Source: Halobacterium salinarum DSM 3754
GTDB lineage: Archaea; Halobacteriota; Halobacteria; Halobacteriales; Halobacteriaceae
DNA: 64,000 bases
Assembly (NCBI RefSeq): GCF_008124605.1
Contig: NZ_VRYN01000001.1
Coordinates: 298,772-362,771, forward strand
Direction: 5' to 3'
Shown here: positions 1-64,000 of the stretch, piece by piece
Numbering within the stretch: the first letter of the stretch is position 1
Layout: each line of letters starts with the position of its first letter
Position numbers and translations under genes: made by a program
Notes under the pieces: model-generated
What the model saw: the letters and a program-made list of their open reading frames with translations, nothing else
The model's database searches: none
What the model was told of the DNA's origin: nothing

Positions 1-851
1 AGCGTGTGCTCGTCCTGCCCGACGAGTTCCCCATCTGCCTCCTTCAGCACGGGGTACGACCGCACGATGTCCGCGCGTTCGAGGCGCGTCAGACTCATCT
101 CCGCGCGCGCGCCGTCGAGCCAGCGGGCCGCGAACGGCAGCCCGTCGAACTGTTCGAGGTCGTCGAGCAACTGGCGCGCGCGCCGGTCCCGGACGGTCCC
201 CGAGGACACCACCTCGTAGATCTCCGTCGCCGCACCCTCGGTGACCTTCCCCGTGCCGGTGGTGACGAACGGCTCGATGGCGACCACGTCGCCGACCGCA
301 AGCTCGGCCCCGGAGTCGACCCCGCGGTTGGGGACCGTCGGCCCCGTGTGGGCGTCGAAGACGTCCATCCCGTGGCCCGTGAGGTTGACCACCGGGTTGT
401 AGCCGTAGGCCTCGACGACGTCCTGGATCTCCGCGCCCAGCGCGCCCGTCTGGACGCCCGGCTCCACCATGTCGATGGCGGCCGCCAGCGACTCCTCGGC
501 GGCCTCCACGAGCTCGGGAGTGCCCGAGAGGTCGACCGTGGTGGCGGCGTCCGCGATGTGCCCGTCGACGTGCACGCCGACGTCGAGGCACACCATGTCC
601 TCGCCGAACTCGGTGTCGTCGTCCGCCCCCGGCGCGGCGTGGCTCGCCTCCTCGTTGACGCTGATGTTCACCGGGAACGCCGGCTCGCCGCCGAGCTCGC
701 GGATGCGCTCCTCGGCGAACGACGCGACCTCCAGGTGGGTCGCCCCGACCGTAACGCGGTCGGCGGCCTCGGACAGCACCGTCGTGAGGATGTCGCCGGC
801 CTCCACGTACTGCTCGTAGGCGTCCGAACCAACCGTCACGCTGTCTGTCAT
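1..851 (-). CDS. map: Methionine aminopeptidase, type II (partial, C-terminus outside window)
   Basis: Removes the N-terminal methionine from nascent cytosolic proteins, using two metal ions. About 283 residues are visible and the frame stays open to the window edge. The metal ligands of the family can be placed: Asp90 (LDVGVH), Asp101 (IADAATT), His160 (TGHGMD) and Glu193 (AIEPFV). The last conserved Glu must lie just beyond base 1. The start ATG (849-851) gives MTDSVTVGSDAYEQY, matching the usual archaeal N-terminus. The gene is separated by about 50 bases from the transporter operon that reads towards it on the same strand. Only the missing C-terminus is uncertain. Confidence 0.93.
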   Translation of the reverse strand, partial: MTDSVTVGSDAYEQYVEAGDILTTVLSEAADRVTVGATHLEVASFAEERIRELGGEPAFPVNISVNEEASHAAPGADDDTEFGEDMVCLDVGVHVDGHIADAATTVDLSGTPELVEAAEESLAAAIDMVEPGVQTGALGAEIQDVVEAYGYNPVVNLTGHGMDVFDAHTGPTVPNRGVDSGAELAVGDVVAIEPFVTTGTGKVTEGAATEIYEVVSSGTVRDRRARQLLDDLEQFDGLPFAARWLDGARAEMSLTRLERADIVRSYPVLKEADGELVGQDEHT

Positions 852-899
852 ACCAGGAGGTTACCCCGAACGCGGCAAAGAGGTTGCGGGTTGGGCGTG

Positions 900-1715
900 T
901 TACTCGCCGGCGGTGACCGCCGACACCACGTCGCCGGCGGTCATCGCCACGGCAAGCACCACCGCGAGCACGAACAGAACCAGGGTTGCGATCACGTTCA
1001 GCTTGGGCGCGGTGCCGTACGCCAGCAGCGCGTACATCTCCGTGGTGAGCACGTCCGTGGTCCCGGACACGAAGTACGCGCGCACGAACTCCTCGAACGA
1101 CCGCACCCACGCGAACAGGAACCCGGACGCGACCGCGGGCGCGATCGCCGGCAGCGTCACATCCCGGAACGCCACGAGCGGCGAAGCACCCAGGTCGCGG
1201 GCGGCGTCCGCGAGCGTGTCGTCGACGGCCGCCAGCCGGGCGGACACCAACAGCACCACGAACGGCAGCCCGTAGACGGCGTGGGTCAGCACCGTCGGCA
1301 CGAACCCGGGCGTGATCCCCGGCAGCGTGCGGATGGAGATGAGGACGCCGATGCCAAGCACCACGCCCGGCACCACCATCGGGAGCACGACCGCGACCCG
1401 GAACGCGTTCGAGAGTGGCACGTCGTACCGAACGAGCGCGACGCTTGCGGGCACGCCAACGGCCGTCGCCAGCACCGACGCCAGGGTTGCGATGGTGGCG
1501 CTGTTGGCGACGCTGCCCAACAGCGCGCCGTCCTGAAGCGTGGCCTGGTAGTGCGCGAGCGTGACGCCGGTGAACGGCAGGATCGTGGCGGCGTTCTCCG
1601 CGACGGACAACACGATGATGACGACCAGTGGTAGCCACAGCACCGCGAGCACGGCGACAGTCCACGCCGACAGCGCGTGCCCCAGGAGCCGACTGCGGGT
1701 CGACGGCGACGCCAT
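900..1715 (-). CDS. potC: ABC transporter permease, PotC-like
   Basis: One of two inner-membrane channel subunits of a polyamine/opine-type importer. The 271-residue protein has about six hydrophobic segments and the binding-protein-dependent transport 'EAA' loop, seen as ADAARDLGASPLVAFRDVTLP, which docks onto the ATPase. Its ATG shares bases with the stop codon of the upstream permease at 1715, so the two are translationally coupled. It is the last gene of the minus-strand run 3788-2610, 2608-1715, 1715-900. Family assignment is firm; the substrate (spermidine/putrescine or another small organic ligand) is inferred only from family resemblance. Confidence 0.88.
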   Translation of the reverse strand: MASPSTRSRLLGHALSAWTVAVLAVLWLPLVVIIVLSVAENAATILPFTGVTLAHYQATLQDGALLGSVANSATIATLASVLATAVGVPASVALVRYDVPLSNAFRVAVVLPMVVPGVVLGIGVLISIRTLPGITPGFVPTVLTHAVYGLPFVVLLVSARLAAVDDTLADAARDLGASPLVAFRDVTLPAIAPAVASGFLFAWVRSFEEFVRAYFVSGTTDVLTTEMYALLAYGTAPKLNVIATLVLFVLAVVLAVAMTAGDVVSAVTAGE

Positions 1716-2608
1716 CAGTGGTCACCTCCGGCCGACGCGTCGGTGTAGCGCGCGGCGACGCCGAACGCGGCGGCGATCAGCACGACCACCACCGTCGCGG
1801 CGGCGCTCGCGCTGGCGATGTTGAACGAGTCGATGCGCCCCGCGATGAGCTGCCCCACCAACAACACGGTGGAGCCACTGAGGAACCGTGGCGCGACGAA
1901 CGACCCGAACGCCGGCACGAACACGAACAGCGACCCGGCGACGACGTTGGGCAGCGTCAACGGCAAGAGCACGTCGCGGAACACCGCCCGCCGGGACGCC
2001 CCGAGATCGCGGGCGGCCTCCAGCACGTCGAAGTCGACGGCCTCGATGCCCGCGTACAGCGTCAACAGCATGTACGGGAACTGGGCGTGGGCAAGCCCCA
2101 CGACGATGGCCGGCACCCCGAACCCGAAGGCGTCGACGGGGCCGACCCCCAGGACGGTGGCGATGTCGTTGAGGACGCCGCCGTCGCCGAACAGGAGATA
2201 CCACGAGTAGACGCGGACCAGGTACATGGTGAAAAACGGCAACAGGACCAGGAAGAACACCACCCGCCGGCCGCGGTCGCGGCGCGCGAGCGCGTACGCC
2301 ACCGGGTAGGCGGCCACCAGACAGACCACCGTGGTGGCGGCCGCGATGCCAACCGACAACAGCAGCGATGTGACGAACGGCGTCGACCAGAACGGCGTGG
2401 CGTCGACGAGCGCGGTGTAGTTGGCCGCGGTGGGGTGCCAGATGATCCGGGAGGCGTCGCTGACCCGCGCGAACGACACCGCGACCATGAACGACAGCGG
2501 CGCGAACAGGAGCGCGACCAGGAGGCCGCCGCTGGGTGCCAGCAGCGCCGCCAGGCGGGCACGGGGCGACCCGACGAGACGGCCGAGCACGGAGTCTGTG
2601 TCGCCCAT
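1715..2608 (-). CDS. potB: ABC transporter permease, PotB-like
   Basis: Second membrane subunit of the same importer, 297 residues with about six transmembrane segments. The EAA loop is visible as LEAARDLGASRRAVFRDVLLP near the middle of the second half. The ATG lies 1 base after the stop of the binding-protein gene and the 3' end overlaps the next permease, as in a tight operon. The first about 35 residues include an extra hydrophobic stretch (LLAPSGGLLVALLFAPL) that is the first membrane helix rather than a cleaved signal. Substrate is not determinable from sequence alone. Confidence 0.88.
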   Translation of the reverse strand: MGDTDSVLGRLVGSPRARLAALLAPSGGLLVALLFAPLSFMVAVSFARVSDASRIIWHPTAANYTALVDATPFWSTPFVTSLLLSVGIAAATTVVCLVAAYPVAYALARRDRGRRVVFFLVLLPFFTMYLVRVYSWYLLFGDGGVLNDIATVLGVGPVDAFGFGVPAIVVGLAHAQFPYMLLTLYAGIEAVDFDVLEAARDLGASRRAVFRDVLLPLTLPNVVAGSLFVFVPAFGSFVAPRFLSGSTVLLVGQLIAGRIDSFNIASASAAATVVVVLIAAAFGVAARYTDASAGGDH

Positions 2609-2609
2609 C

Positions 2610-3788
2610 TCAGGCGGTCTTGACGCGCTCCCAGGCGGCCCGCCACGCGTCCTCGTTGGCGACGGCCTTCGACGGGATCATGTCCGCCAGGCGGGCCGGG
2701 TCGATCGCCCCGTAGAGCTCGGTGCGGCGCTCGGAGAGGTGGGCTGTGGTCTCCGGGTTGACGCTCGGCGCGTGCCCCTCACGGGCGAGCGTGGCCCCGG
2801 TCTCGGGGGCGATGTACTCGTTGACGACCTCCCACGCGAGGTCCGGGTGGTCGGTCTGCGTGGAGACCACGGCGGCCTCGAACCAGGAGAGCGCGCCCTC
2901 CGTGGGGGTCGCCATCTCGATCCAGTCGGTGCCGTCGGCGCGCATGTTCGTGACGTTCATGCGGCCGGTGTGGCCGACGTGGAAGTCGCCTTTCGTGATG
3001 CCTTTGACGAACGACGCGTCGCCCGCGATGTATCCCGAAAGCAGGGACTGCTTCTGGTCGATGAGGGCGTCCGTGACCGCGCCCAGCTGGGACTCGGAGA
3101 GGGTGATGCGGTCGCCGTCGAAGGCGTCCCGGAATCCAAGGTGGAGCGCCGCCGCGGACATGGCCTTGAAGTGGTTGTCGTAGAGCGCGACCGCGCTGCT
3201 GAGATCGACGCCGTCGATGCCGTCGAACAGCACGCTCCAAGAGGGGTCGTGGTCGGGGACGGCCCGCGAGTCGTAGCCGTAGCCGTAATACCCGAACCGG
3301 ATCGGCACGCCGTACGGCGTGCCGTCGACGGCGAGTTGGGTGTCCATCGCGTTCTTGAAGAAGTCGTAGATCGCGGGGTAGCTGTCGAGGTCCGAAACCG
3401 GAACCGGGGCCGCAAGCCCGGCCGCCGCGAACTTCGGGACGTAGTTGTTGTTGGGGATGGCGATGTCGAACTGTTGGTCTTTCCCGGCCTGCCAGCCGGC
3501 GAACATCTTCTCCGAGGAGATCGACTTCGTGACGTTCACCGTGGCGTCAACGGCGTCCTCGACGGCGGCGGCCACGTCGTCGCGGGCGTAATGTTCCCAG
3601 GTGAGGACGTTGATCGTTGGGGTGCCCGTGGTGCCGCCGAGACAGCCGGCAAGCGTGGTGGCGCTGGCCGCAGCGCCGGTGGCGGCGAGAAACGACCGCC
3701 GGCCCACGGTCGAGTGGGGGTGGCCGGCGTCGCTGGTGGTGTCCGCAGGAGCGTCCGCGTCAGAAGCGTCAGGCTGGCGTGGAGACAT
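2610..3788 (-). CDS. potD: Extracellular solute-binding lipoprotein, PotD-like, Tat-exported
   Basis: Captures the ligand outside the cell and delivers it to the two permeases. The N-terminus has a twin-arginine signal (GRRSFLAATGAAASATTLAGC, residues about 29-49) ending in a lipobox, so the mature protein is probably anchored through the Cys. The remaining 340 residues follow the periplasmic-binding-protein fold of the spermidine/putrescine group, starting TINVLTWEHYARDD. It is first in the operon with the two permeases and is divergent from the ATPase gene. Tat export is the common route for haloarchaeal binding proteins. The exact ligand is unknown. Confidence 0.86.
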   Translation of the reverse strand: MSPRQPDASDADAPADTTSDAGHPHSTVGRRSFLAATGAAASATTLAGCLGGTTGTPTINVLTWEHYARDDVAAAVEDAVDATVNVTKSISSEKMFAGWQAGKDQQFDIAIPNNNYVPKFAAAGLAAPVPVSDLDSYPAIYDFFKNAMDTQLAVDGTPYGVPIRFGYYGYGYDSRAVPDHDPSWSVLFDGIDGVDLSSAVALYDNHFKAMSAAALHLGFRDAFDGDRITLSESQLGAVTDALIDQKQSLLSGYIAGDASFVKGITKGDFHVGHTGRMNVTNMRADGTDWIEMATPTEGALSWFEAAVVSTQTDHPDLAWEVVNEYIAPETGATLAREGHAPSVNPETTAHLSERRTELYGAIDPARLADMIPSKAVANEDAWRAAWERVKTA

Positions 3789-3930
3789 GCGACTGTTCGA
3801 CGGAAGTCGTGGTCGACTGAAAAACCGCGCGATACCCGCAGGTACCGCGGGAAGGCGGGGCCGCGAGTGGAACCGGCAATATCGACGGGATGCGTCGGCC
3901 CGATACCCCGGCCTGAGCTATGCCGGAGTA
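3789..3930. promoter_or_regulatory. Divergent promoter region between binding protein and ATPase genes
   Basis: This 142-base gap must hold the promoters for both halves of the transporter. On the plus strand a weak TATA-like element (cgatacc, about 3900-3906) lies about 28 bases before the ATPase ATG. On the minus strand a T-rich element (ggtttttcag, about 3816-3825) is suitably placed for potD. Both assignments are by position and composition only. Confidence 0.4.
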
Positions 3931-5055
<1,125 letters not shown>

Positions 5056-5061
5056 CGCGAG

Positions 5062-5946
5062 TCAGTGCCGTGCGGTCTGCATCGCGGCGGCGTTGTGTGC
5101 TGTGCCGCACCCGCCGTCGCGGTCCACGACAATGACGCCGGCTGACGCCCCCGTGAGTTCGCTGAACTCCTCGATGGCGCGGTCGGCGGCCGCCTGCGCC
5201 CCCAGCCCGGCTTCGAGGTGCCGGACCGCGCGCCGCGAGAGCGTGGTTTTCGCGATGGCCTCGCCAGCGCCGGTGGCCGACGCCGCGCCCGCCGGGGCGG
5301 CGTAGAACCCGGCCCCGATCTGGGGCACGTCGCCGACGCGCCCGGCGAGCGCGAGCCACCGGCCGCCCGTCGAGGTCGCGGTTGCGAACCGGTCGCCGTC
5401 GGACGCCACCGCGCCCACGGTGTCGTGGTCGCCGGGCGGCGACTCGCGGCCGCCGGGGTCAGTGCGTCCGAACCGCTCCCGCACCCAGTCGCGGTGGTCG
5501 GTGGGTGACCCGTCGGGATGGGAGTCGAGGTCGTCCCAGCGGGCACGGGTGTCGGCGGTCCAGAGATCCGACTCGACAGGGATGCCGGTGTCGGCGGCGA
5601 AGTCGACGGCGTGCACGCCGCTCAACAGCACGTGCGGGGTGTCCGCCATGACCGCGCGGGCGACGGCGACCGCGGCCTCGACGCCGGGCATCGAGGCGGC
5701 TGCGCCGGCCGCGCGGTCGCTGGTCATCATGCCCGCGTCGGTGCGGATCACGCCATCCGATTGGGGTGTCGCGCCGGTGCCCGCGTTGAACGCGGGGTCG
5801 CGCTCCAGGACGCGAACGGCCGCCGTGACTGCGTCGACGGGCGTTGCGTGCGATGCGCCGGTGTCGGCTGCCGTCTCCAGGGTGTCTTGGCGGGGTGCGG
5901 GCGCGTCGGGGGGAGCCCCGGCACCACCGTGAACGAGCACGCGCAT
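5062..5946 (-). CDS. Isoaspartyl peptidase / L-asparaginase (Ntn hydrolase)
   Basis: Threonine-type N-terminal nucleophile hydrolase that cleaves isoaspartyl dipeptides or asparagine after self-cleavage into two chains. Starting at the ATG 5944-5946 (MRVLVHGGAGAPPD) gives 294 residues, close to the family length. The autocleavage site is the HDTVGAVA motif, with Thr176 as predicted nucleophile. The oxyanion region STGG follows at about residue 192. A frame extending to 6045 overlaps the icd start and is unlikely. It is convergent with potA (6 bases apart) and divergent from icd. Whether asparagine or isoaspartyl peptides are the main substrate cannot be told. Confidence 0.87.
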   Translation of the reverse strand: MRVLVHGGAGAPPDAPAPRQDTLETAADTGASHATPVDAVTAAVRVLERDPAFNAGTGATPQSDGVIRTDAGMMTSDRAAGAAASMPGVEAAVAVARAVMADTPHVLLSGVHAVDFAADTGIPVESDLWTADTRARWDDLDSHPDGSPTDHRDWVRERFGRTDPGGRESPPGDHDTVGAVASDGDRFATATSTGGRWLALAGRVGDVPQIGAGFYAAPAGAASATGAGEAIAKTTLSRRAVRHLEAGLGAQAAADRAIEEFSELTGASAGVIVVDRDGGCGTAHNAAAMQTARH

Positions 5947-6011
5947 GCGCTCCCGTACCGCCGCCAGCGGGGAGTGCGTTGGGGGCGGCGGCGACGGCGC
6001 AAACAGTAGTC

Positions 6012-6019
6012 CTTTTAGG
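6012..6019 (+). promoter_or_regulatory. TATA box of icd
   Basis: CTTTTAGG lies with its centre about 29 bases before the icd ATG at 6045, which predicts transcription starting a few bases from the start codon, i.e. a nearly leaderless mRNA. Spacing and composition fit haloarchaeal promoters. Confidence 0.55.
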
Positions 6020-6044
6020 CGTCTCGCGTGAGGTGTAAACGACA

Positions 6045-7313
<1,269 letters not shown>

Positions 7314-7344
7314 CGCCGCCAGCGCCGAGCACCGACCACCGCGG

Positions 7345-7356
7345 GCCGGTTTTTTG
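7345..7356 (+). terminator. Possible T-run terminator after icd
   Basis: A run of six T residues in an otherwise GC-rich gap lies about 35 bases after the icd stop and just before the promoter of the next gene. Archaeal termination often uses such U-tracts. No transcript data are visible here. Confidence 0.3.
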
Positions 7357-7364
7357 AGCCGTCG

Positions 7365-7372
7365 TGTTTATC
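7365..7372 (+). promoter_or_regulatory. TATA box of the zinc-ribbon gene at 7398
   Basis: TGTTTATC is centred about 29 bases before the ATG at 7398 and therefore predicts a leaderless transcript. Confidence 0.5.
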
Positions 7373-7397
7373 CTGGCCGACGCCCCATGATCGGGTG

Positions 7398-7922
7398 ATG
7401 TCGTACGCTGTCGTCGGGTGTTCGGACTGCAACGCGCTGTGGGTGGTCGCGGGCCGCCCGGAGACCACCAGCTGTCCGCGCTGCGAGACGCGCCACCAGT
7501 TCGGGACGCTCAAACAGTTCGTCACCACCGACGACGAGGACCACGCCCGTGAGGTGCGGGCGTCGATCCTCGCGAACAAGGCGGGCTACGGGGAGGCGTT
7601 CGCTGACATGGACGGGTTCACGGCGCTCGGCGAGGACGCCATGGCGGCGGGCATCGACGACGACGACTACCTCGACGCGGCCGGCGTCGACGCGGCCGAG
7701 GCGGCGGCCGCCGGGGAGCGCGCCGAGGGCACCCGGCGCAGCCGCTCGCGACAGGACACCGTCAGGGCGGCGCTGCGGGAGTTGGACGAGCCGACGGAGC
7801 GCGAGGTGGCGGCGTTCGCCGCCGAGCACGGCGTCGGCAGCGAGTACGTCGCGGACGCGCTGGCGAAGTTGACGCGGGCGGGCGAGGTCGTCGACGCCGG
7901 GGACGGCTACCGGCTGCTGTGA
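7398..7922 (+). CDS. Haloarchaeal zinc-ribbon/winged-helix protein (DUF5817-like)
   Basis: A 174-residue cytosolic protein. The N-terminus carries two CxxC pairs (CSDC at about residue 8 and CPRC at about residue 31), a zinc ribbon. The middle is Ala/Asp rich, and the last 50 residues (DTVRAALRELDEPTEREVAAFAAEHGVGSEYVADALAKL) look like a small winged-helix domain. I recall similar proteins in many haloarchaea under a DUF5817-type label. A role in DNA or RNA binding is plausible but unproven. The start ATG follows an in-frame GTG; the TATA spacing fits either. It is convergent with hmgA. Confidence 0.8.
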   Translation: MSYAVVGCSDCNALWVVAGRPETTSCPRCETRHQFGTLKQFVTTDDEDHAREVRASILANKAGYGEAFADMDGFTALGEDAMAAGIDDDDYLDAAGVDAAEAAAAGERAEGTRRSRSRQDTVRAALRELDEPTEREVAAFAAEHGVGSEYVADALAKLTRAGEVVDAGDGYRLL

Positions 7923-7928
7923 GCGCGC

Positions 7929-9146
7929 CTAGCGCCCCAGGTCGGCGTGGGCCGCCGAGAGGCGGCGAGAGGCCAGCGCCGCCAGGAGGTTGATCTCGCC
8001 GGCGAGCGCGCCCACTGCGATGATCTCCGCGAGCGCGTCGGCGTTCGCGCCCGCGGGGTCGCCGCCGCCGCGGACGCCGAGCACGTCCAGTGCCTCGCGT
8101 TGGGTCGGGAGTGTGGTGCCGCCGCCGACGGTGCCGACTTCGAGGCTCGCCAGGTTCACCGACGCGTAGAGGGCGTCGTCGCGGGCTTCGACGGTCGTGA
8201 TTGCGTTTGCGCCCTCGACGACCTGGGCGGCGTCCTGGCCGGTCGCGAGGAAGACGGCGGCGACGACGTTCGCGGCGTGGGCGTTGAACCCGAGGCTGCC
8301 GGCTTTCGCGGAGCCGATGAGGTTCTTGCGCGTGTTGGCCTCCTCGATGGCGGCCGGCGTCGTGTCGAAGCGCTCCTCGACCACGTCCTGGGGGATGGTC
8401 ACGTCGGCCGTGACCGTGCGGCCCCGGCCCTCGACGGCGTTGATGGCGGCCGGTTTCTTGTCCGTGCAGAGGTTGCCCGACACCGCGACGAGCTCCGCGG
8501 GGGTTTCGTCCTCCACGAGCTCGCTTGCGGCCTCGGTGGCGATGGTGGCCATGTTCATCCCCATGGCGTCTTTGGTGTCGTACCGGAACCGGAGGTAGAC
8601 GTTGTCCCCGACGACGTACGGCGTCACGTCGGTGAGTTCGCCGTGGCTGGTCGTCGATTCGGCGGCCGCCGCCAGGGCGTCGGTGTTGTCGTCGGCCCAC
8701 TGGGCGACCTCCGCGCCCTCGGTCACGTCCGCGACGCGGAACACCGGGGCGCGCGTCATCCCGGTTTTGGTGACGCGGGCGTTCGCGCCGCCGGCCGCGG
8801 TGATCGCCGAGCAGCCGCGGTTCACGGACGCGACCAGCGCGCCCTCGGTGGTGGCCATCGGGAGGTAGTACTCGCCGTCGGCGGCGCCGCCGCTGAGGGC
8901 GACCGGGCCGGCGACGCCGAGCGGGAGTTGCGCGCCGCCGGTGAGGTTCTCGACGGCGGTGTCGGCTGCCTGATCGGCGTCGAAGGCGAACGCGCCGAGC
9001 GCGTCGGTGTCGGCGTCGGTTTCGCGTTCGAGGACCGCGCGGCGTGCCGCCGCGGCGGTGTCGGCGTCGGTCTCGTCGTCGAGTTCGTACAGCCGGAGGT
9101 CCCCGGCCTGTACGCGGTCGGCGAGGTCGCTGGCATCGTCGGGCAT
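7929..9146 (-). CDS. hmgA: 3-hydroxy-3-methylglutaryl-CoA reductase
   Basis: NADPH-dependent formation of mevalonate, the committed step to archaeal isoprenoid lipids; the target of statins in haloarchaea. The 405-residue class I enzyme shows ENLTGGAQLPLGVAGP, the catalytic-Glu region (TTEGALVASVNRGCSAI), DKKPAAIN with the catalytic Lys, GQDAAQ, the NLASLEVGTVGGGT motif and a C-terminal His in SAAHADLGR. There is no membrane anchor, as expected for archaea. It is convergent with the zinc-ribbon gene and divergent from the thiamine-binding genes. Confidence 0.95.
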   Translation of the reverse strand: MPDDASDLADRVQAGDLRLYELDDETDADTAAAARRAVLERETDADTDALGAFAFDADQAADTAVENLTGGAQLPLGVAGPVALSGGAADGEYYLPMATTEGALVASVNRGCSAITAAGGANARVTKTGMTRAPVFRVADVTEGAEVAQWADDNTDALAAAAESTTSHGELTDVTPYVVGDNVYLRFRYDTKDAMGMNMATIATEAASELVEDETPAELVAVSGNLCTDKKPAAINAVEGRGRTVTADVTIPQDVVEERFDTTPAAIEEANTRKNLIGSAKAGSLGFNAHAANVVAAVFLATGQDAAQVVEGANAITTVEARDDALYASVNLASLEVGTVGGGTTLPTQREALDVLGVRGGGDPAGANADALAEIIAVGALAGEINLLAALASRRLSAAHADLGR

Positions 9147-9209
9147 GCCCGGGAGTCGGCGGCCCGCCGCCCTGAAGGTTGTCCTTCGACACCGGGCACC
9201 GAACAGTGG

Positions 9210-9217
9210 GTTATATG
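9210..9217 (+). promoter_or_regulatory. TATA box of the thiamine-binding gene pair
   Basis: GTTATATG lies about 28 bases before the ATG at 9242. The gap left after the predicted transcription start is too short for a TPP riboswitch, so any thiamine control should act on the DNA. Confidence 0.5.
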
Positions 9218-9241
9218 AGTTGGTGATCGGCTAGCCGGGGT

Positions 9242-9559
9242 ATGACAGTGACGGCGATGCTTTCGGTCGCCCCGGTGGACAGCCCCGGCGTCGATTTCGA
9301 CGCACAGATCGCCAGTGCGGTCGACGCGCTGGAGGAGTTCGACGTGCGGTACCGAACACACCCGATGGAGACGACCATCGAGGCCGATGACATGGCGGAG
9401 TTGATGGCGGCCGTGACCGCCGCCCACCAGGCGGTCGACGCGCCCCGCGTGGGCACCACGCTGAAGATCGATCACTACCGCGAGGAGGACCTCGCCGTCG
9501 AGGAGAAAGTCGACCGCGTCGAGGATCGTCTCGGACGGACGGCCGCGAGCGACCGATGA
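9242..9559 (+). CDS. Thiamine-binding (MTH1187/YkoF-like) protein
   Basis: A 105-residue cytosolic protein of the MTH1187 family, ferredoxin-like folds known to bind thiamine or related compounds. Visible family features are the N-terminal MTVTAMLSVAPV strand and the THPMETTIEADDM segment in the middle. Its stop codon overlaps the next start as ATGA, so it is translationally coupled to the thiamine-type binding lipoprotein. It probably buffers or delivers thiamine inside the cell; this is inferred from the family and the neighbour. Confidence 0.78.
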   Translation: MTVTAMLSVAPVDSPGVDFDAQIASAVDALEEFDVRYRTHPMETTIEADDMAELMAAVTAAHQAVDAPRVGTTLKIDHYREEDLAVEEKVDRVEDRLGRTAASDR

Positions 9560-10704
9560 CCTCCCGGCGACGGTTCGTGGCGGCGGTCGGCAGCGCGACG
9601 GCCGCCAGCCTGGGGCTCGCCGGATGCGTGGGCGACCGGGAGACGACAACCGCGACAGAAGAAACGACAACCACGACAGAAGGGACGACAACCACGACAG
9701 GCGGAACGACCGCGACCCAGCAGGGGACGCCCCCACGGCTCAGAATGGGCGCGAGCGAGACGTACGTCAACGCCGTGTCGACGAGCGCCGGCAACTGGGT
9801 GAAAGACGCCGTGCAGTCGGAGTACACCGTCGATTTCGACTGGGTGGTGGCCGAGAACGGCGTCACGGAGTTCATGCGCCGCGCGCAGCAGGGCGTGGAC
9901 CTGGGGGCTGACGGCTACGTGGGCGTGACGGCGGCGGATCTGGCGCGCGCCGACCGCGAGCTCTCGGCGCCGCTGTTCGCGGCCTTCGACACCGACGCCG
10001 TCGACAACACCGACAACGTCCACGACCGGTTCTGGATCGACGGGACGGACCGCATGCTCCCCACGGGGGCGTCGTACGTCACGATCATCTACGACGAGAC
10101 CGTGGTGGACGCCCCGGAGACGCTGGCGGCGCTCACCACCGACGAATACAGCGACGGCATCCTGGTTCCGAACCCCCAGAACACCGCGACAGGGCTGGCG
10201 TTCGTGCTGTGGACCGTGGACGCGTTCGGCGAAGACGGGTTCCTGGAGTACTGGCGGCGACTCGCCGACAACGGCCTCCAGACGGCGGGGTCGTGGAACG
10301 CCACGTACAGTGCGTACTCGGGCGGGGAAGCGCCGATGGTGATGTCGTACAGCACCGATCAGGTGTACGCCAGCCAGGATCCGGACGTGGACATGGCGCG
10401 CCACCAGGTGGCGTTCCCGGGCGACAGCGCCTACACGTACGTCTCGGGCACGACGAAGTTCGAGAGTGCAACGAACCCGGCGCTCGTGGACACGTTCGCG
10501 TCGTTCATGCTGTCGGGGGACACCCAGCGCATCGTCGCCGAGAAGAACGTCGGCATTCCAACCGTGACGAACGCCAGCCTCCCCGCGGAGCTCCGGGAGT
10601 ACGTCCACGTTCCGGAGGCGCCGATCAGCCACTCCGCCGAGACGCTGCGTCAGCACGCCGACGAGTGGCGGGCGGCGGTCACCCGCCAGATCGCCAGCCA
10701 GTAG
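9556..10704 (+). CDS. Thiamine ABC transporter substrate-binding lipoprotein (ThiB/TbpA-like)
   Basis: Extracellular binding protein of 382 residues. A twin-arginine signal (TSRRRFVAAVGSATAASLGL) ends in a lipobox (LAGC at about residue 24), followed by a Thr-rich linker of about 30 residues with ETTTTTE repeats that likely spaces the domain from the membrane and may be glycosylated. The rest follows the ThiB fold (LRMGASETYVNAVSTSAGNW, TGASYVTIIYDETVV, YSTDQVYA). No permease or ATPase is adjacent, so partners must be encoded elsewhere. The overlap with the MTH1187-type gene supports thiamine as ligand. Confidence 0.83.
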   Translation: MTSRRRFVAAVGSATAASLGLAGCVGDRETTTATEETTTTTEGTTTTTGGTTATQQGTPPRLRMGASETYVNAVSTSAGNWVKDAVQSEYTVDFDWVVAENGVTEFMRRAQQGVDLGADGYVGVTAADLARADRELSAPLFAAFDTDAVDNTDNVHDRFWIDGTDRMLPTGASYVTIIYDETVVDAPETLAALTTDEYSDGILVPNPQNTATGLAFVLWTVDAFGEDGFLEYWRRLADNGLQTAGSWNATYSAYSGGEAPMVMSYSTDQVYASQDPDVDMARHQVAFPGDSAYTYVSGTTKFESATNPALVDTFASFMLSGDTQRIVAEKNVGIPTVTNASLPAELREYVHVPEAPISHSAETLRQHADEWRAAVTRQIASQ

Positions 10705-10754
10705 GCGCAACCGGTTCCCGAACGCCTAAGCCGGCTGCGGTGTGGCGTACACGT

Positions 10755-12275
10755 ATGACAGCGGCCGCAGACCTGATTCTCTACAACGGCGACGTGCACG
10801 TGCTCACCGACACCGCGACGCCCGCGGACCCGGCGCATTCGGCGGTCGCCATCCGGGACGGCCGCATCGTGGGGCTGTCCAACGATTACGACGCGGCGTT
10901 CCGTGCGGACACGGGCACCCGGGAGGTGGATCTCGGCGGCCGGGTGGTTGTGCCGGGGTTCGTGGACGCACACACGCATCTGGCGGTGCTCGGGAAGCAC
11001 GGCGTCCACGCGGACCTCCGGGGGGCCGACAGCCCGGCGGCGGCGACAGCACGGCTGGCCGAGCGCGCCCGCGAGACCGACGCCGGCTGGGTGCTCGGGT
11101 TCGGGTACGACGACAGCCAGTGGAGCGCGGCGCTCTCGACGGCGGATCTGGACGCCGTCAGCGAGGCGCGGCCGGTGGCGGCGATCCGGGAGGACATGCA
11201 CACCGCGACCGTGAACGGCGTCGCGCTGGCCGAGCACGGCGACGAGATGCCGGCCGCGGACGTGGGTGAGGACGGCCGCATCGTCGAGGACGCCGTGGAG
11301 GCCGTCTACGACGCCACCGATCCGGATCTGGCGGGGACGAGGCCGCTGATCGAGGCCGCACAGCGGGAGGCCAACGAGAGGGGGGTGACCGCTGTCCACG
11401 AGATGGTGCGGGACTCGCATGCGCCCCGGGTGTACCGCGAGCTGGACGCGGCTGGCGAGCTCTCCGTGCGGGTGCGGCTGAACTACTGGGCGGACCACCT
11501 CGACGCCGTCCTGGAGACGGGGCTGGTGACGAACCACGGCGGAGGGATGGTCACCGTCGGCGGCATCAAGACGTACACGGACGGCAGCCTCGGCGGGCGG
11601 ACGGCGAAGCTGTCCGAGCCGTACGCCGACGCGCCCGGCGAGACCGGACAGTGGGTCGTCGATCCGTCGGCGCTGGCGGCCCTCGTCGAGCGCGCCGACG
11701 ACGCGGGGTTGCAGGTGGTCGCGCACGCCATCGGTGACGCCGCGGTCGACGCGGTGCTCGACGCCTACGAGGACGCGGGCGAGCGCCGCCACCGCATCGA
11801 GCACGCCGAGCTCGCGTCCGACGACGCCATCGAGCGGATGGCCGACCTCGGCGTGGTGGCGTCGGTGCAGCCGAACTTCCTGAAGTGGGCGGGCAGCGGC
11901 GGGCTCTACGCGGACCGCCTGGGCACCGCGCGCCGGGAAGCCAGCAACCGATTCGCCGACATGCTCGACGCGGGCGTGGACGTGGCGTTCGGCAGCGACT
12001 GTATGCCGCTGGCCCCGCTCGTGGGCGTTCATCACGCGGTGACCGCGCCCGCCGACGCCCAGCGGCTGTCGGTCACGGCGGCGCTGCGGGCGTACACCAG
12101 CGGTGGCGCGCGCGCCGGCTGCCGGGAGGACGAGCAGGGCGTGATTCGGGAGGGCGCGCTCGCCGACCTCACGGTGCTTGACGCGTCGCCGTGGGAGCAC
12201 GCCGACGCGATCGCCGACGAGGTCGGCGTGTCGATGACCGTCGTGGACGGAGCGGTGGTGTACGACGGTCGGTGA
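10755..12275 (+). CDS. Amidohydrolase family protein (YtcJ-like)
   Basis: Metal-dependent hydrolase of the amidohydrolase superfamily, 506 residues. The metal-binding DAHTHL motif is at about residues 72-77. Later ligands include GGIKTYTDGSLGGR, the HAIGDAAVD motif, RIEHAELAS and GSDCMPLAPL. The C-terminus returns to the small beta-domain (ADLTVLDASPW... VVDGAVVYDGR). The reaction is not predictable: YtcJ relatives act on amides or formylated compounds. It has its own upstream gap of 50 bases after the thiamine-binding protein and may be co-transcribed with it. Confidence 0.85.
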   Translation: MTAAADLILYNGDVHVLTDTATPADPAHSAVAIRDGRIVGLSNDYDAAFRADTGTREVDLGGRVVVPGFVDAHTHLAVLGKHGVHADLRGADSPAAATARLAERARETDAGWVLGFGYDDSQWSAALSTADLDAVSEARPVAAIREDMHTATVNGVALAEHGDEMPAADVGEDGRIVEDAVEAVYDATDPDLAGTRPLIEAAQREANERGVTAVHEMVRDSHAPRVYRELDAAGELSVRVRLNYWADHLDAVLETGLVTNHGGGMVTVGGIKTYTDGSLGGRTAKLSEPYADAPGETGQWVVDPSALAALVERADDAGLQVVAHAIGDAAVDAVLDAYEDAGERRHRIEHAELASDDAIERMADLGVVASVQPNFLKWAGSGGLYADRLGTARREASNRFADMLDAGVDVAFGSDCMPLAPLVGVHHAVTAPADAQRLSVTAALRAYTSGGARAGCREDEQGVIREGALADLTVLDASPWEHADAIADEVGVSMTVVDGAVVYDGR

Positions 12276-12353
12276 GGCGGGTGTCAGGCCGGCGTGTTGA
12301 CTACGGTGAGTCTCCCAGTGGCAGTATTGAAGAACTAATCTTTTCATTGTGGA

Positions 12354-12382
12354 GTTCTGAAGTGGTTATTACACTGGTGAAC
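12354..12382. promoter_or_regulatory. Spaced palindrome over the nadA promoter (candidate operator)
   Basis: Two arms, GTTCnnnAGTG (12354-12364) and CACTnnnGAAC (12372-12382), are perfect inverted repeats around a 7-base AT-rich centre GTTATTA. The centre overlaps where a TATA box is expected for nadA (starts at 12388 or 12397). This geometry suits a dimeric helix-turn-helix repressor. The arms are seen directly; the regulatory role is inferred. Confidence 0.5.
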
Positions 12383-12387
12383 TGAAC

Positions 12388-13521
12388 GTGGCACAAATGG
12401 ACACGTCGTCGTTCGAGACCGACCTGAGTCTCTTCAAATACGACGACCTCGAAGCACTTCCCGATGAGTACCGTGAGTTGACACCAACAGCGCGCACCGA
12501 GCGCATCGAGGCGGCGCGCGCCGAACTCGGCGACGACGTCGTGGTGTTGGGCCACAACTATCAGCGCCGCGAGATCGTCGAGCACGCCGACTTCGTCGGC
12601 GACTCCTACCAGCTCTCGAAGGAGGCCGCCAACGCCGACGCCGACTACGTCATCTTCGGCGGCGTGACGTTCATGGCCGAGAGCGCGGACATCATCACCG
12701 ACGACAGCCAGTCGGTGATCCTGCCGTCGATGGAGGCCTCCTGCCCGATGGCGGGGATGGCCGAAGCCCTCCAGGTGGACGCCGCGTGGGCGGACATCAC
12801 CGCCGCCGCCCCCGACGAGACCATCATCCCGATCACGTACATGAACAGCTACGCCGACCTGAAGGCGTTCTGTGCCGAACAGGGCGGGCTGGTCTGTACG
12901 TCCTCGAACGCGCACCGCGCCTTCGAATGGGCGTTCGAGCGCGGCGACAAGGTGTTGTTCCTGCCCGACAAGCACCTCGGCGAGAACACCGCCCACCGCC
13001 TCGGCATGGCGGACGCGACCGTCGAGTGGGACCCCTGGGCCGCCGAGGGGAAGACCGCCGAGGAAGTCGCCGACGCCGACATCGTGCTCTGGGACGGCTA
13101 CTGCCAGGTCCACGAGCGGTTCACGCCCGAGCACGTCGCCGAGGTCCGGGCGGACCACGAGGACGCCAACGTGGTCGTCCACCCCGAATGCCGCCGGGAG
13201 GTCGTCGAAGCGGCCGACGTCGTGGGGTCGACCGCAACGATCACCGAGACCGTCGCGGACGCCGACCCGGGGGAGACGTGGGCCATCGGCACCGAGATCC
13301 ACCTGGCCAACCACCTCCAGCGCTGGCACCCCGAGGTGAACGTCGTCCCGCTGTGCGGGGACGCCTGCATGGACTGCAACGCGATGCGCCAGATCGACCC
13401 GAACTACCTCGCGTGGGTCCTCGAAGAACTCGTCGAAGGCCGCGAGCGCAACGTCATCGAGGTTGACAGCGAGGAAGCGGAGTTGGCACAGGTGGGCCTC
13501 GACCGCATGCTTGAACTCTGA
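12388..13521 (+). CDS. nadA: Quinolinate synthase A
   Basis: Condenses iminoaspartate with dihydroxyacetone phosphate to quinolinate, second step of de novo NAD synthesis. The 377-residue protein has the three pseudo-repeat domains and the Cys ligands expected for a [4Fe-4S] cluster: one in EASCPMAG, one in FCAEQGGLVC, and the CGDACMDCNAM motif near the C-terminus. The GTG at 12388 is used; an in-frame ATG at 12397 (MDTSSFETD) is also possible from the promoter spacing. It is followed after 2 bases by nadB and then nadC in one operon. Confidence 0.95.
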   Translation: MAQMDTSSFETDLSLFKYDDLEALPDEYRELTPTARTERIEAARAELGDDVVVLGHNYQRREIVEHADFVGDSYQLSKEAANADADYVIFGGVTFMAESADIITDDSQSVILPSMEASCPMAGMAEALQVDAAWADITAAAPDETIIPITYMNSYADLKAFCAEQGGLVCTSSNAHRAFEWAFERGDKVLFLPDKHLGENTAHRLGMADATVEWDPWAAEGKTAEEVADADIVLWDGYCQVHERFTPEHVAEVRADHEDANVVVHPECRREVVEAADVVGSTATITETVADADPGETWAIGTEIHLANHLQRWHPEVNVVPLCGDACMDCNAMRQIDPNYLAWVLEELVEGRERNVIEVDSEEAELAQVGLDRMLEL

Positions 13522-13523
13522 CG

Positions 13524-15053
13524 ATGACCGACGCCACCACCACCGACGTACTCGTACTTGGATCGGGCATCGCGGGGTGTGGGGCCGCGCTGGCCGCCGC
13601 CCGCGAGGGCGCGAGCGTGCTCGTCGCGACGAAGGCCCAACAGCCCGCTGACGCCAGCACCGACTGGGCACAGGGCGGCATCGCCACCACCCGTGACGAC
13701 CCCGAGTCGCTGAAACGGGACATCCTGGCGGCCGGCGACGGGGAGGCCGACCCCGAGGCCGTGGACGCACTCGTGGGCGACGCCGCCGCGGCCGTCGAGG
13801 ACGTGCTCGTGGACACGCTGGGCGTGCCCTTCGATGGCGAGGAGGGGTTCGACTACGCTCGGGAGGCCGCCCACTCGGCGGCGCGCATCCTGCACGTGGA
13901 CGCCGCCACGGGCCACCACATCCTGGGGCCGTTCCTCCGACACCTCGACGCCCACGAGAACGTCGACATGCTGGAGGACGCCGCCGCCCTCGATCTGATC
14001 ACCGACGAGGGGGCGGTGACCGGCGCGCTGCTCGACCGCAACCCCCGAACGGGCGACCGCGCCGAGACTGGGGTGCCGGTGTTCGCCGGATCGACGGTGC
14101 TCGCGACGGGCGGCATCGGCGACCTCTATCGGCGCTCGACGAACCCGCGCGGATCGACGGGCGACGGCGTCGCGATGGCCGCGCTGGCCGGGGCCGACGT
14201 CACCGACGCCGAGTACGTCCAGTTCCATCCGACCGCCTACGACGACGCCGACCCGTTCCTGGTCTCGGAGGCGGTGCGGGGCGAGGGCGCGCTCCTGCGG
14301 AACGCCGACGGCGAGCGGTTCATGCCGGACTACCACGAGGACGCCGAGCTCGCGCCCCGCGACGTGGTCGCGCGTGCCGTGGCAGCCGAACGGGACGCCA
14401 CGGGCGAGGTCAGGCTGGACGTCTCCCCGCTCGCGTTCGCCGAGGAGTTCCCCGGGCTGGCGGAGGCCTGCGCGGACCGCGGCGTCGACTGGGAGACCGG
14501 CATCCCGGTTGCGCCCTGCGAGCACTTCCTTTGTGGCGGCGTGGCCGTCGACACGGTGGGACGGACGAGCCTCGACCGGCTGTTCGCGGTCGGCGAGTGC
14601 GCCCGCACGGGCGTCCACGGCGCGAACCGGCTGGCGTCCACGAGCCTGCTCGAAGGCCTCGTTTGGGGGTTGCGCGCCGGCGAGACGGCGGCCGGTGACG
14701 ATCGCGCGCCGGCACCGAGCGAGCCGCCCGAGCTGCGGGACCGCGACCCCGACCTTCCCGACGGGTTCGCCGCCGAGAAGTTCCGGCGGCTGCGCCGCGT
14801 GATGGACGAACACGTCGGCCTCCGGCGCACCGGCGCGGACCTCCAGCGCGCGCAGGGCGTGCTCCGCCGGCTCAAAGGCGAGGTCGATTCGTACGCCCGC
14901 ACGCGGACGAGTCGTGACCTCTACCAGCTCCGGAACGCCGCCGTCGTCGGGCTGCTGATCGCGCGGGCCGCCGGTGAGAACCCGGAGAGCGCCGGCTGCC
15001 ACCACCGCAGCGACGAGGCTGCCGCCGAGGAGGCCCCCGATGCCGGTCACTGA
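13524..15053 (+). CDS. nadB: L-aspartate oxidase
   Basis: FAD-dependent oxidation of aspartate to iminoaspartate, feeding NadA. The 509-residue protein starts with the dinucleotide-binding motif VLVLGSGIAGCGAALAA, has DWAQGGIA, the VLATGGIGDLY motif, the substrate-binding FHPTAYDD and EAVRGEGALLRN regions, and CEHFLCGGVAVD in the FAD domain, then a helical C-terminal domain. The N-terminus lacks any export signal. Its 3' end overlaps nadC by 14 bases. The C-terminal tail (ESAGCHHRSDEAAAEE) is truncated or degenerate relative to some homologues but in the usual size range. Confidence 0.94.
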   Translation: MTDATTTDVLVLGSGIAGCGAALAAAREGASVLVATKAQQPADASTDWAQGGIATTRDDPESLKRDILAAGDGEADPEAVDALVGDAAAAVEDVLVDTLGVPFDGEEGFDYAREAAHSAARILHVDAATGHHILGPFLRHLDAHENVDMLEDAAALDLITDEGAVTGALLDRNPRTGDRAETGVPVFAGSTVLATGGIGDLYRRSTNPRGSTGDGVAMAALAGADVTDAEYVQFHPTAYDDADPFLVSEAVRGEGALLRNADGERFMPDYHEDAELAPRDVVARAVAAERDATGEVRLDVSPLAFAEEFPGLAEACADRGVDWETGIPVAPCEHFLCGGVAVDTVGRTSLDRLFAVGECARTGVHGANRLASTSLLEGLVWGLRAGETAAGDDRAPAPSEPPELRDRDPDLPDGFAAEKFRRLRRVMDEHVGLRRTGADLQRAQGVLRRLKGEVDSYARTRTSRDLYQLRNAAVVGLLIARAAGENPESAGCHHRSDEAAAEEAPDAGH

Positions 15054-15846
15054 CGCCGACGTGGAGCGGTGGCTGCGCGAGGACCTCGGCCACCACGACG
15101 TGACCAACGACGTGCCCGGCGAAACCACGGGCCGACTGGTCGCCAAGCAGGCCGGCGTCGCCGCCGGCCTCGACGCCGCCGTGCGGGTCTTCGAGTATCT
15201 CGGCTGCGAGGCCGACGCCCCCGCGGCGGCCGGCGACCGGATCGACGCCGGCGACACCGTGCTCCGGGTTTCGGGGGCCGCACAGAGCGTGCTCCGGGCC
15301 GAGCGCGTCGCCGTGAACGTCGCCGGCCACGCGTCCGGCGTCGCGACGAAGACCCGGCGCGCGGTCGCCGCCGCCCGCGAGGCGAGCGACGACGTGGCGA
15401 TCGCGGGCACCCGGAAAACCACCCCCGGGCTGCGGGGCGTCGAGAAGCGCGCGGTGGTCGCGGGCGGCGGCGACACCCACCGCCTGGACCTCTCGCACAT
15501 GGTGATGGTGAAGGACAACCACGTCGCCGAGCTCGGCCTCGAAGGAGCCATCGAGCGCTTCCGGGCGGCGAAGAGCTTCGCGACGAAACTCGACGTGGAG
15601 GTCGAGACCCCCGAGGACGCGCCCCGGGCCGCCGACGCCGGCGCGGACATCGTCCTGCTGGACAACATGACGCCGGCGGAGACCGAGCGCGCCGTCGACC
15701 TGCTCGACGGCGCGGCGCTCGCGGAGGCCAGCGGCGGCATCACCGTCGACGACGTGCCCGCGTACGCGGCCACGGGGGTCGATGTCATCTCGATGGGGGC
15801 GCTGACCCACTCCGCGCCCACCCTCGATCTCTCCTTCCGGACGTAG
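15040..15846 (+). CDS. nadC: Nicotinate-nucleotide pyrophosphorylase (carboxylating)
   Basis: Converts quinolinate and PRPP to nicotinate mononucleotide, 268 residues. Family motifs are present: ERVAVNVAGHASGVAT, TRKTTPGLRGVEKRAVVAGGG, HRLDLSHMVMVKDNH, EVETPEDA and GVDVISMGALTHSAP. The ATG at 15040 lies inside the nadB 3' end; a longer in-frame start at 14974 would only read nadB sequence. It completes a nadA-nadB-nadC operon. Its stop is immediately followed by the stop of the convergent TrmB-like gene, with no spacer. Confidence 0.95.
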   Translation: MPVTDADVERWLREDLGHHDVTNDVPGETTGRLVAKQAGVAAGLDAAVRVFEYLGCEADAPAAAGDRIDAGDTVLRVSGAAQSVLRAERVAVNVAGHASGVATKTRRAVAAAREASDDVAIAGTRKTTPGLRGVEKRAVVAGGGDTHRLDLSHMVMVKDNHVAELGLEGAIERFRAAKSFATKLDVEVETPEDAPRAADAGADIVLLDNMTPAETERAVDLLDGAALAEASGGITVDDVPAYAATGVDVISMGALTHSAPTLDLSFRT

Positions 15847-16638
15847 TCAGCGGAGCGCGGACAGCGTCTCGGCGCGCTCCCACGCCCGCTCGAAGCGGTC
15901 CTGCAGCCGCGCCAGCAGGGCGTCGTCGCGGAGTTCCACCGCGCCGAGGCGCTCGCCCTCGTCGAGAGGGTGGGGCACGTGGAGGTAGACGCGGTCGTCG
16001 TCCACGATATCGAAGGTCGCAGCGAGGGCCGTGGTGACGCGCAGCGACACGGCCTCGCGGTCGAGGTACGCGTCGCGGACCGCCGCCGGAACCGTGTCGA
16101 GGACCGGCGCAGCCACGAGCACGCGCACCGACTGCTCGGTTGGCAGCGTCTCGTCGAACGCCGCGATCTCGGCGTCGTAGCGGTCCCAGGGCGCGCCGAC
16201 GTAAGGGCGACTCATGGCCGACCGGACCTCGTCGCTGGCGTCTTCGAACACCTGGCGGGTGAGCGAGACGGCCGTCTCGCTGCCGAGTGGGGCGGTCCAG
16301 AAGCGGCTCTCGGTCGGCGGGACGGCCGCGAGTTCGTCGCCGAGGGCGGCCGCGAGGCGTTCGTAGCGGTCGGTCTGCTCGGCGAGTTCCCGCTTGCGCT
16401 CCGCCAGCAGCCGGTCGGCCGCCGTCTCGGGGTCAACCGCACAGTACCGTGTCGGCTCCCCCGGCCGCGTCTCGACGAGGTCGCGCGCCGCGAGGCCGTT
16501 CAGCACGTCGTAGACGCGTCCCATGGGGACGCCGCTGGCGTCCGAGACGGCGCGCGCCGTCGACGGGCCGCGCGCCAGCAGGGCGCGGTAGCACTGCTCT
16601 TCGTACCCCGAGAGCCCGAGTTCGGCGAGCCGCGACAT
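15847..16638 (-). CDS. TrmB-like transcriptional regulator
   Basis: A 263-residue regulator. The N-terminal winged helix (LSGYEEQCYRALLARG... SDASGVPMGRVYDVLNGL) is followed by a coiled-coil-like stretch (AERKRELAEQTDRYERL) and a C-terminal sensor region of about 150 residues. I chose MSRLAELG; nine more residues are possible upstream. It is convergent with nadABC and divergent from the SMR exporter. TrmB proteins usually sense small metabolites, often sugars. Here it could act on nadABC, on the exporter or elsewhere; nothing in the sequence decides this. A paralogue lies at 30999. Confidence 0.85.
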   Translation of the reverse strand: MSRLAELGLSGYEEQCYRALLARGPSTARAVSDASGVPMGRVYDVLNGLAARDLVETRPGEPTRYCAVDPETAADRLLAERKRELAEQTDRYERLAAALGDELAAVPPTESRFWTAPLGSETAVSLTRQVFEDASDEVRSAMSRPYVGAPWDRYDAEIAAFDETLPTEQSVRVLVAAPVLDTVPAAVRDAYLDREAVSLRVTTALAATFDIVDDDRVYLHVPHPLDEGERLGAVELRDDALLARLQDRFERAWERAETLSALR

Positions 16639-16740
16639 ACCGGGCTGCGGGCGGCCGGACCGCAAGTAGCTGCCGGAAACGCGCTACAAGTGGCACCACG
16701 TTCGGAAACGCACTTTCCCCGGCCGAACGACACAGCGGTC

Positions 16741-17079
16741 GTGCATCCATACGCGTATCTGGCGGCGGCGATCGCCGCGGAGGTGGCCGGCACGACCGCG
16801 CTGAAACTGTCCGAGGGGTTCTCGAACCCCGCGCCGAGCGTCGTCGTGCTCGTGGGCTACGTGAGTTCGTTTTACTTCCTCGGCCTCGTCCTGGAGGAAC
16901 TCCCGGTCGGGGTGGTGTACGGGACGTGGGCGGCCGTCGGCATCGTCGCGACGGCGCTCGTCGGCGTGGTCGTGTTCGAGGAGTCGGTCGACGTGGCCGG
17001 TGTCGTCGGGCTTGCGCTCATTGTCGCGGGCGTCGTCGTGTTGAACGTCGCCTCGGACGCCTACACGCCGGCGCACTGA
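16741..17079 (+). CDS. hsmR: Small multidrug resistance (SMR) exporter, HsmR
   Basis: Proton-coupled efflux pump of the EmrE family, 112 residues with four membrane helices. The conserved membrane glutamate lies in AAAIAAEVAGTTALK (residue 14 counting from the GTG start). Later motifs are YVSSFYFLGLVLEELPVGVVYGTWAAVG and the V/A-rich fourth helix. Valine plus alanine dominate its composition, as described for the Halobacterium HsmR protein. The start is GTG at 16741. It is divergent from the TrmB-like gene and may be controlled by it. I am confident of the family, and the identity rests on memory of the published protein. Confidence 0.9.
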   Translation: MHPYAYLAAAIAAEVAGTTALKLSEGFSNPAPSVVVLVGYVSSFYFLGLVLEELPVGVVYGTWAAVGIVATALVGVVVFEESVDVAGVVGLALIVAGVVVLNVASDAYTPAH

Positions 17080-17081
17080 GG

Positions 17082-18608
17082 TCACTCCAGCAGCGACGCC
17101 CCCGTCATCACGGTCGGCCGGTCGATGCCGAGCACGTCCAGCAGCGTCGGCGCGATGTCCCGGAGCGCGCCGCCGTCGCGGACGGCCGCGGTGTCGCCGG
17201 ACGCGGGCGGAAGCGAGACGAACGGCACGGGGTTGAACGTGTGGGCGGTGTGTGGGTCGGCGGGCGTCCCCAGGTCGTCGGCGTTGCCGTGGTCGGCCGT
17301 GAGGAAGGCGTGTGCGCCGGCGTCGTTGAGCGCGGGCACGAGGCGGCCGAGTTCCCGGTCGACGGCTTCGACGGCCTCGATGGCGGCGTCGAAGTCGCCG
17401 GTGTGCCCGACCATGTCGGGGTTGGCGTAGTTCAACACGAGCACGTCCGGGTCGTCGCCGGCCAGCGCGTCCAGCACGGTGTCGGTGACCGCGGGCGCGC
17501 TCATCGCGGGCTGCTCGTCGTAGGTCGGCACGTCCGGGCTGTCCACGATCGTCCGCGTTTCGCCGTCGAACGCGACCTCGCGGCCGCCGTTGAGGAAATA
17601 CGTCACGTGGGCGTACTTCTCCGACTCCGCGACCCGGAGTTGGGTGTGGTCGTGGGCTGCGAGCACCGCCCCGAGCGTGTCCGTGGGCTCCGCGGCGGGG
17701 AACGCCACCGGGCAGTCGAACGTCTCGTCGTACTCGGTCATCGTCACCACCGGCACGGCCGGCGGGTTCGTCTCGATGCCGTCGGCGTCCCAGTCCGCGG
17801 GGTGGATGTCCGCGAGCAGCCGGGTGAGCTGGCGGGCGCGGTCCGCCCGGAAGTTCGCGAACACCACGGCGTCGCCGTCGCTGAGCGCGGCGCCGCCCTC
17901 GATGGTCGTGGGTTCGACGAACTCGTCGGTGTCGCCGCGCTCGTAGGAGTCGGTGACGGCGTCGACCGCGGCAGCGGCGTGATGGGCGACCCCGTCGGAC
18001 CGCGTGATGGCGTCGTACGCGCGCTTCGTGCGCGCCCAGTTCTGGTCGCGGTCCATCGCGTAGTACCGCCCGGAGACGGACGCCACGTCGCCGGTGCCGT
18101 GCTCGTCGGCGACGGCTTCGAGGTCGGCGAGGTAGTCCTCGCCGCCGGTCGGCGAGGTGTCCCGGCCGTCGGTGAACGCGTGCACGGCCGCCTCGACGCC
18201 GCGTCCGGCGGCGCACTCCACGAGCGCGTGGATGTGCTGTTGGTCGGCGTGGACGCCGCCGTCCGAGACCAGACCCATGACGTGCAGCGTGCCGCCGGTG
18301 TCGGCGACGTGGTCGAGTGCGCCGGAGATGGCGTCGTTCCCGCAGAGGTCGCCCGCGGCGATGGCGTCCTCGATGCGCGTGTACGCCTGCTTCACGACGC
18401 GGCCCGCGCCGATGGTGAGGTGGCCGACCTCGCTGTTGCCCATCTGGCCGTCGGGCAACCCCACGTCCCGGCCGGACGTGGTCAGCGTCCCGAACGCGCC
18501 TCGTTCGGCGTACTCGTCGAAGGTCGGGGTGTCGGCGGCCCGGACTGCGTCGCGTCTGTCGTGGTCGCCGAGGCCCCAGCCGTCCAGAATCACAAGCGCG
18601 GCCTGCAT
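17082..18608 (-). CDS. gpmI: 2,3-bisphosphoglycerate-independent phosphoglycerate mutase
   Basis: Interconverts 3- and 2-phosphoglycerate in glycolysis/gluconeogenesis using two Mn ions. The start MQAALVILDGWGLGD (ATG at 18606-18608) gives 508 residues, the family size. Visible features are the LPDGQMGNSEVGHLTIGAGR motif with the phosphorylated Ser, the HVMGLVSDGGVHADQQHI region, TDGRDTSPTGG, YAMDRDQNW, and the C-terminal LNYANPDMVGHTGD and FLTADHGNADD metal ligands. A frame extending to 18722 has no support. It is convergent with hsmR (2 bases apart). Confidence 0.95.
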   Translation of the reverse strand: MQAALVILDGWGLGDHDRRDAVRAADTPTFDEYAERGAFGTLTTSGRDVGLPDGQMGNSEVGHLTIGAGRVVKQAYTRIEDAIAAGDLCGNDAISGALDHVADTGGTLHVMGLVSDGGVHADQQHIHALVECAAGRGVEAAVHAFTDGRDTSPTGGEDYLADLEAVADEHGTGDVASVSGRYYAMDRDQNWARTKRAYDAITRSDGVAHHAAAAVDAVTDSYERGDTDEFVEPTTIEGGAALSDGDAVVFANFRADRARQLTRLLADIHPADWDADGIETNPPAVPVVTMTEYDETFDCPVAFPAAEPTDTLGAVLAAHDHTQLRVAESEKYAHVTYFLNGGREVAFDGETRTIVDSPDVPTYDEQPAMSAPAVTDTVLDALAGDDPDVLVLNYANPDMVGHTGDFDAAIEAVEAVDRELGRLVPALNDAGAHAFLTADHGNADDLGTPADPHTAHTFNPVPFVSLPPASGDTAAVRDGGALRDIAPTLLDVLGIDRPTVMTGASLLE

Positions 18609-18725
18609 GTACGGGGCTGTGGCAGCCGGGAGTATGTAGGTGTCGTGTCGCTGCCCGCCGCGAGCGTGGCCGCCCAGTCGACGCGGCTTCGGAACGGCGT
18701 TCGGGACGAGCGCGTCCAGCAATCG

Positions 18726-18980
18726 TTACGCGTCGTCAGCGGGGCGCTCGTCGTTGTCGAACTCGGCGCCACACTCGCCACACACCATGTGGTCGGTGGG
18801 GGCGGTGCGCTGTGGGGCGACGACGCCGCAGTCCGGGCAAACGCTGTAGGGGCGTTCGTCTGCGGGGGCGCCGGGGTCGACGTCGACGTGAATCCAGGCG
18901 TCGGGGTTGGTCTCGTCGTAGAGTTCGACGCCGCTGTCGGTGCGCCGCCAGTTCACCGAGTTCGCGCGGTGTTGCTGCAT
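18726..18980 (-). CDS. Small zinc-finger protein (unknown role)
   Basis: An 84-residue acidic protein. Two CxxC pairs, CPDC (residue about 48) and CGEC (about 68), probably bind one zinc ion. The N-terminal half (NSVNWRRTDSGVELYDETNPDAWIHVD) is a short beta-rich segment. Such zinc-finger microproteins are common and mostly unstudied in haloarchaea. It sits upstream of gpmI on the same strand, about 117 bases away. A TATA-like GTTAACTA lies about 20-30 bases before its ATG on the minus strand. Confidence 0.72.
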   Translation of the reverse strand: MQQHRANSVNWRRTDSGVELYDETNPDAWIHVDVDPGAPADERPYSVCPDCGVVAPQRTAPTDHMVCGECGAEFDNDERPADDA

Positions 18981-19086
18981 CCACCGCTGGCTACCACGTC
19001 CGAGTAGTTAACAATTCTGACAAAAGTTGCTTCGGTCGCGAGTAAAGGATAAGGAGCGCCCGGGTAGTGTTCACGCCCGTACCACG

Positions 19087-19533
19087 TTACGTCGTCTTGT
19101 TCACGTGACGAATCGCGGTTTCGTTCACGTGGTACAGCGAACGGACGGGAACGCCGTCGGCACTCCTGTCCGGTGTCCCATAGGAGTACGACCCGTCAAT
19201 CCTCACGTAAAGACCACCATCACTTCGGTTTAGGACAGTTACGTTTACTGGCTGAAGATACCCCAGTTCGAAGTACGTAAGTTCGTATTGGTCTCGAAGT
19301 TCGTTCTGTAGTCGAGCCGTTTCGAATGCTACAACAGCCTGCTTCACGGTTTCATTGGTCGGGTTTTCCGGGGCATCAGGGTACGTCGCCTGTGGTATGG
19401 TGGTAGACGCAGTGGTGGTCGAGGCTGATGCAGTTGTCTGGTTCCGGACGGGTTCCATGATTGGAGAGCCCAGACAGCCTGCTGCCGCAAGTAGAGCGAT
19501 CAGAACGAGGGGTATGGTTGCGGAGCGGACCAT
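19087..19533 (-). CDS. Putative lipoprotein of unknown function
   Basis: 148 residues with a Sec-type lipoprotein signal: VRSATIPLVLIALLAAAGC, the Cys at residue 19-20 being the lipid anchor. A Thr/Ser-rich linker follows (ASASTTTASTTIPQ), then about 100 residues with four to five N-glycosylation sequons (NQT, NET, NVT, NRS, NKT). The body has no family I recognise. The minus-strand TATA element AATTATTAAGG (about 19555-19565) predicts a leaderless mRNA. The gene borders the AT-rich island and its promoter lies inside it. Confidence 0.62.
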   Translation of the reverse strand: MVRSATIPLVLIALLAAAGCLGSPIMEPVRNQTTASASTTTASTTIPQATYPDAPENPTNETVKQAVVAFETARLQNELRDQYELTYFELGYLQPVNVTVLNRSDGGLYVRIDGSYSYGTPDRSADGVPVRSLYHVNETAIRHVNKTT

Positions 19534-19853
19534 GTTTATACACCCTCGCGTTATCCTTAATAATTTTGTTATGATACAACTACTGATTTTACTCTTGTTT
19601 TCTTTCTATCTCCCACTGTATTATTTCTAGTTATAGCAAGTTATAATATAGGACGAGATTATTCACGACGGGACTTGTTGACGGCAACAAGTACTGCTCT
19701 AGCCGTTAAGCTAGCAACTGGAACTGCAACCGCAAAAGAAAAAGGCGGAGAAAAAGGGCCCGCGGCCCACCTTTCTGCCCTAGATGATATAATCATCAGA
19801 GGAAGCCCGGAGTCTAAACAACCCCTCAAAGTAAAATTATAAATAATCAAGAA
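19534..19853. other. AT-rich intergenic segment with several hairpins
   Basis: The base composition drops sharply from the surrounding GC-rich DNA. I see a perfect 8-bp hairpin with a 4-base loop at 19673-19692 (ACTTGTTG/CAACAAGT), a GGGCC-CGC-GGCCC stem near 19757, and a 6-bp inverted repeat GATGAT-ATA-ATCATC at 19783-19797. A 63-codon frame on the minus strand (19659-19850) has no supporting feature. The left end carries the promoter of the lipoprotein gene. No transposase or tRNA is visible. Confidence 0.5.
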
Positions 19854-20099
19854 GTGAAAGAAACCATTGAGAAAGGGGACAACGATCGCCAGAACGCTAA
19901 AATCTATTCCAATGGTTCAATCAAGGCACCTCAGGGTAGAAATAGAATCCAAGTGATTATCGGTTCATCATTAATTGCAAAAAAAGAATTCAGACTTCAA
20001 AGCTCAGGACTGCCAGATCACCTCGGTTTCTTAATGGATTATAACAAGGAGAGGGAAAAATGCAGAAATAATGGAACGAGAATCGTAATTAGTAATTAG
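19854..20099 (+). CDS. Possible 81-residue protein in the AT-rich island
   Basis: An open frame from GTG (KETIEKGDNDRQNAKIYS...). It is rich in Lys, Ile and Asn, basic rather than acidic, and uses A/T-ending codons, unlike every other gene here. A TATA-like TATAAATAAT (about 19838-19847) is too close to the GTG to serve a leaderless mRNA starting there, although it could serve a later start. It may be a gene acquired from a lower-GC source, a relic, or chance. I do not recognise any domain. Confidence 0.3.
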   Translation: MKETIEKGDNDRQNAKIYSNGSIKAPQGRNRIQVIIGSSLIAKKEFRLQSSGLPDHLGFLMDYNKEREKCRNNGTRIVISN

Positions 20100-20422
20100 C
20101 AAATTCCTATCCTAAACGAACTAAGTGTCAAATAAGGCCAGTACAGAAATAGCAATACTAAGGATGGTTTTCCGGGTGGCGGCGCCTATGATGAAAAATC
20201 GCTATGCGGAATTGAACGCGGAACAACCGTAGGACGATAAATATAGGAGTTGTCAATTATTTCCTCGGTGGGATATTGTTGTCTTTCGTGATGTTGTTAG
20301 TGAGTTGGCGTGATTTGAACCATCTAATTCAGAGGCTTATCAGTTGAAGACCCCATCAACATTCTTAGTTCGAGTAACACTGACCGATGGAATATTAGGA
20401 GGTCCGCCCCCGAGCCGTGAGC
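20100..20422. other. AT-rich intergenic segment upstream of nurA
   Basis: No credible gene. It contains a short GC-rich patch (ccgggtggcggcgcc, about 20171-20185), a TATA-like cgataaatatagg (about 20235-20247) not followed by a gene, and gatttgaacc near 20310, which resembles the reverse of a tRNA T-loop but has no matching stem. The element gaatattagg (about 20391-20400) is correctly placed to be the nurA TATA box. Confidence 0.45.
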
Positions 20423-21661
20423 ATGACTCTCGACCCCGTCCACTTCGACGGCATCGCGGCCCTCGCCGCGCACATCACACACGAGGTGGACGCCGAGGAG
20501 CACCGGGATCTCGCCGACGAAACGTTCCGAGAGTTCCTCGACCCGCTGTACGGCGACGACGGCCCCGTCCTCGAACCGCTGGACGACCTCGCGAAACACG
20601 CCGCCCCGATCGAGGACCTCGCGCTCCAGCCCGACGCCTTCGACACCGCCCACGGCCTCGACTCCGGCACGATCAACCCTCGGACGTTCACCAACGGCCT
20701 CGTTCTCGACCTCGCGCAGGCCGCGATGAGCGCGACCCCCTCGGAGTTGGACTGCCACCGCGCCCGCACCACCATCACCAGCGTCCACTCCAACGACGCC
20801 AGCGTCGACACGAGCACCGACTGGCAGACACACGACGAGGGCTACTGGCGGGGCCGCATCGTCCACACCACCCCGCTGGCCCGCGACCAGGAGCGCGTCG
20901 TCCACGGCCTGGCGCTCTACCTCGCGGAGAGCCATCACGCTCGCGAACACGCCCATCGCGTCGGGGACCTGCTGTTGCTCGACGGTCCCGTCTATCCCAA
21001 ACAGCTCGTGAACTGGGCCGACCGCCACGCCAGCCTCGCGGACCTCGTCACGCAGAACGAACTCGTCGGCGAAGTGCTTGAGAACTACGTCCGGCTCGTC
21101 GAGGACTTCGCCGACCGGGGTGTCCCGCTGGCCGGCTTCGTGAAAAGCCCCGCGAGCCAGGCGCTCGTGCGCGCGCTCCGCGACCGCGGCCGCCCCACGC
21201 CGTGGGCCACCGACGCCGCGTTCTTCGGCCAGGTGCTTGAGCGCCGCGAGTTCGACGGGGACGACCACCACCGACGCACCGACGAGCTCACGTGGACGTG
21301 CTGGTTCACGTCCACGCTCGGCGCGGACGGCGTGTTCGCCGACGCCGACGCACTCGGCGTCGACCGCGAACTGAACGCCGCCTGTTACGAGGTGGCGTTT
21401 TTCGTCGTCTACGACCCCCGCACGGATCTCGTGCACAGGGTCGAGGTGCCCCGCGTGTTCGCCGACGACCCCGACTGCCGGGCGGCGGTCGAGCGCTACG
21501 TCACCAGCCAGGTCGCTGCCGAAGCCGGCCCCCCGAAACCAGTGGGGAAAGCCGACGAGCTCGCGCGCATCAGCAGCGACGAGAAACAGGAGCTCGTGCG
21601 CAAGCTCGAACGGGTCGTCGGCAGCCGCGAGGACCGGAACTACGACGACCACCGCTGGTAG
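20423..21661 (+). CDS. nurA: DNA repair nuclease NurA
   Basis: 5'-to-3' exonuclease that works with the HerA translocase in resection of DNA double-strand breaks. The 412-residue protein has the NurA layout: an early acidic region, LLLDGPVYPKQLVNW about residue 190, VENY-like helices, and the FFVVYDPRTDLVHRVEVPR strand segment near residue 325. The ATG at 20423 is preferred over an in-frame GTG two codons earlier. herA lies about 2.9 kb downstream on the same strand, with an ABC exporter and a small conserved gene between. TATA-like gaatattagg lies about 27 bases upstream. Confidence 0.8.
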   Translation: MTLDPVHFDGIAALAAHITHEVDAEEHRDLADETFREFLDPLYGDDGPVLEPLDDLAKHAAPIEDLALQPDAFDTAHGLDSGTINPRTFTNGLVLDLAQAAMSATPSELDCHRARTTITSVHSNDASVDTSTDWQTHDEGYWRGRIVHTTPLARDQERVVHGLALYLAESHHAREHAHRVGDLLLLDGPVYPKQLVNWADRHASLADLVTQNELVGEVLENYVRLVEDFADRGVPLAGFVKSPASQALVRALRDRGRPTPWATDAAFFGQVLERREFDGDDHHRRTDELTWTCWFTSTLGADGVFADADALGVDRELNAACYEVAFFVVYDPRTDLVHRVEVPRVFADDPDCRAAVERYVTSQVAAEAGPPKPVGKADELARISSDEKQELVRKLERVVGSREDRNYDDHRW

Positions 21662-21704
21662 CCGGCGGGCGGTTTTATACGGCCGGCCGGAGGACCGCCG
21701 AACG

Positions 21705-22454
21705 ATGACCGACCGCGCAATCGAAGCACGCGCCCTCACGAAGCGGTACGGTGACACGACAGCCATCGAGCGGATAGATCTCGCGGTCCCCAGCGGCTCG
21801 GTGTACGGCTTCCTGGGGCCCAACGGGGCCGGGAAAACGACGACCATGCGGATGCTCACGACGCTCGTGGAACCGACCAGCGGCACCGCCACCGTCGCCG
21901 GCGTTGAGGTAACCGACCGAGCGTCGGTGGTTCCGAACATCGGCTACCTCCCCGAGGAGCCGCCGCTGCACGCCGAGCTCACGGCGCGCGAACAGCTCCG
22001 ATACATCGCGGGGCTCCGGGATATCCCCGACCCCCGGGCCGAACAACGCATCACGGACCTCCTGGAGCGGTTCTCGCTGGGCGACGACGCCGACCGCCGC
22101 ATCTCGACGTACTCCAAGGGGATGAAACAGAAAACCGGCATCATCCAGGCGATGCTCCACGACCCCGACGTGCTCTTCTTGGACGAACCCACTTCGGGAC
22201 TCGACCCGCGCGCGGCGCGCACCGTCCGGGACACCATCGCGGATCTCACCGCCGGCGACGCCACCGTCTTCCTCTCGACGCACATCCTGCCGGTCGTCGA
22301 CGACCTCGCGGACACCGTCGGCGTGCTCTACGACGGCAGCCTCGTCACCGAAGGCCCGCCGGACGCCCTCAAGCAGCGCGCCGAGGCCGGCGACGAGCGC
22401 ACCCTCGAAGACGTGTTCCTCACCGTCACCGGCGGCATCGACGGGGCGGCGTAG
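21705..22454 (+). CDS. ABC transporter ATP-binding protein (export type)
   Basis: A 249-residue ATPase of the CcmA/NatA-like group. Walker A is GPNGAGKTTTMRML, the signature is YSKGMKQKTGIIQAML (a variant of LSGGQ, common in this group), and Walker B is VLFLDEPTSGLD, followed by LSTHILPVVDDLAD. The C-terminal TLEDVFLTVTGG is typical of exporters of this type. It is followed directly by its permease gene, with the stop at 22454 and the next ATG at 22455. Substrate unknown. Translation probably starts leaderless from the TTTTATACGG element at about 21673. Confidence 0.9.
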   Translation: MTDRAIEARALTKRYGDTTAIERIDLAVPSGSVYGFLGPNGAGKTTTMRMLTTLVEPTSGTATVAGVEVTDRASVVPNIGYLPEEPPLHAELTAREQLRYIAGLRDIPDPRAEQRITDLLERFSLGDDADRRISTYSKGMKQKTGIIQAMLHDPDVLFLDEPTSGLDPRAARTVRDTIADLTAGDATVFLSTHILPVVDDLADTVGVLYDGSLVTEGPPDALKQRAEAGDERTLEDVFLTVTGGIDGAA

Positions 22455-24062
22455 ATGCCCGGCGTTCCGAACACCCACCACGCCGCCCGCATCGCAGCCA
22501 CCCAACTCCGCATCGGCTGGCGGAAACTCCGCGGGAAGAGCGTCACCCACCACTTCGCGGTCGGCCTCGCCGTCGTCGCCGTGACCGCCATGACCCCGGG
22601 GATCACCTGGGTGGTGTACGCCAATGCGCAGTCGGTTGTCGACGGGGCCAGTGCGATCGGCACCCTCGTGCCCGCGGGCATCGGCGTGGTCACCGTCGTG
22701 ATGACCGCCTACCTCACCGTGCTCCAGATCGGTGACATCGATGTCCGTGACGGCTACCTCACCACCGTCCCCGCCCGCGACGTCGTGGGGGGGCTGCTGG
22801 CCGCGGGGTACGTCCGCGTCGCGGGCATGTTCGTGCCGCCGTTGCTCGTGGCCAGCGTCGGGCTTGCAGGCGGCGTGGGGCGGCCGCTGGCGCTCCTCTC
22901 CGCGCCGATCGCCGTGCTCGCGCTCACCACGACCGCGTACCTCGTCGGGTTCCCCATCGGCATGGTCATCGCGTACGCCCTCGGGCAGTCGGCGTTCGTC
23001 GACCGGTACAAGGGCGCGCTCGGTGCGGGGGCGTTCGTCGCGTACCTCGCGTTGCTGCTCACGGACTCCCTCTGGACCGTCGCCGGGCCGGTCATCGAGG
23101 CCGCGCGTGCGTCCCCAGTGGCGTGGTACACCGACCTCGCGCTGATCACGGTCCCAGGGGCCGACGCCAGCGCGCTCCGCGCCGGGGCTGTCCTCGCCGG
23201 ATCGGTGGGTGTCGCCGCGCTCGGCGTGCTCGCAAGCGTTCGCGTCTCGGAGCGCCGCTGGTACGACGACGGCGCGCACGCCGACATCCGCACGACCGAC
23301 TCCGCACGCGGCGGCCGCCTCGACGGCGTGCTCGGCCGCCCGGCGGCGTGGGTAGCACGCAAAAGCTGGCTGCGGGCGCGCCGCGCCCCGATCAAGCTCC
23401 TCTACGTCATCTACCCCGTGTTCGTGCTGTTCGGCCCCATTCAGAACAGCATCGCGGCGGGGCGGGTCACGGCCACGCTGCCCGCGACGCTCACCCTGTA
23501 CGCCGCCTGGGCGACCGGCGCGCTGTTCGCCCTCAACCCGCTCGGCGACGAGGGCGCGGTTCTCCCGGTCACCGCCACCTCGGGCGTCGCCGGCCGTGAG
23601 GTCGTGGCCGGCCTGGTCGCCGCCAGCGCGCTCGTTGGCACCCCCGTCTCGATCGTGCTCGCGGTCGTGTTGGGCGTCCTCAGCCCCCTGTCGTCGGTCG
23701 CGGTCGCGTGCCTCGCCGTTGGCGGCGTCGTCCTCCCGGCGCTCGCCGCGACGGTCGCCGCCGGCGTCGGCGCGTCCTTCCCGAAGTACGAGGCCACAAG
23801 CATGACCCGCAGCCGGGAAGTCGTCGTCCCGTCGCTGTGGTCGTTCGGCGTCTACACGATCGTCTTCCTGCTGTCCGCGGGCATCGCCACCGGCGCTCAA
23901 TCCCCCGCGGTCGGGAGCGTCCTCGGTAGCGTGCTCGGGGTCTCGACGGCGGTCGTCCACGTCGCCGGGCTCGCCGTCGGCCTGGCCGTCGCCGGTGCTT
24001 GCGCTGTCGTCGCCGGCCGCAACGCCGTCCGCGCCTTCGACGGCTACACCGCGGACGGCTGA
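22455..24062 (+). CDS. ABC transporter permease (multi-spanning)
   Basis: Membrane partner of the preceding ATPase, 535 residues with about 12 hydrophobic segments and loops of moderate length. No known substrate-specific motif is seen. The N-terminus (HHAARIAATQLRIGWRKLRGKS) is a cytosolic amphipathic stretch before the first helix. Gene order ATPase-permease with no spacer indicates one unit. It sits between nurA and herA. It could be unrelated cargo, or it may have been inserted in an ancestral nurA-herA pair. Confidence 0.83.
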   Translation: MPGVPNTHHAARIAATQLRIGWRKLRGKSVTHHFAVGLAVVAVTAMTPGITWVVYANAQSVVDGASAIGTLVPAGIGVVTVVMTAYLTVLQIGDIDVRDGYLTTVPARDVVGGLLAAGYVRVAGMFVPPLLVASVGLAGGVGRPLALLSAPIAVLALTTTAYLVGFPIGMVIAYALGQSAFVDRYKGALGAGAFVAYLALLLTDSLWTVAGPVIEAARASPVAWYTDLALITVPGADASALRAGAVLAGSVGVAALGVLASVRVSERRWYDDGAHADIRTTDSARGGRLDGVLGRPAAWVARKSWLRARRAPIKLLYVIYPVFVLFGPIQNSIAAGRVTATLPATLTLYAAWATGALFALNPLGDEGAVLPVTATSGVAGREVVAGLVAASALVGTPVSIVLAVVLGVLSPLSSVAVACLAVGGVVLPALAATVAAGVGASFPKYEATSMTRSREVVVPSLWSFGVYTIVFLLSAGIATGAQSPAVGSVLGSVLGVSTAVVHVAGLAVGLAVAGACAVVAGRNAVRAFDGYTADG

Positions 24063-24069
24063 CCCGCGC

Positions 24070-24417
24070 TCAGAACTCGGCGTCGGCCTCGTGTTCCTGC
24101 ACCACTGTCACGTCAACCGTCTCGGGGTCCACGCCGATGCGCGCGAACTGCGTGCGCACGTGCTCGCGGGCCGCCTCCAAGGCCGCGTCCCGCGTCTCGA
24201 ACCCCCGGGGCATCGGCGACTCGAAGGCGACGTGCACGTCCTCGCCGTCGACGCGCTGGACCTGCCCGCCGCTGTCGACTTCGTAGAACTCGTCGCACAC
24301 CCAGACGTAGGGTGCCGCCTCGTCGGGCGCTCCCTTGAACGACGGCGCGGTCTCCCCGCGCTCGTACAGCGTTCCCGTCAGGGCGGTTCCGCCCGCCGAC
24401 CCACGAACCAGCAGCAT
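24070..24417 (-). CDS. Conserved haloarchaeal protein of unknown function
   Basis: 115 residues on the opposite strand, between the ABC permease and herA. The start ATG is at 24415-24417 (LLVRGSAGGTALTGTLYERG). Recognisable blocks are VWVCDEFYEV, HVAFESPMPRGFETRDAAL and EHVRTQFARIGVDPETVDVTV. The strong sequence character suggests conservation across haloarchaea near herA, but I know no function. A longer frame to 25848 is antisense to herA and is not used. It lies back to back with herA, so the two promoters share a 100-base gap. Confidence 0.72.
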   Translation of the reverse strand: MLLVRGSAGGTALTGTLYERGETAPSFKGAPDEAAPYVWVCDEFYEVDSGGQVQRVDGEDVHVAFESPMPRGFETRDAALEAAREHVRTQFARIGVDPETVDVTVVQEHEADAEF

Positions 24418-24519
24418 GCCGGCGCTAGCACGGCGACACACAAAAGACCGCGGGCCACCGGGGGCTGAGCCGCGCGGGCAGGGGAAAGCGGTTAGTCCGT
24501 GCGCCGCCACGGCCCGTCC

Positions 24520-26319
24520 ATGAGCGACCTCGGGGACTTCGCGGACCACGGCCGCGACGACGACGAGCGTGGTGGCGACGACGACCCCGCCCCAGCGGAC
24601 GACGACTTCGACCGCCCGACACTCGAAGCCACCGGGAGCGACGACGGCCTCGGCGCGCTCGCCGTCTCGGAGGGGCTGCGCATCCACGAAGACGGCCAAG
24701 AGACGGCGTTGAAGGCGTACGTCACCGCCGGCAACCGGGCTGCGGTCCGGCTGGGAACCTACCTCGTCGCGCCCTATCCGGGCGGGGAGACGCTGTTCTG
24801 CAAGATCACGGGCCTCGAATACGTCCAGGCGTTCGAGAGCGACGACGCCACCGAGATCCACGCCCGGCGTGCGATGCGCTCGGACGGCGTCGACGAGGCG
24901 GACTACAAGTTCCTCGCTGAACTCGATCCGGTCGCCGTCCTCTCCGACGAGGGCGACGACATCACGCGCCGGATGCCCGACCGCGTCCCGAAACCCGAAA
25001 CCGTGGTTCGGGCGGCCGACGACGCGGCCGAGATCAAGGCCGGGCTGAAAATCCCCGCCGACGGCGTGTTCCTCGGGCACCTCTCCGTCGGCGGGGAGAA
25101 GGTCCGGACGGCGGCCGACCCGCCGACCATCGACTACCGGGTGAAAGACGGCTACGAGGCGGGCGACCCGCTCGTGTTTCGTCACACCCTCATTGCGGGC
25201 GGCACGGGCTCCGGGAAGACCCACGCTGCGAAGAACGTGCTCCGGCAGTACCTCCACGAGGACCGCCGGTACCCCGTCGACTCCGGCGGCCCCGAACGCC
25301 GGATGGCGGTCGTCCAGTTCGACCCCCAAGACGAGTACGCCCAGATGCACGACGACAACCCCGACGCCGACGCCAGCGACCGGCGCCAGTGGGAGACACA
25401 GGGGCTGGCCTACGGCGGCCACGACGACACCGTCGCGTTCGTCCCGACGGTCGGCTCGGCGTCGTACGCCGCCGACCACCACGCCGCCGAACAGGTCGCG
25501 TTCACGGTGCCGTTCTCGATGGTGCGGGACAACCCCTGGCTGGTCGCCTCCAGCGGCCTCAACGACAACCAGTACGGCGCGCTTCACCTCCTGCTCGACC
25601 GCTTTTTCGGTCAGTACGGCGAGTCCGGCACCTACCGCGAGTTCTGTGCGTTCCTCGACGACCCCGCGCTGAAGGAGGAACTCGACGAGTCCGGGCGCGT
25701 CCACGAAGCCACCTACGAGGCCGTCCTGCGCCGGGTGAACGGCATGCCCAACGGCCTGTTCGACCAGGACGCGCGGTCCATCACGGCCCTCGTCGAGGAC
25801 CGCGAGTTCGTGCAGCCGGGCCGCCTCTCGGTGGTGCCGACCTACCACATCAGCAACTCACGGGCCGCCGAAACGGTGGTGCTCGCGGTGTCCAGCCTGC
25901 TGGTCGATCAGAAGCTCTCGAACGACCCCCGGTACGACGCCATCAAGCGGACGCCGCTGCTGGTGGGGATGGACGAGGCGCACAACTTCCTCTCGGATGC
26001 CGACAGCGTACAGGCCCGGAAAGTGGTCGGGAAGTTCACCGAGGCCGCCAAGCAGGGCCGCAAGGAACGCCTGGGGCTGTTCCTCATCACCCAGGACCCC
26101 CAGGACATCGCTGGTCCCGTGTTCAAGCAGGTGAACACGACGGTCGTGTTGAACCTCGGCGACGAGGACGCGATCCAGGCGGTGAACATTCCGGCCACGT
26201 TGCAGTCGAAGGTGCCGTACATGAACACCGGGCAGATGGTGGTGTACTCGCCGGACAACTCCGAGCCCGTGGAGGTCCAGGGGCTGGCGACGTGCGTGAC
26301 GCGCCACGGTCGCGACTGA
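24520..26319 (+). CDS. herA: DNA double-strand-break repair ATPase HerA
   Basis: Hexameric FtsK-like translocase that drives NurA resection. The 599-residue protein has an N-terminal HAS-barrel region, acidic for the first about 40 residues (GDFADHGRDDDERGGDDD), the Walker A GGTGSGKTHAAKN near residue 228, a Walker B (VGMDEAHNFL near 487), and the arginine-finger region QDPQDIAGPVFKQVNT toward the C-terminus. The start ATG at 24520 was chosen because it precedes the acidic lead. It is downstream of nurA in the same orientation, interrupted by three other genes. Confidence 0.9.
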   Translation: MSDLGDFADHGRDDDERGGDDDPAPADDDFDRPTLEATGSDDGLGALAVSEGLRIHEDGQETALKAYVTAGNRAAVRLGTYLVAPYPGGETLFCKITGLEYVQAFESDDATEIHARRAMRSDGVDEADYKFLAELDPVAVLSDEGDDITRRMPDRVPKPETVVRAADDAAEIKAGLKIPADGVFLGHLSVGGEKVRTAADPPTIDYRVKDGYEAGDPLVFRHTLIAGGTGSGKTHAAKNVLRQYLHEDRRYPVDSGGPERRMAVVQFDPQDEYAQMHDDNPDADASDRRQWETQGLAYGGHDDTVAFVPTVGSASYAADHHAAEQVAFTVPFSMVRDNPWLVASSGLNDNQYGALHLLLDRFFGQYGESGTYREFCAFLDDPALKEELDESGRVHEATYEAVLRRVNGMPNGLFDQDARSITALVEDREFVQPGRLSVVPTYHISNSRAAETVVLAVSSLLVDQKLSNDPRYDAIKRTPLLVGMDEAHNFLSDADSVQARKVVGKFTEAAKQGRKERLGLFLITQDPQDIAGPVFKQVNTTVVLNLGDEDAIQAVNIPATLQSKVPYMNTGQMVVYSPDNSEPVEVQGLATCVTRHGRD

Positions 26320-26336
26320 TAGGAACGAGCCTCGGT

Positions 26337-26344
26337 GTTTATGC
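26337..26344 (+). promoter_or_regulatory. TATA box of the universal stress protein gene
   Basis: GTTTATGC is centred 28 bases before the ATG at 26368, giving a predicted leaderless message. Confidence 0.5.
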
Positions 26345-26367
26345 GTTCGGCAGCTGAATCCCCATGC

Positions 26368-26793
26368 ATGCCCCGAGTTTTGGTGCCGATCGATGGATCG
26401 CCGCAGGCGGAAACCGCGATCAATCACGCCCTCACGGAGTTCGATGACGCGACGATCACCGTGCTGAACGTCATCGACCCGATCGAGGCCGGATACACCT
26501 CGCAGGCGGCGGTACCAGGATACTCCGAGGAGTGGTTCGAGCAGTCGAAGGCCGCCGCCGAGGAGCTGTTCGCTGACGCGCAGGAGGCCGCCGACGAGTA
26601 CGACACGACCCTGGAGACCGCCACGGAGGTCGGGCGGCCCAGTCGCACCATCGTCTCCTACGCCGAGGAAAACGACATCGACAAGATCGTGATGGGGAGC
26701 CACGGGCGCTCGGGCGTGACCCGGATCCTGCTTGGGAGTGTCGCCGAAAACGTCGTTCGGCGGTCGCCGATTCCGGTGACGATCGTCCGGTGA
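26368..26793 (+). CDS. Universal stress protein, UspA family
   Basis: A 141-residue cytosolic nucleotide-binding protein. The fold begins PRVLVPIDGSPQAETAI and ends with the ATP-binding signature GSHGRSGVTRILLGSVAENVVRRSPIPVTIV (GxxGRxGxxxxxxGSVxxxV), so ATP binding is expected. It has the usual single-domain length. It follows herA with its own promoter and is convergent with the KaiC-like gene. Haloarchaea carry many paralogues, so the specific role is open. Confidence 0.88.
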   Translation: MPRVLVPIDGSPQAETAINHALTEFDDATITVLNVIDPIEAGYTSQAAVPGYSEEWFEQSKAAAEELFADAQEAADEYDTTLETATEVGRPSRTIVSYAEENDIDKIVMGSHGRSGVTRILLGSVAENVVRRSPIPVTIVR

Positions 26794-26830
26794 CGCCGCG
26801 GCCGCCACGCCGAGGACCGCGGGCCCGCAG

Positions 26831-28030
26831 CTAGAAGATGTTGGCCTGCCGGTAGACCGAGATCCCCTCGTGGGTGATCTCGTAGGGTTTGGTCTCCCGG
26901 GAGTGGTTTGCGTCCCGGATCTTCTGAATCTCGACGGCCAGACGGGTTTCGCGGAAATCCTCCGGGCGGATGTAGCGCAACACCACGACGGCGTCAGTGA
27001 GGTACTCGATGACGCCGTACCGGGAGGCAAACGGGTTGTCCTCGCTGGCTTCGCTGGTGAGCATCGTGGTGACGCCCGCCTCCTTCAGCGCCGTGGTGAA
27101 GTCGTAGATCTCGGTGCGGCGCGTGGACTGGTCGTCGTACATCATCTCCAGCAGGGAGACCGAATCCAACACCAGCCGGCTGGCACCGAACTCCTCGACG
27201 AGCCGCGGGAGTTCGTTGCGGATGCTGGTGAGGGAGTTCGCCATCTCGATCGGGTCGATGTCCACGACCGCGAGGTTCCCGCGGTCGGCGTGCTCGGAGA
27301 ACGCCCACCCCTTCTCGTCGGCGCTCTGAATGACCCGCCCCCGGGACTCTTCGAGCGTGATGAAGACCGCGCGCTCCCCGTTGGAGAGCGCCTCGTGGAG
27401 GAACTGCAGCCCGAACGTGGTTTTGCCGGTGCCGGCTTCGCCGACCGCAACCAGCAGCGAGCGCTCGGGGACGCCGCCCTGAACCATCTCGTCGAGCCCC
27501 TCGATGCCGACGTTGATGCGTGGGATGTCGGAGTCGAACTCCGGATCCTCGAAGTCGCCGCCGCCGCCGGGGGCGTCGGTGCCCTCGACGTCGAACCCGA
27601 ACGTGCGCGTGCCGCCGCTGTTGTCGTCGGCCAGCCCGTCTGGGGGCTGTGCGGGCGTGCTGTCGGCACCGGCGAACGCGTCGGCGAAGTCGTCGTCGAA
27701 AAGCCCCTCCTCGCTGCCGGGGCCGTCGCCGCTGGGCGTGTCGTCTTCGGTCCCGAAGGCGGTCGCAAACGTCTCCGGGTCCGCCGAGTCGGCGTCCGCG
27801 GCGGTGCTGGGTTCGTCTCGGGCGCGCCCGATGTCGGCGTCCGCGGCGGTGCTGGGTTCGTCTCGGGCGCGCCCGATGTCGGCGTCCGGCGGTGCGTCGG
27901 CGTCCACGTCGCTTGCATCGTCGGTCTCGCTGGCGTCGTCGTCGTCGGCTGCGAACGCGGCTTCGAACCAATCGCCGTCGGACCCATCGTCGTCGTCGTC
28001 GTCGCTCCCGGCGGCGGTGTCGTCAGCCAC
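26831..28030 (-). CDS. KaiC/RadA-like RecA-superfamily ATPase with acidic repeat-containing N-terminus
   Basis: 399 residues. The first 150 are very acidic and low in complexity (poly-Asp runs near the start) and contain a 15-residue unit, DADIGRARDEPSTAA, twice in tandem. The C-terminal half is a KaiC domain: IEGLDEMVQGGVPERS, Walker A GEAGTGKTTFG, the catalytic pair VFITLEES, Walker B RLVLDSVSLLEMM. It starts with GTG at 28030. In haloarchaea such proteins are often tied to signal transduction or gas-vesicle control, but a role here is unknown. It is divergent from NAD kinase. Confidence 0.85.
   Translation of the reverse strand: MADDTAAGSDDDDDDGSDGDWFEAAFAADDDDASETDDASDVDADAPPDADIGRARDEPSTAADADIGRARDEPSTAADADSADPETFATAFGTEDDTPSGDGPGSEEGLFDDDFADAFAGADSTPAQPPDGLADDNSGGTRTFGFDVEGTDAPGGGGDFEDPEFDSDIPRINVGIEGLDEMVQGGVPERSLLVAVGEAGTGKTTFGLQFLHEALSNGERAVFITLEESRGRVIQSADEKGWAFSEHADRGNLAVVDIDPIEMANSLTSIRNELPRLVEEFGASRLVLDSVSLLEMMYDDQSTRRTEIYDFTTALKEAGVTTMLTSEASEDNPFASRYGVIEYLTDAVVVLRYIRPEDFRETRLAVEIQKIRDANHSRETKPYEITHEGISVYRQANIF
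27789..27878. repeat. Tandem 45-bp direct repeat inside the KaiC-like gene
   Basis: Two perfect 45-base copies (27789-27833 and 27834-27878) encode the 15-residue unit GRARDEPSTAADADI in frame, and a partial third copy begins at 27879. The period is a multiple of three, so copy number can change without a frameshift. This is the longest exact tandem repeat I found in the window. Confidence 0.85.
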
Positions 28031-28152
28031 AGTGTCGCCCCCGGGCCGTGCCCGAACGCACTGTCGGCGTCATGTTTCGGGCGAAGACGGGGAGGGAAAA
28101 GTAGTTTCCGCCGCCCGCGGGTTTTTCAAGTGCCGGCGTCCCAGGGAGACGT

Positions 28153-29001
28153 ATGCACGTCGGCATCGTCGCCCAGCGCGGCAACGAGCGCGCAACCTCG
28201 CTTGCGGGGGAGATCCGCGAGCAACTGCGGGCGCTTGAGGTGACCGTCTGGGTTGACACGGCGACCGCGGAGGCGCTCGCCTGCGCGGGCGAGTGCGGGC
28301 GGGACACCACGGCGTTCACGGACTGCGATCTCGTGGTGTCGATCGGCGGTGACGGAACGTTTCTGTTCGCCGCGCGGGGCGCGGGGGCGACACCGATCCT
28401 CGGCGTCAACCTCGGTGAGGTCGGGTTCCTGAACGCGGTCGCGCCGGCCGACGCCGTCGAAGCGGTCCGAGAGGAGGTCAACCGCTACCGGGAGACGGGT
28501 GCGGTCCGATGCCGGGAGGTCCCCCGGGTCGTGGCGGCCGGCGACGGCTGGGCGAGCACGCCCGCGCTCAACGAGGTGGCGATCCAGGGCGAGCAGCGCG
28601 GCCACGGCCACGGCGTGGCCGTCGATGTGCGCGTCGACGGCTCCCAGTACGAGGCGACGCGCGCCGACGGCGTGCTCGTGGCGACGCCGACCGGCAGCAC
28701 GGCGTACAACCTCAGCGAGGGCGGGCCGCTGGTGCAGCCCAGCGTGGACGCGCTCGTCGTCACGGAGATGTGTGGGGCTGACGCGCTCCCGCCGCTGGTG
28801 ACCGGGCTGGACAGCGAGATCCGGATTCGCGTGGAGACACTCGACGACGGCGGCGAGGGGCGCGTCGTCGTGGCCAGCGACGGTGGGCGACTGACCCGCG
28901 TGGACCCGCCCGTGGAGATGACCGTGACGGCGGCCGACGAGCCGGCGCGAGTGGCCGGGCCGGCGGCGGATTTCTTCGAGGCGCTGAGCAAACTGGAGTG
29001 A
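28153..29001 (+). CDS. nadK: NAD kinase (NAD+ to NADP+)
   Basis: Phosphorylates NAD at the 2' position. The 282-residue protein shows the catalytic GGDG motif ([13 protein letters not shown], about residue 63), [21 protein letters not shown] and the [20 protein letters not shown] block. It has the normal length for archaeal enzymes. Its start is about 120 bases from the divergent KaiC-like gene. It is followed after 48 bases by mptA on the same strand. Confidence 0.93.
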
Positions 29002-29049
29002 GTGCCGGAACGGAAAGTGGTATTGAGCCTCCCGACGTACGCCCGGCCA

Positions 29050-29985
29050 ATGAGTCAGCAGCTGCCGGACGTGCAGGCAACCGAGCCTGACGTATCAGTT
29101 GGCCTGAGCGAAGTCGGCGTCACGGGCGTGGAGAAACTCGTCGAGATCGCGCGCGAGGACGACCGCCCGATCGTGCTGATGGCGGAGTTCGAGGTGTACG
29201 TCGATCTGCCCCGGGGACGGAAGGGCATCGACATGAGTCGGAACATGCGCGTGATCGACGAAACGCTCGAAGACGCGGTTCGGGAGCCGATCTACCGCGT
29301 CGAGGAGATGTGTGGGGAGGTCGCCGAGCGGCTGCTTGAGAAACACGACTACACGACGACGGCGACCGTCGAGATGAACGCCGAGTTGATGCTGCGCGAG
29401 GAGACGCCGGCGTCTGACCTGCCGACCCAGGGCACCATCGACATCATCGCCTCGGCGACGGCCCAGGAGGACGCGCCCACCCGTGAGGAGATCGGCGCGC
29501 GCGTCGTCGGCATGACAGTGTGTCCCTGCAGCCAGCAGATGATGAGCGAGACCGCGCGCCGGAAACTCGCCGAGCTCGGCGTCGGCGAGGACGCCGTCCG
29601 GGAGTTCCTGCGCGACGTGCCGCAGGCGGGGCACAGCCAGCGCGGCCACGCCACGCTCACCGTCGAAGCCGGTGGCGATCCGGACGTGAACCTGATGGAT
29701 CTCGTGTCGGTTGCGCGGGACTCGATGAGCGCGCGCATCTACAACACCGCAAAACGCCCCGACGAGGACCACATGACCTACGAGTCCCACGCGAACGCGA
29801 AGTTCGTCGAGGACTGCGTGCGGTCGATGGCCCGCGGCGTCGTCGAGGAGTTCGACCACCTCCCCGAGGACGCAGTCGTGACGATGAAGCAGTCCAACGA
29901 CGAGTCCATCCACCAGCACAACGCCCACGCCGAGCGCGTCGCCGAGTTCGGGCAGCTCCGCGAGGAAGTCGGCAGCGGCGAGTAA
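29050..29985 (+). CDS. mptA: GTP cyclohydrolase MptA (type IB, FolE2-like)
   Basis: Opens the guanine ring of GTP for pterin (tetrahydrofolate or methanopterin-type) synthesis and, in haloarchaea, archaeosine precursors; metal-dependent, unlike zinc FolE. The 311-residue protein contains the family signatures [26 protein letters not shown], the metal-binding Cys in [16 protein letters not shown], and [12 protein letters not shown]. The ATG at 29050 is preceded by a TATA-like GTGGTATTGAG at about 29013-29023. In the same orientation as nadK. Probably supplies the pterin used by folate enzymes; RaSEA at 52864 acts later in archaeosine synthesis. Confidence 0.92.
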
Positions 29986-30032
29986 TCGGCGAGTCGGCCG
30001 GCAGCCAGTTCTACTTCGTCCGGTCGTCGGCC

Positions 30033-30893
30033 TCAGGTGAGTCGTTCGATGACGGACGCGGCCAGCGGGTACGACCACGGAGCCCCCATGGCTGCTCGCC
30101 ACGTGGCGAAGGCCGCGAGGGGGATGGTCGCGACGACCGCCAGCAGCGCCACCACGACGAGCGCGACCGACCCGGTCTTGGCGGCCGCGTCGAGCGCCGG
30201 CGGGAACAGGGGCCCGGAGACTGTGTATCCGTAGAACTGGCCGTCCATCGCATAGAGGAAGCTCGGGACGGCCAAGACCGTCGCGAACGCGAGCACGGAC
30301 AGCGACCAGTTCAGCGCGTTCCGGGCGTTCGCTCTCGTGAACGAGTGCTCGCTGGCCGCGAACACCACGGCGGCGACACCGCCGAACGCGAGGGCGGCGC
30401 CGGCGATGTCCGACGTCAGTACGTAGGCGCCAGCGGCGGCGGCGAGCGCGAGCACGTGGACGGAGACACCGGCGACGGAGCGGGCGGTGGCGTCGCCACC
30501 TGCAGCGGGTTCCGGCCCGGCAGCGGCGGTCCCGCGGGTGGCGGCATAGAAGCGCCGGCCGAGGTACGCGACGCCCACCAGAACGACGGCGGCAGTGGTG
30601 TTACTGGCCACCAGGTAGGCGGCAAGTGCTGCGAGTGCGCCACCGCCGACCCAGAGCCAGCGGGACGGCGACCACGGGTCCGCACTGGCGCGCGCGACAC
30701 CGATGTCGACGTACAGCGCCGCGAAGAACACCGGCACGAGGAGCGTCTGCAGGACGACGAACAGAACGAAGCCGACGAGCGCGAACGGGCCCGCCGTGAA
30801 GATGTCCAGAGCCCAGTTGGCGCTGATCACGTCCAGGGCCAGCGAGAGCAGCGTGACAGCGGTGATGACGAACAGCGAGCGACTCGAACGCAC
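30033..30893 (-). CDS. Multi-spanning membrane protein with DUF4870-like region
   Basis: 286 residues, about seven hydrophobic segments. A hydrophilic loop (TRGTAAAGPEPAAGGDATARS) separates the first four from the rest. The segment EHSFTRANARNALNW followed by two helices resembles the DUF4870 'His...Arg-Asn-Ala-Leu-Asn' motif seen in small membrane proteins. No transport or enzyme motif is evident. It lies convergent with mptA and behind the second TrmB-like gene, about 105 bases away on the same strand, so could be co-transcribed. Function unknown. Confidence 0.7.
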   Translation of the reverse strand: MRSSRSLFVITAVTLLSLALDVISANWALDIFTAGPFALVGFVLFVVLQTLLVPVFFAALYVDIGVARASADPWSPSRWLWVGGGALAALAAYLVASNTTAAVVLVGVAYLGRRFYAATRGTAAAGPEPAAGGDATARSVAGVSVHVLALAAAAGAYVLTSDIAGAALAFGGVAAVVFAASEHSFTRANARNALNWSLSVLAFATVLAVPSFLYAMDGQFYGYTVSGPLFPPALDAAAKTGSVALVVVALLAVVATIPLAAFATWRAAMGAPWSYPLAASVIERLT

Positions 30894-30998
30894 GCGGGGA
30901 AGGTTCCCGCAGACTCCGATAAAACTTTCTTTGGAACACAGGGCGAGATAATCCGCCTCGGCGTGGCACCGGCCCGCGGGGTGTACCCGCCGACGGAC

Positions 30999-31799
30999 TC
31001 AGCCGAGCGTCGTCGAATCGCCCCAACTCTCCTCGAAGGCGGCGCGGACGTCGGCGGCGAACTCGCGGTCCTGGAGGTCGATGGTGGCGAACGCTTCGCC
31101 GGGCTGGACGGGGTTCGAGACCTCAAGGCAGACTTCCGCGCCGTCGATGATGGTGACGTTGCCGTCGATGCTGTCGCCGATGCGGACCTCGTAGGTGGGG
31201 TCGTCGGCGAGCGCGTCGATGTATCGCTCGTTGACGTCGTGTGGCATGCAGTCCGCGAGGTCCGACGACAACAGCACCGAAACGTCGACGCCGCGCTCGA
31301 CGGCGACCGCGAGCCGGTCGAACACCTGGCTGGATACGTCGTCGAGGTCGAACCCGGAGGCGGGCGTCCCCGAGACCAGCGTGATCGTGTCCTGGGCGGC
31401 GTCGATGCGCTCCAGCCACAGATCCAGCGCGGCCGCCGGGCCGAGTTCCGCCGTCCAGAAGCCGTCTTCGGGGGCTTTCGGGTGGTCGAGTTCGCGCGCC
31501 AGCGTGTCAACGACGTTCTCGTACTGGGTGGCTTTCTCCTGGAGCTCGCGCTTGCGGTCCTCAAGCAGTCTGTTGAGCGCCGTCTCGGGTTCGACGGCGA
31601 CGTATTTCTTCGGCCGGCTGGCGGCCTGGCTGCGCACGAGGTGTTGGGATTCGATGCTGCCAAGCACGTCGTAGATGCGTCCCATCGGAACGCCGCTGGC
31701 CGACGACAACTCCTTGGCGGTTGCTGCGCCGATGCGCAACAGGGATCGGTAAGCGTTGGCCTCGTACTCCGAGAGCCCCAAGTCCCTCAAGTCGGACAT
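30999..31799 (-). CDS. TrmB-like transcriptional regulator (second copy)
   Basis: A 266-residue protein with the same layout as the regulator at 15847: winged helix (SEYEANAYRSLLRIGAATAKE, SASGVPMGRIYDVLGSI), a coiled coil (EDRKRELQEKATQYENV) and a C-terminal sensor domain with AALDLWLERIDAAQDTITLV. The two paralogues share the PMGRxYDVL helix. The minus-strand TATA GATTATAAAC (31841-31850) precedes a leader of about 20 bases. Its neighbours are a membrane protein and a possible 33-residue gene. The ligand and targets are unknown. Confidence 0.84.
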   Translation of the reverse strand: MSDLRDLGLSEYEANAYRSLLRIGAATAKELSSASGVPMGRIYDVLGSIESQHLVRSQAASRPKKYVAVEPETALNRLLEDRKRELQEKATQYENVVDTLARELDHPKAPEDGFWTAELGPAAALDLWLERIDAAQDTITLVSGTPASGFDLDDVSSQVFDRLAVAVERGVDVSVLLSSDLADCMPHDVNERYIDALADDPTYEVRIGDSIDGNVTIIDGAEVCLEVSNPVQPGEAFATIDLQDREFAADVRAAFEESWGDSTTLG

Positions 31800-32089
31800 G
31801 GTGCGTCAATTCAAGACACGCCGTGAAAAACGCTCCGACAGTTTATAATCGGCAGCACTTGCCGGGACTGGGCGGCGTATGCGGCGTCACGGCCTGGCGC
31901 GCCAGACAACGACGTACGGGAGATCACCGAGGAGTTCGTCAACGTCCGGGGCGGTGTCCGAGGGGGAGCCGGGCTCGTCGTGGGCCATCACGTAGCGGAT
32001 CGGTCGCCAGCGACTTGAATCCCGCTCCAGAGGCCTATATAGCGGGCAAGAGACCGGAAACCGCCGGCGACCGCCGGGCGGCGGGATGG
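31800..32089. other. Intergenic segment with strong TATA elements
   Basis: It contains the promoter of the TrmB-like gene (GATTATAAAC on the minus strand, 31841-31850) and a second strong, self-complementary element CTATATAG at 32035-32042. Besides the possible 33-residue gene at 31887-31988, I see no other coding potential. Confidence 0.5.
31887..31988 (-). CDS. Possible small protein, 33 residues
   Basis: The frame from ATG 31986-31988 (MAHDEPGSPSDTAPDVDEL...) to TGA at 31887 is short but acidic, in line with haloarchaeal proteins. The palindromic TATA element CTATATAG at 32035-32042 would put transcription start at about 32010, leaving a leader of about 24 bases. An in-frame GTG one codon upstream is an alternative. 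It ends ELLGDLPYVVVWRARP. No family is recognised; it may be spurious. Confidence 0.35.
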   Translation of the reverse strand: MAHDEPGSPSDTAPDVDELLGDLPYVVVWRARP

Positions 32090-33670
32090 CTACTGCGCCG
32101 TGTCGGCAACGAGCGCCGCGAGCGCGCTCGGGGTGGCGACCGCGTCGGTGTCGCCGTCGGCAGTGTCGAGCCACGCGGTCCCCGGGTCGCCGTCCACACC
32201 GACGGCGACCACCTTCTCGTGGTCGGCCATGCGGAGCGCGGCCCGATGGAGCTCGCTGCCGGGGTCGTCGGCCACCCGGATCACCAGCGGGCGAGTGCTG
32301 AGGCGGGCGGCGGCGGTCGCGTACCCCGCAACTTGGACGCCCATGCGCTCGGCGGCCCCCGCGAACGCGGCGATGGCGTCCCGCGCGGCGTCCCGGTAGC
32401 GCGCCTCACCGGTGAGGTAGGAGAGGTCGACGAGCGCGTCCGCCATCGCGGCCGTGTCGTCGATGGGGCGCAGCGGCTCGTCGAGCAGCCCGGCACCCGT
32501 CTCGGGGCCGTCGACGAACGCGCCGGTGTCGTCCTGGAGGTCCGCGATCGCGCGGTCGGCGACCGCGCGTGCCGGCTCCAGGTACGCCGGATCCAACACT
32601 TGCCCCGCCGTCGTGAGCGCACCAGTGACGCGCGCGCGGTCGGCGAGCAGGCCCACGGGCGCGGCCGCTCCTGCGTAGTGTCGAACCGTGTCGTCCACGA
32701 GCAGTTCGTCGGCGATGTAGTCCAGGGTACGCTCGGCGTACCGGGTTGCACGGTCGTCGCCCGTGTACGCGGCAAGCGACAGCAACGCGTCGGCGGCCAG
32801 CGCGTTCCCGTCGGCGTACGCGGCGTCGTCGACGCCGCCGTCGGGGGTTTCGCCCGCGCCGAACGCCGCGCCCGTCCAGAGCGTTTCGGTGAGGTAGTCC
32901 AGGACGCCAGTGGCCGCCCCGCGGTACTCGTCGTCGCCGGTGGTGAGGTAGGCGTGCGCGAACGCCGCGAGCATGCCGGCGTTCACCGAGAGGGTGCGCT
33001 CCGTCTGGGGGTCCGACCAGTCGCGGCCGTGCGCGAACCGGAAACACCCGCCGTCGTCGCCCACGAGATGGCGGCGGATCGCGTCCAGGGTGCGCAGCGC
33101 GCGGTCCCGGTCGCGCTTCAGCGCGAACGACACCGTCTCGGGCAGGGGGAACTTCTCACTGGACCCCCAGCCGGCGTGCTCGCTGTCGTACTGGTCGGCG
33201 AGCTGGCCCGCGACCAGCCCCTCGATGTCGCCCGAAAGCGGCGCCGCCGGTGGCTCGCCACCGGACAGCGCGCGCGGCACGCTGCCCGCGTCCGCGCCCG
33301 CGTCGTCCCAGGTTTCGCGCACCCGCTGGAGGACCTGCCGGAAGCCATCCGGTTCGAGGAACGTCGCGCCCGCGATATGCTCGCCGTCGGGGGTGACGAA
33401 CACCGTCGACGGGAACCCCCCCATGTTGTACCGCTCGCGCACTCTGGGGCGGCGGGCGGCGTTCACGCGCACCGGCACGAAGTCGTCGTTGATGTTCGCC
33501 GCGATCCGGGGTTCGGCGTACGTGCGCTGGGCCATCGCCCGGCAGGACTCGCTCCACGTGGCCACAACCGACACCAGCAGGGGCACGCCGCGCTCGCGGG
33601 CGTCCGCGAACGCATCACTCCCCCACTCGCGCCACTCCACGCGCGTTCGGTCGTCGCTGGCGTCGCTCAT
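32090..33670 (-). CDS. Thioredoxin-fold / six-hairpin glycosidase-like protein (DUF255, YyaL-like)
   Basis: 526 residues. The N-terminus (residues 1-120) is a DUF255 thioredoxin-like domain (GVPLLVSVVATWSESCRAMAQRTYAEP... GGFPSTVFVTPDGEHIAG) and the rest an alpha-alpha toroid with repeated aromatic helices (LDYLTETLW, LDYIADELL). Typical members carry a CxxC or HWCHVM motif; here it reads WSESCRAM, with one Cys only, so redox activity is doubtful. It shares a divergent gap with FxsA. The start ATG is at 33668-33670. A frame extending to 34168 runs antisense to fxsA and is rejected. Confidence 0.82.
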   Translation of the reverse strand: MSDASDDRTRVEWREWGSDAFADARERGVPLLVSVVATWSESCRAMAQRTYAEPRIAANINDDFVPVRVNAARRPRVRERYNMGGFPSTVFVTPDGEHIAGATFLEPDGFRQVLQRVRETWDDAGADAGSVPRALSGGEPPAAPLSGDIEGLVAGQLADQYDSEHAGWGSSEKFPLPETVSFALKRDRDRALRTLDAIRRHLVGDDGGCFRFAHGRDWSDPQTERTLSVNAGMLAAFAHAYLTTGDDEYRGAATGVLDYLTETLWTGAAFGAGETPDGGVDDAAYADGNALAADALLSLAAYTGDDRATRYAERTLDYIADELLVDDTVRHYAGAAAPVGLLADRARVTGALTTAGQVLDPAYLEPARAVADRAIADLQDDTGAFVDGPETGAGLLDEPLRPIDDTAAMADALVDLSYLTGEARYRDAARDAIAAFAGAAERMGVQVAGYATAAARLSTRPLVIRVADDPGSELHRAALRMADHEKVVAVGVDGDPGTAWLDTADGDTDAVATPSALAALVADTAQ

Positions 33671-33770
33671 ACGGCAGTACTCCGCGTCGCCACCGGGAAA
33701 CGGTTTCGGACCGCCGAACGGCACCGGCGGGAGCAGAAAGGCTATCAGGCATGCCCGGCAACCCTCGGGC

Positions 33771-34328
33771 ATGCCTCGCTTTCGGTCGGTATTTCTTGCG
33801 TTGCTGGTGGTGCCGCTCGTGGACGCCGTCTTTCTGGTGTTCGTGGCGGGTGAGCTCGGCTGGCAGCTGACCGTGGCGCTGGTGGTTCTGACTGCCCTGC
33901 TGGGGACGCTGTTCGTGCGGGCGGAGGGGCGTGCGACGCTGTCGCGGCTGCAAGCGTCGGTCGCGCGCGGCGACCCGCCGACGAACGAGCTCGTCGACGG
34001 CGGCCTGCTGATCGCGGCCGGTGCGTTCCTGCTCACGCCGGGCCTGGTGACCGACGCGCTTGGGTTCCTGATCGTGATCCCGGTCACGCGTGTGGCGTTC
34101 CGCTGGGGGGTCAAGCGGTACGTCACCCCGAAGCTCGACGCGAAAACCGGCGGGTTCGTCTCGGGCAACGTCTACACGTTCGGGTTCCCCGGGGGAGACG
34201 GCGGGGCCGGCGGCGACCCTCGATCCGGGTTCGGCGGCGGCGCGGGCGACGGCGACGACGACACCATCAACCTCGGCGACGACGCCTACGACGTCTCCTT
34301 CGAGGACGACGCTGACGGCGACCAGTGA
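33771..34328 (+). CDS. fxsA: FxsA family membrane protein
   Basis: 185 residues. The first about 110 form the FxsA domain with three or four hydrophobic helices (FLALLVVPLVDAVFLVFVAGELG, TVALVVLTALLGTLFV, LLIAAGAFLLTPGLVTDALGFLIVIP). The remaining about 75 residues are a Gly/Asp-rich tail (GGDGGAGGDPRSGFGGG, DDDDTINLGDDAY) that faces the cytosol or outside and is unlike bacterial FxsA. Bacterial FxsA affects phage exclusion; function here is unknown. The start ATG 33771 is chosen over an out-of-frame ATG at 33751. Confidence 0.82.
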   Translation: MPRFRSVFLALLVVPLVDAVFLVFVAGELGWQLTVALVVLTALLGTLFVRAEGRATLSRLQASVARGDPPTNELVDGGLLIAAGAFLLTPGLVTDALGFLIVIPVTRVAFRWGVKRYVTPKLDAKTGGFVSGNVYTFGFPGGDGGAGGDPRSGFGGGAGDGDDDTINLGDDAYDVSFEDDADGDQ

Positions 34329-34368
34329 GCCGTGGGACCGGCTGCCGTCGTCCGGTCGAAAGGAAACC

Positions 34369-34376
34369 CTTAATTG
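34369..34376 (+). promoter_or_regulatory. TATA box of tRNA-Ile gene
   Basis: CTTAATTG in an AT-rich patch lies about 30 bases before the mature tRNA 5' end, leaving only a few bases of leader. Confidence 0.5.
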
Positions 34377-34402
34377 TACCACCGGACTACCTCGAAGTGC
34401 GC

Positions 34403-34476
34403 GGGTCAGTAGCTCAACTAGGTAGAGCGCCACTCTGATAAGGTGGAGGCTTGCGGTTCAAATCCGCACTGACCCA
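34403..34476 (+). tRNA. tRNA-Ile (GAU)
   Basis: A 74-base cloverleaf. The acceptor arms GGGTCAG (34403-34409) and CTGACCC (34469-34475) pair perfectly, with discriminator A. The anticodon stem-loop CCACT-CTGATAA-GGTGG gives anticodon GAT. The T arm is GCGGTTCAAATCCGC. No intron is visible and the CCA end is not encoded. It sits between fxsA and a small unknown gene. Confidence 0.95.
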
Positions 34477-34667
34477 CTAGCGGTTCGCGCGGCAGGGTTC
34501 TTCCGCCGGTGGTTCGAGTCCGTAGCGCTGTCGTTGGTGGCGTCATGCGGTGGGGTCCGCTGAACCCAGGGCTGCACAACTCGGTATCGCGTCCCGCTCG
34601 GGAGGTGTGGCCGCCGTCGGGGCGTGGGCACCGAACTGTTTTGACCGCGGGCGTCGATGGTCGTGGT

Positions 34668-34988
34668 ATGAGTGACGGGGGCAACGAGTACGGGAGCGTG
34701 AGCGCGGTGGTGGACGAACTCCACGCACGGGCGGCGTCGCTGGCCGAGAACGGGGACGCGCTGGGCGTGGTGTTCCCGCCGTCGTTCATGCAGCGACACA
34801 CGGACGCCGAGAGCTTCGAGGCGTTCATGGCGGCCAGCCAGTGGTCGGTGTCGTCGCGGGCGGAGTTCGCGGCGATCCCCGAAGCGGCGTTCGACGAGTA
34901 CGTGGCCGCACGGACGTCGTTCAGTGATTTCGAGGCGATGCTGGGGCAGGCCGGCGAGGAGTGGATGGCGCGCCAACTCGGCGTGTGA
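34668..34988 (+). CDS. Small acidic protein of unknown function
   Basis: 106 residues beginning MSDGGNEYGSVSAVVDELHARAASL. It is acidic and mostly helical by composition, with no Cys or membrane segment. It carries the phrase FPPSFMQRHTDAESFEAFMAAS. No domain is recognised. It is preceded by a T-rich element (aactgttttgacc, about 34634-34646) suitable as a TATA box. Such short soluble proteins are frequent in haloarchaea. Confidence 0.6.
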   Translation: MSDGGNEYGSVSAVVDELHARAASLAENGDALGVVFPPSFMQRHTDAESFEAFMAASQWSVSSRAEFAAIPEAAFDEYVAARTSFSDFEAMLGQAGEEWMARQLGV

Positions 34989-35225
34989 ACGGCGCGGCGT
35001 TTGCACGCGCTGCAACTGCGGCTGTGGGTTAACAACGGTCGGGGCGCCACGGTCTCGTGGGTTCCGCTCGGAGCCCGTGTCTCTGACCGCCCGGGGTGCC
35101 CAGTCCGTCAAGCGTGATCCCCCTGCCGACCCCGGTGCGGCTCCCCCTGTACGGAACGCACACAGTGCCATCGCGACCGGTCACGAACCGGGACATTCAG
35201 GCGGCTCGAGCCCGAACAGTGACGC
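34989..35225. other. GC-rich intergenic stretch, nothing identified
   Basis: This 237-base gap between two small genes is GC-rich and has many short inverted runs, but I find no credible frame. It does not contain the tRNA T-loop or the GGAAG-type loop of SRP RNA, nor the conserved cores of RNase P RNA. Confidence 0.3.
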
Positions 35226-35432
35226 GTGAACGACCACGTGAAACTCGCCGCAGTGCTTGCTGGTGGGGTTGTCCTCCCCGGGGTTGCGAGCTATCTGGTC
35301 GCGCAGTCCACCACGGGACTGGCCGACGAGGCGGTGTGGGCCGGCGGGTACGGATTGATGGTTCTGACGGTGTGGTACACGTGGATTCGCCCCCTCGATC
35401 TGTCCCGGACGGAGGGCGGAACGGAACCTTAA
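35226..35432 (+). CDS. Small membrane protein, 68 residues
   Basis: Starts with GTG (NDHVKLAAVLAGGVVLPG). Two hydrophobic helices are visible: KLAAVLAGGVVLPGVASYLV and AVWAGGYGLMVLTVWYTWI, followed by a short acidic tail. It has no signal peptide and no known motif. It lies about 30 bases before another small membrane protein on the same strand, with a TATA-like AACCTTAAAG between them. Confidence 0.55.
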   Translation: MNDHVKLAAVLAGGVVLPGVASYLVAQSTTGLADEAVWAGGYGLMVLTVWYTWIRPLDLSRTEGGTEP

Positions 35433-35463
35433 AGAGGATTTCGCGGCCAAATTCGTTCAAAGG

Positions 35464-35730
35464 ATGGTGTTCACGCCCCTGCCGTTGGTCGACAACTTCC
35501 TACAGAACTACCACATCGGGCACGTGCTTGCGGTGTTGCTGATCGGCTCCGTGGTCGGAACGCTGCCGCTGGGCAGTCGGAAGATCGTCGCCATCAACAC
35601 CACCCTGTTCGGGGTGTTGTTCCTGGCGACGCCGGAGTCGCTGCTCGGCGAGACGCCGTTCATGTTCCGGTTCGTCGGCATCGCGTTGCTCGTGATCGCG
35701 CCGATCCTCTTCGTGACGGCGCGCGAGTAA
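35464..35730 (+). CDS. Small membrane protein, 88 residues
   Basis: Three hydrophobic segments (VLAVLLIGSVVGTLPL, IVAINTTLFGVLFLA, FVGIALLVIAPILFV) separated by short loops. The N-terminus MVFTPLPLVDNFLQNYHIGH is amphipathic. A TATA-like cttaaag at 35430-35436 precedes the ATG at the expected distance. No family is recognised. It is convergent with the siroheme decarboxylase gene. Confidence 0.68.
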   Translation: MVFTPLPLVDNFLQNYHIGHVLAVLLIGSVVGTLPLGSRKIVAINTTLFGVLFLATPESLLGETPFMFRFVGIALLVIAPILFVTARE

Positions 35731-35739
35731 CCGCCGAAA

Positions 35740-36777
35740 CTACTCGGCGGCGTCAACCAGATCGTCGTAGCGAGCGCCGGTCTGTTTGAGCGTGCGCTTG
35801 CTGTACAGCCGCTCGTGTTCGAACGGGAGTTCGGTGGCTGCGAGTTCGTCTATTTTCTCGTCGACAGCGCTGCTTTCCCGACCGTGGATCATCGTGAAGA
35901 GGTTGTACTGCCAGTCCTGGTCGGGTCGCCGCGGCCGGTGGTAGCACAGCGTCACGTAGGGGAGTTCGCCGACGGCGACGCCGCGCTCGTCGAGTTCGTC
36001 GTCGGGGACGTCCCAGACGACCATGCAGTTGGCGTCGAACCCGGTGACGACGTGGTTGACGATGCAGCCGACGCGCTTGATGCAGCCGTCGGCCAGCAGG
36101 CGCTCGACGGCGTCGAGGACGGCGCTGACGTCCGCGTCGATGTCGGCGGCGATGTCCCGGTACGGCGTGGCGGACAGCGGGAACCCGTCCTGGATCGCAA
36201 GCAGGAGCTCGGCGTCGAGGGTGGCGAGGTCGCCGGTGGCGGTTTCGCTGATGCGTGTGGCGTCGACGGCGGTGTGGGCCAGTGACTCGCGGGCGAACCG
36301 GTCGGAGTTCACCACGGGGAACTCCAGGTCGATGTAGTAGTCCGTGAGCATCGGGAGGTTCAACACCGCACAGCCGGTGCGGTCGGCGATGTCCGCGAGG
36401 ATGCTGTCGCGTGTCTCCCGGTCGCCGGCGGTCACGACGAACCACTGGTTGTAGCGGTGGGCGCGCTCGTAGTTGTGGTTCACTTGCTGGTAGCCGTTGA
36501 TGACGTCGGCCACCTCGTCGAAGCGGTCGTCAGGCGCTGCGACCGCCGCCAGCGTCGAGGAGCCGATAACCGGCGGGTTCAGGACCGCGCCGAAGCGCCG
36601 GAAGACGCCGTCGTCACGGAGGCTGCGAACGCGGTCGAGGACGTCCGACGGGGTCGTATCGAGGTCGTCGGCCAGCGCCTCGAAGGGGCGTTCGCGGACC
36701 GGGAAGCCGCTCTGGTAGTCGTCGATCAGGCGTGCGTCGGTGTCGTCGATGTGGTCGCGCCAATCACCCGAAACCAT
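35740..36777 (-). CDS. Siroheme decarboxylase, fused AhbA/AhbB (AsnC/Lrp-like)
   Basis: Decarboxylates siroheme to 12,18-didecarboxysiroheme in the alternative heme pathway used by archaea. The 345-residue protein is a fusion of two Lrp-type halves. Each has an HTH-like region followed by a ligand-binding region: LIDDYQSGFPVRERPFEALADDL and QVNHNYERAHRYNQWFVV in the first, LLLAIQDGFPLSATPYRDIA and YVTLCYHRPRRPDQDWQYNLF in the second. The NHNYxR and CYHR motifs carry the likely catalytic residues. I use the ATG after a leading GTG. Its neighbour on the divergent side is TrpD-like. It could be mistaken for a transcription factor. Confidence 0.82.
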   Translation of the reverse strand: MVSGDWRDHIDDTDARLIDDYQSGFPVRERPFEALADDLDTTPSDVLDRVRSLRDDGVFRRFGAVLNPPVIGSSTLAAVAAPDDRFDEVADVINGYQQVNHNYERAHRYNQWFVVTAGDRETRDSILADIADRTGCAVLNLPMLTDYYIDLEFPVVNSDRFARESLAHTAVDATRISETATGDLATLDAELLLAIQDGFPLSATPYRDIAADIDADVSAVLDAVERLLADGCIKRVGCIVNHVVTGFDANCMVVWDVPDDELDERGVAVGELPYVTLCYHRPRRPDQDWQYNLFTMIHGRESSAVDEKIDELAATELPFEHERLYSKRTLKQTGARYDDLVDAAE

Positions 36778-36887
36778 CACGGGGAGCTACGACCGCCCGC
36801 GGTTACTGTGTACCGGTTCCGGTCGGGCGTACCACGATCTGGGAGGAAGTGCGTGGATTTACCCCGGTGTACGCCCAACCGGCGTGT

Positions 36888-37946
36888 ATGGCAGACGAGT
36901 ACGGCGAGTGGCCGCTGAAGCGCCTGAACACCGAAGTCGTTGCGTCCGGGCCGAAATCCGCGGGGGACATGGACCGCGAGCAGGCCCGCGAGGCGTTCCA
37001 GCGCATTCTGGACCTGAAACCGGATCAGACAACGCTCGGCGCGTTCTGGCTGGCGAACCGCTGGAAGAAAAACAACCCCGAGGAGCTCGGCGCGTACGTC
37101 GACGTGATGTACGAGGAGAGCCGGCACACGGCGGCCCCGGACGCGGACCCCGTGGACTGCGGGGCGAACTACGACGGGAAGGCGCGGTCGGCGGTGCTCG
37201 GCGTTGCTGCGGGCATCGTCGCCGCCGCCGCCGGAACGCCGATCGTCGTGCATTCCGGGGATCACGTCCCCTCGCAGAAGGAGGTCGCGTACAAGCACGT
37301 CCTGGACGCGCTGGGCGTGCGCACCGAGCTCACGCCGGAGGCGTCGGCGCGGATGGTCGACGAGCACGGCTTCGGGTTCTACTACCAGCCGGCGTTCAAC
37401 CCGACCGTGGACGCCCTGTGGGATCGCCGGGATAAGATGGGCGTACGGACGTTCGTCAACACCGTCGAGACGCTTGCCAACCCCGCCGACGCGGCCGTCC
37501 ACCTGGGGTCGTTCTACCACCTGGCGTTCGCCGAGAAGATGGTCGAAACCGTCCGGGAGAGCGAGCACGCCGGCTTCGAGCGCGTGCTCATGTTCCAGGG
37601 GCTTGAGGGGTACGACGACGTCCGCCCGGGGTCGACGACCGTCGCCGAGTGGGACGCCGGCAGCGACCTCGCGGATTTCACCATCGAAACCCCCGAGTAC
37701 GGCATGGACTTCGAGACCGAGGACCTCCACGTCGAGGACGTGGCCGCCGATTCGGCGACGATCACCAAGGACGTGCTGTCCGGCGAGCGCACCGACCAGT
37801 TCCACGACGCCGTGCTGGTGAACGCCGCGCTGCGGCTGTACGCGCGCACCGACGTCGACACGCTCGACGAGGGCATCGAGGCCGCCGAGCGTGTCATTTC
37901 CGACGGCACCGCGGAGGCGCTGTTGGCCGACCTGCGGGCGTTCTGA
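36888..37946 (+). CDS. Anthranilate phosphoribosyltransferase-like protein
   Basis: 352 residues of the glycosyltransferase family 3 (TrpD) fold. The N-terminal helical region is recognisable ([26 protein letters not shown]). However, the PRPP-binding GTGGDG motif of true TrpD is replaced by [11 protein letters not shown], and the KHGNR loop by [12 protein letters not shown]. It is therefore probably a TrpD paralogue with another substrate, not the tryptophan enzyme. It is preceded by a TATA-like GGATTTACC (36854-36862), giving a leaderless message. Function unknown. Confidence 0.8.
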
Positions 37947-38013
37947 GCGCCGCCACGCGGCGGCGGTCGAGTCGGGAGGGTTTTTCATGCGGCGCGCCGA
38001 CTGTCGAAACACG

Positions 38014-38556
38014 ATGCCAGTCGACGCCACGGTTCACACGAGCGAGGGCGAATTCGACATCGAACTGTACGACGAGCGGGCCCCCCGCACCGTCGAGAAC
38101 TTCCTGAACCTCGCGCGCCACGAGCCCGCGGCGGACGCCGACCCGGCGCCGGACACCGTCACCTGGGAGGACCCCGAGAGCGGCGAGATCCGCGGGGATT
38201 CGCTGTACGCGGGGGTTTCGTTCCACCGCATCATCGAGGGGTTCATGATTCAGGGCGGCGACCCGACCGGCACCGGCCGGGGCGGCCCCGGCTACGAGTT
38301 CGCCGACGAGTTCCACGACGACCTCACCCACGACGGCCCCGGCGTGCTCTCGATGGCGAACTCCGGGCCGGACACGAACGGCAGCCAGTTTTTCATCACC
38401 CTGGACGCCCAACCGCACCTCGATGGCCGCCACGCGGTGTTCGGGGCGGTCACTGACGGCATGGACGTCGTCGAAACCATCGGCGATGTCGAGACCGACG
38501 CCAACGACGCGCCGGCGTCCGAGATCACCATCGACCGCGTCGAGATCCACGAGTAG
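38014..38556 (+). CDS. Peptidyl-prolyl cis-trans isomerase, cyclophilin type
   Basis: Catalyses proline isomerisation during folding, 180 residues. Cyclophilin motifs are complete: [71 protein letters not shown]. The loop after residue 35 is longer than in bacterial single-domain cyclophilins ([25 protein letters not shown]), an acidic halophilic insert. No signal peptide, so cytosolic. It has a T-run just before the ATG (38009 region) that could be part of its promoter. Confidence 0.93.
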
Positions 38557-38602
38557 ACCGCCGACCGAAAGCCGAAAGACCGGTCACGCCCAAGTGTGAC
38601 CC

Positions 38603-38944
38603 ATGAGCGACGCCGACACCGCGCCGGACCCGAGCGACATCGGCGAAACCGACGCGCCGCCGATCGAGGACGCGCCGTACAAGATCATCTTCGAGGCGAA
38701 CAAATGCTTCGGGGCGGGGAAATGCGCCGCTGTGTCGGCCAACTGGGAGATGGACATCGGCACCGGGCTGGCCGACCCGGTGGCGTACTTCTTCGACGAG
38801 GACGACCTCCAGCACAACATCGACGCCGCCGACGCCTGCCCCGCGAAGAAAGGCGACGGCGTCATTCACGTCGTCGACCGCCGCAGCGACGAGGAGATCG
38901 CGCCCGACCCCAGCGGGGACGGCAGCCTGTCCGTCGACTGGTAG
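38603..38944 (+). CDS. Small ferredoxin, probably [3Fe-4S]
   Basis: 113 residues. A 25-residue acidic N-terminal extension precedes the ferredoxin fold. Only three cluster Cys are present: Cys35 and Cys41 (CFGAGKC) and Cys79 (DACP). This is the pattern of single-cluster ferredoxins of the Streptomyces type in which a fourth ligand is absent, so a [3Fe-4S] cluster is likely. The C-terminus ends in another acidic tail. Such proteins often serve P450s or oxidoreductases; no partner is adjacent. Confidence 0.8.
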   Translation: MSDADTAPDPSDIGETDAPPIEDAPYKIIFEANKCFGAGKCAAVSANWEMDIGTGLADPVAYFFDEDDLQHNIDAADACPAKKGDGVIHVVDRRSDEEIAPDPSGDGSLSVDW

Positions 38945-39022
38945 CGGCGGACGCGGGCAGCGCCGTGCTCGCGCCGCCGCGTGACCGTAACCCACTTCTC
39001 CGCGCCCCCACACTACGGAGAT

Positions 39023-39105
39023 GCGAGGGTGGCCGAGCGGCCAAAGGCGGCGGGCTTAAGACCCGCTCCCGTAGGGGTTCGTGGGTTCGAATCCCACCTC
39101 TCGCA
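39023..39105 (+). tRNA. tRNA-Leu (UAA)
   Basis: An 83-base class II tRNA. The acceptor stem pairs GCGAGGG with CTCTCGC, with discriminator A. The anticodon stem-loop GCGGG-CTTAAGA-CCCGC gives TAA. The long variable arm follows (tcccgtagggg), then the T arm GTGGGTTCGAATCCCAC. CCA is not encoded and no intron is present. Confidence 0.95.
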
Positions 39106-39174
39106 CTCGTTTTGCGAGCGCTGCCGGCGGCGAGCGCCCCAGCCTTCATCGGGGAGCGCTGCGACGGTGCCGAC

Positions 39175-39528
39175 ATGTGGAGCACGGAGCCCGAGGACGT
39201 GGTCGACCGCCAGATCGCGGCGTACAACGACGGTGACGTGGCGTCGTTCGCCGCGGAGTTCGACGACGACGCCGTCGTGACGACGTTCGACGCACTGGAC
39301 GGCGACGGCGACCCGATCGCGGTGGGGACGGCGGCGATCGAGGCGGCGTACGGTGAGCAGTTCGCCGAGGCGGCCCCGGAGATCAGCGTCGTGGACCGGG
39401 TGAGCTGCGGGTCGTACGTCGTCGACCACGAACACATCACGAACACGGACGGCGGGGAGCGCGATGCGCTGTGCGTCTACACGGTCGTCGAGGGGCTGAT
39501 CCAGCGGCTGTGGCTCGCCTACGAGTAG
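39175..39528 (+). CDS. SnoaL/NTF2-like protein
   Basis: A 117-residue single-domain protein. The opening VVDRQIAAYNDGDVASFAAEFDDDAVV is the classical SnoaL-like helix-strand start, and the middle has strands VDRVSCGSYVVDHEHITN and ALCVYTVVEGLIQRLWLAYE. This fold covers isomerases, dehydratases and dimerisation modules, so the reaction is not predictable. It is convergent with GGGP synthase. Confidence 0.77.
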   Translation: MWSTEPEDVVDRQIAAYNDGDVASFAAEFDDDAVVTTFDALDGDGDPIAVGTAAIEAAYGEQFAEAAPEISVVDRVSCGSYVVDHEHITNTDGGERDALCVYTVVEGLIQRLWLAYE

Positions 39529-39530
39529 CG

Positions 39531-40292
39531 TCAGGGGATGGTGTCGATGAATCGGTCGGGGTCCTCGTGGAAGATGTCACCCACCACGACCGCGTCGGCA
39601 CCGGCGTCGAGGATCGCCCGGGTTTGGGTGCCGTTCTGGATGCCGCCGCCGTAGAGCAGCGTGGTGTCTTCGAGGTACTGGGCTGCGGCCTCGACGTCCG
39701 CGGGGCCGCCGTAGGTGCCGGAGTATTCGACGTAGAACACGGGGAAGTCGAAAAACGACTCCGTGGCGAGGGCCGCGCCGGCGACCTGCTCGGGCGTGTA
39801 GAGGGTGTCGACGCCGGACTCGGCGGCGGCCTTCGAGTCGAGGTTCTGGACCACGTATCCCTCCGCGAGCACGGCGTCGGTGAGGTCGGTGACCGCGTCT
39901 CGGCCCTTGGACTCGACGATGTCGCCGACCAGCGGGAGGTTCGCCCCGGTGAGCTGCGCTGGCTTGCGGGCGGCCTGCGTGAAGAAGTCGACGTGTTTGT
40001 CGACGAAGTTCGCGGAATCGCCGTTGTAGACGGCTGGAACGGCGACGTTGTCGACGGCTTCGATGGTGTCTTTGGAGACGTGGCTGCCGCTGTAGGGCTC
40101 CTGCCACACCGGGATGTCGGGGGCTTCGGTGGCGATGCGTTCGATCGTCGCGAGCGTGTTCGACTCCGTGACGCCGTCGGAGCCGCCGACGATCACGAGA
40201 TCCGTGTGCCCGAGCACGGACGCGTCGTCGGGCAGCGGATCCGCGGGGTCGACTTTCGTGATGTGGGTGACTGACCCCCAGTCGATGGTCAT
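39531..40292 (-). CDS. Geranylgeranylglyceryl phosphate synthase
   Basis: Forms the first ether bond of archaeal membrane lipids, joining sn-glycerol-1-phosphate to geranylgeranyl diphosphate. 253 residues with a TIM-barrel PcrB-type fold. Visible motifs are ITKVDPADPL near the start, VGGSDGVTESN, EPYSGSHVS, PVFYVEYSGTYGG, and the phosphate-binding LLYGGGIQNG and AGADAVVVGDI. The length fits group I enzymes. The initial MTIDWGSVTHITKVDPADPL is standard. It stands apart from the CrcB pair by about 50 bases on the same strand. Confidence 0.93.
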   Translation of the reverse strand: MTIDWGSVTHITKVDPADPLPDDASVLGHTDLVIVGGSDGVTESNTLATIERIATEAPDIPVWQEPYSGSHVSKDTIEAVDNVAVPAVYNGDSANFVDKHVDFFTQAARKPAQLTGANLPLVGDIVESKGRDAVTDLTDAVLAEGYVVQNLDSKAAAESGVDTLYTPEQVAGAALATESFFDFPVFYVEYSGTYGGPADVEAAAQYLEDTTLLYGGGIQNGTQTRAILDAGADAVVVGDIFHEDPDRFIDTIP

Positions 40293-40342
40293 TACCGCGG
40301 GTTTGCTGGGGCGTGGGCTTCAGTCCTCCGACCGCGGGGTTG

Positions 40343-40702
40343 TCACGCGACCAGCAGCCACGCGAGCGCGACCGCGAGCCCGGCACCCAGGAGGTTGCCG
40401 AGGGCGTGGCCGGCGGCCGCCACCGGGCGGTCGGCGTCGACGAGCGCGACCACGTCGACGCTGAACGACGCGAACGTGGTGAACGCGCCACACGCGCCCG
40501 TGCCGAACAACAGCATGGTGTCGGCGTCGGCCGCGGCGAACGTGAGCGCGGCGAGCACGAACGACCCGACGACGTTCACCACGAGCGTGCCCGCGGGGTA
40601 CTCCGTGGTGGGCGTGGCGGCGACGACGCGCCACCGGAGCACCGCGCCGAGCGCGCCGCCGGCGGCGACGAGCACCGCCGGCGGAGCCACCGCGCCGGTC
40701 AT
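40343..40702 (-). CDS. crcB1: CrcB/Fluc fluoride channel, subunit 1
   Basis: One half of a fluoride exporter, 119 residues with four membrane helices. The family signature is present: GGALGAVLRW near the start, GTLVVNVVGSFVLA, GACGAFTTFASFSVD. The start overlaps the stop of the paired gene by 4 bases. In organisms with two adjacent crcB genes, the products form a heterodimer with opposite topology. Confidence 0.9.
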   Translation of the reverse strand: MTGAVAPPAVLVAAGGALGAVLRWRVVAATPTTEYPAGTLVVNVVGSFVLAALTFAAADADTMLLFGTGACGAFTTFASFSVDVVALVDADRPVAAAGHALGNLLGAGLAVALAWLLVA

Positions 40703-41085
40703 CGCCGATCACCCCGCGCTGTGGCGGCGATTGCGCGCCCAACGAGCACGCCCGCGAACCCGAGGGCGTATGTCGTGGCGACGTTCGCGGCCATCCAGCG
40801 CGGCGCGAGGCCTGCGGTCTGGACGGCGAACGTGCTGTACGTCGTGAACGCCGACAGGCAGCCGGTCCCAAGCAGCGTGTGGGCGTCGGCGGAAAGCACG
40901 CTGTCGGTGGCGGCGGCCTCGTAGGCCAGCGCGCCGAGCGCGAGGCTCCCGGCGGCGTTCGCGGCAAGCGTACCCAGCGGGCCGGCGATCGCCTGCGCGA
41001 CGGTGTATCGGAGCACTGCGCCGACGGCCCCGCCAACGGCGACGAGCGCTGTCGACCGCGCGTCGATCCGGAGTGGGATCCCCAT
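40699..41085 (-). CDS. crcB2: CrcB/Fluc fluoride channel, subunit 2
   Basis: The partner, 128 residues from ATG 41083-41085 (MGIPLRIDARSTALVAV). Same signature with small differences: GGAVGAVLRYTV, GTLAANAAGSLALG, LGTGCLSAFTTYSTFAVQ. The extra N-terminal Arg-containing stretch could fix topology, supporting dual topology in the heterodimer. Longer frames to 41211 or beyond are antisense to nothing but lack a promoter and are not used. It is followed on the other strand by a DUF5813-like gene. Confidence 0.9.
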   Translation of the reverse strand: MGIPLRIDARSTALVAVGGAVGAVLRYTVAQAIAGPLGTLAANAAGSLALGALAYEAAATDSVLSADAHTLLGTGCLSAFTTYSTFAVQTAGLAPRWMAANVATTYALGFAGVLVGRAIAATARGDRR

Positions 41086-41178
41086 CGTGGTCCGATTGCG
41101 GGTGGGCGCGCGTGTAGCTGTCGAAGCACCGCGCCGCCAGCGCAACGTCCAAACGGCCCGGCACCGTAGGGGCGGCCA

Positions 41179-41655
41179 ATGGACGAGATCGCCGGTGAGT
41201 TCGAGTCTCACGGTCGGTTCCGGGCGGTGGCGGAGAGATCGTTTGCGCCGACGACGAACGACTGGGAGGCGGTGGTTGCCGTGGAGCCGCCGGGCGTCGA
41301 GATCGCGGTCGTGGTGCCGACGCTGGACGCGGCGACAACCGAGCAGGTCGCGGACGTGGTCAGCGACGGCTGGTACGAGACCTTCGAGCGCCGCGTGCGG
41401 GACGCTGACAGCGTCACGCGCGCCGAGGACGTGTCGGTGTCGGCGGTCACGCGGGCGGGCGGCGAGATCACGGTGACGTTGACGATGGCACCGCGCTCCG
41501 GGATGGCCGCCGACGACGCGCTGGCGCTGGTGAACTACGTGGAAGGAACGTGGTTCCAGGGGATCGTGCCGGGCTACGACTACATCGAGGCGGTGCGGGC
41601 GATGCGCGAGCAGGCCGCCCAGAACGCGCAGGAAGCCGGCGGAACGCCGCTGTAG
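41179..41655 (+). CDS. Conserved haloarchaeal protein (DUF5813-like)
   Basis: A 158-residue soluble acidic protein. Recognisable blocks are AERSFAPTTNDWEAVVAVEPPGVEIAVVVPTLDAAT, VSDGWYETFERRVRDAD, and VEGTWFQGIVPGYDYIEAVRAMREQA. I recall this combination from haloarchaeal proteins labelled DUF5813, but no function. It is divergent from the CrcB pair and convergent with the RAM-TrkA genes. Confidence 0.72.
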   Translation: MDEIAGEFESHGRFRAVAERSFAPTTNDWEAVVAVEPPGVEIAVVVPTLDAATTEQVADVVSDGWYETFERRVRDADSVTRAEDVSVSAVTRAGGEITVTLTMAPRSGMAADDALALVNYVEGTWFQGIVPGYDYIEAVRAMREQAAQNAQEAGGTPL

Positions 41656-41670
41656 ATGGGGTTGGCCGGC

Positions 41671-41898
41671 CTACATGGAGATGTAGGTTTCGGTGTCTTC
41701 GACGCCGCGGCGGTTCTGGATGGGGGCGGTGACGATTTCCTTGACGTCGGCGGGCGTGTCGACGTCGACTTTCGCGATGAGGTCGACGTCGCCGGCGACG
41801 ATGTGGGCGTTGACGACGCCGTCGATGGTCGCGATCTCGTCGAGCAGTTCCTCCGCACGGCCGGTGTTGGCTTTCACGAGGACGTAAGCGACGACCAT
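41671..41898 (-). CDS. Stand-alone RAM/AsnC ligand-binding domain protein
   Basis: 75 residues, a single Lrp/AsnC effector-binding (RAM) domain: VVAYVLVKANTGRAEELLDEIATIDGVVNAHIVAGDVDLIAKVDV... TYISM. It lacks the DNA-binding helix-turn-helix, so it must act by binding a small molecule and probably by oligomerising or touching another protein. The stop codon of the preceding TrkA-like gene at 41899 directly abuts it, so the pair is one transcript. Confidence 0.85.
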   Translation of the reverse strand: MVVAYVLVKANTGRAEELLDEIATIDGVVNAHIVAGDVDLIAKVDVDTPADVKEIVTAPIQNRRGVEDTETYISM

Positions 41899-42576
41899 TC
41901 AGGCCACCTCCGTTGGCGGGGCGTTGCCGACGAGGATCTGGCGGACGCTGTCGAGGGTGTCGAACTCGGCGAGGACCGCGATCCGGTCGCCGGTTTCAAG
42001 CGTTTCGCTGGGCAGGGGTAACGCCAGCGAGGCGTCGTGTTTCCCGAACGCGAGCAGGCGCGCGCCCGCCGGGAGCTCCAGCTCGCTGATGCTGTAGCCG
42101 CGCATGGGGGCCTCGTCGGTGACCGTGAGCTGGACGACCTGGAGGTGTTCGGCGAGGTCGGCGATGGCGGTGACGTTGCCGCCCAGAAGGGCGTTTTTCG
42201 CGCCGATCGCGCCGAGGCGCTCGGGGTAGACGATCTCGTCGACCTCGTCGGCGTATTTGCGGTAGATGTCCTCGCGGTAGTCCTCGTCGATCCGGAGGAC
42301 GGTGCGGCAGTCGTGGTGGTTGCCCACCATGCAGGCGATGAAGTTCGTGTTGAGGTCGCTGGTGAGCGCGCCGATCGCGTCGGCGGTGTCGATGCCGGCG
42401 TCCAGCAGGGTGTCCTCGCTCGTGCCGTCGCCCTCGACGACGTCGAAGCCCTCGGTGCGGGCGCGCTCTGCCCTGTCGTAGTCCTGTTCGATGACGGTGA
42501 CGGCGTGGTCCTCGTTCGTGACGACCCGGGCGGTCCGGGAGCCGACGCGTCCAGCCCCGACGATAACGATGTCCAT
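41899..42576 (-). CDS. TrkA-like potassium-uptake regulatory protein
   Basis: 225 residues: an N-terminal RCK/TrkA-N Rossmann domain (MDIVIVGAGRVGSRTARVV... GDGTSEDTLLDAGIDTADAIGALTSD) binding NAD-type nucleotides, and a C-terminal TrkA-C domain (ISELELPAGARLLAFGKHDASLALPLPSETLETGDRIAVLAEFD). It would gate a K+ channel or transporter encoded elsewhere. The start ATG is at 42574-42576; a longer frame to 42678 overlaps the divergent gene. The minus-strand TATA-like element near 42602-42609 gives a leaderless mRNA. Next to it are RAM genes on both sides. Confidence 0.88.
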   Translation of the reverse strand: MDIVIVGAGRVGSRTARVVTNEDHAVTVIEQDYDRAERARTEGFDVVEGDGTSEDTLLDAGIDTADAIGALTSDLNTNFIACMVGNHHDCRTVLRIDEDYREDIYRKYADEVDEIVYPERLGAIGAKNALLGGNVTAIADLAEHLQVVQLTVTDEAPMRGYSISELELPAGARLLAFGKHDASLALPLPSETLETGDRIAVLAEFDTLDSVRQILVGNAPPTEVA

Positions 42577-42665
42577 GTGTTCCAGTACGATGTGCCACAA
42601 CAAATAAGTTTGTGTGATGGTCTCATGCAGCAATGCTTTTGGTGTGTGCCACGGTAAAGAGAGGC
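42577..42665. promoter_or_regulatory. Shared divergent promoter of TrkA-RAM and RAM genes
   Basis: This 89-base gap holds a TATA-like CAAATAAG for the minus-strand gene (about 42601-42608) and gctttt for the plus-strand gene (about 42635-42640). A direct repeat TGTGCCAC occurs at 42591-42598 and 42645-42652, 54 bases apart, flanking both elements. The repeats could be binding sites for a common regulator. Confidence 0.45.
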
Positions 42666-42905
42666 ATGACACGCGCATTCGTCATGGTGAGCGCCGGTGC
42701 AGGTGCTGTCGCGGACATCTGCGACGCAGTCACGACAATGGAGGGCGTGACCGATGCCCGCGTCGTGGCGGGCAACTACGACGTCATCGCGGAGGTCGGT
42801 GGCGAAGACGTCGTCGATCACATCCTACAGAACGTGTCGACGGAGATCGGGACGATAACCGGCGTGACGGACACGAAGACGTACATCACGCTGGCGACGG
42901 CGTGA
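42666..42905 (+). CDS. Stand-alone RAM/AsnC ligand-binding domain protein (second)
   Basis: 79 residues with the same fold as the protein at 41671: FVMVSAGAGAVADICDAVTTMEGVTDARVVAGNYDVIAEVGG... TYITLATA. Again no helix-turn-helix. It is divergent from TrkA and shares its promoter gap. The two RAM proteins share the GV.DA.(V/I)VAG.YD/DVIA pattern but are clearly different, so they may form hetero-oligomers. Ligand unknown; amino acids are typical for RAM. Confidence 0.85.
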   Translation: MTRAFVMVSAGAGAVADICDAVTTMEGVTDARVVAGNYDVIAEVGGEDVVDHILQNVSTEIGTITGVTDTKTYITLATA

Positions 42906-42923
42906 GCGCGGCGGACGCCGCGC

Positions 42924-43970
42924 TCAGAACTCCATCTCCTGTGGATCGTGGGTCTCCAGCCACGACTCCAGCCACGCCTTCTGGTCGTCGATGCGGGGCG
43001 TGCGCTCGGCGTAGACGTGATCGAACAGCTCGTCGACGGCGGGCGCGCCGGCTGCTTCGGCGGTTTCGACGGCGTCGTCGATCTCGTCGGCGGCCGCGTC
43101 GAAACACTCCTCGACGAACCCGGCGTCGATGACGCCCTGGTCGTGGAGGTAGTCGGCGTACCGGTCGACCGGATCGGCGGTCCGCCACGCCGGCAGGTCC
43201 TCCTCCTCGGGGCGGTACCGGTCGGGGTCGTCGCTGGTCGTGTGTGCGCCCTGCCGGTAGGTCAGGCTCTCGACGAGAATCGGGGTGCCGTCGCGGGCAC
43301 CAGCCAGCGCGTCGGTCACCGTCTCGTAGACGGCAAGCGGATCGTTGCCGTCGACCTGCACGCCCTCGAAGCCGTAGGCGTCGGCCTTCGCCGCGATGGA
43401 GTCGCTTGCCGTCTGGCGTTCCCGGGGCAGCGAGATCGCCCAGTTGTTGTTCTCACAGAAGAACACCACGGGCGCGTCGAACACGCCCGCGAAGTTCATC
43501 CCCTGGTGGAAGTCCCCCTCGGAGGTTGCGCCGTCCCCGAAGTACGCCAGCGACGCCTGCCCGCTGTCGGTGTAGGACATCGCCATCCCCGCGCCGACCG
43601 CGTGCGGGATCTGGCTGGCGATCGGGACGGCCTGCGGGAAGACGTTGTGGTCGTGGTCGGAGTGGAACTCCGCGCGCCCCCGCCGGAAGAGCAACAGATC
43701 GCTTGCGGGGACGCCACGGGCGAGCTGCATGGCGTTGGAACGATACGTGGGGAACAGCCAGTCGTCGCCGGCGAGAGCGTGTGCCGCCCCGACCTGCGAC
43801 CCTTCCTGTCCTTTGAACGGTGGGTATCCGGGCATCCAGCCGCGGCGTTGGAGGGCAAGCGCGCGCTCGTCGAAGTGCCGGGCGCGAACCATGTCCCGGA
43901 GAACAGCGCGCGCTTGCTCCTCACTCACGTCGACAGCGTGGAGATCACGGGCCCCGATGACGCGGTGCAT
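42924..43970 (-). CDS. 2-oxoacid dehydrogenase E1 component, alpha subunit
   Basis: Thiamine-diphosphate decarboxylase subunit, 348 residues from ATG 43968-43970. The TPP motif is complete: GDGATSEGDFHQGMNFAGVFDAPVVFFCENNNWAIS (GDG then NN about 26 residues later). Other features are PGYPPFKGQEGSQVG and a phosphorylation-loop-like YRQGAHTTSDDPDRYR. No beta subunit, E2 or E3 is adjacent, so this is an orphan in the genomic sense. It could be a paralogue used with a complex encoded elsewhere, or act alone. A longer frame to 44030 is less likely. Confidence 0.88.
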   Translation of the reverse strand: MHRVIGARDLHAVDVSEEQARAVLRDMVRARHFDERALALQRRGWMPGYPPFKGQEGSQVGAAHALAGDDWLFPTYRSNAMQLARGVPASDLLLFRRGRAEFHSDHDHNVFPQAVPIASQIPHAVGAGMAMSYTDSGQASLAYFGDGATSEGDFHQGMNFAGVFDAPVVFFCENNNWAISLPRERQTASDSIAAKADAYGFEGVQVDGNDPLAVYETVTDALAGARDGTPILVESLTYRQGAHTTSDDPDRYRPEEEDLPAWRTADPVDRYADYLHDQGVIDAGFVEECFDAAADEIDDAVETAEAAGAPAVDELFDHVYAERTPRIDDQKAWLESWLETHDPQEMEF

Positions 43971-44035
43971 ATCCGGCCGGACTGTGGGCAGGTACTTACC
44001 GATAGCGAAAAGCCCCACGAGGCAGTACACCCGGT

Positions 44036-44362
44036 ATGGTTTCGGCCGCCACCGCTGCCGGTGTTGCCCTCATCGTGGTCGTGCACGCGGCGATCGCGGC
44101 GTTCGCCGCGCGGTTCTTCCGCATCACGCTGAACACGCGACTGGGGGCGGTGATCTACACGCTCGTACTCGTGCCCGTTGTCTACGTCGTCACGACGATC
44201 CTGTTCGGAGTGCTGGGGGTTGGCGCGGGCACGTTTTCCGATCCCGGATCGCTGATCGTCACCACGTGGGCGTTCCCGTTCTTCCTGGGGTGGTCGGTGC
44301 ATTTGTTCTGGCTGCCGCCGGTCGAGGAGTTCAGCGACCGCCCGGAGAACACCCGACAGTAG
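44036..44362 (+). CDS. Small membrane protein, 108 residues
   Basis: Three hydrophobic segments (GVALIVVVHAAIAAFAARFF, LGAVIYTLVLVPVVYVVTTILFGVLGVG, FPFFLGWSVHLFW) and an acidic C-terminus (PPVEEFSDRPENTRQ). It starts 65 bases from the divergent E1-alpha gene; a quasi-palindromic GGTACTTACC (about 43991-44000) could serve both directions. No family is recognised. Confidence 0.65.
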   Translation: MVSAATAAGVALIVVVHAAIAAFAARFFRITLNTRLGAVIYTLVLVPVVYVVTTILFGVLGVGAGTFSDPGSLIVTTWAFPFFLGWSVHLFWLPPVEEFSDRPENTRQ

Positions 44363-44372
44363 GGCGGCGCGC

Positions 44373-44972
44373 TCACGCCCAGGCGTCGTCCGGCAGCGCG
44401 TCGGCGAGCGCCGCTTCGGCGTCCGCGATCACGGCCTCCGGGGACTGTGTGGCGTCGATGCGGACGAACCGCTCGGGGGTGTAGTCGATGAGCTGCTCGT
44501 AGTTCGCCCGGACGTCGGCGAGGAACGCGGCGGTCTCGAACTTGTTGGTTGCGCCGGACCGCGCAGCCCCCGTGTCGGGGTCCACGTCGAAGTAGAGGGT
44601 CACGTCCGGGGGGCGCGTCCAGGGCTGGTGGATGCCCCGGACGTACTCCATGGCGCGCGGGACGGTGTCGGCCAGCGTCGCGCCCTGGTAGGCGTACCGG
44701 GAGTCCGAGTAGCGATCCGAGATCACGACATCCCCGCGGTCGAGCGCCGGAGAGACGACACGCGAGAGGTGGTCGGCGTGGTCGGCGGTGAACAGGAACA
44801 GCTCGGCGATCGGGTCGGCGTCGGCCGCGGATTCCGACCGCCGGACGGCCTGGCCGTACTGCGAGTCCGTCGGCTCGGCGGTGAACGTGACGCCGTCGTC
44901 GTGGGACGCTCGAAGCGACTCCCAGACCGTGGTCTTCCCGCTCCCGTCGAGTCCCTCAAGCGTGACGAGCAT
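44373..44972 (-). CDS. tmk: Thymidylate kinase
   Basis: Phosphorylates dTMP to dTDP, 199 residues. The P-loop [16 protein letters not shown] is at residues 4-19; the DR(Y/H) motif is in [16 protein letters not shown], and the lid contains [15 protein letters not shown]. Length is typical. It is convergent with the small membrane protein and divergent from the NDUFA9-like gene at 45071. Confidence 0.92.
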
Positions 44973-45070
44973 ACCCGAGGTGACGACCAGCGGCGTACAA
45001 ACGCCCTTCGGATCGGCGGTCGGCGGCGTCGTTGCATACTTTTACGATGGCCGCGTGTGTGTGTGACAGT

Positions 45071-45958
45071 ATGGACGTGTTGGTTACTGGCGGGACGGGG
45101 TTCATCGGCACACACCTCTGTCGAGAGTTGGACGATCGCGGCCACGACGTGACGGCGTTCGCACGGGAGCCGGCTGACGCGGCCCTCCCGGCGGACGTCA
45201 CCCGCATCGTGGGCGATGTCACGGTCAAAGAGACGGTCGCGAACGCGATCGACGGCCACGATGCGGTGGTGAACCTGGTGGCGTTGTCGCCGCTGTTCAA
45301 GCCCTCCGGCGGCGACAGCCGCCACCTCGACGTGCATCTCGGCGGCACCGAGAACGTGGTTGCAGCGGCGTCGGAGGCCGGCGTGGAGTACATCCTCCAG
45401 TTGTCAGCCCTCGACGCCGACCCCACGGGACCGACCGCGTACCTGCGGGCGAAGGGGCGCGCCGAGGAAGCGGTGCGGTCGTCGGATCTCCACCACACGA
45501 TCGTGCGGCCGTCGGTCGTGTTCGGTGACGGCGGGGAGTTCGTCCCGTTCACGAAGCAGCTCACGACGCCCTACGTCACGGGACTGCCCGGCGGCGGCGC
45601 GTCGAAGTTCCAGCCGATCTGGGTCGGTGACCTCGTGCCGATGCTCGCGGACGCCCTCGGCACGGAGGCCCACTGGGGGGAGACCTACGACATCGGCGGC
45701 CCGGACGTGCTGACGCTGGCGGACGTGACCCGGATGGCGTATCGCGCGGCCGGGAAGTCGGTGCGCGTGCTTCCGGTGCCGATGCCGTTGGCTGCGGTGG
45801 GGCTGACGCTCGCGGACCCGCTGCCGTTCGTGCCCATGGGTGCCGACCAGTACCGGTCGCTGAAACTGGACAACACCACCAGCGCCAACGACGTGACCGC
45901 GTTCGACGTGGACCCGTCGACGCTGCGGACGCTGGCAGCGTACCTCGGTGTCGAGTGA
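45071..45958 (+). CDS. NAD-dependent epimerase/NDUFA9-like reductase
   Basis: 295 residues with a Rossmann start VLVTGGTGFIGTHLCREL at the N-terminus. Further blocks are VNLVALSPLFKPSGGDSRHLDVHLGGTENVVAAASEAGVEYILQLSALDA and IVRPSVVFGDGGEFVPFTKQL. It belongs to the atypical SDR group near complex I subunit NDUFA9, whose members bind NAD(P)H and stabilise quinone enzymes. The canonical YxxxK is altered here (AYLRAKGRA). A TATA-like CATACTTTTACG lies about 28 bases before the ATG. Confidence 0.85.
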   Translation: MDVLVTGGTGFIGTHLCRELDDRGHDVTAFAREPADAALPADVTRIVGDVTVKETVANAIDGHDAVVNLVALSPLFKPSGGDSRHLDVHLGGTENVVAAASEAGVEYILQLSALDADPTGPTAYLRAKGRAEEAVRSSDLHHTIVRPSVVFGDGGEFVPFTKQLTTPYVTGLPGGGASKFQPIWVGDLVPMLADALGTEAHWGETYDIGGPDVLTLADVTRMAYRAAGKSVRVLPVPMPLAAVGLTLADPLPFVPMGADQYRSLKLDNTTSANDVTAFDVDPSTLRTLAAYLGVE

Positions 45959-46073
45959 TGGGAGGACAGTTACATGAATGCCGTCTGATGCGGGGCGACG
46001 GCGGGCGACCAGAACGGGCGTGTAGCGGGCGTACTGGGCGTCCAAGCGGGCGTCTGACGCTCGTCTGCAAAAG

Positions 46074-46081
46074 CCTTATAC
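46074..46081 (+). promoter_or_regulatory. TATA box of cetZ
   Basis: CCTTATAC lies about 38 bases before the ATG at 46116, suggesting a 5' leader of about 10 bases. A second AT-richer run (cgctttacc, about 46090-46098) is closer but would place transcription at or past the ATG. Confidence 0.45.
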
Positions 46082-46115
46082 AGCCGTTGGCGCTTTACCT
46101 TGGCAAGGATTCCGC

Positions 46116-47300
46116 ATGAAACTGGCAATGATCGGGTTCGGTCAGGCGGGCGGGAAAATACTCGACAAGTTCATCGAGTACGACGAGCGCCACGGGTCGG
46201 ACATCGTGCGCGCCGCCGTCGCCGTCAACACCGCCAAGGCTGACCTCATGGGCTTGGAGCATATCCCCGAAGAGAACCGCGTGCTGATCGGGCAGTCGCG
46301 CGTCAAGGGACACGGGGTCGGAGCGGACAACGAACTCGGCGCGGAGATCGCCGAGGAGGACATCGACGAGGTACAGGGGGCCATCGACTCCATCCCCGTC
46401 CACGAGGTCGACGCGTTCCTCGTGATCTCGGGGCTGGGCGGCGGCACCGGCTCGGGTGGGTCGCCGGTCATCGCGAAACACCTCAAGCGCATTTACACGG
46501 AGCCAGTCTACGGGATCGGCGTGCTGCCCGGGAGCGACGAGGGTGGCATCTACACGCTGAACGCGGCGCGGTCGTTCCAGACGTTCGTGCGGGAGGTGGA
46601 CAACCTCCTGGTGTTCGACAACGACGCCTGGCGGAAGTCCGGGGAGTCCGTGCAGGGCGGCTACGACGAGATCAACGAGGAGATCGTCACCCGGTTCGGC
46701 ATCCTGTTCGGCGCGGGCGAGGTCGAGCAGGGCGGCGATGTCGCGGAGTCCGTCGTCGACTCCAGCGAGATCATCAACACGCTGGCCGGCGGCGGCGTGT
46801 CCACGATCGGCTACGCCTCCGAGACCGTGGACAACAACAGCGGCGGTGCCGGCAGCGGGCTGTTGTCCCGGTTCACCGGCGACGACGACGAACTCGAGGA
46901 CACCGCCTCAACGACCAACCGCATCACCAGCCTCGTGCGGAAGGCCGCGCTGGGGCGGCTCACACTACCGTGTGAGATCGAGGGCAGCGAGCGCGCGCTG
47001 CTGGTCACGGCCGGCCCGCCGAAGTACCTGAACCGGAAAGGCATCGAGCGCGGGCGGAAGTGGCTCGAAGACCAGACCGGATCGATGGAAGTCCGGGGCG
47101 GCGACTACCCGGTGTCGAACTCCGATCAGGTGGCCTCCGTGGTCCTGTTGTCGGGCGTCAACGACGTCCCGCGCATCAAGGAGCTTCAGGAGGTCGCCAT
47201 CGAGGCCCAGGACAACATCGACGAGATCCGAGAGGAAAGCGAAGATAACTTAGAAGAGTTAGTCGAAGACGACGAGGATGAGCTCGAGCCATTATTCTGA
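46116..47300 (+). CDS. cetZ: CetZ (tubulin/FtsZ superfamily cytoskeletal protein)
   Basis: GTPase that assembles into filaments and controls cell shape in haloarchaea. The 394-residue protein begins MKLAMIGFGQAGGKILDKF and carries the tubulin signature SGLGGGTGSGG near residue 107, the T7 loop region NSDQVASVVLLSG toward the C-terminus, and an acidic C-terminal tail (EDNLEELVEDDEDELEPLF). It resembles CetZ1 of Haloferax more than bacterial FtsZ. Its 3' end overlaps the next gene by 23 bases, so the two are coupled. Confidence 0.92.
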   Translation: MKLAMIGFGQAGGKILDKFIEYDERHGSDIVRAAVAVNTAKADLMGLEHIPEENRVLIGQSRVKGHGVGADNELGAEIAEEDIDEVQGAIDSIPVHEVDAFLVISGLGGGTGSGGSPVIAKHLKRIYTEPVYGIGVLPGSDEGGIYTLNAARSFQTFVREVDNLLVFDNDAWRKSGESVQGGYDEINEEIVTRFGILFGAGEVEQGGDVAESVVDSSEIINTLAGGGVSTIGYASETVDNNSGGAGSGLLSRFTGDDDELEDTASTTNRITSLVRKAALGRLTLPCEIEGSERALLVTAGPPKYLNRKGIERGRKWLEDQTGSMEVRGGDYPVSNSDQVASVVLLSGVNDVPRIKELQEVAIEAQDNIDEIREESEDNLEELVEDDEDELEPLF

Positions 47301-48072
47301 GCTCGGGGCTGTCCTCGCTGTCGTGGCGCTGCTTGCAGTGGCGGCGACACCGGCGGCTGCAGTGTCGGTCAGCGGGGACGAGCCGAGCACGGCGCAGGTC
47401 GGCGAACAGCAATCGACGACGTTCGAGGTCGCGGAGCCGTTCAGCGACTACGAGGAGTGGACGCTGCGCGCGGAGACCGACCTCGAAAACGTCACGTGGA
47501 CGATCCAGACGTTCGACAACGCCGGCAATCAGGTCGACGAGGAGACGCTGACCGGACAGGCCATAGAGTACGACTTCGACGCCGCGACGGCGGTGACGCG
47601 TGCGGACGTCCAGATCGAGGGGACGACACCGGGAACGGAGACGTTCCAGTGGAGTTACGACCCCGAGCAGACGGTGACCTACGCGTCCTTCGAGCAGACC
47701 CAGCGCGGGGGCTCGACGAGCCAGATCGGATCGGCCTTCGAGACGCGGCCGTACACGACCGACAGCCGGGAGGCTCGCAGGGCGATCGATGACGCGGAGG
47801 CCGCGGTCGAGCGCGCGACCGACGCTGGCGGAAGCGTCACGGGCGCGGAACGCGACGTTCGCGACGCCATCGAGTTCTACAACGCCGGCGAGTTCAACCA
47901 GGCGGTCACGAACGCCAACGAGGCCGAGAGCGCCGCGAGCAGCGCACAGAGTTCGGCCAAGCGCACCCGGCTGTTGATGTACGGCGGCGCTGCGGTTGTG
48001 GTGTTGCTGGTGCTCGGTGGGCTCGGCTACTGGTATCTCCAGCAGCGGGACACCTACGACAAGCTGGGGTGA
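47278..48072 (+). CDS. Exported membrane-anchored protein coupled to CetZ
   Basis: 264 residues: a cleavable signal (YSELGAVLAVVALLAVAATPAAA), about 140 residues of beta-rich exported domain with Ser/Thr content (STAQVGEQQSTTFEVAEPF), a helical segment (EARRAIDDAEAAVERATDAGG... NQAVTNANEAESAASSAQSSAKR) resembling a coiled coil, and a C-terminal membrane helix (LLMYGGAAVVVLLVLGGLGYWYL) with a short cytosolic end. It overlaps cetZ at its start and cofC at its end (TGATG at 48070). It may connect the envelope with CetZ filaments; this is an inference. Confidence 0.83.
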   Translation: MSSSHYSELGAVLAVVALLAVAATPAAAVSVSGDEPSTAQVGEQQSTTFEVAEPFSDYEEWTLRAETDLENVTWTIQTFDNAGNQVDEETLTGQAIEYDFDAATAVTRADVQIEGTTPGTETFQWSYDPEQTVTYASFEQTQRGGSTSQIGSAFETRPYTTDSREARRAIDDAEAAVERATDAGGSVTGAERDVRDAIEFYNAGEFNQAVTNANEAESAASSAQSSAKRTRLLMYGGAAVVVLLVLGGLGYWYLQQRDTYDKLG

Positions 48073-48701
48073 TGCGGACGGTCGTGCCGTTCGACCCTCG
48101 GGATCCGAAGTCGCGGCTTGCGGAGTTCTTTGCGGACGCCGAGGAGCGGCGTGGGTTCGCGTACGCAATGCTTGCAGACGTGCTTGGGGCGGTGCGGGAC
48201 GCGGGCGGCGACCCGGTGGTGGTTGCGACGGCTCCGGTGTCGCGGCCCGTCGACGCCCCAGTGACCGTTGACGACCGCGCGCTGTCGACGGCGGTGGCGG
48301 CCGCGATCGCCGACGGGCCGCTCCCGACGGCGGTCGTGATGGCGGACCTCGCGCTCGCCACGCCGGACGCCATCCGGCGGGTGTTCGCCGCCAGCGGGGA
48401 CGTGGTGCTCGCGCCCGGCAGCGGCGGCGGCACGAACGTGGTGCTCGCGCGGACGGCCGACGTGCCGGTGTCGTATCACGGCGTGTCGTTCCGGGATCAC
48501 GTGACGGCGGCCGAGCGCGCCGGGTTGACGGTCACCACGGTTGATTCGTTCCGGCTGGCGGCCGACGTCGACGACGCGTCGGATCTCGTGGACGTGTTCG
48601 TGCACAACACGCGCCGGACCCGGGAGTGGTTGATCGCCGGCGGGTGGCGGCTCGCGGTGGACGACGGCACGCCAACCGTGGTCCGGGAACCCAACGACTA
48701 A
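48072..48701 (+). CDS. cofC: 2-phospho-L-lactate guanylyltransferase
   Basis: Makes lactyl-2-diphospho-5'-guanosine in F420 synthesis. The 209-residue nucleotidyltransferase opens MRTVVPFDPRDPKSRLAEFFA and has TAVVMADLALATPDAI and VLAPGSGGGTNVVLAR. It lacks signal sequences. Its ATG overlaps the upstream stop. cofG follows after about 55 bases, which links the two F420 genes in one unit with cetZ and its anchored neighbour. Confidence 0.88.
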   Translation: MRTVVPFDPRDPKSRLAEFFADAEERRGFAYAMLADVLGAVRDAGGDPVVVATAPVSRPVDAPVTVDDRALSTAVAAAIADGPLPTAVVMADLALATPDAIRRVFAASGDVVLAPGSGGGTNVVLARTADVPVSYHGVSFRDHVTAAERAGLTVTTVDSFRLAADVDDASDLVDVFVHNTRRTREWLIAGGWRLAVDDGTPTVVREPND

Positions 48702-48757
48702 CCGCGCGACGGCCGGACGCGTTGGCATGAAGTGGCGTCTGGATGTGGGGGTGTGCC

Positions 48758-49861
48758 GTGACTGAGACACAGTTCGGCGGCGACGAGTACGACGTGTCAG
48801 TGTCGGTCTCCGAGGCCGCCGTGGAGCGCGCCCTCGACGTGCGTCCGGCGGACGTGGCGCCGGCGTCCAGTCTCACGTTCGCGCGCAACGTCTTCGTGCC
48901 GCTGACGACGGCGTGTCGGTACACGTGTACGTACTGCACGTACTACGACGTGCCCGGTGAGGCGTCGTTGTTGACGCCGGAGGAGATCCGCGAGCAGTGC
49001 CGTGTTGGGGCCGATGCGGGCTGCACCGAGGCGTTGTTCACGTTCGGCGACCAGCCCGACGACCGCTACACTGCGATCCACGAGCAGCTCGGCGAGTGGG
49101 GCTACGACTCCATCCACGAGTACCTGCGGGCGGCCTGTGAGATCGCGCTCGAAGCGGGGCTGTTGCCCCACGCCAACCCCGGCGATCAGACGCGCGCACA
49201 GATGGCCACCGTGGCCGACGTGAACGCGTCGATGGGGGTGATGTTGGAGACAACGGCGGACGTACAGGCCCACGGCGGCCCACGCGCGAAATCCCCCGAG
49301 CAGCGCCTGCACACGATCGACGTGGCGGGCGACCTGGGCGTGCCCTTCACCACGGGCATTCTCGTGGGGATCGGCGAGGACTGGCGGGACCGCGCCGAGA
49401 GCCTGCTCGCGATCCGGGCGCTGCACGAGCGCCACGACCACGTCCAGGAGGTGATCGTGCAGCCGGTGCGTCCGAACGCGCGCTGGCAGGGCGAGCCGCC
49501 GGGCGCGGAGACGATGCGTCGCGTGGTGGCGATGGCGCGGGCCGTGCTCCCGGCTGAGGTCGGGGTGCAGGTGCCGCCGAACCTGACGGACGTGCGCGGG
49601 CTGGTCGACTGCGGCGTGGATGATCTGGGCGGCGTTTCGCCCGTGACCAAAGACCACATCAACCCGGACTACGCGTGGCCGGCCCTCGACGAGCTGTCGG
49701 CCATCGCCGACCACGCGGGGGTGCCGTTGCGCGAGCGCCTGCCGGTGTACGAGCGGTTCTTGCCCGCCGACGGCGGGACCGCCGATGACGGCTGGGTGAG
49801 CCAGCGCATCTGGCGCGCGATCGAGGACGGCGACCGGTACGAGGCGGTGCGCGCGGAGTAA
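48758..49861 (+). CDS. cofG: FO synthase subunit 1 (radical SAM, CofG)
   Basis: Together with CofH makes the deazaflavin FO from a pyrimidine and tyrosine. From GTG 48758 (VTETQFGGDEYD) the protein has 367 residues; an in-frame ATG at 48743 would add five. The radical-SAM CxxxCxxC is TTACRYTCTYCTYY near residue 45. Later blocks are FTFGDQPDDRY, PHANPGDQ, TTGILVGIGE and VQPVRPNARW. It is convergent with cofH, 6 bases apart. Confidence 0.93.
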   Translation: MTETQFGGDEYDVSVSVSEAAVERALDVRPADVAPASSLTFARNVFVPLTTACRYTCTYCTYYDVPGEASLLTPEEIREQCRVGADAGCTEALFTFGDQPDDRYTAIHEQLGEWGYDSIHEYLRAACEIALEAGLLPHANPGDQTRAQMATVADVNASMGVMLETTADVQAHGGPRAKSPEQRLHTIDVAGDLGVPFTTGILVGIGEDWRDRAESLLAIRALHERHDHVQEVIVQPVRPNARWQGEPPGAETMRRVVAMARAVLPAEVGVQVPPNLTDVRGLVDCGVDDLGGVSPVTKDHINPDYAWPALDELSAIADHAGVPLRERLPVYERFLPADGGTADDGWVSQRIWRAIEDGDRYEAVRAE

Positions 49862-49867
49862 CGGCGG

Positions 49868-51229
49868 CTAGTCGCCGGCGCTGTGGGGTGGCGTGCCGGC
49901 GCGCTCGGACACCAGGGGGGTGCCGTCGGCGTTCGGTCCGACGTGGGGGCCGATGGTGTCCGCGTCGGGGTTGATGACGTGCCGGGTCGTGTAGTCCGTG
50001 GAGCGCTCGACCGGCGTGCGGCCGATGGCCGAGATCATCTCGGCGTAGTCGGCGACCGACCGGAACTCGCCGTGTTGGCCGCCGGCGCGCTTCGTGATTT
50101 CCTCGCTGAGGATCGTGCCCATGAAGTCGTCGGCGCCGCAGTTCAACAGCGCCAGTCCCTTCGCGTCCCCGAACTTCACCCACGACGACTGGATGTGGTC
50201 GATGTTGTCGAGGAACAGCCGCGAGACGGCGATCATGAGTTCGTCTTCGGCGTCGCTGGCGCCGCCGTCGACGACGCCGCGCTCGTAGAGGGGCGTCTGC
50301 TCGTGGATGAACGACAGCGGGACGAACTCCGTGATGTTGTGGGTGCGGTCCTGGAGGGCGCGGATCACGTCGAGGTGGTGGATGCGGTGGGCGGCGTTCT
50401 CGACGTGGCCGTACATGATGGTGGCGGTCGTTCCGAGGCCGGCGTCGGCGGCGGCTTCCATGGCGGCGACCCACTCGTCGGTCGTCATTTTGCCGGGGCA
50501 GATGACGTCCCGGACTTCGTCGACGAGGATTTCGGCGGCGGTGCCGGGAACGGTGTCGAGGCCGGCGTCGGCCAGCGTCTCGTAGACCTCGTCGTAGCCC
50601 CAACTCACCCCGCGCTGGGCGTGGTGGGCTTCCTCGGGCGTGATCGAGTGGACGTGTGCGCCGGCCTCGCTCATCGCCGCGATCTGCGCGGCGTACGTCG
50701 TCGGGTCCGTGTCGTACGCTTCGGGGGGCTTGTAGTTGTGGTCGGGGTCGTCGGGGTCGAGGGCGTCGCGGTGGGCCTCGTTCAGTCCGAACGCCGGGTG
50801 CAGCCCCGAGACCGACGTGACCTCGGAGACGCCGCGTTGGATGGCGTCCGCGACCGTGGCTTTCGATTCGGCGGGCGTCTTGGTGAAGCCGCCGTGAGCC
50901 GCCTCGTGCTCGGTTTCGAAGCGGTGGGCGGTGTCTTTGAAGTTGCAGAACAGGCAGCCGGTGTTGCAGGCCGTGGTGACGTTGTTGTTGAGGTTGGCGA
51001 CGAACGTCACGTCGTCGCCGACCACGTCGGCCCGGCGGCGGTCGGCGGCCTCCAGGACGAGTTCCTTGCGTCGCGGGTCGATGCCGTCGGTGTCGGTGCC
51101 CGTGGTGATGAGTTCGATGCCGTCGGCGACGGTGAGGCGGCGGCCGTCACGGGCGTTCGCCAGCGCGTTCTCGAACGACTGGTCGGTGCTCGGGACCACG
51201 TCGAAGTCGAGAGCGCTGGCGTCGGTCAT
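49868..51229 (-). CDS. cofH: FO synthase subunit 2 (radical SAM, CofH)
   Basis: 453 residues from ATG 51227-51229 ([12 protein letters not shown]). The radical-SAM motif is [20 protein letters not shown] near residue 88, followed by [42 protein letters not shown] and [19 protein letters not shown]. It pairs with CofG for F420 precursor synthesis. It is convergent with cofG rather than co-directional, so the two subunits have separate promoters; a minus-strand element upstream of 51229 is not obvious. Confidence 0.93.
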
Positions 51230-51376
51230 TGTCGATGGCACCGGTTGCACGGGCAAAAACCCTGCCACAGCGGCAGCCGGATCCGTACGCAAATTCGTGG
51301 GCAGACTGCGCGCAGACGAGTGGCGTGTACGCACGCAAGTGAAAGATTGATGGGGTGGGGTCCCAGGCATAGTGGT

Positions 51377-52393
51377 ATGGCGAGCGTCAAAGACCGCCGC
51401 GTCGAGTCACCAGCAACGGACACTGACCTCGGGCGGGGTGTCTTCGAGTTCAGCGACCGGTATTCGGTGTTCGACTGGGGGGAGATGCCCGACCACGTTC
51501 CGGGCAAGGGGGCCAGCCTCTGCACCATGGGGGCGTACACGTTCGAACAGCTCGCGGCCGCGGGCGTCCCCACACACTACCAGGGCGTGCGGACGCCGGA
51601 CGGGGAGACGGTGCGCCTGGCGGACGCCCCCGAGGCACCCACCCAGATGGTGATCGACCTCACGCAGGTGCCCACGCTCCCGTTCGAGGACGGGAGCTAC
51701 GACTACGACCGGTACCACGACGCCGGCGGCAGCAACTACCTCGTGCCCCTGGAGGTGGTGTTCCGGAACGCCGTGCCGGTCGGCTCCAGCCTCCGGACGC
51801 GGTGTGCCCCCGCGGACGTCGGGATCGACGCCGACGAATGGCCCCAGGGACCCGTCGAGTTGCCGGAGACGATCGTGGAGTTCTCGACGAAGTACGAGGA
51901 GCAAGACCGCTATCTGTCCCGGTCGATGGCCGACGAGATCGCGGGCGACGCCGACATCGCGGAGCTGGACGCGCTCGCGCGCCGCGTGAACGAAACCATC
52001 ACCGACTGCGCGGCCGACGCCGGCTTCGTCCACGACGACGGCAAGCTCGAATGCGTATACGTCGACGGCGAGGTGCGGGTCGCGGACGTCGCCGGGACGT
52101 TCGACGAGAACCGCTTCCGGTTCGACGGCCGAGAGGTCTCCAAGGAGGCGGTGCGGCAGTTCTACAAGCGCTCGGACCCCGAGTGGGTCGGCGCTGTCAA
52201 AGACGCCAAGCGGGCGGCAGACGAGCGCGGCGTCGCCGACTGGAAGTCCCTCTGTGAGCCGTCCCCCGACCCGCTGCCGCCGGAGATCCTGCAGGCCGCG
52301 GCGGACCTGTACGCCGCGGGCGCGAACCGCTACACGGCCCGTGAGTGGTTCGACGCGCCGCCGCTCGGCGACGCGCTCGACGCCTTCGAGTGA
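51377..52393 (+). CDS. purC: SAICAR synthetase
   Basis: Phosphoribosylaminoimidazole-succinocarboxamide synthase, purine pathway. 338 residues beginning [11 protein letters not shown] and including [44 protein letters not shown] and the [28 protein letters not shown] block. Longer than bacterial PurC (about 240), as is typical of haloarchaea. A TATA-like gaaagattgatg (about 51341-51352) precedes the ATG. It is divergent from cofH. Confidence 0.9.
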
Positions 52394-52396
52394 TGC

Positions 52397-52550
52397 GGCG
52401 GCGGTCGTCGCGGTCGCGGCGTCCGGTTTCGTGCTCGCCACGTCGCTTGTCCCGATCCCAGACGGCGATAGCGTTCCTACCAGGGCGGACAAGCTCCTCG
52501 ACGCCGTCGGCTACGCGGCGATCACGTTCGCCGCCCACATGCGTCGCGAG
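52397..52550 (+). pseudogene. VanZ-like fragment behind purC
   Basis: In the frame just after purC the translation reads ASGFVLATSLVPIPDGDS... then ADKLLDAVGYAAITFAAH, which matches the opening of VanZ-family membrane proteins (a helix, then DKxxHAVGY). The usual following helices are missing. The frame continues to 52784, and a GTG at 52431 could start a 117-residue protein, so a shortened gene cannot be excluded. Confidence 0.35.
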
Positions 52551-52634
52551 CACCGCGTCGGCGGGTGGCTTCGCGGCGTTGCTGGAACCCGAGCGTACAT
52601 CACTCCGGAGGCCCGAGCAGTGCGCGTACTGAGT

Positions 52635-52784
52635 ATGTTGAAGCACGCAACAGTCATCGGCGCGACCACCGGCCGGAGTTCGCGAATCGGCGTCCAGACG
52701 CCCGACGACGAGGACGACGAGGACGAACAGCGGGCGCGCGGCGTCGGCTGGCTCCGGGCGGTCCGTCGTTGGTTCGGCGTCTGA
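52635..52784 (+). CDS. Possible small acidic protein, 49 residues
   Basis: ATG at 52635: MLKHATVIGATTGRSSRIG, then an acidic run DDEDDEDEQ and a Trp-containing basic end GWLRAVRRWFGV. It is in frame with the VanZ-like fragment and may be its C-terminal remainder. The composition suits a haloarchaeal protein but there is no family. A TATA-like gtacatcac is near 52597. Confidence 0.3.
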   Translation: MLKHATVIGATTGRSSRIGVQTPDDEDDEDEQRARGVGWLRAVRRWFGV

Positions 52785-52832
52785 AGCGCTCCGGTTCGTC
52801 GGTTTCCCGGGCGGACACCGACAGACGAAGCC

Positions 52833-52840
52833 GCTTTACG
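52833..52840 (+). promoter_or_regulatory. TATA box of raSEA
   Basis: GCTTTACG is centred 28 bases before the ATG at 52864, giving a predicted leaderless mRNA. Confidence 0.5.
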
Positions 52841-52863
52841 CCCGCGAGTCCTCGTCGCGGGCA

Positions 52864-53943
52864 ATGAGCGAGCCGAGCGCGGACGTCTACGAGCAGGGGC
52901 GCGGGATGGACGCCCACAACAAGGTGATGCGGGAGTTGCGGGACGAGAAGGGCGCCAAAGACTACGACCCCCGGGAGCCGACGCGGGTCTGGCTGGACGA
53001 GGACAACACGCCGGACGGCGTCTACAACAGTCTCACGATCATCCTGAACACGGGCGGGTGTCGGTGGGCGCGGGCCGGCGGCTGCACGATGTGCGGGTAC
53101 GTCGCCGAGTCCGTCGAGGGCGGCTCAGTCGCCCACGAGGACCTCCTGGCGCAGATCGACGAGTGTCTCGCCCACGAACGCGCGGAGGGCGACGAGCAGG
53201 CCGGGCTCATCAAGATCTACACCAGCGGGTCGTTCCTCGACGAGCGCGAGGTGCCCGCCGAAACCCGGCGGGCCATCGCCGAGACGTTCGCGGACCGCGA
53301 GCGCATCGTCGTCGAGAGCCTGCCGGATTTCGTGGATCGGGAGAAGATCACGGATTTCACCACGGTCGGCCTGGAGACGGACGTGGCCGTCGGCCTGGAG
53401 ACGGCGACCGATCGGGTGCGCCACGACTGCGTGAACAAGTACTTCGACTTCGAGGACTTCGAGGCCGCCTGCGCGGAGGCGCGCGCGGCGGACGCCGGCA
53501 TCAAGGCGTACCTCCTGATGAAGCCGCCGTTCCTCGCCGAGTCGGAGGCGATCGCGGACATGCAGTCCTCGATCCGGCGGTGTGCGGCCGTCGATGGCTG
53601 TCACACGGTGTCGATGAACCCGACGAACGTCCAGCGGTACACGATGGTCGACCAGCTGCATTTCCGCGGTGGCTACCGGCCGCCGTGGCTCTGGAGCGTC
53701 GCCGAGGTCCTGGAGTCGACGGCGGACGTCGACGCCATCGTGGTCTCGGACCCGGTCGGTCACGGCAGCGACCGGGGGGCGCACAACTGCGGGGAGTGCG
53801 ACGACCGCGTGCAGAAGGCCATCAAGGACTTCGACCTGCGCCAGGACCCGTCGGTGTTCTCGGAGGTCGCCTGCGAGTGCGAGGCCACGCACGAAGCGGT
53901 CGTTGAACGGGAGACGGCCTACAACCTCCCGCTGGCGGAGTGA
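52864..53943 (+). CDS. raSEA: Archaeosine synthesis radical SAM protein RaSEA
   Basis: Radical SAM lyase that with ArcS converts preQ0-lysine on tRNA to archaeosine. 359 residues. The radical-SAM Cys triad is GGCRWARAGGCTMCGY near residue 66 (an extended CxnCxxC spacing). Other blocks are KIYTSGSFLDERE, VGLETATDRVRHDCVNK and RPPWLWSVAEVL. A second Cys cluster is near the C-terminus (NCGECDDRV... ACECEATH). I recognise the family from these spacings. Confidence 0.85.
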   Translation: MSEPSADVYEQGRGMDAHNKVMRELRDEKGAKDYDPREPTRVWLDEDNTPDGVYNSLTIILNTGGCRWARAGGCTMCGYVAESVEGGSVAHEDLLAQIDECLAHERAEGDEQAGLIKIYTSGSFLDEREVPAETRRAIAETFADRERIVVESLPDFVDREKITDFTTVGLETDVAVGLETATDRVRHDCVNKYFDFEDFEAACAEARAADAGIKAYLLMKPPFLAESEAIADMQSSIRRCAAVDGCHTVSMNPTNVQRYTMVDQLHFRGGYRPPWLWSVAEVLESTADVDAIVVSDPVGHGSDRGAHNCGECDDRVQKAIKDFDLRQDPSVFSEVACECEATHEAVVERETAYNLPLAE

Positions 53944-53949
53944 GCGCGG

Positions 53950-54288
53950 TCAGAGTGACAGCGCCGACTCGCCGGCCAGCAGCCGGTAGCTCTCCAGGGT
54001 GCCCGCCATCGAGGGGGCGTCGTCGTCATCGTGCCGTTGCGTGCCGTAGTCCATCCACTGGCCGCGCGTGTAACTGTACATCTCGAAGCCCGTGGCCGTC
54101 TCAACGACGACGTCCACGACCGCGTCCGCGGGGGCGTCGTCGGGAACGACTGTGGAGCGGACGCCGTCATCGTGGTCCATCACCCAGACGGCGCGGGCGT
54201 CCGCGGTGTCGTCGAGGCGGGCGCGGGCTTCGTCGGGTGACAGCGGGCGGGCGGGCCAGTCGTCGCCGGCCGGTTCTGGGGCGTCCAT
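53950..54288 (-). CDS. Conserved small acidic protein (unknown)
   Basis: 112 residues, strongly acidic. It includes DEARARLDDTADARAVWVMDHDDGVRSTVV and TGFEMYSYTRGQWMDYGTQRHDDDD. No membrane segment and no Cys pair. It is convergent with raSEA and lies in a minus-strand run with the small membrane gene at 54334 and purQ/purS further upstream. Function unknown. Confidence 0.6.
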   Translation of the reverse strand: MDAPEPAGDDWPARPLSPDEARARLDDTADARAVWVMDHDDGVRSTVVPDDAPADAVVDVVVETATGFEMYSYTRGQWMDYGTQRHDDDDAPSMAGTLESYRLLAGESALSL

Positions 54289-54333
54289 GCGCGACCTACG
54301 TGGGGATGCCGTATCGGCGTTTCCCCGACGGCG

Positions 54334-54501
54334 TTACTCGGCGAAGTAGCTCGTGAAGAACCCCGAGAGGAACGCCGACACCGCGACGGCCAGCGTGACC
54401 TGTTCGAGGTCCCAGGGGCCGTCGTCGGCAGCGTACACGGTGGCGGCGACACTGACGACGAGCGAGACGATACCGTTCGTGACGTGTTTTTTGACTGCCA
54501 T
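54334..54501 (-). CDS. Small membrane protein, 55 residues
   Basis: Read directly from the minus strand: MAVKKHVTNGIVSLVVSVAA then TVYAADDGPWDLEQVTL, and a second hydrophobic segment AVAVSAFLSGFFTSYFAE, TAA stop at 54334-54336. Two short helices separated by an acidic loop. It lies 53 bases after purQ on the same strand and 45 bases before the preceding small protein's start, so it could be co-transcribed. It is short, but its start, length and hydrophobic pattern are consistent with a real gene. Confidence 0.6.
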   Translation of the reverse strand: MAVKKHVTNGIVSLVVSVAATVYAADDGPWDLEQVTLAVAVSAFLSGFFTSYFAE

Positions 54502-54554
54502 ATGTGGTATTGGGGGGACCAGGGTCTACACTGTTTCGGTGGCGGGTGGAAGCG

Positions 54555-55229
54555 CTACGCGAACGCGCCGAGGATGCCCTGGCCGTCCGTGGCACCGAGC
54601 GCCGGGAGCGTCGCGCGCTCGGGGTGGGGCATCATGACCGCAACGTGGTCGCGGTCGCCCGTGACGCCGGCAACGGCGCCCGTCGATCCGTTCGGGTTCG
54701 CCGCCTCGGTGACCTCGCCGTCGGCGTTGCAGTACCGGAAGAGCACGCGGTCGTCGGCCACGAGGTCCGCGTAGGCGTCGTCGTCGATTTCGAAGCGTCC
54801 CTCGCCGTGCGCGATGGGGATTTCGAGGACGTCGCCCTCGCTGTAGGCGGCCGTCCACGGCGTGGTGGCGTTCTCGACGCGGAGGTGGACGCGCTCGCAC
54901 TGGAAGCGCGCGCTGGCGTTCGTCGTGAACGCGCCCGGCGCGAGGCCGGCCTCGCAGCCGATCTGGGCGCCGTTGCAGACGCCGAGAACCGGGACGCCGT
55001 CGGCGGCGAGCGCCCGGACCTCCGCCACGACCGGCGACTGGGCGGCCATCGCACCCGCGCGGAGGTAGTCGCCGTACGAGAACCCGCCGGGGACGACGAC
55101 GCCGTCGGTGTCAGCGGGAAGCCCGTCGTCGTGCCAGGCGACCGCGGCGTCGACGCCGAGGTGGGCGAGCGCCCGGACGGCGTCGCGGTCACAGTTCGAG
55201 CCGCCGAAGCGAACGACTGCGACCGTCAT
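54555..55229 (-). CDS. purQ: Phosphoribosylformylglycinamidine synthase, glutaminase subunit
   Basis: Supplies ammonia for FGAM formation, 224 residues. Class I glutaminase: nucleophile Cys in VLGVCNGAQIGCEAG, His-Glu pair in MMPHPERATLPALG. The opening TVAVVRFGGSNCDRDAVRAL matches PurQ. It overlaps purS by 4 bases (55226-55229). The synthase subunit purL is not in this window. Confidence 0.92.
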   Translation of the reverse strand: MTVAVVRFGGSNCDRDAVRALAHLGVDAAVAWHDDGLPADTDGVVVPGGFSYGDYLRAGAMAAQSPVVAEVRALAADGVPVLGVCNGAQIGCEAGLAPGAFTTNASARFQCERVHLRVENATTPWTAAYSEGDVLEIPIAHGEGRFEIDDDAYADLVADDRVLFRYCNADGEVTEAANPNGSTGAVAGVTGDRDHVAVMMPHPERATLPALGATDGQGILGAFA

Positions 55230-55480
55230 TCGCGGGCTTCGACCGCCACGTCGTAGTCGTGGATGGTCGGGTTGGCGAGGAGTCGGTGGGCCATCTCGTC
55301 GGCGCGCTCGGCGGCCGCCTGTTCGTCGTCGGCGTCGAGGTCGATCTCGAAGCGGTCGGCCGACCGGAGCGCGTCGAGTTCGAACCCGAGGCGTTCGAGG
55401 GCTTGCTGGGTGGTTTCGGCCTCCGGATCGAGGACGCCGTGTTGGAGTCGGACCGTCACTGTGGCGGTGTACGCGGTCAT
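55226..55480 (-). CDS. purS: Phosphoribosylformylglycinamidine synthase, PurS subunit
   Basis: 84 residues from ATG 55478-55480 (TAYTATVTVRLQHGVLDPEAETTQQALERLGF). The small subunit bridges PurQ and PurL. The VRLQHGVLDPEA block and the VRxxxxFEIDLDA strand are diagnostic. A TATA-like TTCCAAAAGAG (minus strand, about 55512-55522) precedes the gene. purS-purQ form one unit; the family needs all three subunits, so purL must be elsewhere. Confidence 0.88.
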   Translation of the reverse strand: MTAYTATVTVRLQHGVLDPEAETTQQALERLGFELDALRSADRFEIDLDADDEQAAAERADEMAHRLLANPTIHDYDVAVEARE

Positions 55481-55605
55481 CACATCGGTGTGGACTTTCG
55501 TGTGCAATCACTCTTTTGGAACGCTACGATAATACACGTTCGTGAGTTGCGAGAGGGCCACTCACGTGGGACACATCTATCCGTATCGACGACCTCCGGG
55601 CGTGT

Positions 55606-56517
55606 ATGTCCAGCGAACAGCACTCCCGCAGTGTCGCCGAAAACGACTACACCGAAGTCACGGTGGTCGGAGCCGACCGCACCGGGATCGTCGCTGCGGT
55701 CACGGGACTGCTGTTCGAGCACGGCGCGAACATCGAAGACGTCGAGCAGACCGTCCGCGACGGCGTCTTCCGCATGACGCTGCTCGCGGATTGTGGGTTC
55801 GCAGACGGCGCGGATCCGGTCACCGACCGCGCGGCCTTCCAGGCGGCGCTTGACGACACCGGTGACGAGCTCGGCGTCGACGTGCGGGTTCGGTTCCCCG
55901 ACGAGCGCGACGACGGCATCGCGGTCCTCGTCACGAAAGAAGACCACTGCCTGCGCGCGCTCCTTGAGGCCGACCTGGGCGCGCCCGTGAACGTCGTCAT
56001 CGGCAACCACGACACCCTCGAAGCGGTCGCCGACGAGCACGACGTCCCGTTTCACGACATCGGCGACGACACGGGCACCCCCGACGAGGAGCGCCTCCTG
56101 GAGTTGCTCGCGGCGTACGACACCGACCTCGTGGTGCTTGCGCGATACATGCGCATCCTCAGCCCGGACGTGGTGTTCCGGTACGCGGGCCACATCGTGA
56201 ACGTCCATCCAAGCCTGCTGCCGGCGTTCCCGGGCGCACAGGCCTACCGGCAGGCCGTCGAGGCGGGCGTGCGTGTCGCCGGCGTCACCGCACACTACGT
56301 CACCACCGACCTCGACCAGGGGCCGATCCTCACCCAGCGCGCGTTCACCGTGCCGCCGAACGCGTCGGTCGCTGCCGTCAAGGACCGCGGCCAGCCCCTC
56401 GAAGCGGACGCGCTCGTGGCGGCGGTGCGCGCGCACCTCGCCGGCGACACGACGGTGCGGCGCGGCGCGGTCGCGGTCGACGGCCCACACGAGTACGGCG
56501 CGCTGGCCGACGACTGA
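55606..56517 (+). CDS. purU: Formyltetrahydrofolate hydrolase/transferase, PurU-like
   Basis: 303 residues: an N-terminal ACT domain (EVTVVGADRTGIVAAVTGLLFEHGANIEDVEQTV) and a C-terminal formyltransferase domain with VVIGNHDTLEAVADEHDVPFHDI, VNVHPSLLPAFPGAQAY and VTAHYVTTDLDQGPILTQ, which contain the catalytic Asn-His-Asp set. PurU releases formate from 10-formyl-tetrahydrofolate; in haloarchaea this type may stand in for PurN. The divergent purSQ pair supports a purine role. The start ATG at 55606 is supported by its usual length. Confidence 0.83.
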   Translation: MSSEQHSRSVAENDYTEVTVVGADRTGIVAAVTGLLFEHGANIEDVEQTVRDGVFRMTLLADCGFADGADPVTDRAAFQAALDDTGDELGVDVRVRFPDERDDGIAVLVTKEDHCLRALLEADLGAPVNVVIGNHDTLEAVADEHDVPFHDIGDDTGTPDEERLLELLAAYDTDLVVLARYMRILSPDVVFRYAGHIVNVHPSLLPAFPGAQAYRQAVEAGVRVAGVTAHYVTTDLDQGPILTQRAFTVPPNASVAAVKDRGQPLEADALVAAVRAHLAGDTTVRRGAVAVDGPHEYGALADD

Positions 56518-56537
56518 GCCGGGGCGTTTCACAGCAA

Positions 56538-56545
56538 TCTTATAC
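56538..56545 (+). promoter_or_regulatory. TATA box of the gene at 56602
   Basis: TCTTATAC lies about 60 bases before the ATG, predicting a leader of about 35 bases. That leader has a Shine-Dalgarno-like GGAGGGG about 6 bases before the ATG at 56602, unlike most genes here, so it likely initiates by the ribosome-binding route. Confidence 0.4.
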
Positions 56546-56601
56546 GTTCCAGTCGTGGCTGCCGGCGTGAACAACGGAGACAGTGTGCTGCGGAGGGGAC
56601 G

Positions 56602-57516
56602 ATGATCTCGGACCTCGCGGCAGCCGCCCGCAGCCTCCGGTACGCCGGCTTCGACGCGGTCCGCGAGTTCGCCTCGCGGACGTACTACGGGCTGCGATCA
56701 CACAGCACCCCGGACCCGATCCTGGACGCGGAATGGGACATGCTGGTCGTGTTGGATGCCTGTCGGGCGGACGTGTTCGCCGACGTCGTCGGCGGCGGGG
56801 AGTACGACTTCGACAGTGGCGGAACGGCGACATCGCCGGCAAGCACGTCGACGGAGTGGCTCACCGCGGTGCTCGGGAGCGCCAGCGACGACGCCCTTGC
56901 GGACGTCTCCTACGTGACCGGGAACCCGTACTCCTCGCGCACCATCGACACGAGCCGGCTGGGCGGCTACGAGGCGGTCTGGGAGTACGGCTGGGACGAC
57001 GCCCAGGGCACCATCCCACCCGGCCCGGTGACCGACGCCGCGATCAGGGCGGGGCGCACCCACGACACCGACCGGCTGATCGTCCACTACATGCAGCCCC
57101 ACTTCCCCACCGTCTTCGACGCCGACAGTGGCGGAGTCGCCCTGGACGACTGGGGCGACCAGCCGATGTCCGTCTGGGAACAACTGCGGTTCGGCCGGCG
57201 CTCCGTCGCGGACGCCTGGCGGGACTACGAGCGCAACCTCGAAGTCGTCTTAGAGGACGTCGCGGTGTTGCGCTCGAACGTCGACGCCGACAGGACCGTG
57301 CTCACCGCCGACCACGGGAACGCGTTCGGTGAACACGCCATCTACGGCCATCCCGGCGGCGTCGATGTTCCGGCGCTTCGGGAGGTGCCGTGGTGTGAGA
57401 CCACCGCCAGCGACGAGCGGACGCGCGAACCTAGCGGTGGTCGTGGCGGGTCCGTGGAGGCGACCGACGCGTCGGTCGTCGACGACCGACTCGAACAGCT
57501 CGGCTACAAGACCTGA
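56602..57516 (+). CDS. Alkaline phosphatase/sulfatase-fold protein
   Basis: 304 residues. The alkaline-phosphatase-superfamily start is DMLVVLDACRADVFADVV (metal Asp and possible nucleophile region), with VHYMQPHFPTVF and VLTADHGNAFGEH (metal-binding Asp-His) later. The middle and the end (RTREPSGGRGGSVEATD) are polar. It lacks a signal peptide, so it may act in the cytosol or as a membrane-associated enzyme; substrates such as sulfate or phosphate esters, or glycans, cannot be told apart. It is convergent with the CBS gene. Confidence 0.8.
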   Translation: MISDLAAAARSLRYAGFDAVREFASRTYYGLRSHSTPDPILDAEWDMLVVLDACRADVFADVVGGGEYDFDSGGTATSPASTSTEWLTAVLGSASDDALADVSYVTGNPYSSRTIDTSRLGGYEAVWEYGWDDAQGTIPPGPVTDAAIRAGRTHDTDRLIVHYMQPHFPTVFDADSGGVALDDWGDQPMSVWEQLRFGRRSVADAWRDYERNLEVVLEDVAVLRSNVDADRTVLTADHGNAFGEHAIYGHPGGVDVPALREVPWCETTASDERTREPSGGRGGSVEATDASVVDDRLEQLGYKT

Positions 57517-57521
57517 CGCAG

Positions 57522-57953
57522 TCAATCGGGCGTCTGCTCCCAGGCCGTGCGTTCGCGGAGCGCGTGCTCGGCGTCGGCGTCGAGGTGATCCCGGACACCA
57601 ACCAGATCGGTAGTGGTGACGATGCCGACGAGGTCGAGGCCATCCGCGACCGGGAGGTGACTGACGCCGGCATCGCGGAGGGTGTGTGCAGCCCGGTTGG
57701 CGGTCGCAGACAGGGACACCGTCTCCAGGGGCCGGGACGCCGCGGCGTACACTGGGATTTCGTCGAACGGACGGTCGTGTTCGTGGCCGGCGGCGACGAA
57801 GTCGTGCTCGGTGAGGATGCCCGCGGGGTTGTCGTCGCGGGTGACGACGACGCTGCCAACACCGGTCGCAAGCATGCGGTCGGCGGCGTCGTGTAACGAC
57901 GCGTCGGCCGGGACCGCCACGACGGCGGTGGTCATGATGTCGTCGACGCGCAC
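57522..57953 (-). CDS. Tandem CBS-domain protein
   Basis: Two CBS domains in 143 residues from GTG 57951-57953 (RVDDIMTTAVVAVPADASLHDAADRMLATGVGSVVVTRDDNPAGILTEHDF ... THTLRDAGVSHLPVADGLDLVGIVTTTDLVGVR). CBS pairs bind adenosyl ligands and often regulate channels or enzymes. An alternative ATG at 57998 adds 15 residues; a TATA-like GACGTAATCACC on the minus strand favours the later start. It has no other domain. Confidence 0.78.
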   Translation of the reverse strand: MRVDDIMTTAVVAVPADASLHDAADRMLATGVGSVVVTRDDNPAGILTEHDFVAAGHEHDRPFDEIPVYAAASRPLETVSLSATANRAAHTLRDAGVSHLPVADGLDLVGIVTTTDLVGVRDHLDADAEHALRERTAWEQTPD

Positions 57954-58022
57954 ACGCAAGGGTACAGCGGCCGGGAACTTGGTGATTACGTCACACACCC
58001 AACAGTTGGGCGGGGAGCGGTG

Positions 58023-59780
58023 TCACTCGACTTGGCGGGTGAGCGCTTGGACGTCGTGCATGTCGAATTTGCCGTCGCCCGTGACGTCGAAGGCAGTGGT
58101 GCTCTCCGGGACGGCGTTGCGGAGCGCCAGCTGGTAGAGGAGTTCCACGTCGGCCATGTCAACGACGCCGTCGCCGTTGACGTCCTCGTAGACGCCGTCG
58201 TCGTCGGGGTCGGCGGGGTAATACGTGGTGCCGTCGAATTCGAGGCCGCCCGGGAACGGGATGGGCTTTTCGACGGCGCGTTGGATGTCGATGTGGCCCG
58301 CGCCGCGGAACGTCTCGGAGGCGTAGCGGTCTTCGAGGGTGCCGTTGTCGTACGTGTCCGGGGTGGTGTCGCCGGCGCTGAAGTAGTCGACCTGGTAGTT
58401 CGACCGGACGTGGGCGGCGGTGTGTTTGATGTGGGCGATGATCTGGCGCGTGGTCGCGCCGGGGTTCTGTGCCGCCACGACGGCGGCGAGGCCGGTGACG
58501 TGTGGTGCCGCCATGCTGGTTCCGTGCAGCGTGCCGTACATCCCGGAGCCGGCGTAAAGCCCCGAGCCGCCGCCGGGGCCGGTTCGCGCGAACCCGAACG
58601 AATCGACGGCCGGGGAGAGCGTGCTGAACACGCCGTCCCAGAGCGAGCCCGACGACCCGACGTTCCCGCCCGGGGCGCTGACGTCGACGGAGTCCGGGCC
58701 GTAGTTGGTGTAGACGGCGGGCGTGTGCGTGGGGCTGTTCGTGCCGAAGTCCGGGACACCGTCGCCGTCGGCGTCCGGGGGCTGGGCTTCGAGCGTGGGG
58801 ACCGCGCTTCGTGGTCCGGTGCCCGAGACGGAGATCCATCCGGGGTGGCTGCCCTTTCCGGTGTTCGTTACCTGCGGTTCGAAGTCGTCGATGTTGGTGT
58901 CGGCGTTGCCGGCGGACTCGACGAGGACGGCGTCGTTGTCGACGGCGAGCTCGCCGATGCGCCGGTAGGCCTTGACGCTCAGGTGCTGGCTGACGCTCGG
59001 CGACACCGGGCTGGACGGCCCGAGACTCAGGTTCACTGCGTCCGCGCCCGCTCGGATCGCCGTTTCGGCGGCGTTGAGGATCGATGCGCTGGATTTGAAC
59101 GGGAACACCTTCATGTCCAGGAGCGTCGCGTCGGGCGCGACGCCGACGGCGTATGGGCCGCCGCTGGACGCGCGAGCACCGGTAGCCGCCGAGATGCCGG
59201 CGCAGTGCGTGCCGTGACTGCTGTCGGCGCTGGTTCCCAGTGAGTCATCGAGGGAGAAGTTGCCCGAGCGGCTGGTGTCGACGGTGAGATCCGGGTGGCT
59301 GGCGTCGATCCCGGAGTCCACGATGGCGATGGTCGTGCCCTCGCCGGTGACGTCGTTGTCGTGGATGGCGGCGACGTTCTGCTCGGCTTTCGACCACTGG
59401 AGTGGGTGTGGCTGTGGGATGTCGTCGTCAGTGGTGTCGAAGGAAGCCGACTGTGCGCCGTCGGGGAGCTCGTCGGGCACGTCCGCGGGGGAGACGCCAG
59501 TGATCGTCGGCGGGTCGATGGAGAGTTCGAACTCCGGGGCGAAGTCCAGGCCGTAGCCGGTGAGGGCTTGCTCCGAGCCGGAGACCGACGCGAAACCGAC
59601 GGACTGGGCTTCGTCGATGACGTCGACGGCCTCTCGCCAGGCGTCGCTGGTGGCCGACTGCGTGTCGACGAGGAACTGGTCGTCGCGGACGCCCTCGGCG
59701 GTGACGGGCTGTGTCGTGGCTGAGAGGCCGCCGATCGCTGCGGCGGCTGTCTTCATGAACGTTCGCCGGGTCTGCCTCAT
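58023..59780 (-). CDS. Halolysin-like subtilisin family serine protease with C-terminal dockerin
   Basis: Secreted protease, 585 residues. The Tat signal MRQTRRTFMKTAAAAIGG ends near residue 25, followed by a pro-region to about 130. The catalytic triad is Asp155 (VDSGID), His189 (SSHGTHCAGI) and Ser422 (GTSMAAPHVTG), with Asn292 in the oxyanion hole. Residues about 525-585 form two Ca-binding repeats (DVNGDGVVDMADVELLYQ, DVTGDGKFDMHDVQAL), typical of a type I dockerin. Haloarchaeal halolysins often end in a PPC domain instead, so the dockerin is unusual. The start ATG 59778-59780 is well placed after an AT-rich promoter. Confidence 0.9.
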   Translation of the reverse strand: MRQTRRTFMKTAAAAIGGLSATTQPVTAEGVRDDQFLVDTQSATSDAWREAVDVIDEAQSVGFASVSGSEQALTGYGLDFAPEFELSIDPPTITGVSPADVPDELPDGAQSASFDTTDDDIPQPHPLQWSKAEQNVAAIHDNDVTGEGTTIAIVDSGIDASHPDLTVDTSRSGNFSLDDSLGTSADSSHGTHCAGISAATGARASSGGPYAVGVAPDATLLDMKVFPFKSSASILNAAETAIRAGADAVNLSLGPSSPVSPSVSQHLSVKAYRRIGELAVDNDAVLVESAGNADTNIDDFEPQVTNTGKGSHPGWISVSGTGPRSAVPTLEAQPPDADGDGVPDFGTNSPTHTPAVYTNYGPDSVDVSAPGGNVGSSGSLWDGVFSTLSPAVDSFGFARTGPGGGSGLYAGSGMYGTLHGTSMAAPHVTGLAAVVAAQNPGATTRQIIAHIKHTAAHVRSNYQVDYFSAGDTTPDTYDNGTLEDRYASETFRGAGHIDIQRAVEKPIPFPGGLEFDGTTYYPADPDDDGVYEDVNGDGVVDMADVELLYQLALRNAVPESTTAFDVTGDGKFDMHDVQALTRQVE

Positions 59781-59784
59781 AGCA

Positions 59785-59812
59785 TCCGTATATACTACCA
59801 GTATACAAATAA
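59785..59812. promoter_or_regulatory. Promoter region of the protease with GTATAC repeats
   Basis: On the minus strand the gap carries an A/T-rich element TAGTTATTTGTATAC before the ATG at 59780. GTATATAC (59788-59795) and GTATAC (59801-59806) are separated by 5 bases and together form an imperfect palindrome. It could be an operator overlapping the TATA box, but could also be simply a TATA-rich promoter. Confidence 0.4.
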
Positions 59813-59850
59813 CTACGCCATCTCCAGCCACCGAGCGCGCGGCGGCATGG

Positions 59851-60612
59851 TTATCGCAGCCGGCCAGCCAGCAGCGCCGCCGCAGCCATGCCGCCCAGCG
59901 TGATGACGCCCCCGAACCCGGGGACGGTCCCGCTGGACGCGTCGTCCGTATCGCGTTCAGTTGTGGTCGTTGATGCTGTCGGTGCCGCCGTGCTCGTTGC
60001 CGTCGACGTGTCGGGCGTCGTGGTCGCTTGGGTGGTGGGGCGGGAGGTTGTCGTCGTTGTCGGCGTTTGGGTCGCGGCGTTCACCGTCGTCGCGTCCTGG
60101 CTCGCGCTCCCGGCAGCGACACTACCGCCGCCAGCACTGCCACCGCCACCGCCTCCACCACCCGCCTCGTCGCCACTGCCGTCGGTGTCGCCGTCTGTGC
60201 CACCGCCACTGTCGGTGCCGTCCTCGACGTCGCTGCCGCCCGACGGGCCGAGCGTGAACTCCACCTCTGTCGACCCGGCCGCGGTCCACTCGAACTGGGC
60301 GGACTGGTTGCGGGCGGTCACCGTCACGGACCGCCCCGCAGAGACGGCGTCAGCGGGAACGGTCAGATCGTAGTATCCACTGTCGGCGGTGGTGTTCGAG
60401 GCGACGACGGAGCCGTTGTGTACCACCTCGACGGTGACGTTGCCGGCGGGGTGGCCGTCAGCATCACTGACAGTGCCGAAAAACCGGTGTGGCGGTGTCG
60501 GTGGCGACGACGCCGCGGCTGCGGTGCTGCCCGCAGCGGCCAGCGCTGCGATCACTGCGACGGCTGTGACGACGACTGCTGTTCGCCGGATCGTGGGTCG
60601 TATCGTGTCCAT
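59851..60612 (-). CDS. Exported PGF-CTERM protein with carboxypeptidase-regulatory-like domain
   Basis: 253 residues from ATG 60610-60612. Sec signal IRRTAVVVTAVAVIAALAAAG, a beta-sandwich region HRFFGTVSDADGHPAGNVTVEVVHNGSVVASNTTADSGYYDLTVP (CarbopepD_reg-like), a Gly/Asp linker (GGGGGGGGSAGGG), a Thr-rich region with TTTTTTSRP, and a C-terminal PGFGG, hydrophobic segment and Arg, the PGF-CTERM motif cut and lipid-attached by the archaeosortase ArtA. Four additional residues upstream (60624) are possible. It sits between the protease and the giant surface protein, all on the minus strand. Confidence 0.85.
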   Translation of the reverse strand: MDTIRPTIRRTAVVVTAVAVIAALAAAGSTAAAASSPPTPPHRFFGTVSDADGHPAGNVTVEVVHNGSVVASNTTADSGYYDLTVPADAVSAGRSVTVTARNQSAQFEWTAAGSTEVEFTLGPSGGSDVEDGTDSGGGTDGDTDGSGDEAGGGGGGGGSAGGGSVAAGSASQDATTVNAATQTPTTTTTSRPTTQATTTPDTSTATSTAAPTASTTTTERDTDDASSGTVPGFGGVITLGGMAAAALLAGRLR

Positions 60613-60641
60613 GGAATCAAACATCGCGTGGCGGAGGTGTG

Positions 60642-63600
60642 TTAGTTGTCGGCGGGCGCTGCGGTGTAGGCTTCGTCCTCACGGACGAAGACCCAGTAGC
60701 CCTCGCTGCGCTCCATCGTCTCGAAGTCGCCGGCGGAGTGGGAGGTGAACGCCACGCCGTCGGCGGTCTCGTCCTGTGCGAGGACGCTGTACACGGCACC
60801 CTCAGAGACCGAGGACAGCGCGGTGTCGACTGGCTGCTCGAAGGCCCGGTACTGGCCGACGAGGTTCCACCCCTCGCTGAGCGATTGGGCGGTCGGTGCC
60901 GGCGCGCTCGGGTCCGCGCCCGCGGCGGCGCCAGCGATGTTGTAGACGTTCACCGGAACGGTGGACGCGCGATCCATGACGAAGACGTAGCCCGCGCCGC
61001 CTTCGAGCGCGGTGAGGCTGTTCTCCCTGGCGTCCGGATCGTATGCGTCCCAGGCGTCGGCTGCGGCGTCGTAGGCGTAGATCGCGTCGACCGCCGACGT
61101 GTCGATCTCGGACAGCGGCACCGCGCCGCTGGTGGCCGGCACCGATACGTAGTTCTGGCCGCGATCCAGCCGGAGGACGTCCGTGTGCACGACGGTGCTG
61201 GCGCCGGTCGCGCCTTGCGTGCCGGTGCGGTCGGTGTAGCTGTCGCCGTCGATAGTCACTGCCGGGCTGGTGCCGGTCTGGATGTGGCCCTCGACGACGA
61301 CGCTCACGCTGCCGAAGAGGCCGCCGTCTTGGACAGCCACGATCTCGCCGTTGAACCCGTCGATGGAAACGTCGCGGGGCGTGATGTCGCCGGCGTCGAT
61401 TGGCTCGTTGAACAGCACGCGGACCCGGGTGGTGTTCAGCGCGTCGCCGGGTTGGGCCTCGCTCGTGACAGTGTGGAGCACGGCGTCGGTCGGGCGGGGT
61501 GGCGTCGTGTCGATCTCGGCGGTCCGCGAGAGCACCCGCCCATCGACCGTCCCCGACACCTCGTAGCGGCCGTCGGCGACGGCTCCGTCGGCGTGTGGGA
61601 CCGTGACCGACGCCTCGTAGACGCCGGCGTTGATCTCGGTGAAGTCGTCGGGGCTGAGCGTCGCGGTGAACCGGTCGTCGAGGGTGAACTCCTCAAGCGA
61701 CGCGAGCTCACGGGTGGCCTCGGTCACGGTGAGGCCGTTCCCGACGGCGGCCTCGATGTCGTTCAGCGTCGTGACCCGGAGCGTTATCGTGTCGCCAGCG
61801 GTGGTGGTCGTGAGCCCGAGGTCGATGCCGAACGTCGTCGACGCCGCCGGCATCACGTTGCCGCTGGTGTCGACGACGCTGTCGGCGGTCACCGAAAGCG
61901 AGTCGTCGACCAGGTCGGCGGCGGTCAGCGCCTCGTCGAGCGTGATCTCGACCGTCTGGGGGTCGAGTTGGGTGGCGGCCGTGATGGTGCCTGCCGACGC
62001 GTTGTTCCCGTCCTCGAACGTGAAGTCGGCGGCGGTGAGGCCGCTGCCATCGGGTGCGCTAACGATCTCGTCGAATCGAACGGTCAGCGTGGTGGCCCCC
62101 GGCTCGGCGACCACCTCCTTGAAGCCGGGCGTGTGCTCGGGCGCTGCGGTGCCGGTCGTCTCCGTGTCCGCCAGCGGTGCCGCGTTCGCGACCGGGTGGC
62201 CGACGGTGTCAGTGACGCCGGGCGCGCGGACCTGTACAGACTCCGAGCCGATGGCGTCCACAGCGACCGACCGGTTCAACAACAGGACGGCCTCGTTGTC
62301 GGCGGTGAGGAACTCCGGGAGGACGTCGTCGATGGCGTAGTCGTCGCTGGTGATCGCGAGGTTCTGGGCGGAAACGGACGACCCGTCGACGGGCTCGGAG
62401 AACAGCACGGTCACGAGCCGCGTCTTCCCGCCGGCGTCCGGGCTCGCGCCGGGGTTCGCTGCGGCGGTCGTGATGGTCGGGACGACGGTGTCTTTCTGGA
62501 CCGTTTTCGTGGTGGAAACCGTGTTCTCGGCGGCGTCGGTCAGGGTCACCGTGACGTCGACAGCGCCGCGATCGAGCGGGGTCGCGTCGAACGTGAACGT
62601 CGCGTCCCCGGTGACGTCGGCGGCGGTCTTCGAGCGGGTGGTGCCGCCCGATCCGCGGAGGGTCACAGCGGCCCCGACGGGCTCGTCACCCGTCGTGATC
62701 GAGACGTCGTAGCTGCTGACGGTGCGGTTGTTGATCGGGCCGGCATCGGCGCTGCGAACGGTCGGCGCGGTGGTGTCGGCGACCACCGCCGAACTGGCGG
62801 GGACGGCGCGCGGATCAGCGTCGTCGGTGTCGGTGAACGCGTCGGCGCGAACGGAGACGGCGTCCGTGCCGATGTCGGCGGTCGTGACGGCGCTGTCGAG
62901 TGTCAGGTCGATGGATGCGGGGCCGCTGGCGGTGGCTGCCGTGATGGCGCCCGCGCCGTCGTTGGTGGCGTCCTGGTAGACGAACTCGTTCGGGCTGGGG
63001 TCGCCGTCGACGGCCGCGACGCGTTCACTGAACGTCGCGGTGACCGTCGTGCTCCCGGTGTCGGTTTCCACGCCGTCGAGGGTTGGCTGCGCGGCGTTCA
63101 CGTCCAGGGTAGCACTGGCGACGGTGCCCTCGATGATCGGTGTGGCGCTCGTGTTGAGGTTCGTGAGTCCGCGTTCGTCGGTGGCGGTCACGTAGACGGT
63201 GTAGTTGCTGTTGTCCGTGACTTCGCGGACCCACCGGAGGTTCACGTCGACGCGCTGTTTGCCGGGGGCCATATCGATGTCCTTCGACACGCTGGCGGCC
63301 GACGCGTTGGCGAGGTCACCGGCGGTGAAGTTGCCAGCGTCGGCGGCGGCGACGAAGTGGACGGTGGCGCTGGTGGCGTTGGTTGCGTCGTCGTAGGTGT
63401 AGTTGACGGCGACGGTGTCGCGTGGTGAAACGTCCGTCGAGGCGTTCAGGGACACCGCCGAAACGTCCGGGGGTTCGTCGTCGATGACGACGACCGGATC
63501 GGTCGTCCGTGTGACGGGGCTGCCGGAGCCGTCGTCGACCGTGACCGACAGCGTGTACACGCCGTCGGCCAGCGGGGCGTTCTCAGCCAAGTCCAGCGTG

Positions 63601-64000
63601 AGGCGCTGGGTCGCGTTCGCCACCAGTGGGCTGTCGGAAATGTCGAACGTGGCGTTTTCGGTGCCGTTGGCCGCTGCCAGCGTCATGCTGACGTCGGCGC
63701 TGCCGCCGGAGACCGGCTGGTTGTAGCGGTACGCCACGTCCAGTGCGTCCGTGGACTGGTTGACCGTGCGGGTGGACGGTGTGACGACCACCAGTGGGGG
63801 TGTGTCGGTCGTGGCGTCGGCCGTGATGGCCATGCTGGCTGCGGATACGGTCGTGGGTGGTGAGTCGGTGGTGCGGAGCACACCGGACTCGACGCCCACG
63901 GTGTCGACGCCGAGGTCGGCGGCGGTGACGCTCTCGTTCACCGAGACCGCGACCTGGGTGTCACCGTCGAGGTCGCGCACGGCGGTGACCGAGCGGTTGC
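60642..64000 (-). CDS. Giant cell-surface protein with repeated SwmB-like modules (partial N-terminus)
   Basis: At least 1112 residues; the frame is open to the window edge so the N-terminus is missing. It is very acidic and rich in Thr, Ser and Val. Similar units recur at about 110-130 residues, with the phrases TVRSADAGPINNR, TADIGTDAVSVRADAFTDT, TAADLVDDSLSVTADSVVDTSGN and SAQNLAITSDD, which resemble SwmB-type repeats of cell-surface proteins. The C-terminus ends EGYWVFVREDEAYTAAPADN without a PGF-CTERM motif or a membrane helix, so attachment must be by other means or by the missing N-terminal part. Possibly an adhesin or envelope protein. Confidence 0.82.
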   Translation of the reverse strand, partial: NRSVTAVRDLDGDTQVAVSVNESVTAADLGVDTVGVESGVLRTTDSPPTTVSAASMAITADATTDTPPLVVVTPSTRTVNQSTDALDVAYRYNQPVSGGSADVSMTLAAANGTENATFDISDSPLVANATQRLTLDLAENAPLADGVYTLSVTVDDGSGSPVTRTTDPVVVIDDEPPDVSAVSLNASTDVSPRDTVAVNYTYDDATNATSATVHFVAAADAGNFTAGDLANASAASVSKDIDMAPGKQRVDVNLRWVREVTDNSNYTVYVTATDERGLTNLNTSATPIIEGTVASATLDVNAAQPTLDGVETDTGSTTVTATFSERVAAVDGDPSPNEFVYQDATNDGAGAITAATASGPASIDLTLDSAVTTADIGTDAVSVRADAFTDTDDADPRAVPASSAVVADTTAPTVRSADAGPINNRTVSSYDVSITTGDEPVGAAVTLRGSGGTTRSKTAADVTGDATFTFDATPLDRGAVDVTVTLTDAAENTVSTTKTVQKDTVVPTITTAAANPGASPDAGGKTRLVTVLFSEPVDGSSVSAQNLAITSDDYAIDDVLPEFLTADNEAVLLLNRSVAVDAIGSESVQVRAPGVTDTVGHPVANAAPLADTETTGTAAPEHTPGFKEVVAEPGATTLTVRFDEIVSAPDGSGLTAADFTFEDGNNASAGTITAATQLDPQTVEITLDEALTAADLVDDSLSVTADSVVDTSGNVMPAASTTFGIDLGLTTTTAGDTITLRVTTLNDIEAAVGNGLTVTEATRELASLEEFTLDDRFTATLSPDDFTEINAGVYEASVTVPHADGAVADGRYEVSGTVDGRVLSRTAEIDTTPPRPTDAVLHTVTSEAQPGDALNTTRVRVLFNEPIDAGDITPRDVSIDGFNGEIVAVQDGGLFGSVSVVVEGHIQTGTSPAVTIDGDSYTDRTGTQGATGASTVVHTDVLRLDRGQNYVSVPATSGAVPLSEIDTSAVDAIYAYDAAADAWDAYDPDARENSLTALEGGAGYVFVMDRASTVPVNVYNIAGAAAGADPSAPAPTAQSLSEGWNLVGQYRAFEQPVDTALSSVSEGAVYSVLAQDETADGVAFTSHSAGDFETMERSEGYWVFVREDEAYTAAPADN

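Follow-up and report, generated by a model that had tools for sequence, protein, structure and literature searches.

What switches haloarchaeal nadA on and off is the question raised by the nadABC operon of Halobacterium salinarum DSM 3754, which lies within the 64,000-nucleotide stretch of DNA analysed here (the window). A sequence-only reading had proposed a dedicated switch composed of a spaced palindrome at the nadA promoter and a TrmB-like regulator facing the operon. The general idea of such a switch gained support from our comparisons through a different element, the dyad at 12325-12349, while the palindrome failed as its site. The features concerned are collected in Table 1; the start codon of nadA is either GTG 12388 or ATG 12397. 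An RNA switch was rejected: between 11000 and 17500 no Rfam model, the NAD+ riboswitch included, gave a match at any E value up to 1. NAD+ riboswitches, which reside in nadA RNA, likewise place nadA under NAD status, but the element described here is a dyad in promoter DNA.

Table 1. Features of the nadABC locus and its surroundings in the window
Feature	Position	Strand	Assignment and basis
Dyad TATTGAAGAACTAATCTTTTCATTG	12325-12349	+	Candidate operator over the nadA core promoter; 2 mismatches to TATTGAA-N11-TTCAATA
Palindrome GTTC TGA AGTG GTTATTA CACT GGT GAAC	12354-12382	+	Palindrome of the sequence-only reading; judged a chance match
GGTGA	12376-12380	+	Presumed Shine-Dalgarno-like element within the palindrome right arm; aligned with the AGGTGA of nadA leaders in other haloarchaea
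nadA, quinolinate synthase	12388-13521	+	PF02445, 320 bits; TIGR00550 above cut-off
nadB, L-aspartate oxidase-like	13524-15053	+	FAD_binding_2; closest NCBIfam models, with scores below cut-off, are L-aspartate oxidases
nadC, quinolinate phosphoribosyltransferase	15040-15846	+	TIGR00078, 329.7 bits against a cut-off of 198.4
TrmB-domain/DUF7436 regulator facing nadC	15847-16638	-	PF01978 and DUF7436 (PF24217)
AAGTG-N8-TTCG between regulator and SMR genes	16688-16704	+	Candidate site of the DUF7436 regulator
SMR-family transporter gene, GTG start	16741-17079	+	Reading frame, presumed SMR by sequence recognition; homologues adjoin the regulator in L026 and L190-L206

The letters of the palindrome GTTCnnnAGTG-N7-CACTnnnGAAC are present as described, and both 4-bp blocks of each arm are complementary. 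The arms had been called perfect; only 8 of 11 positions pair, the three middle positions of each 11-base arm being unpaired. A scan of the genome itself returned a single exact copy and therefore no regulon of perfect copies. Palindromes of exactly the same form occur six times in the 64 kb, against 3.8 +/- 2.2 in Markov shuffles, and the wider class was present in 85 of 300 random 120-bp window segments (28%). We fetched 80 haloarchaeal nadA loci and compared their upstream regions in register; the palindrome was absent upstream of nadA in all of them, contrary to the conservation in other Halobacteria on which the proposal had been staked. Its counterpart in the closest relative, Halobacterium sp. 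TGN-42-S1 (NadA 92% identical), already carries four mismatches, and those in the other loci carry 5-9. Nor does the palindrome overlie the TATA box as supposed: alignment with the 80 other nadA promoters placed a constant A/T-rich core element at about 12335-12345 instead. The right arm likely overlaps the ribosome-binding site, the Shine-Dalgarno-like GGTGA; in many other species of the 80-locus comparison the corresponding AGGTGA is followed a few bases downstream by ATG or GTG. Owing to this overlap, the region of the palindrome is more likely leader than TATA box. With neither conservation nor a frequency above chance, the palindrome was rejected as an operator, and we judge it from its sequence to be a chance match.

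The element that is conserved lies 29 bases upstream of the palindrome. It is a 25-bp dyad, TATTGAAGGMAAAATCTTTTCAATA or TWTCGAAGGAAAAAGTTATTCAATA, located about 70 bp before the NadA start in nearly all loci; in the 71 sites with N11 spacing, G5, A6 and C21 are invariant. A motif search of 40 loci returned TTGAAGGnAAAAnTTATTCAA as the top shared 21-mer upstream of nadA, with 26.7 bits and an interquartile position of -71 to -69. Three control genes from the same loci gave best motifs of 15.1-20.9 bits, a comparison that is indicative since the control sets were smaller (10-29 loci). Scanning 97 Halobacteria genomes with a 22-mer pattern at up to two mismatches produced 70 matches, 56 of which fall upstream of nadA. 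These cover 56 of the 60 nadA-bearing genomes and stand 114-187 bp ahead of the NadA domain match; the remaining four (G000, G009, G030 and G067) carry weaker forms of the dyad. The copy at 12325-12349 is the best match in its own genome, with one half-site degraded. A regulatory element of the form TTGAARR-N7-YYTTCAA at this position, rather than the palindrome, appears to be the best explanation of the conservation upstream of nadA.

Only 14 of the 70 matches lie away from nadA, and 10 of these precede a gene for a DUF3311 protein followed by a sodium:solute symporter gene (PF11755, PF00474). The dyad is kept at this pair in several genomes that lack nadA, and in one genome (G036) the pair sits directly behind nadC with a perfect dyad of its own. 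A symmetric version of the pattern revealed further symporter promoters in other lineages, one pncB gene (NF006415, 536 bits against a cut-off of 243) and one MFS gene, the latter encoding a transporter of the aromatic-acid type. Of 19 matches in 45 further genomes, 7 were located at nadA, 8 at the symporter and 1 at the MFS gene, 16 in all. The pncB gene is present in all 97 Halobacteria genomes, and among those examined it carries the dyad (up to three mismatches to the symmetric pattern) only in seven, belonging to some lineages only. The dyads of pncB and the symporter begin 63-84 bp ahead of the start codon. In the window's own genome nadA is the sole carrier of the dyad, which is missing from the symporter and pncB promoters. 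A reversed-pattern control gave similar raw match numbers in the looser scans. It is thus the location of the matches and not their number that carries the argument, and single matches outside the recurrent targets mean little. At the level of sequence, the scans establish the site, its position and its conservation, namely a symmetric dyad at a constant place before orthologous genes, and a target set in which the same site precedes other genes of the pathway.

We consider it likely that the dyad is the operator of a haloarchaeal NAD-supply regulon comprising nadABC and, elsewhere, the symporter pair, pncB and the MFS gene, with a repressive action over the nadA core promoter. The dyad pairs the half-sites TTGAA and TTCAA across a constant N11; their starts are 16 bp apart, or roughly one and a half turns of the helix, a spacing that would suit a dimeric helix-turn-helix protein. 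Conservation at nadA extends past the half-sites into the interior AAAAnYTWTT, which would follow if the dyad contained BRE and TATA. The dyad would thus bracket the A/T-rich core promoter (BRE/TATA), with transcription of nadA predicted to begin near 12365-12372, and a dimeric winged-helix-type protein seated on it could block TBP/TFB, shutting down nadA when NAD or an NAD precursor is plentiful. One regulon would then join de novo synthesis by nadABC with presumed precursor uptake and pncB salvage in other genomes. Repression at the nadA dyad is probable, and we infer the protein binding, the ligand and the transporter substrate as well. The DUF3311/symporter pair is predicted to transport niacin or another NAD precursor (vitamin B3); the closest named model of the symporter is the pantothenate transporter PanF, below its cut-off. 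The broader proposal, a class-wide NAD regulon acting through TTGAAGA-N7-TCTTCAA, with a regulator whose family has no previous link to NAD and with DUF3311/symporter as a new kind of niacin/NAD-precursor transporter, stands in our estimate evenly between true and false. A precise operator with a short list of recurrent targets reduces the problem of haloarchaeal NAD control to one affinity purification and one mutagenesis experiment, and it offers a predicted function for a transporter pair that is widespread and whose small subunit still goes by the name DUF3311.

A core promoter inside a regulator site usually gives repression, and nadA, the target with the highest conservation, appears to have its A/T-rich core promoter inside the dyad. 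This arrangement makes the opposite sign of control, in which an activator bound to the dyad recruits TBP/TFB at low NAD, rather unlikely. In its favour, the pncB and symporter dyads, given their distance from the start codon, may lie upstream of the core promoter, and archaeal regulators upstream of BRE/TATA often activate, as has been discussed for TrmB (PMC10817205). We hold it distinctly less probable that the dyad is only a strong conserved nadA core promoter of BRE and TATA box, with incidental symmetry and no regulator. For this view, AAAAnYTWTT within the dyad is a conserved A/T-rich stretch in a position that suits a TATA box, and such stretches are few in G/C-rich genomes. However, the symmetric TTGAA/TTCAA ends with their fixed N11 fall outside BRE/TATA, the symporter, pncB and MFS genes carry the dyad too, and the control promoters have no comparable conservation. 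At pncB, moreover, the dyad sits upstream of a distinct TTTTT element, which pncB promoters without the dyad have as well.

The regulator facing nadC is indeed stop-to-stop with that gene, ending at 15847 next to the nadC stop at 15846. This adjacency is not conserved. Among the 80 nadA loci, a homologue near the nad operon was found only in L026 (58% identical, two genes from nadC), and a more distant paralogue lies far upstream of the operon in two others. What is conserved is a divergent SMR gene, which adjoins the regulator in the window, in L026 and in all of the best 17 homologues outside the window's genome (L190-L206). Fourteen regulator-SMR intergenic regions, compared by eye, have AAGTG-N8-TTYS in common. 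One genome (G009) retains a broken regulator/SMR remnant behind its nad operon while the dyad upstream of nadA is intact, and seven of the 97 genomes have no DUF7436 match, yet six of these still carry the dyad, five of them at nadA. The pairing with SMR, the decay in G009 and the dyads in genomes without DUF7436 suggest that the regulator most likely serves the SMR gene and not nadA, contrary to the role first assigned to it; on synteny and presence/absence it was rejected as the nad regulator, and it is very unlikely to be the cognate protein of the dyad. That it binds the palindrome and senses NAD or quinolinate is highly improbable: its place beside nadC, echoed by the G009 remnant, and the AAGTGG common to the palindrome left arm and the regulator-SMR element are outweighed by a palindrome right half unlike that element, by the chance-level, unconserved palindrome itself, by a regulator that travels with SMR and decays while the dyad stays, and by the differing motif of the characterised haloarchaeal TrmB, TACT-N7-8-GAGTA (PMC3794607). 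Here adjacency to nadC misleads as a guide to the nad regulator.

That characterised protein, Halobacterium TrmB (VNG1451C), offers one close comparison. Its regulon is likewise haloarchaeal and includes cofactor pathways, and the window neighbour shares its DNA-binding domain. The TrmB motif is, however, unlike the dyad, and the neighbour has a DUF7436 C-terminal domain and scores far below the cut-off of the sugar-sensing haloarchaeal TrmB equivalog NF047392 (41 bits against 500). In bacteria, the NAD regulons of NiaR, NrtR, NadR and NadQ similarly use one repressor-type site for the genes of de novo synthesis and of niacin salvage and transport; the operator sequences of these four regulators differ from the haloarchaeal dyad. 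The NiaR and NrtR regulons have a target list like the present one (synthesis, salvage and presumed uptake). The 3H domain of NiaR (PF02829) and the winged-helix domain of NrtR (PF21906) were each found in 0 of 97 Halobacteria genomes, although the positive controls were recovered, and both were rejected as the dyad regulator. Because both families are absent, the haloarchaeal regulon would work like the NiaR/NrtR regulons without being one.

No transcription-factor gene was found among the dyad targets or consistently beside them, and no autoregulated transcription factor was seen among the matches listed in the motif scans. In 14 loci from Haloarculaceae and their relatives (for example L025, L045 and L047-L051) an HTH+GNAT-type protein is encoded behind nadC, on the other strand; with no dyad nearby and a limited lineage, it was set aside as a regulator. 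Two more candidates were set aside as local only: a DtxR-type regulator that three genomes have near the symporter, and a protein with an NrpR domain that lies near nad in Haladaptatus plasmids. The open-licence literature yielded no description of a haloarchaeal NAD regulator or of archaeal NAD-gene regulation, and an earlier description elsewhere is possible. According to PMC3794607, the cofactor branches of Halobacterium metabolism seem to depend on regulators yet to be identified. A laboratory Halobacterium knockout strain gained a nadA start-codon mutation, ATG to ATA, a background that could confound experiments on NAD regulation (PMC11834397).

De novo NAD synthesis is often lost in Halobacteria, since nadA is missing in 37 of the 97 genomes, including 4 of 7 of the window's genus, while pncB is universal. 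One same-genus relative without nadA (L103, G066:C1:2147457) has a copy of the dyad before a phosphonate-type ABC transporter, which could be a captured NAD-precursor transporter or could reflect chance. Acetamidase/formamidase-like genes lie near dyad-like sites in L116 (G039) and L138 (G006, divergent from nadA there), as a possible link to nicotinamide amidase or a coincidence. Plasmid searches with the symporter and the MFS protein returned nothing. The TrmB/DUF7436 regulator and its divergent SMR pump gene, a conserved pair with the AAGTG-N8-TTYS element between them, form a candidate drug- or metabolite-responsive pump circuit in their own right. In G009 the remnant of this pair (L137, G009:C2:130500-138500, at 7239-7639) is a fused regulator and SMR fragment behind nadC. 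Its gene order matches that of the window, and this points to acquisition of the nad locus from a Halobacterium-like donor, with decay afterwards.
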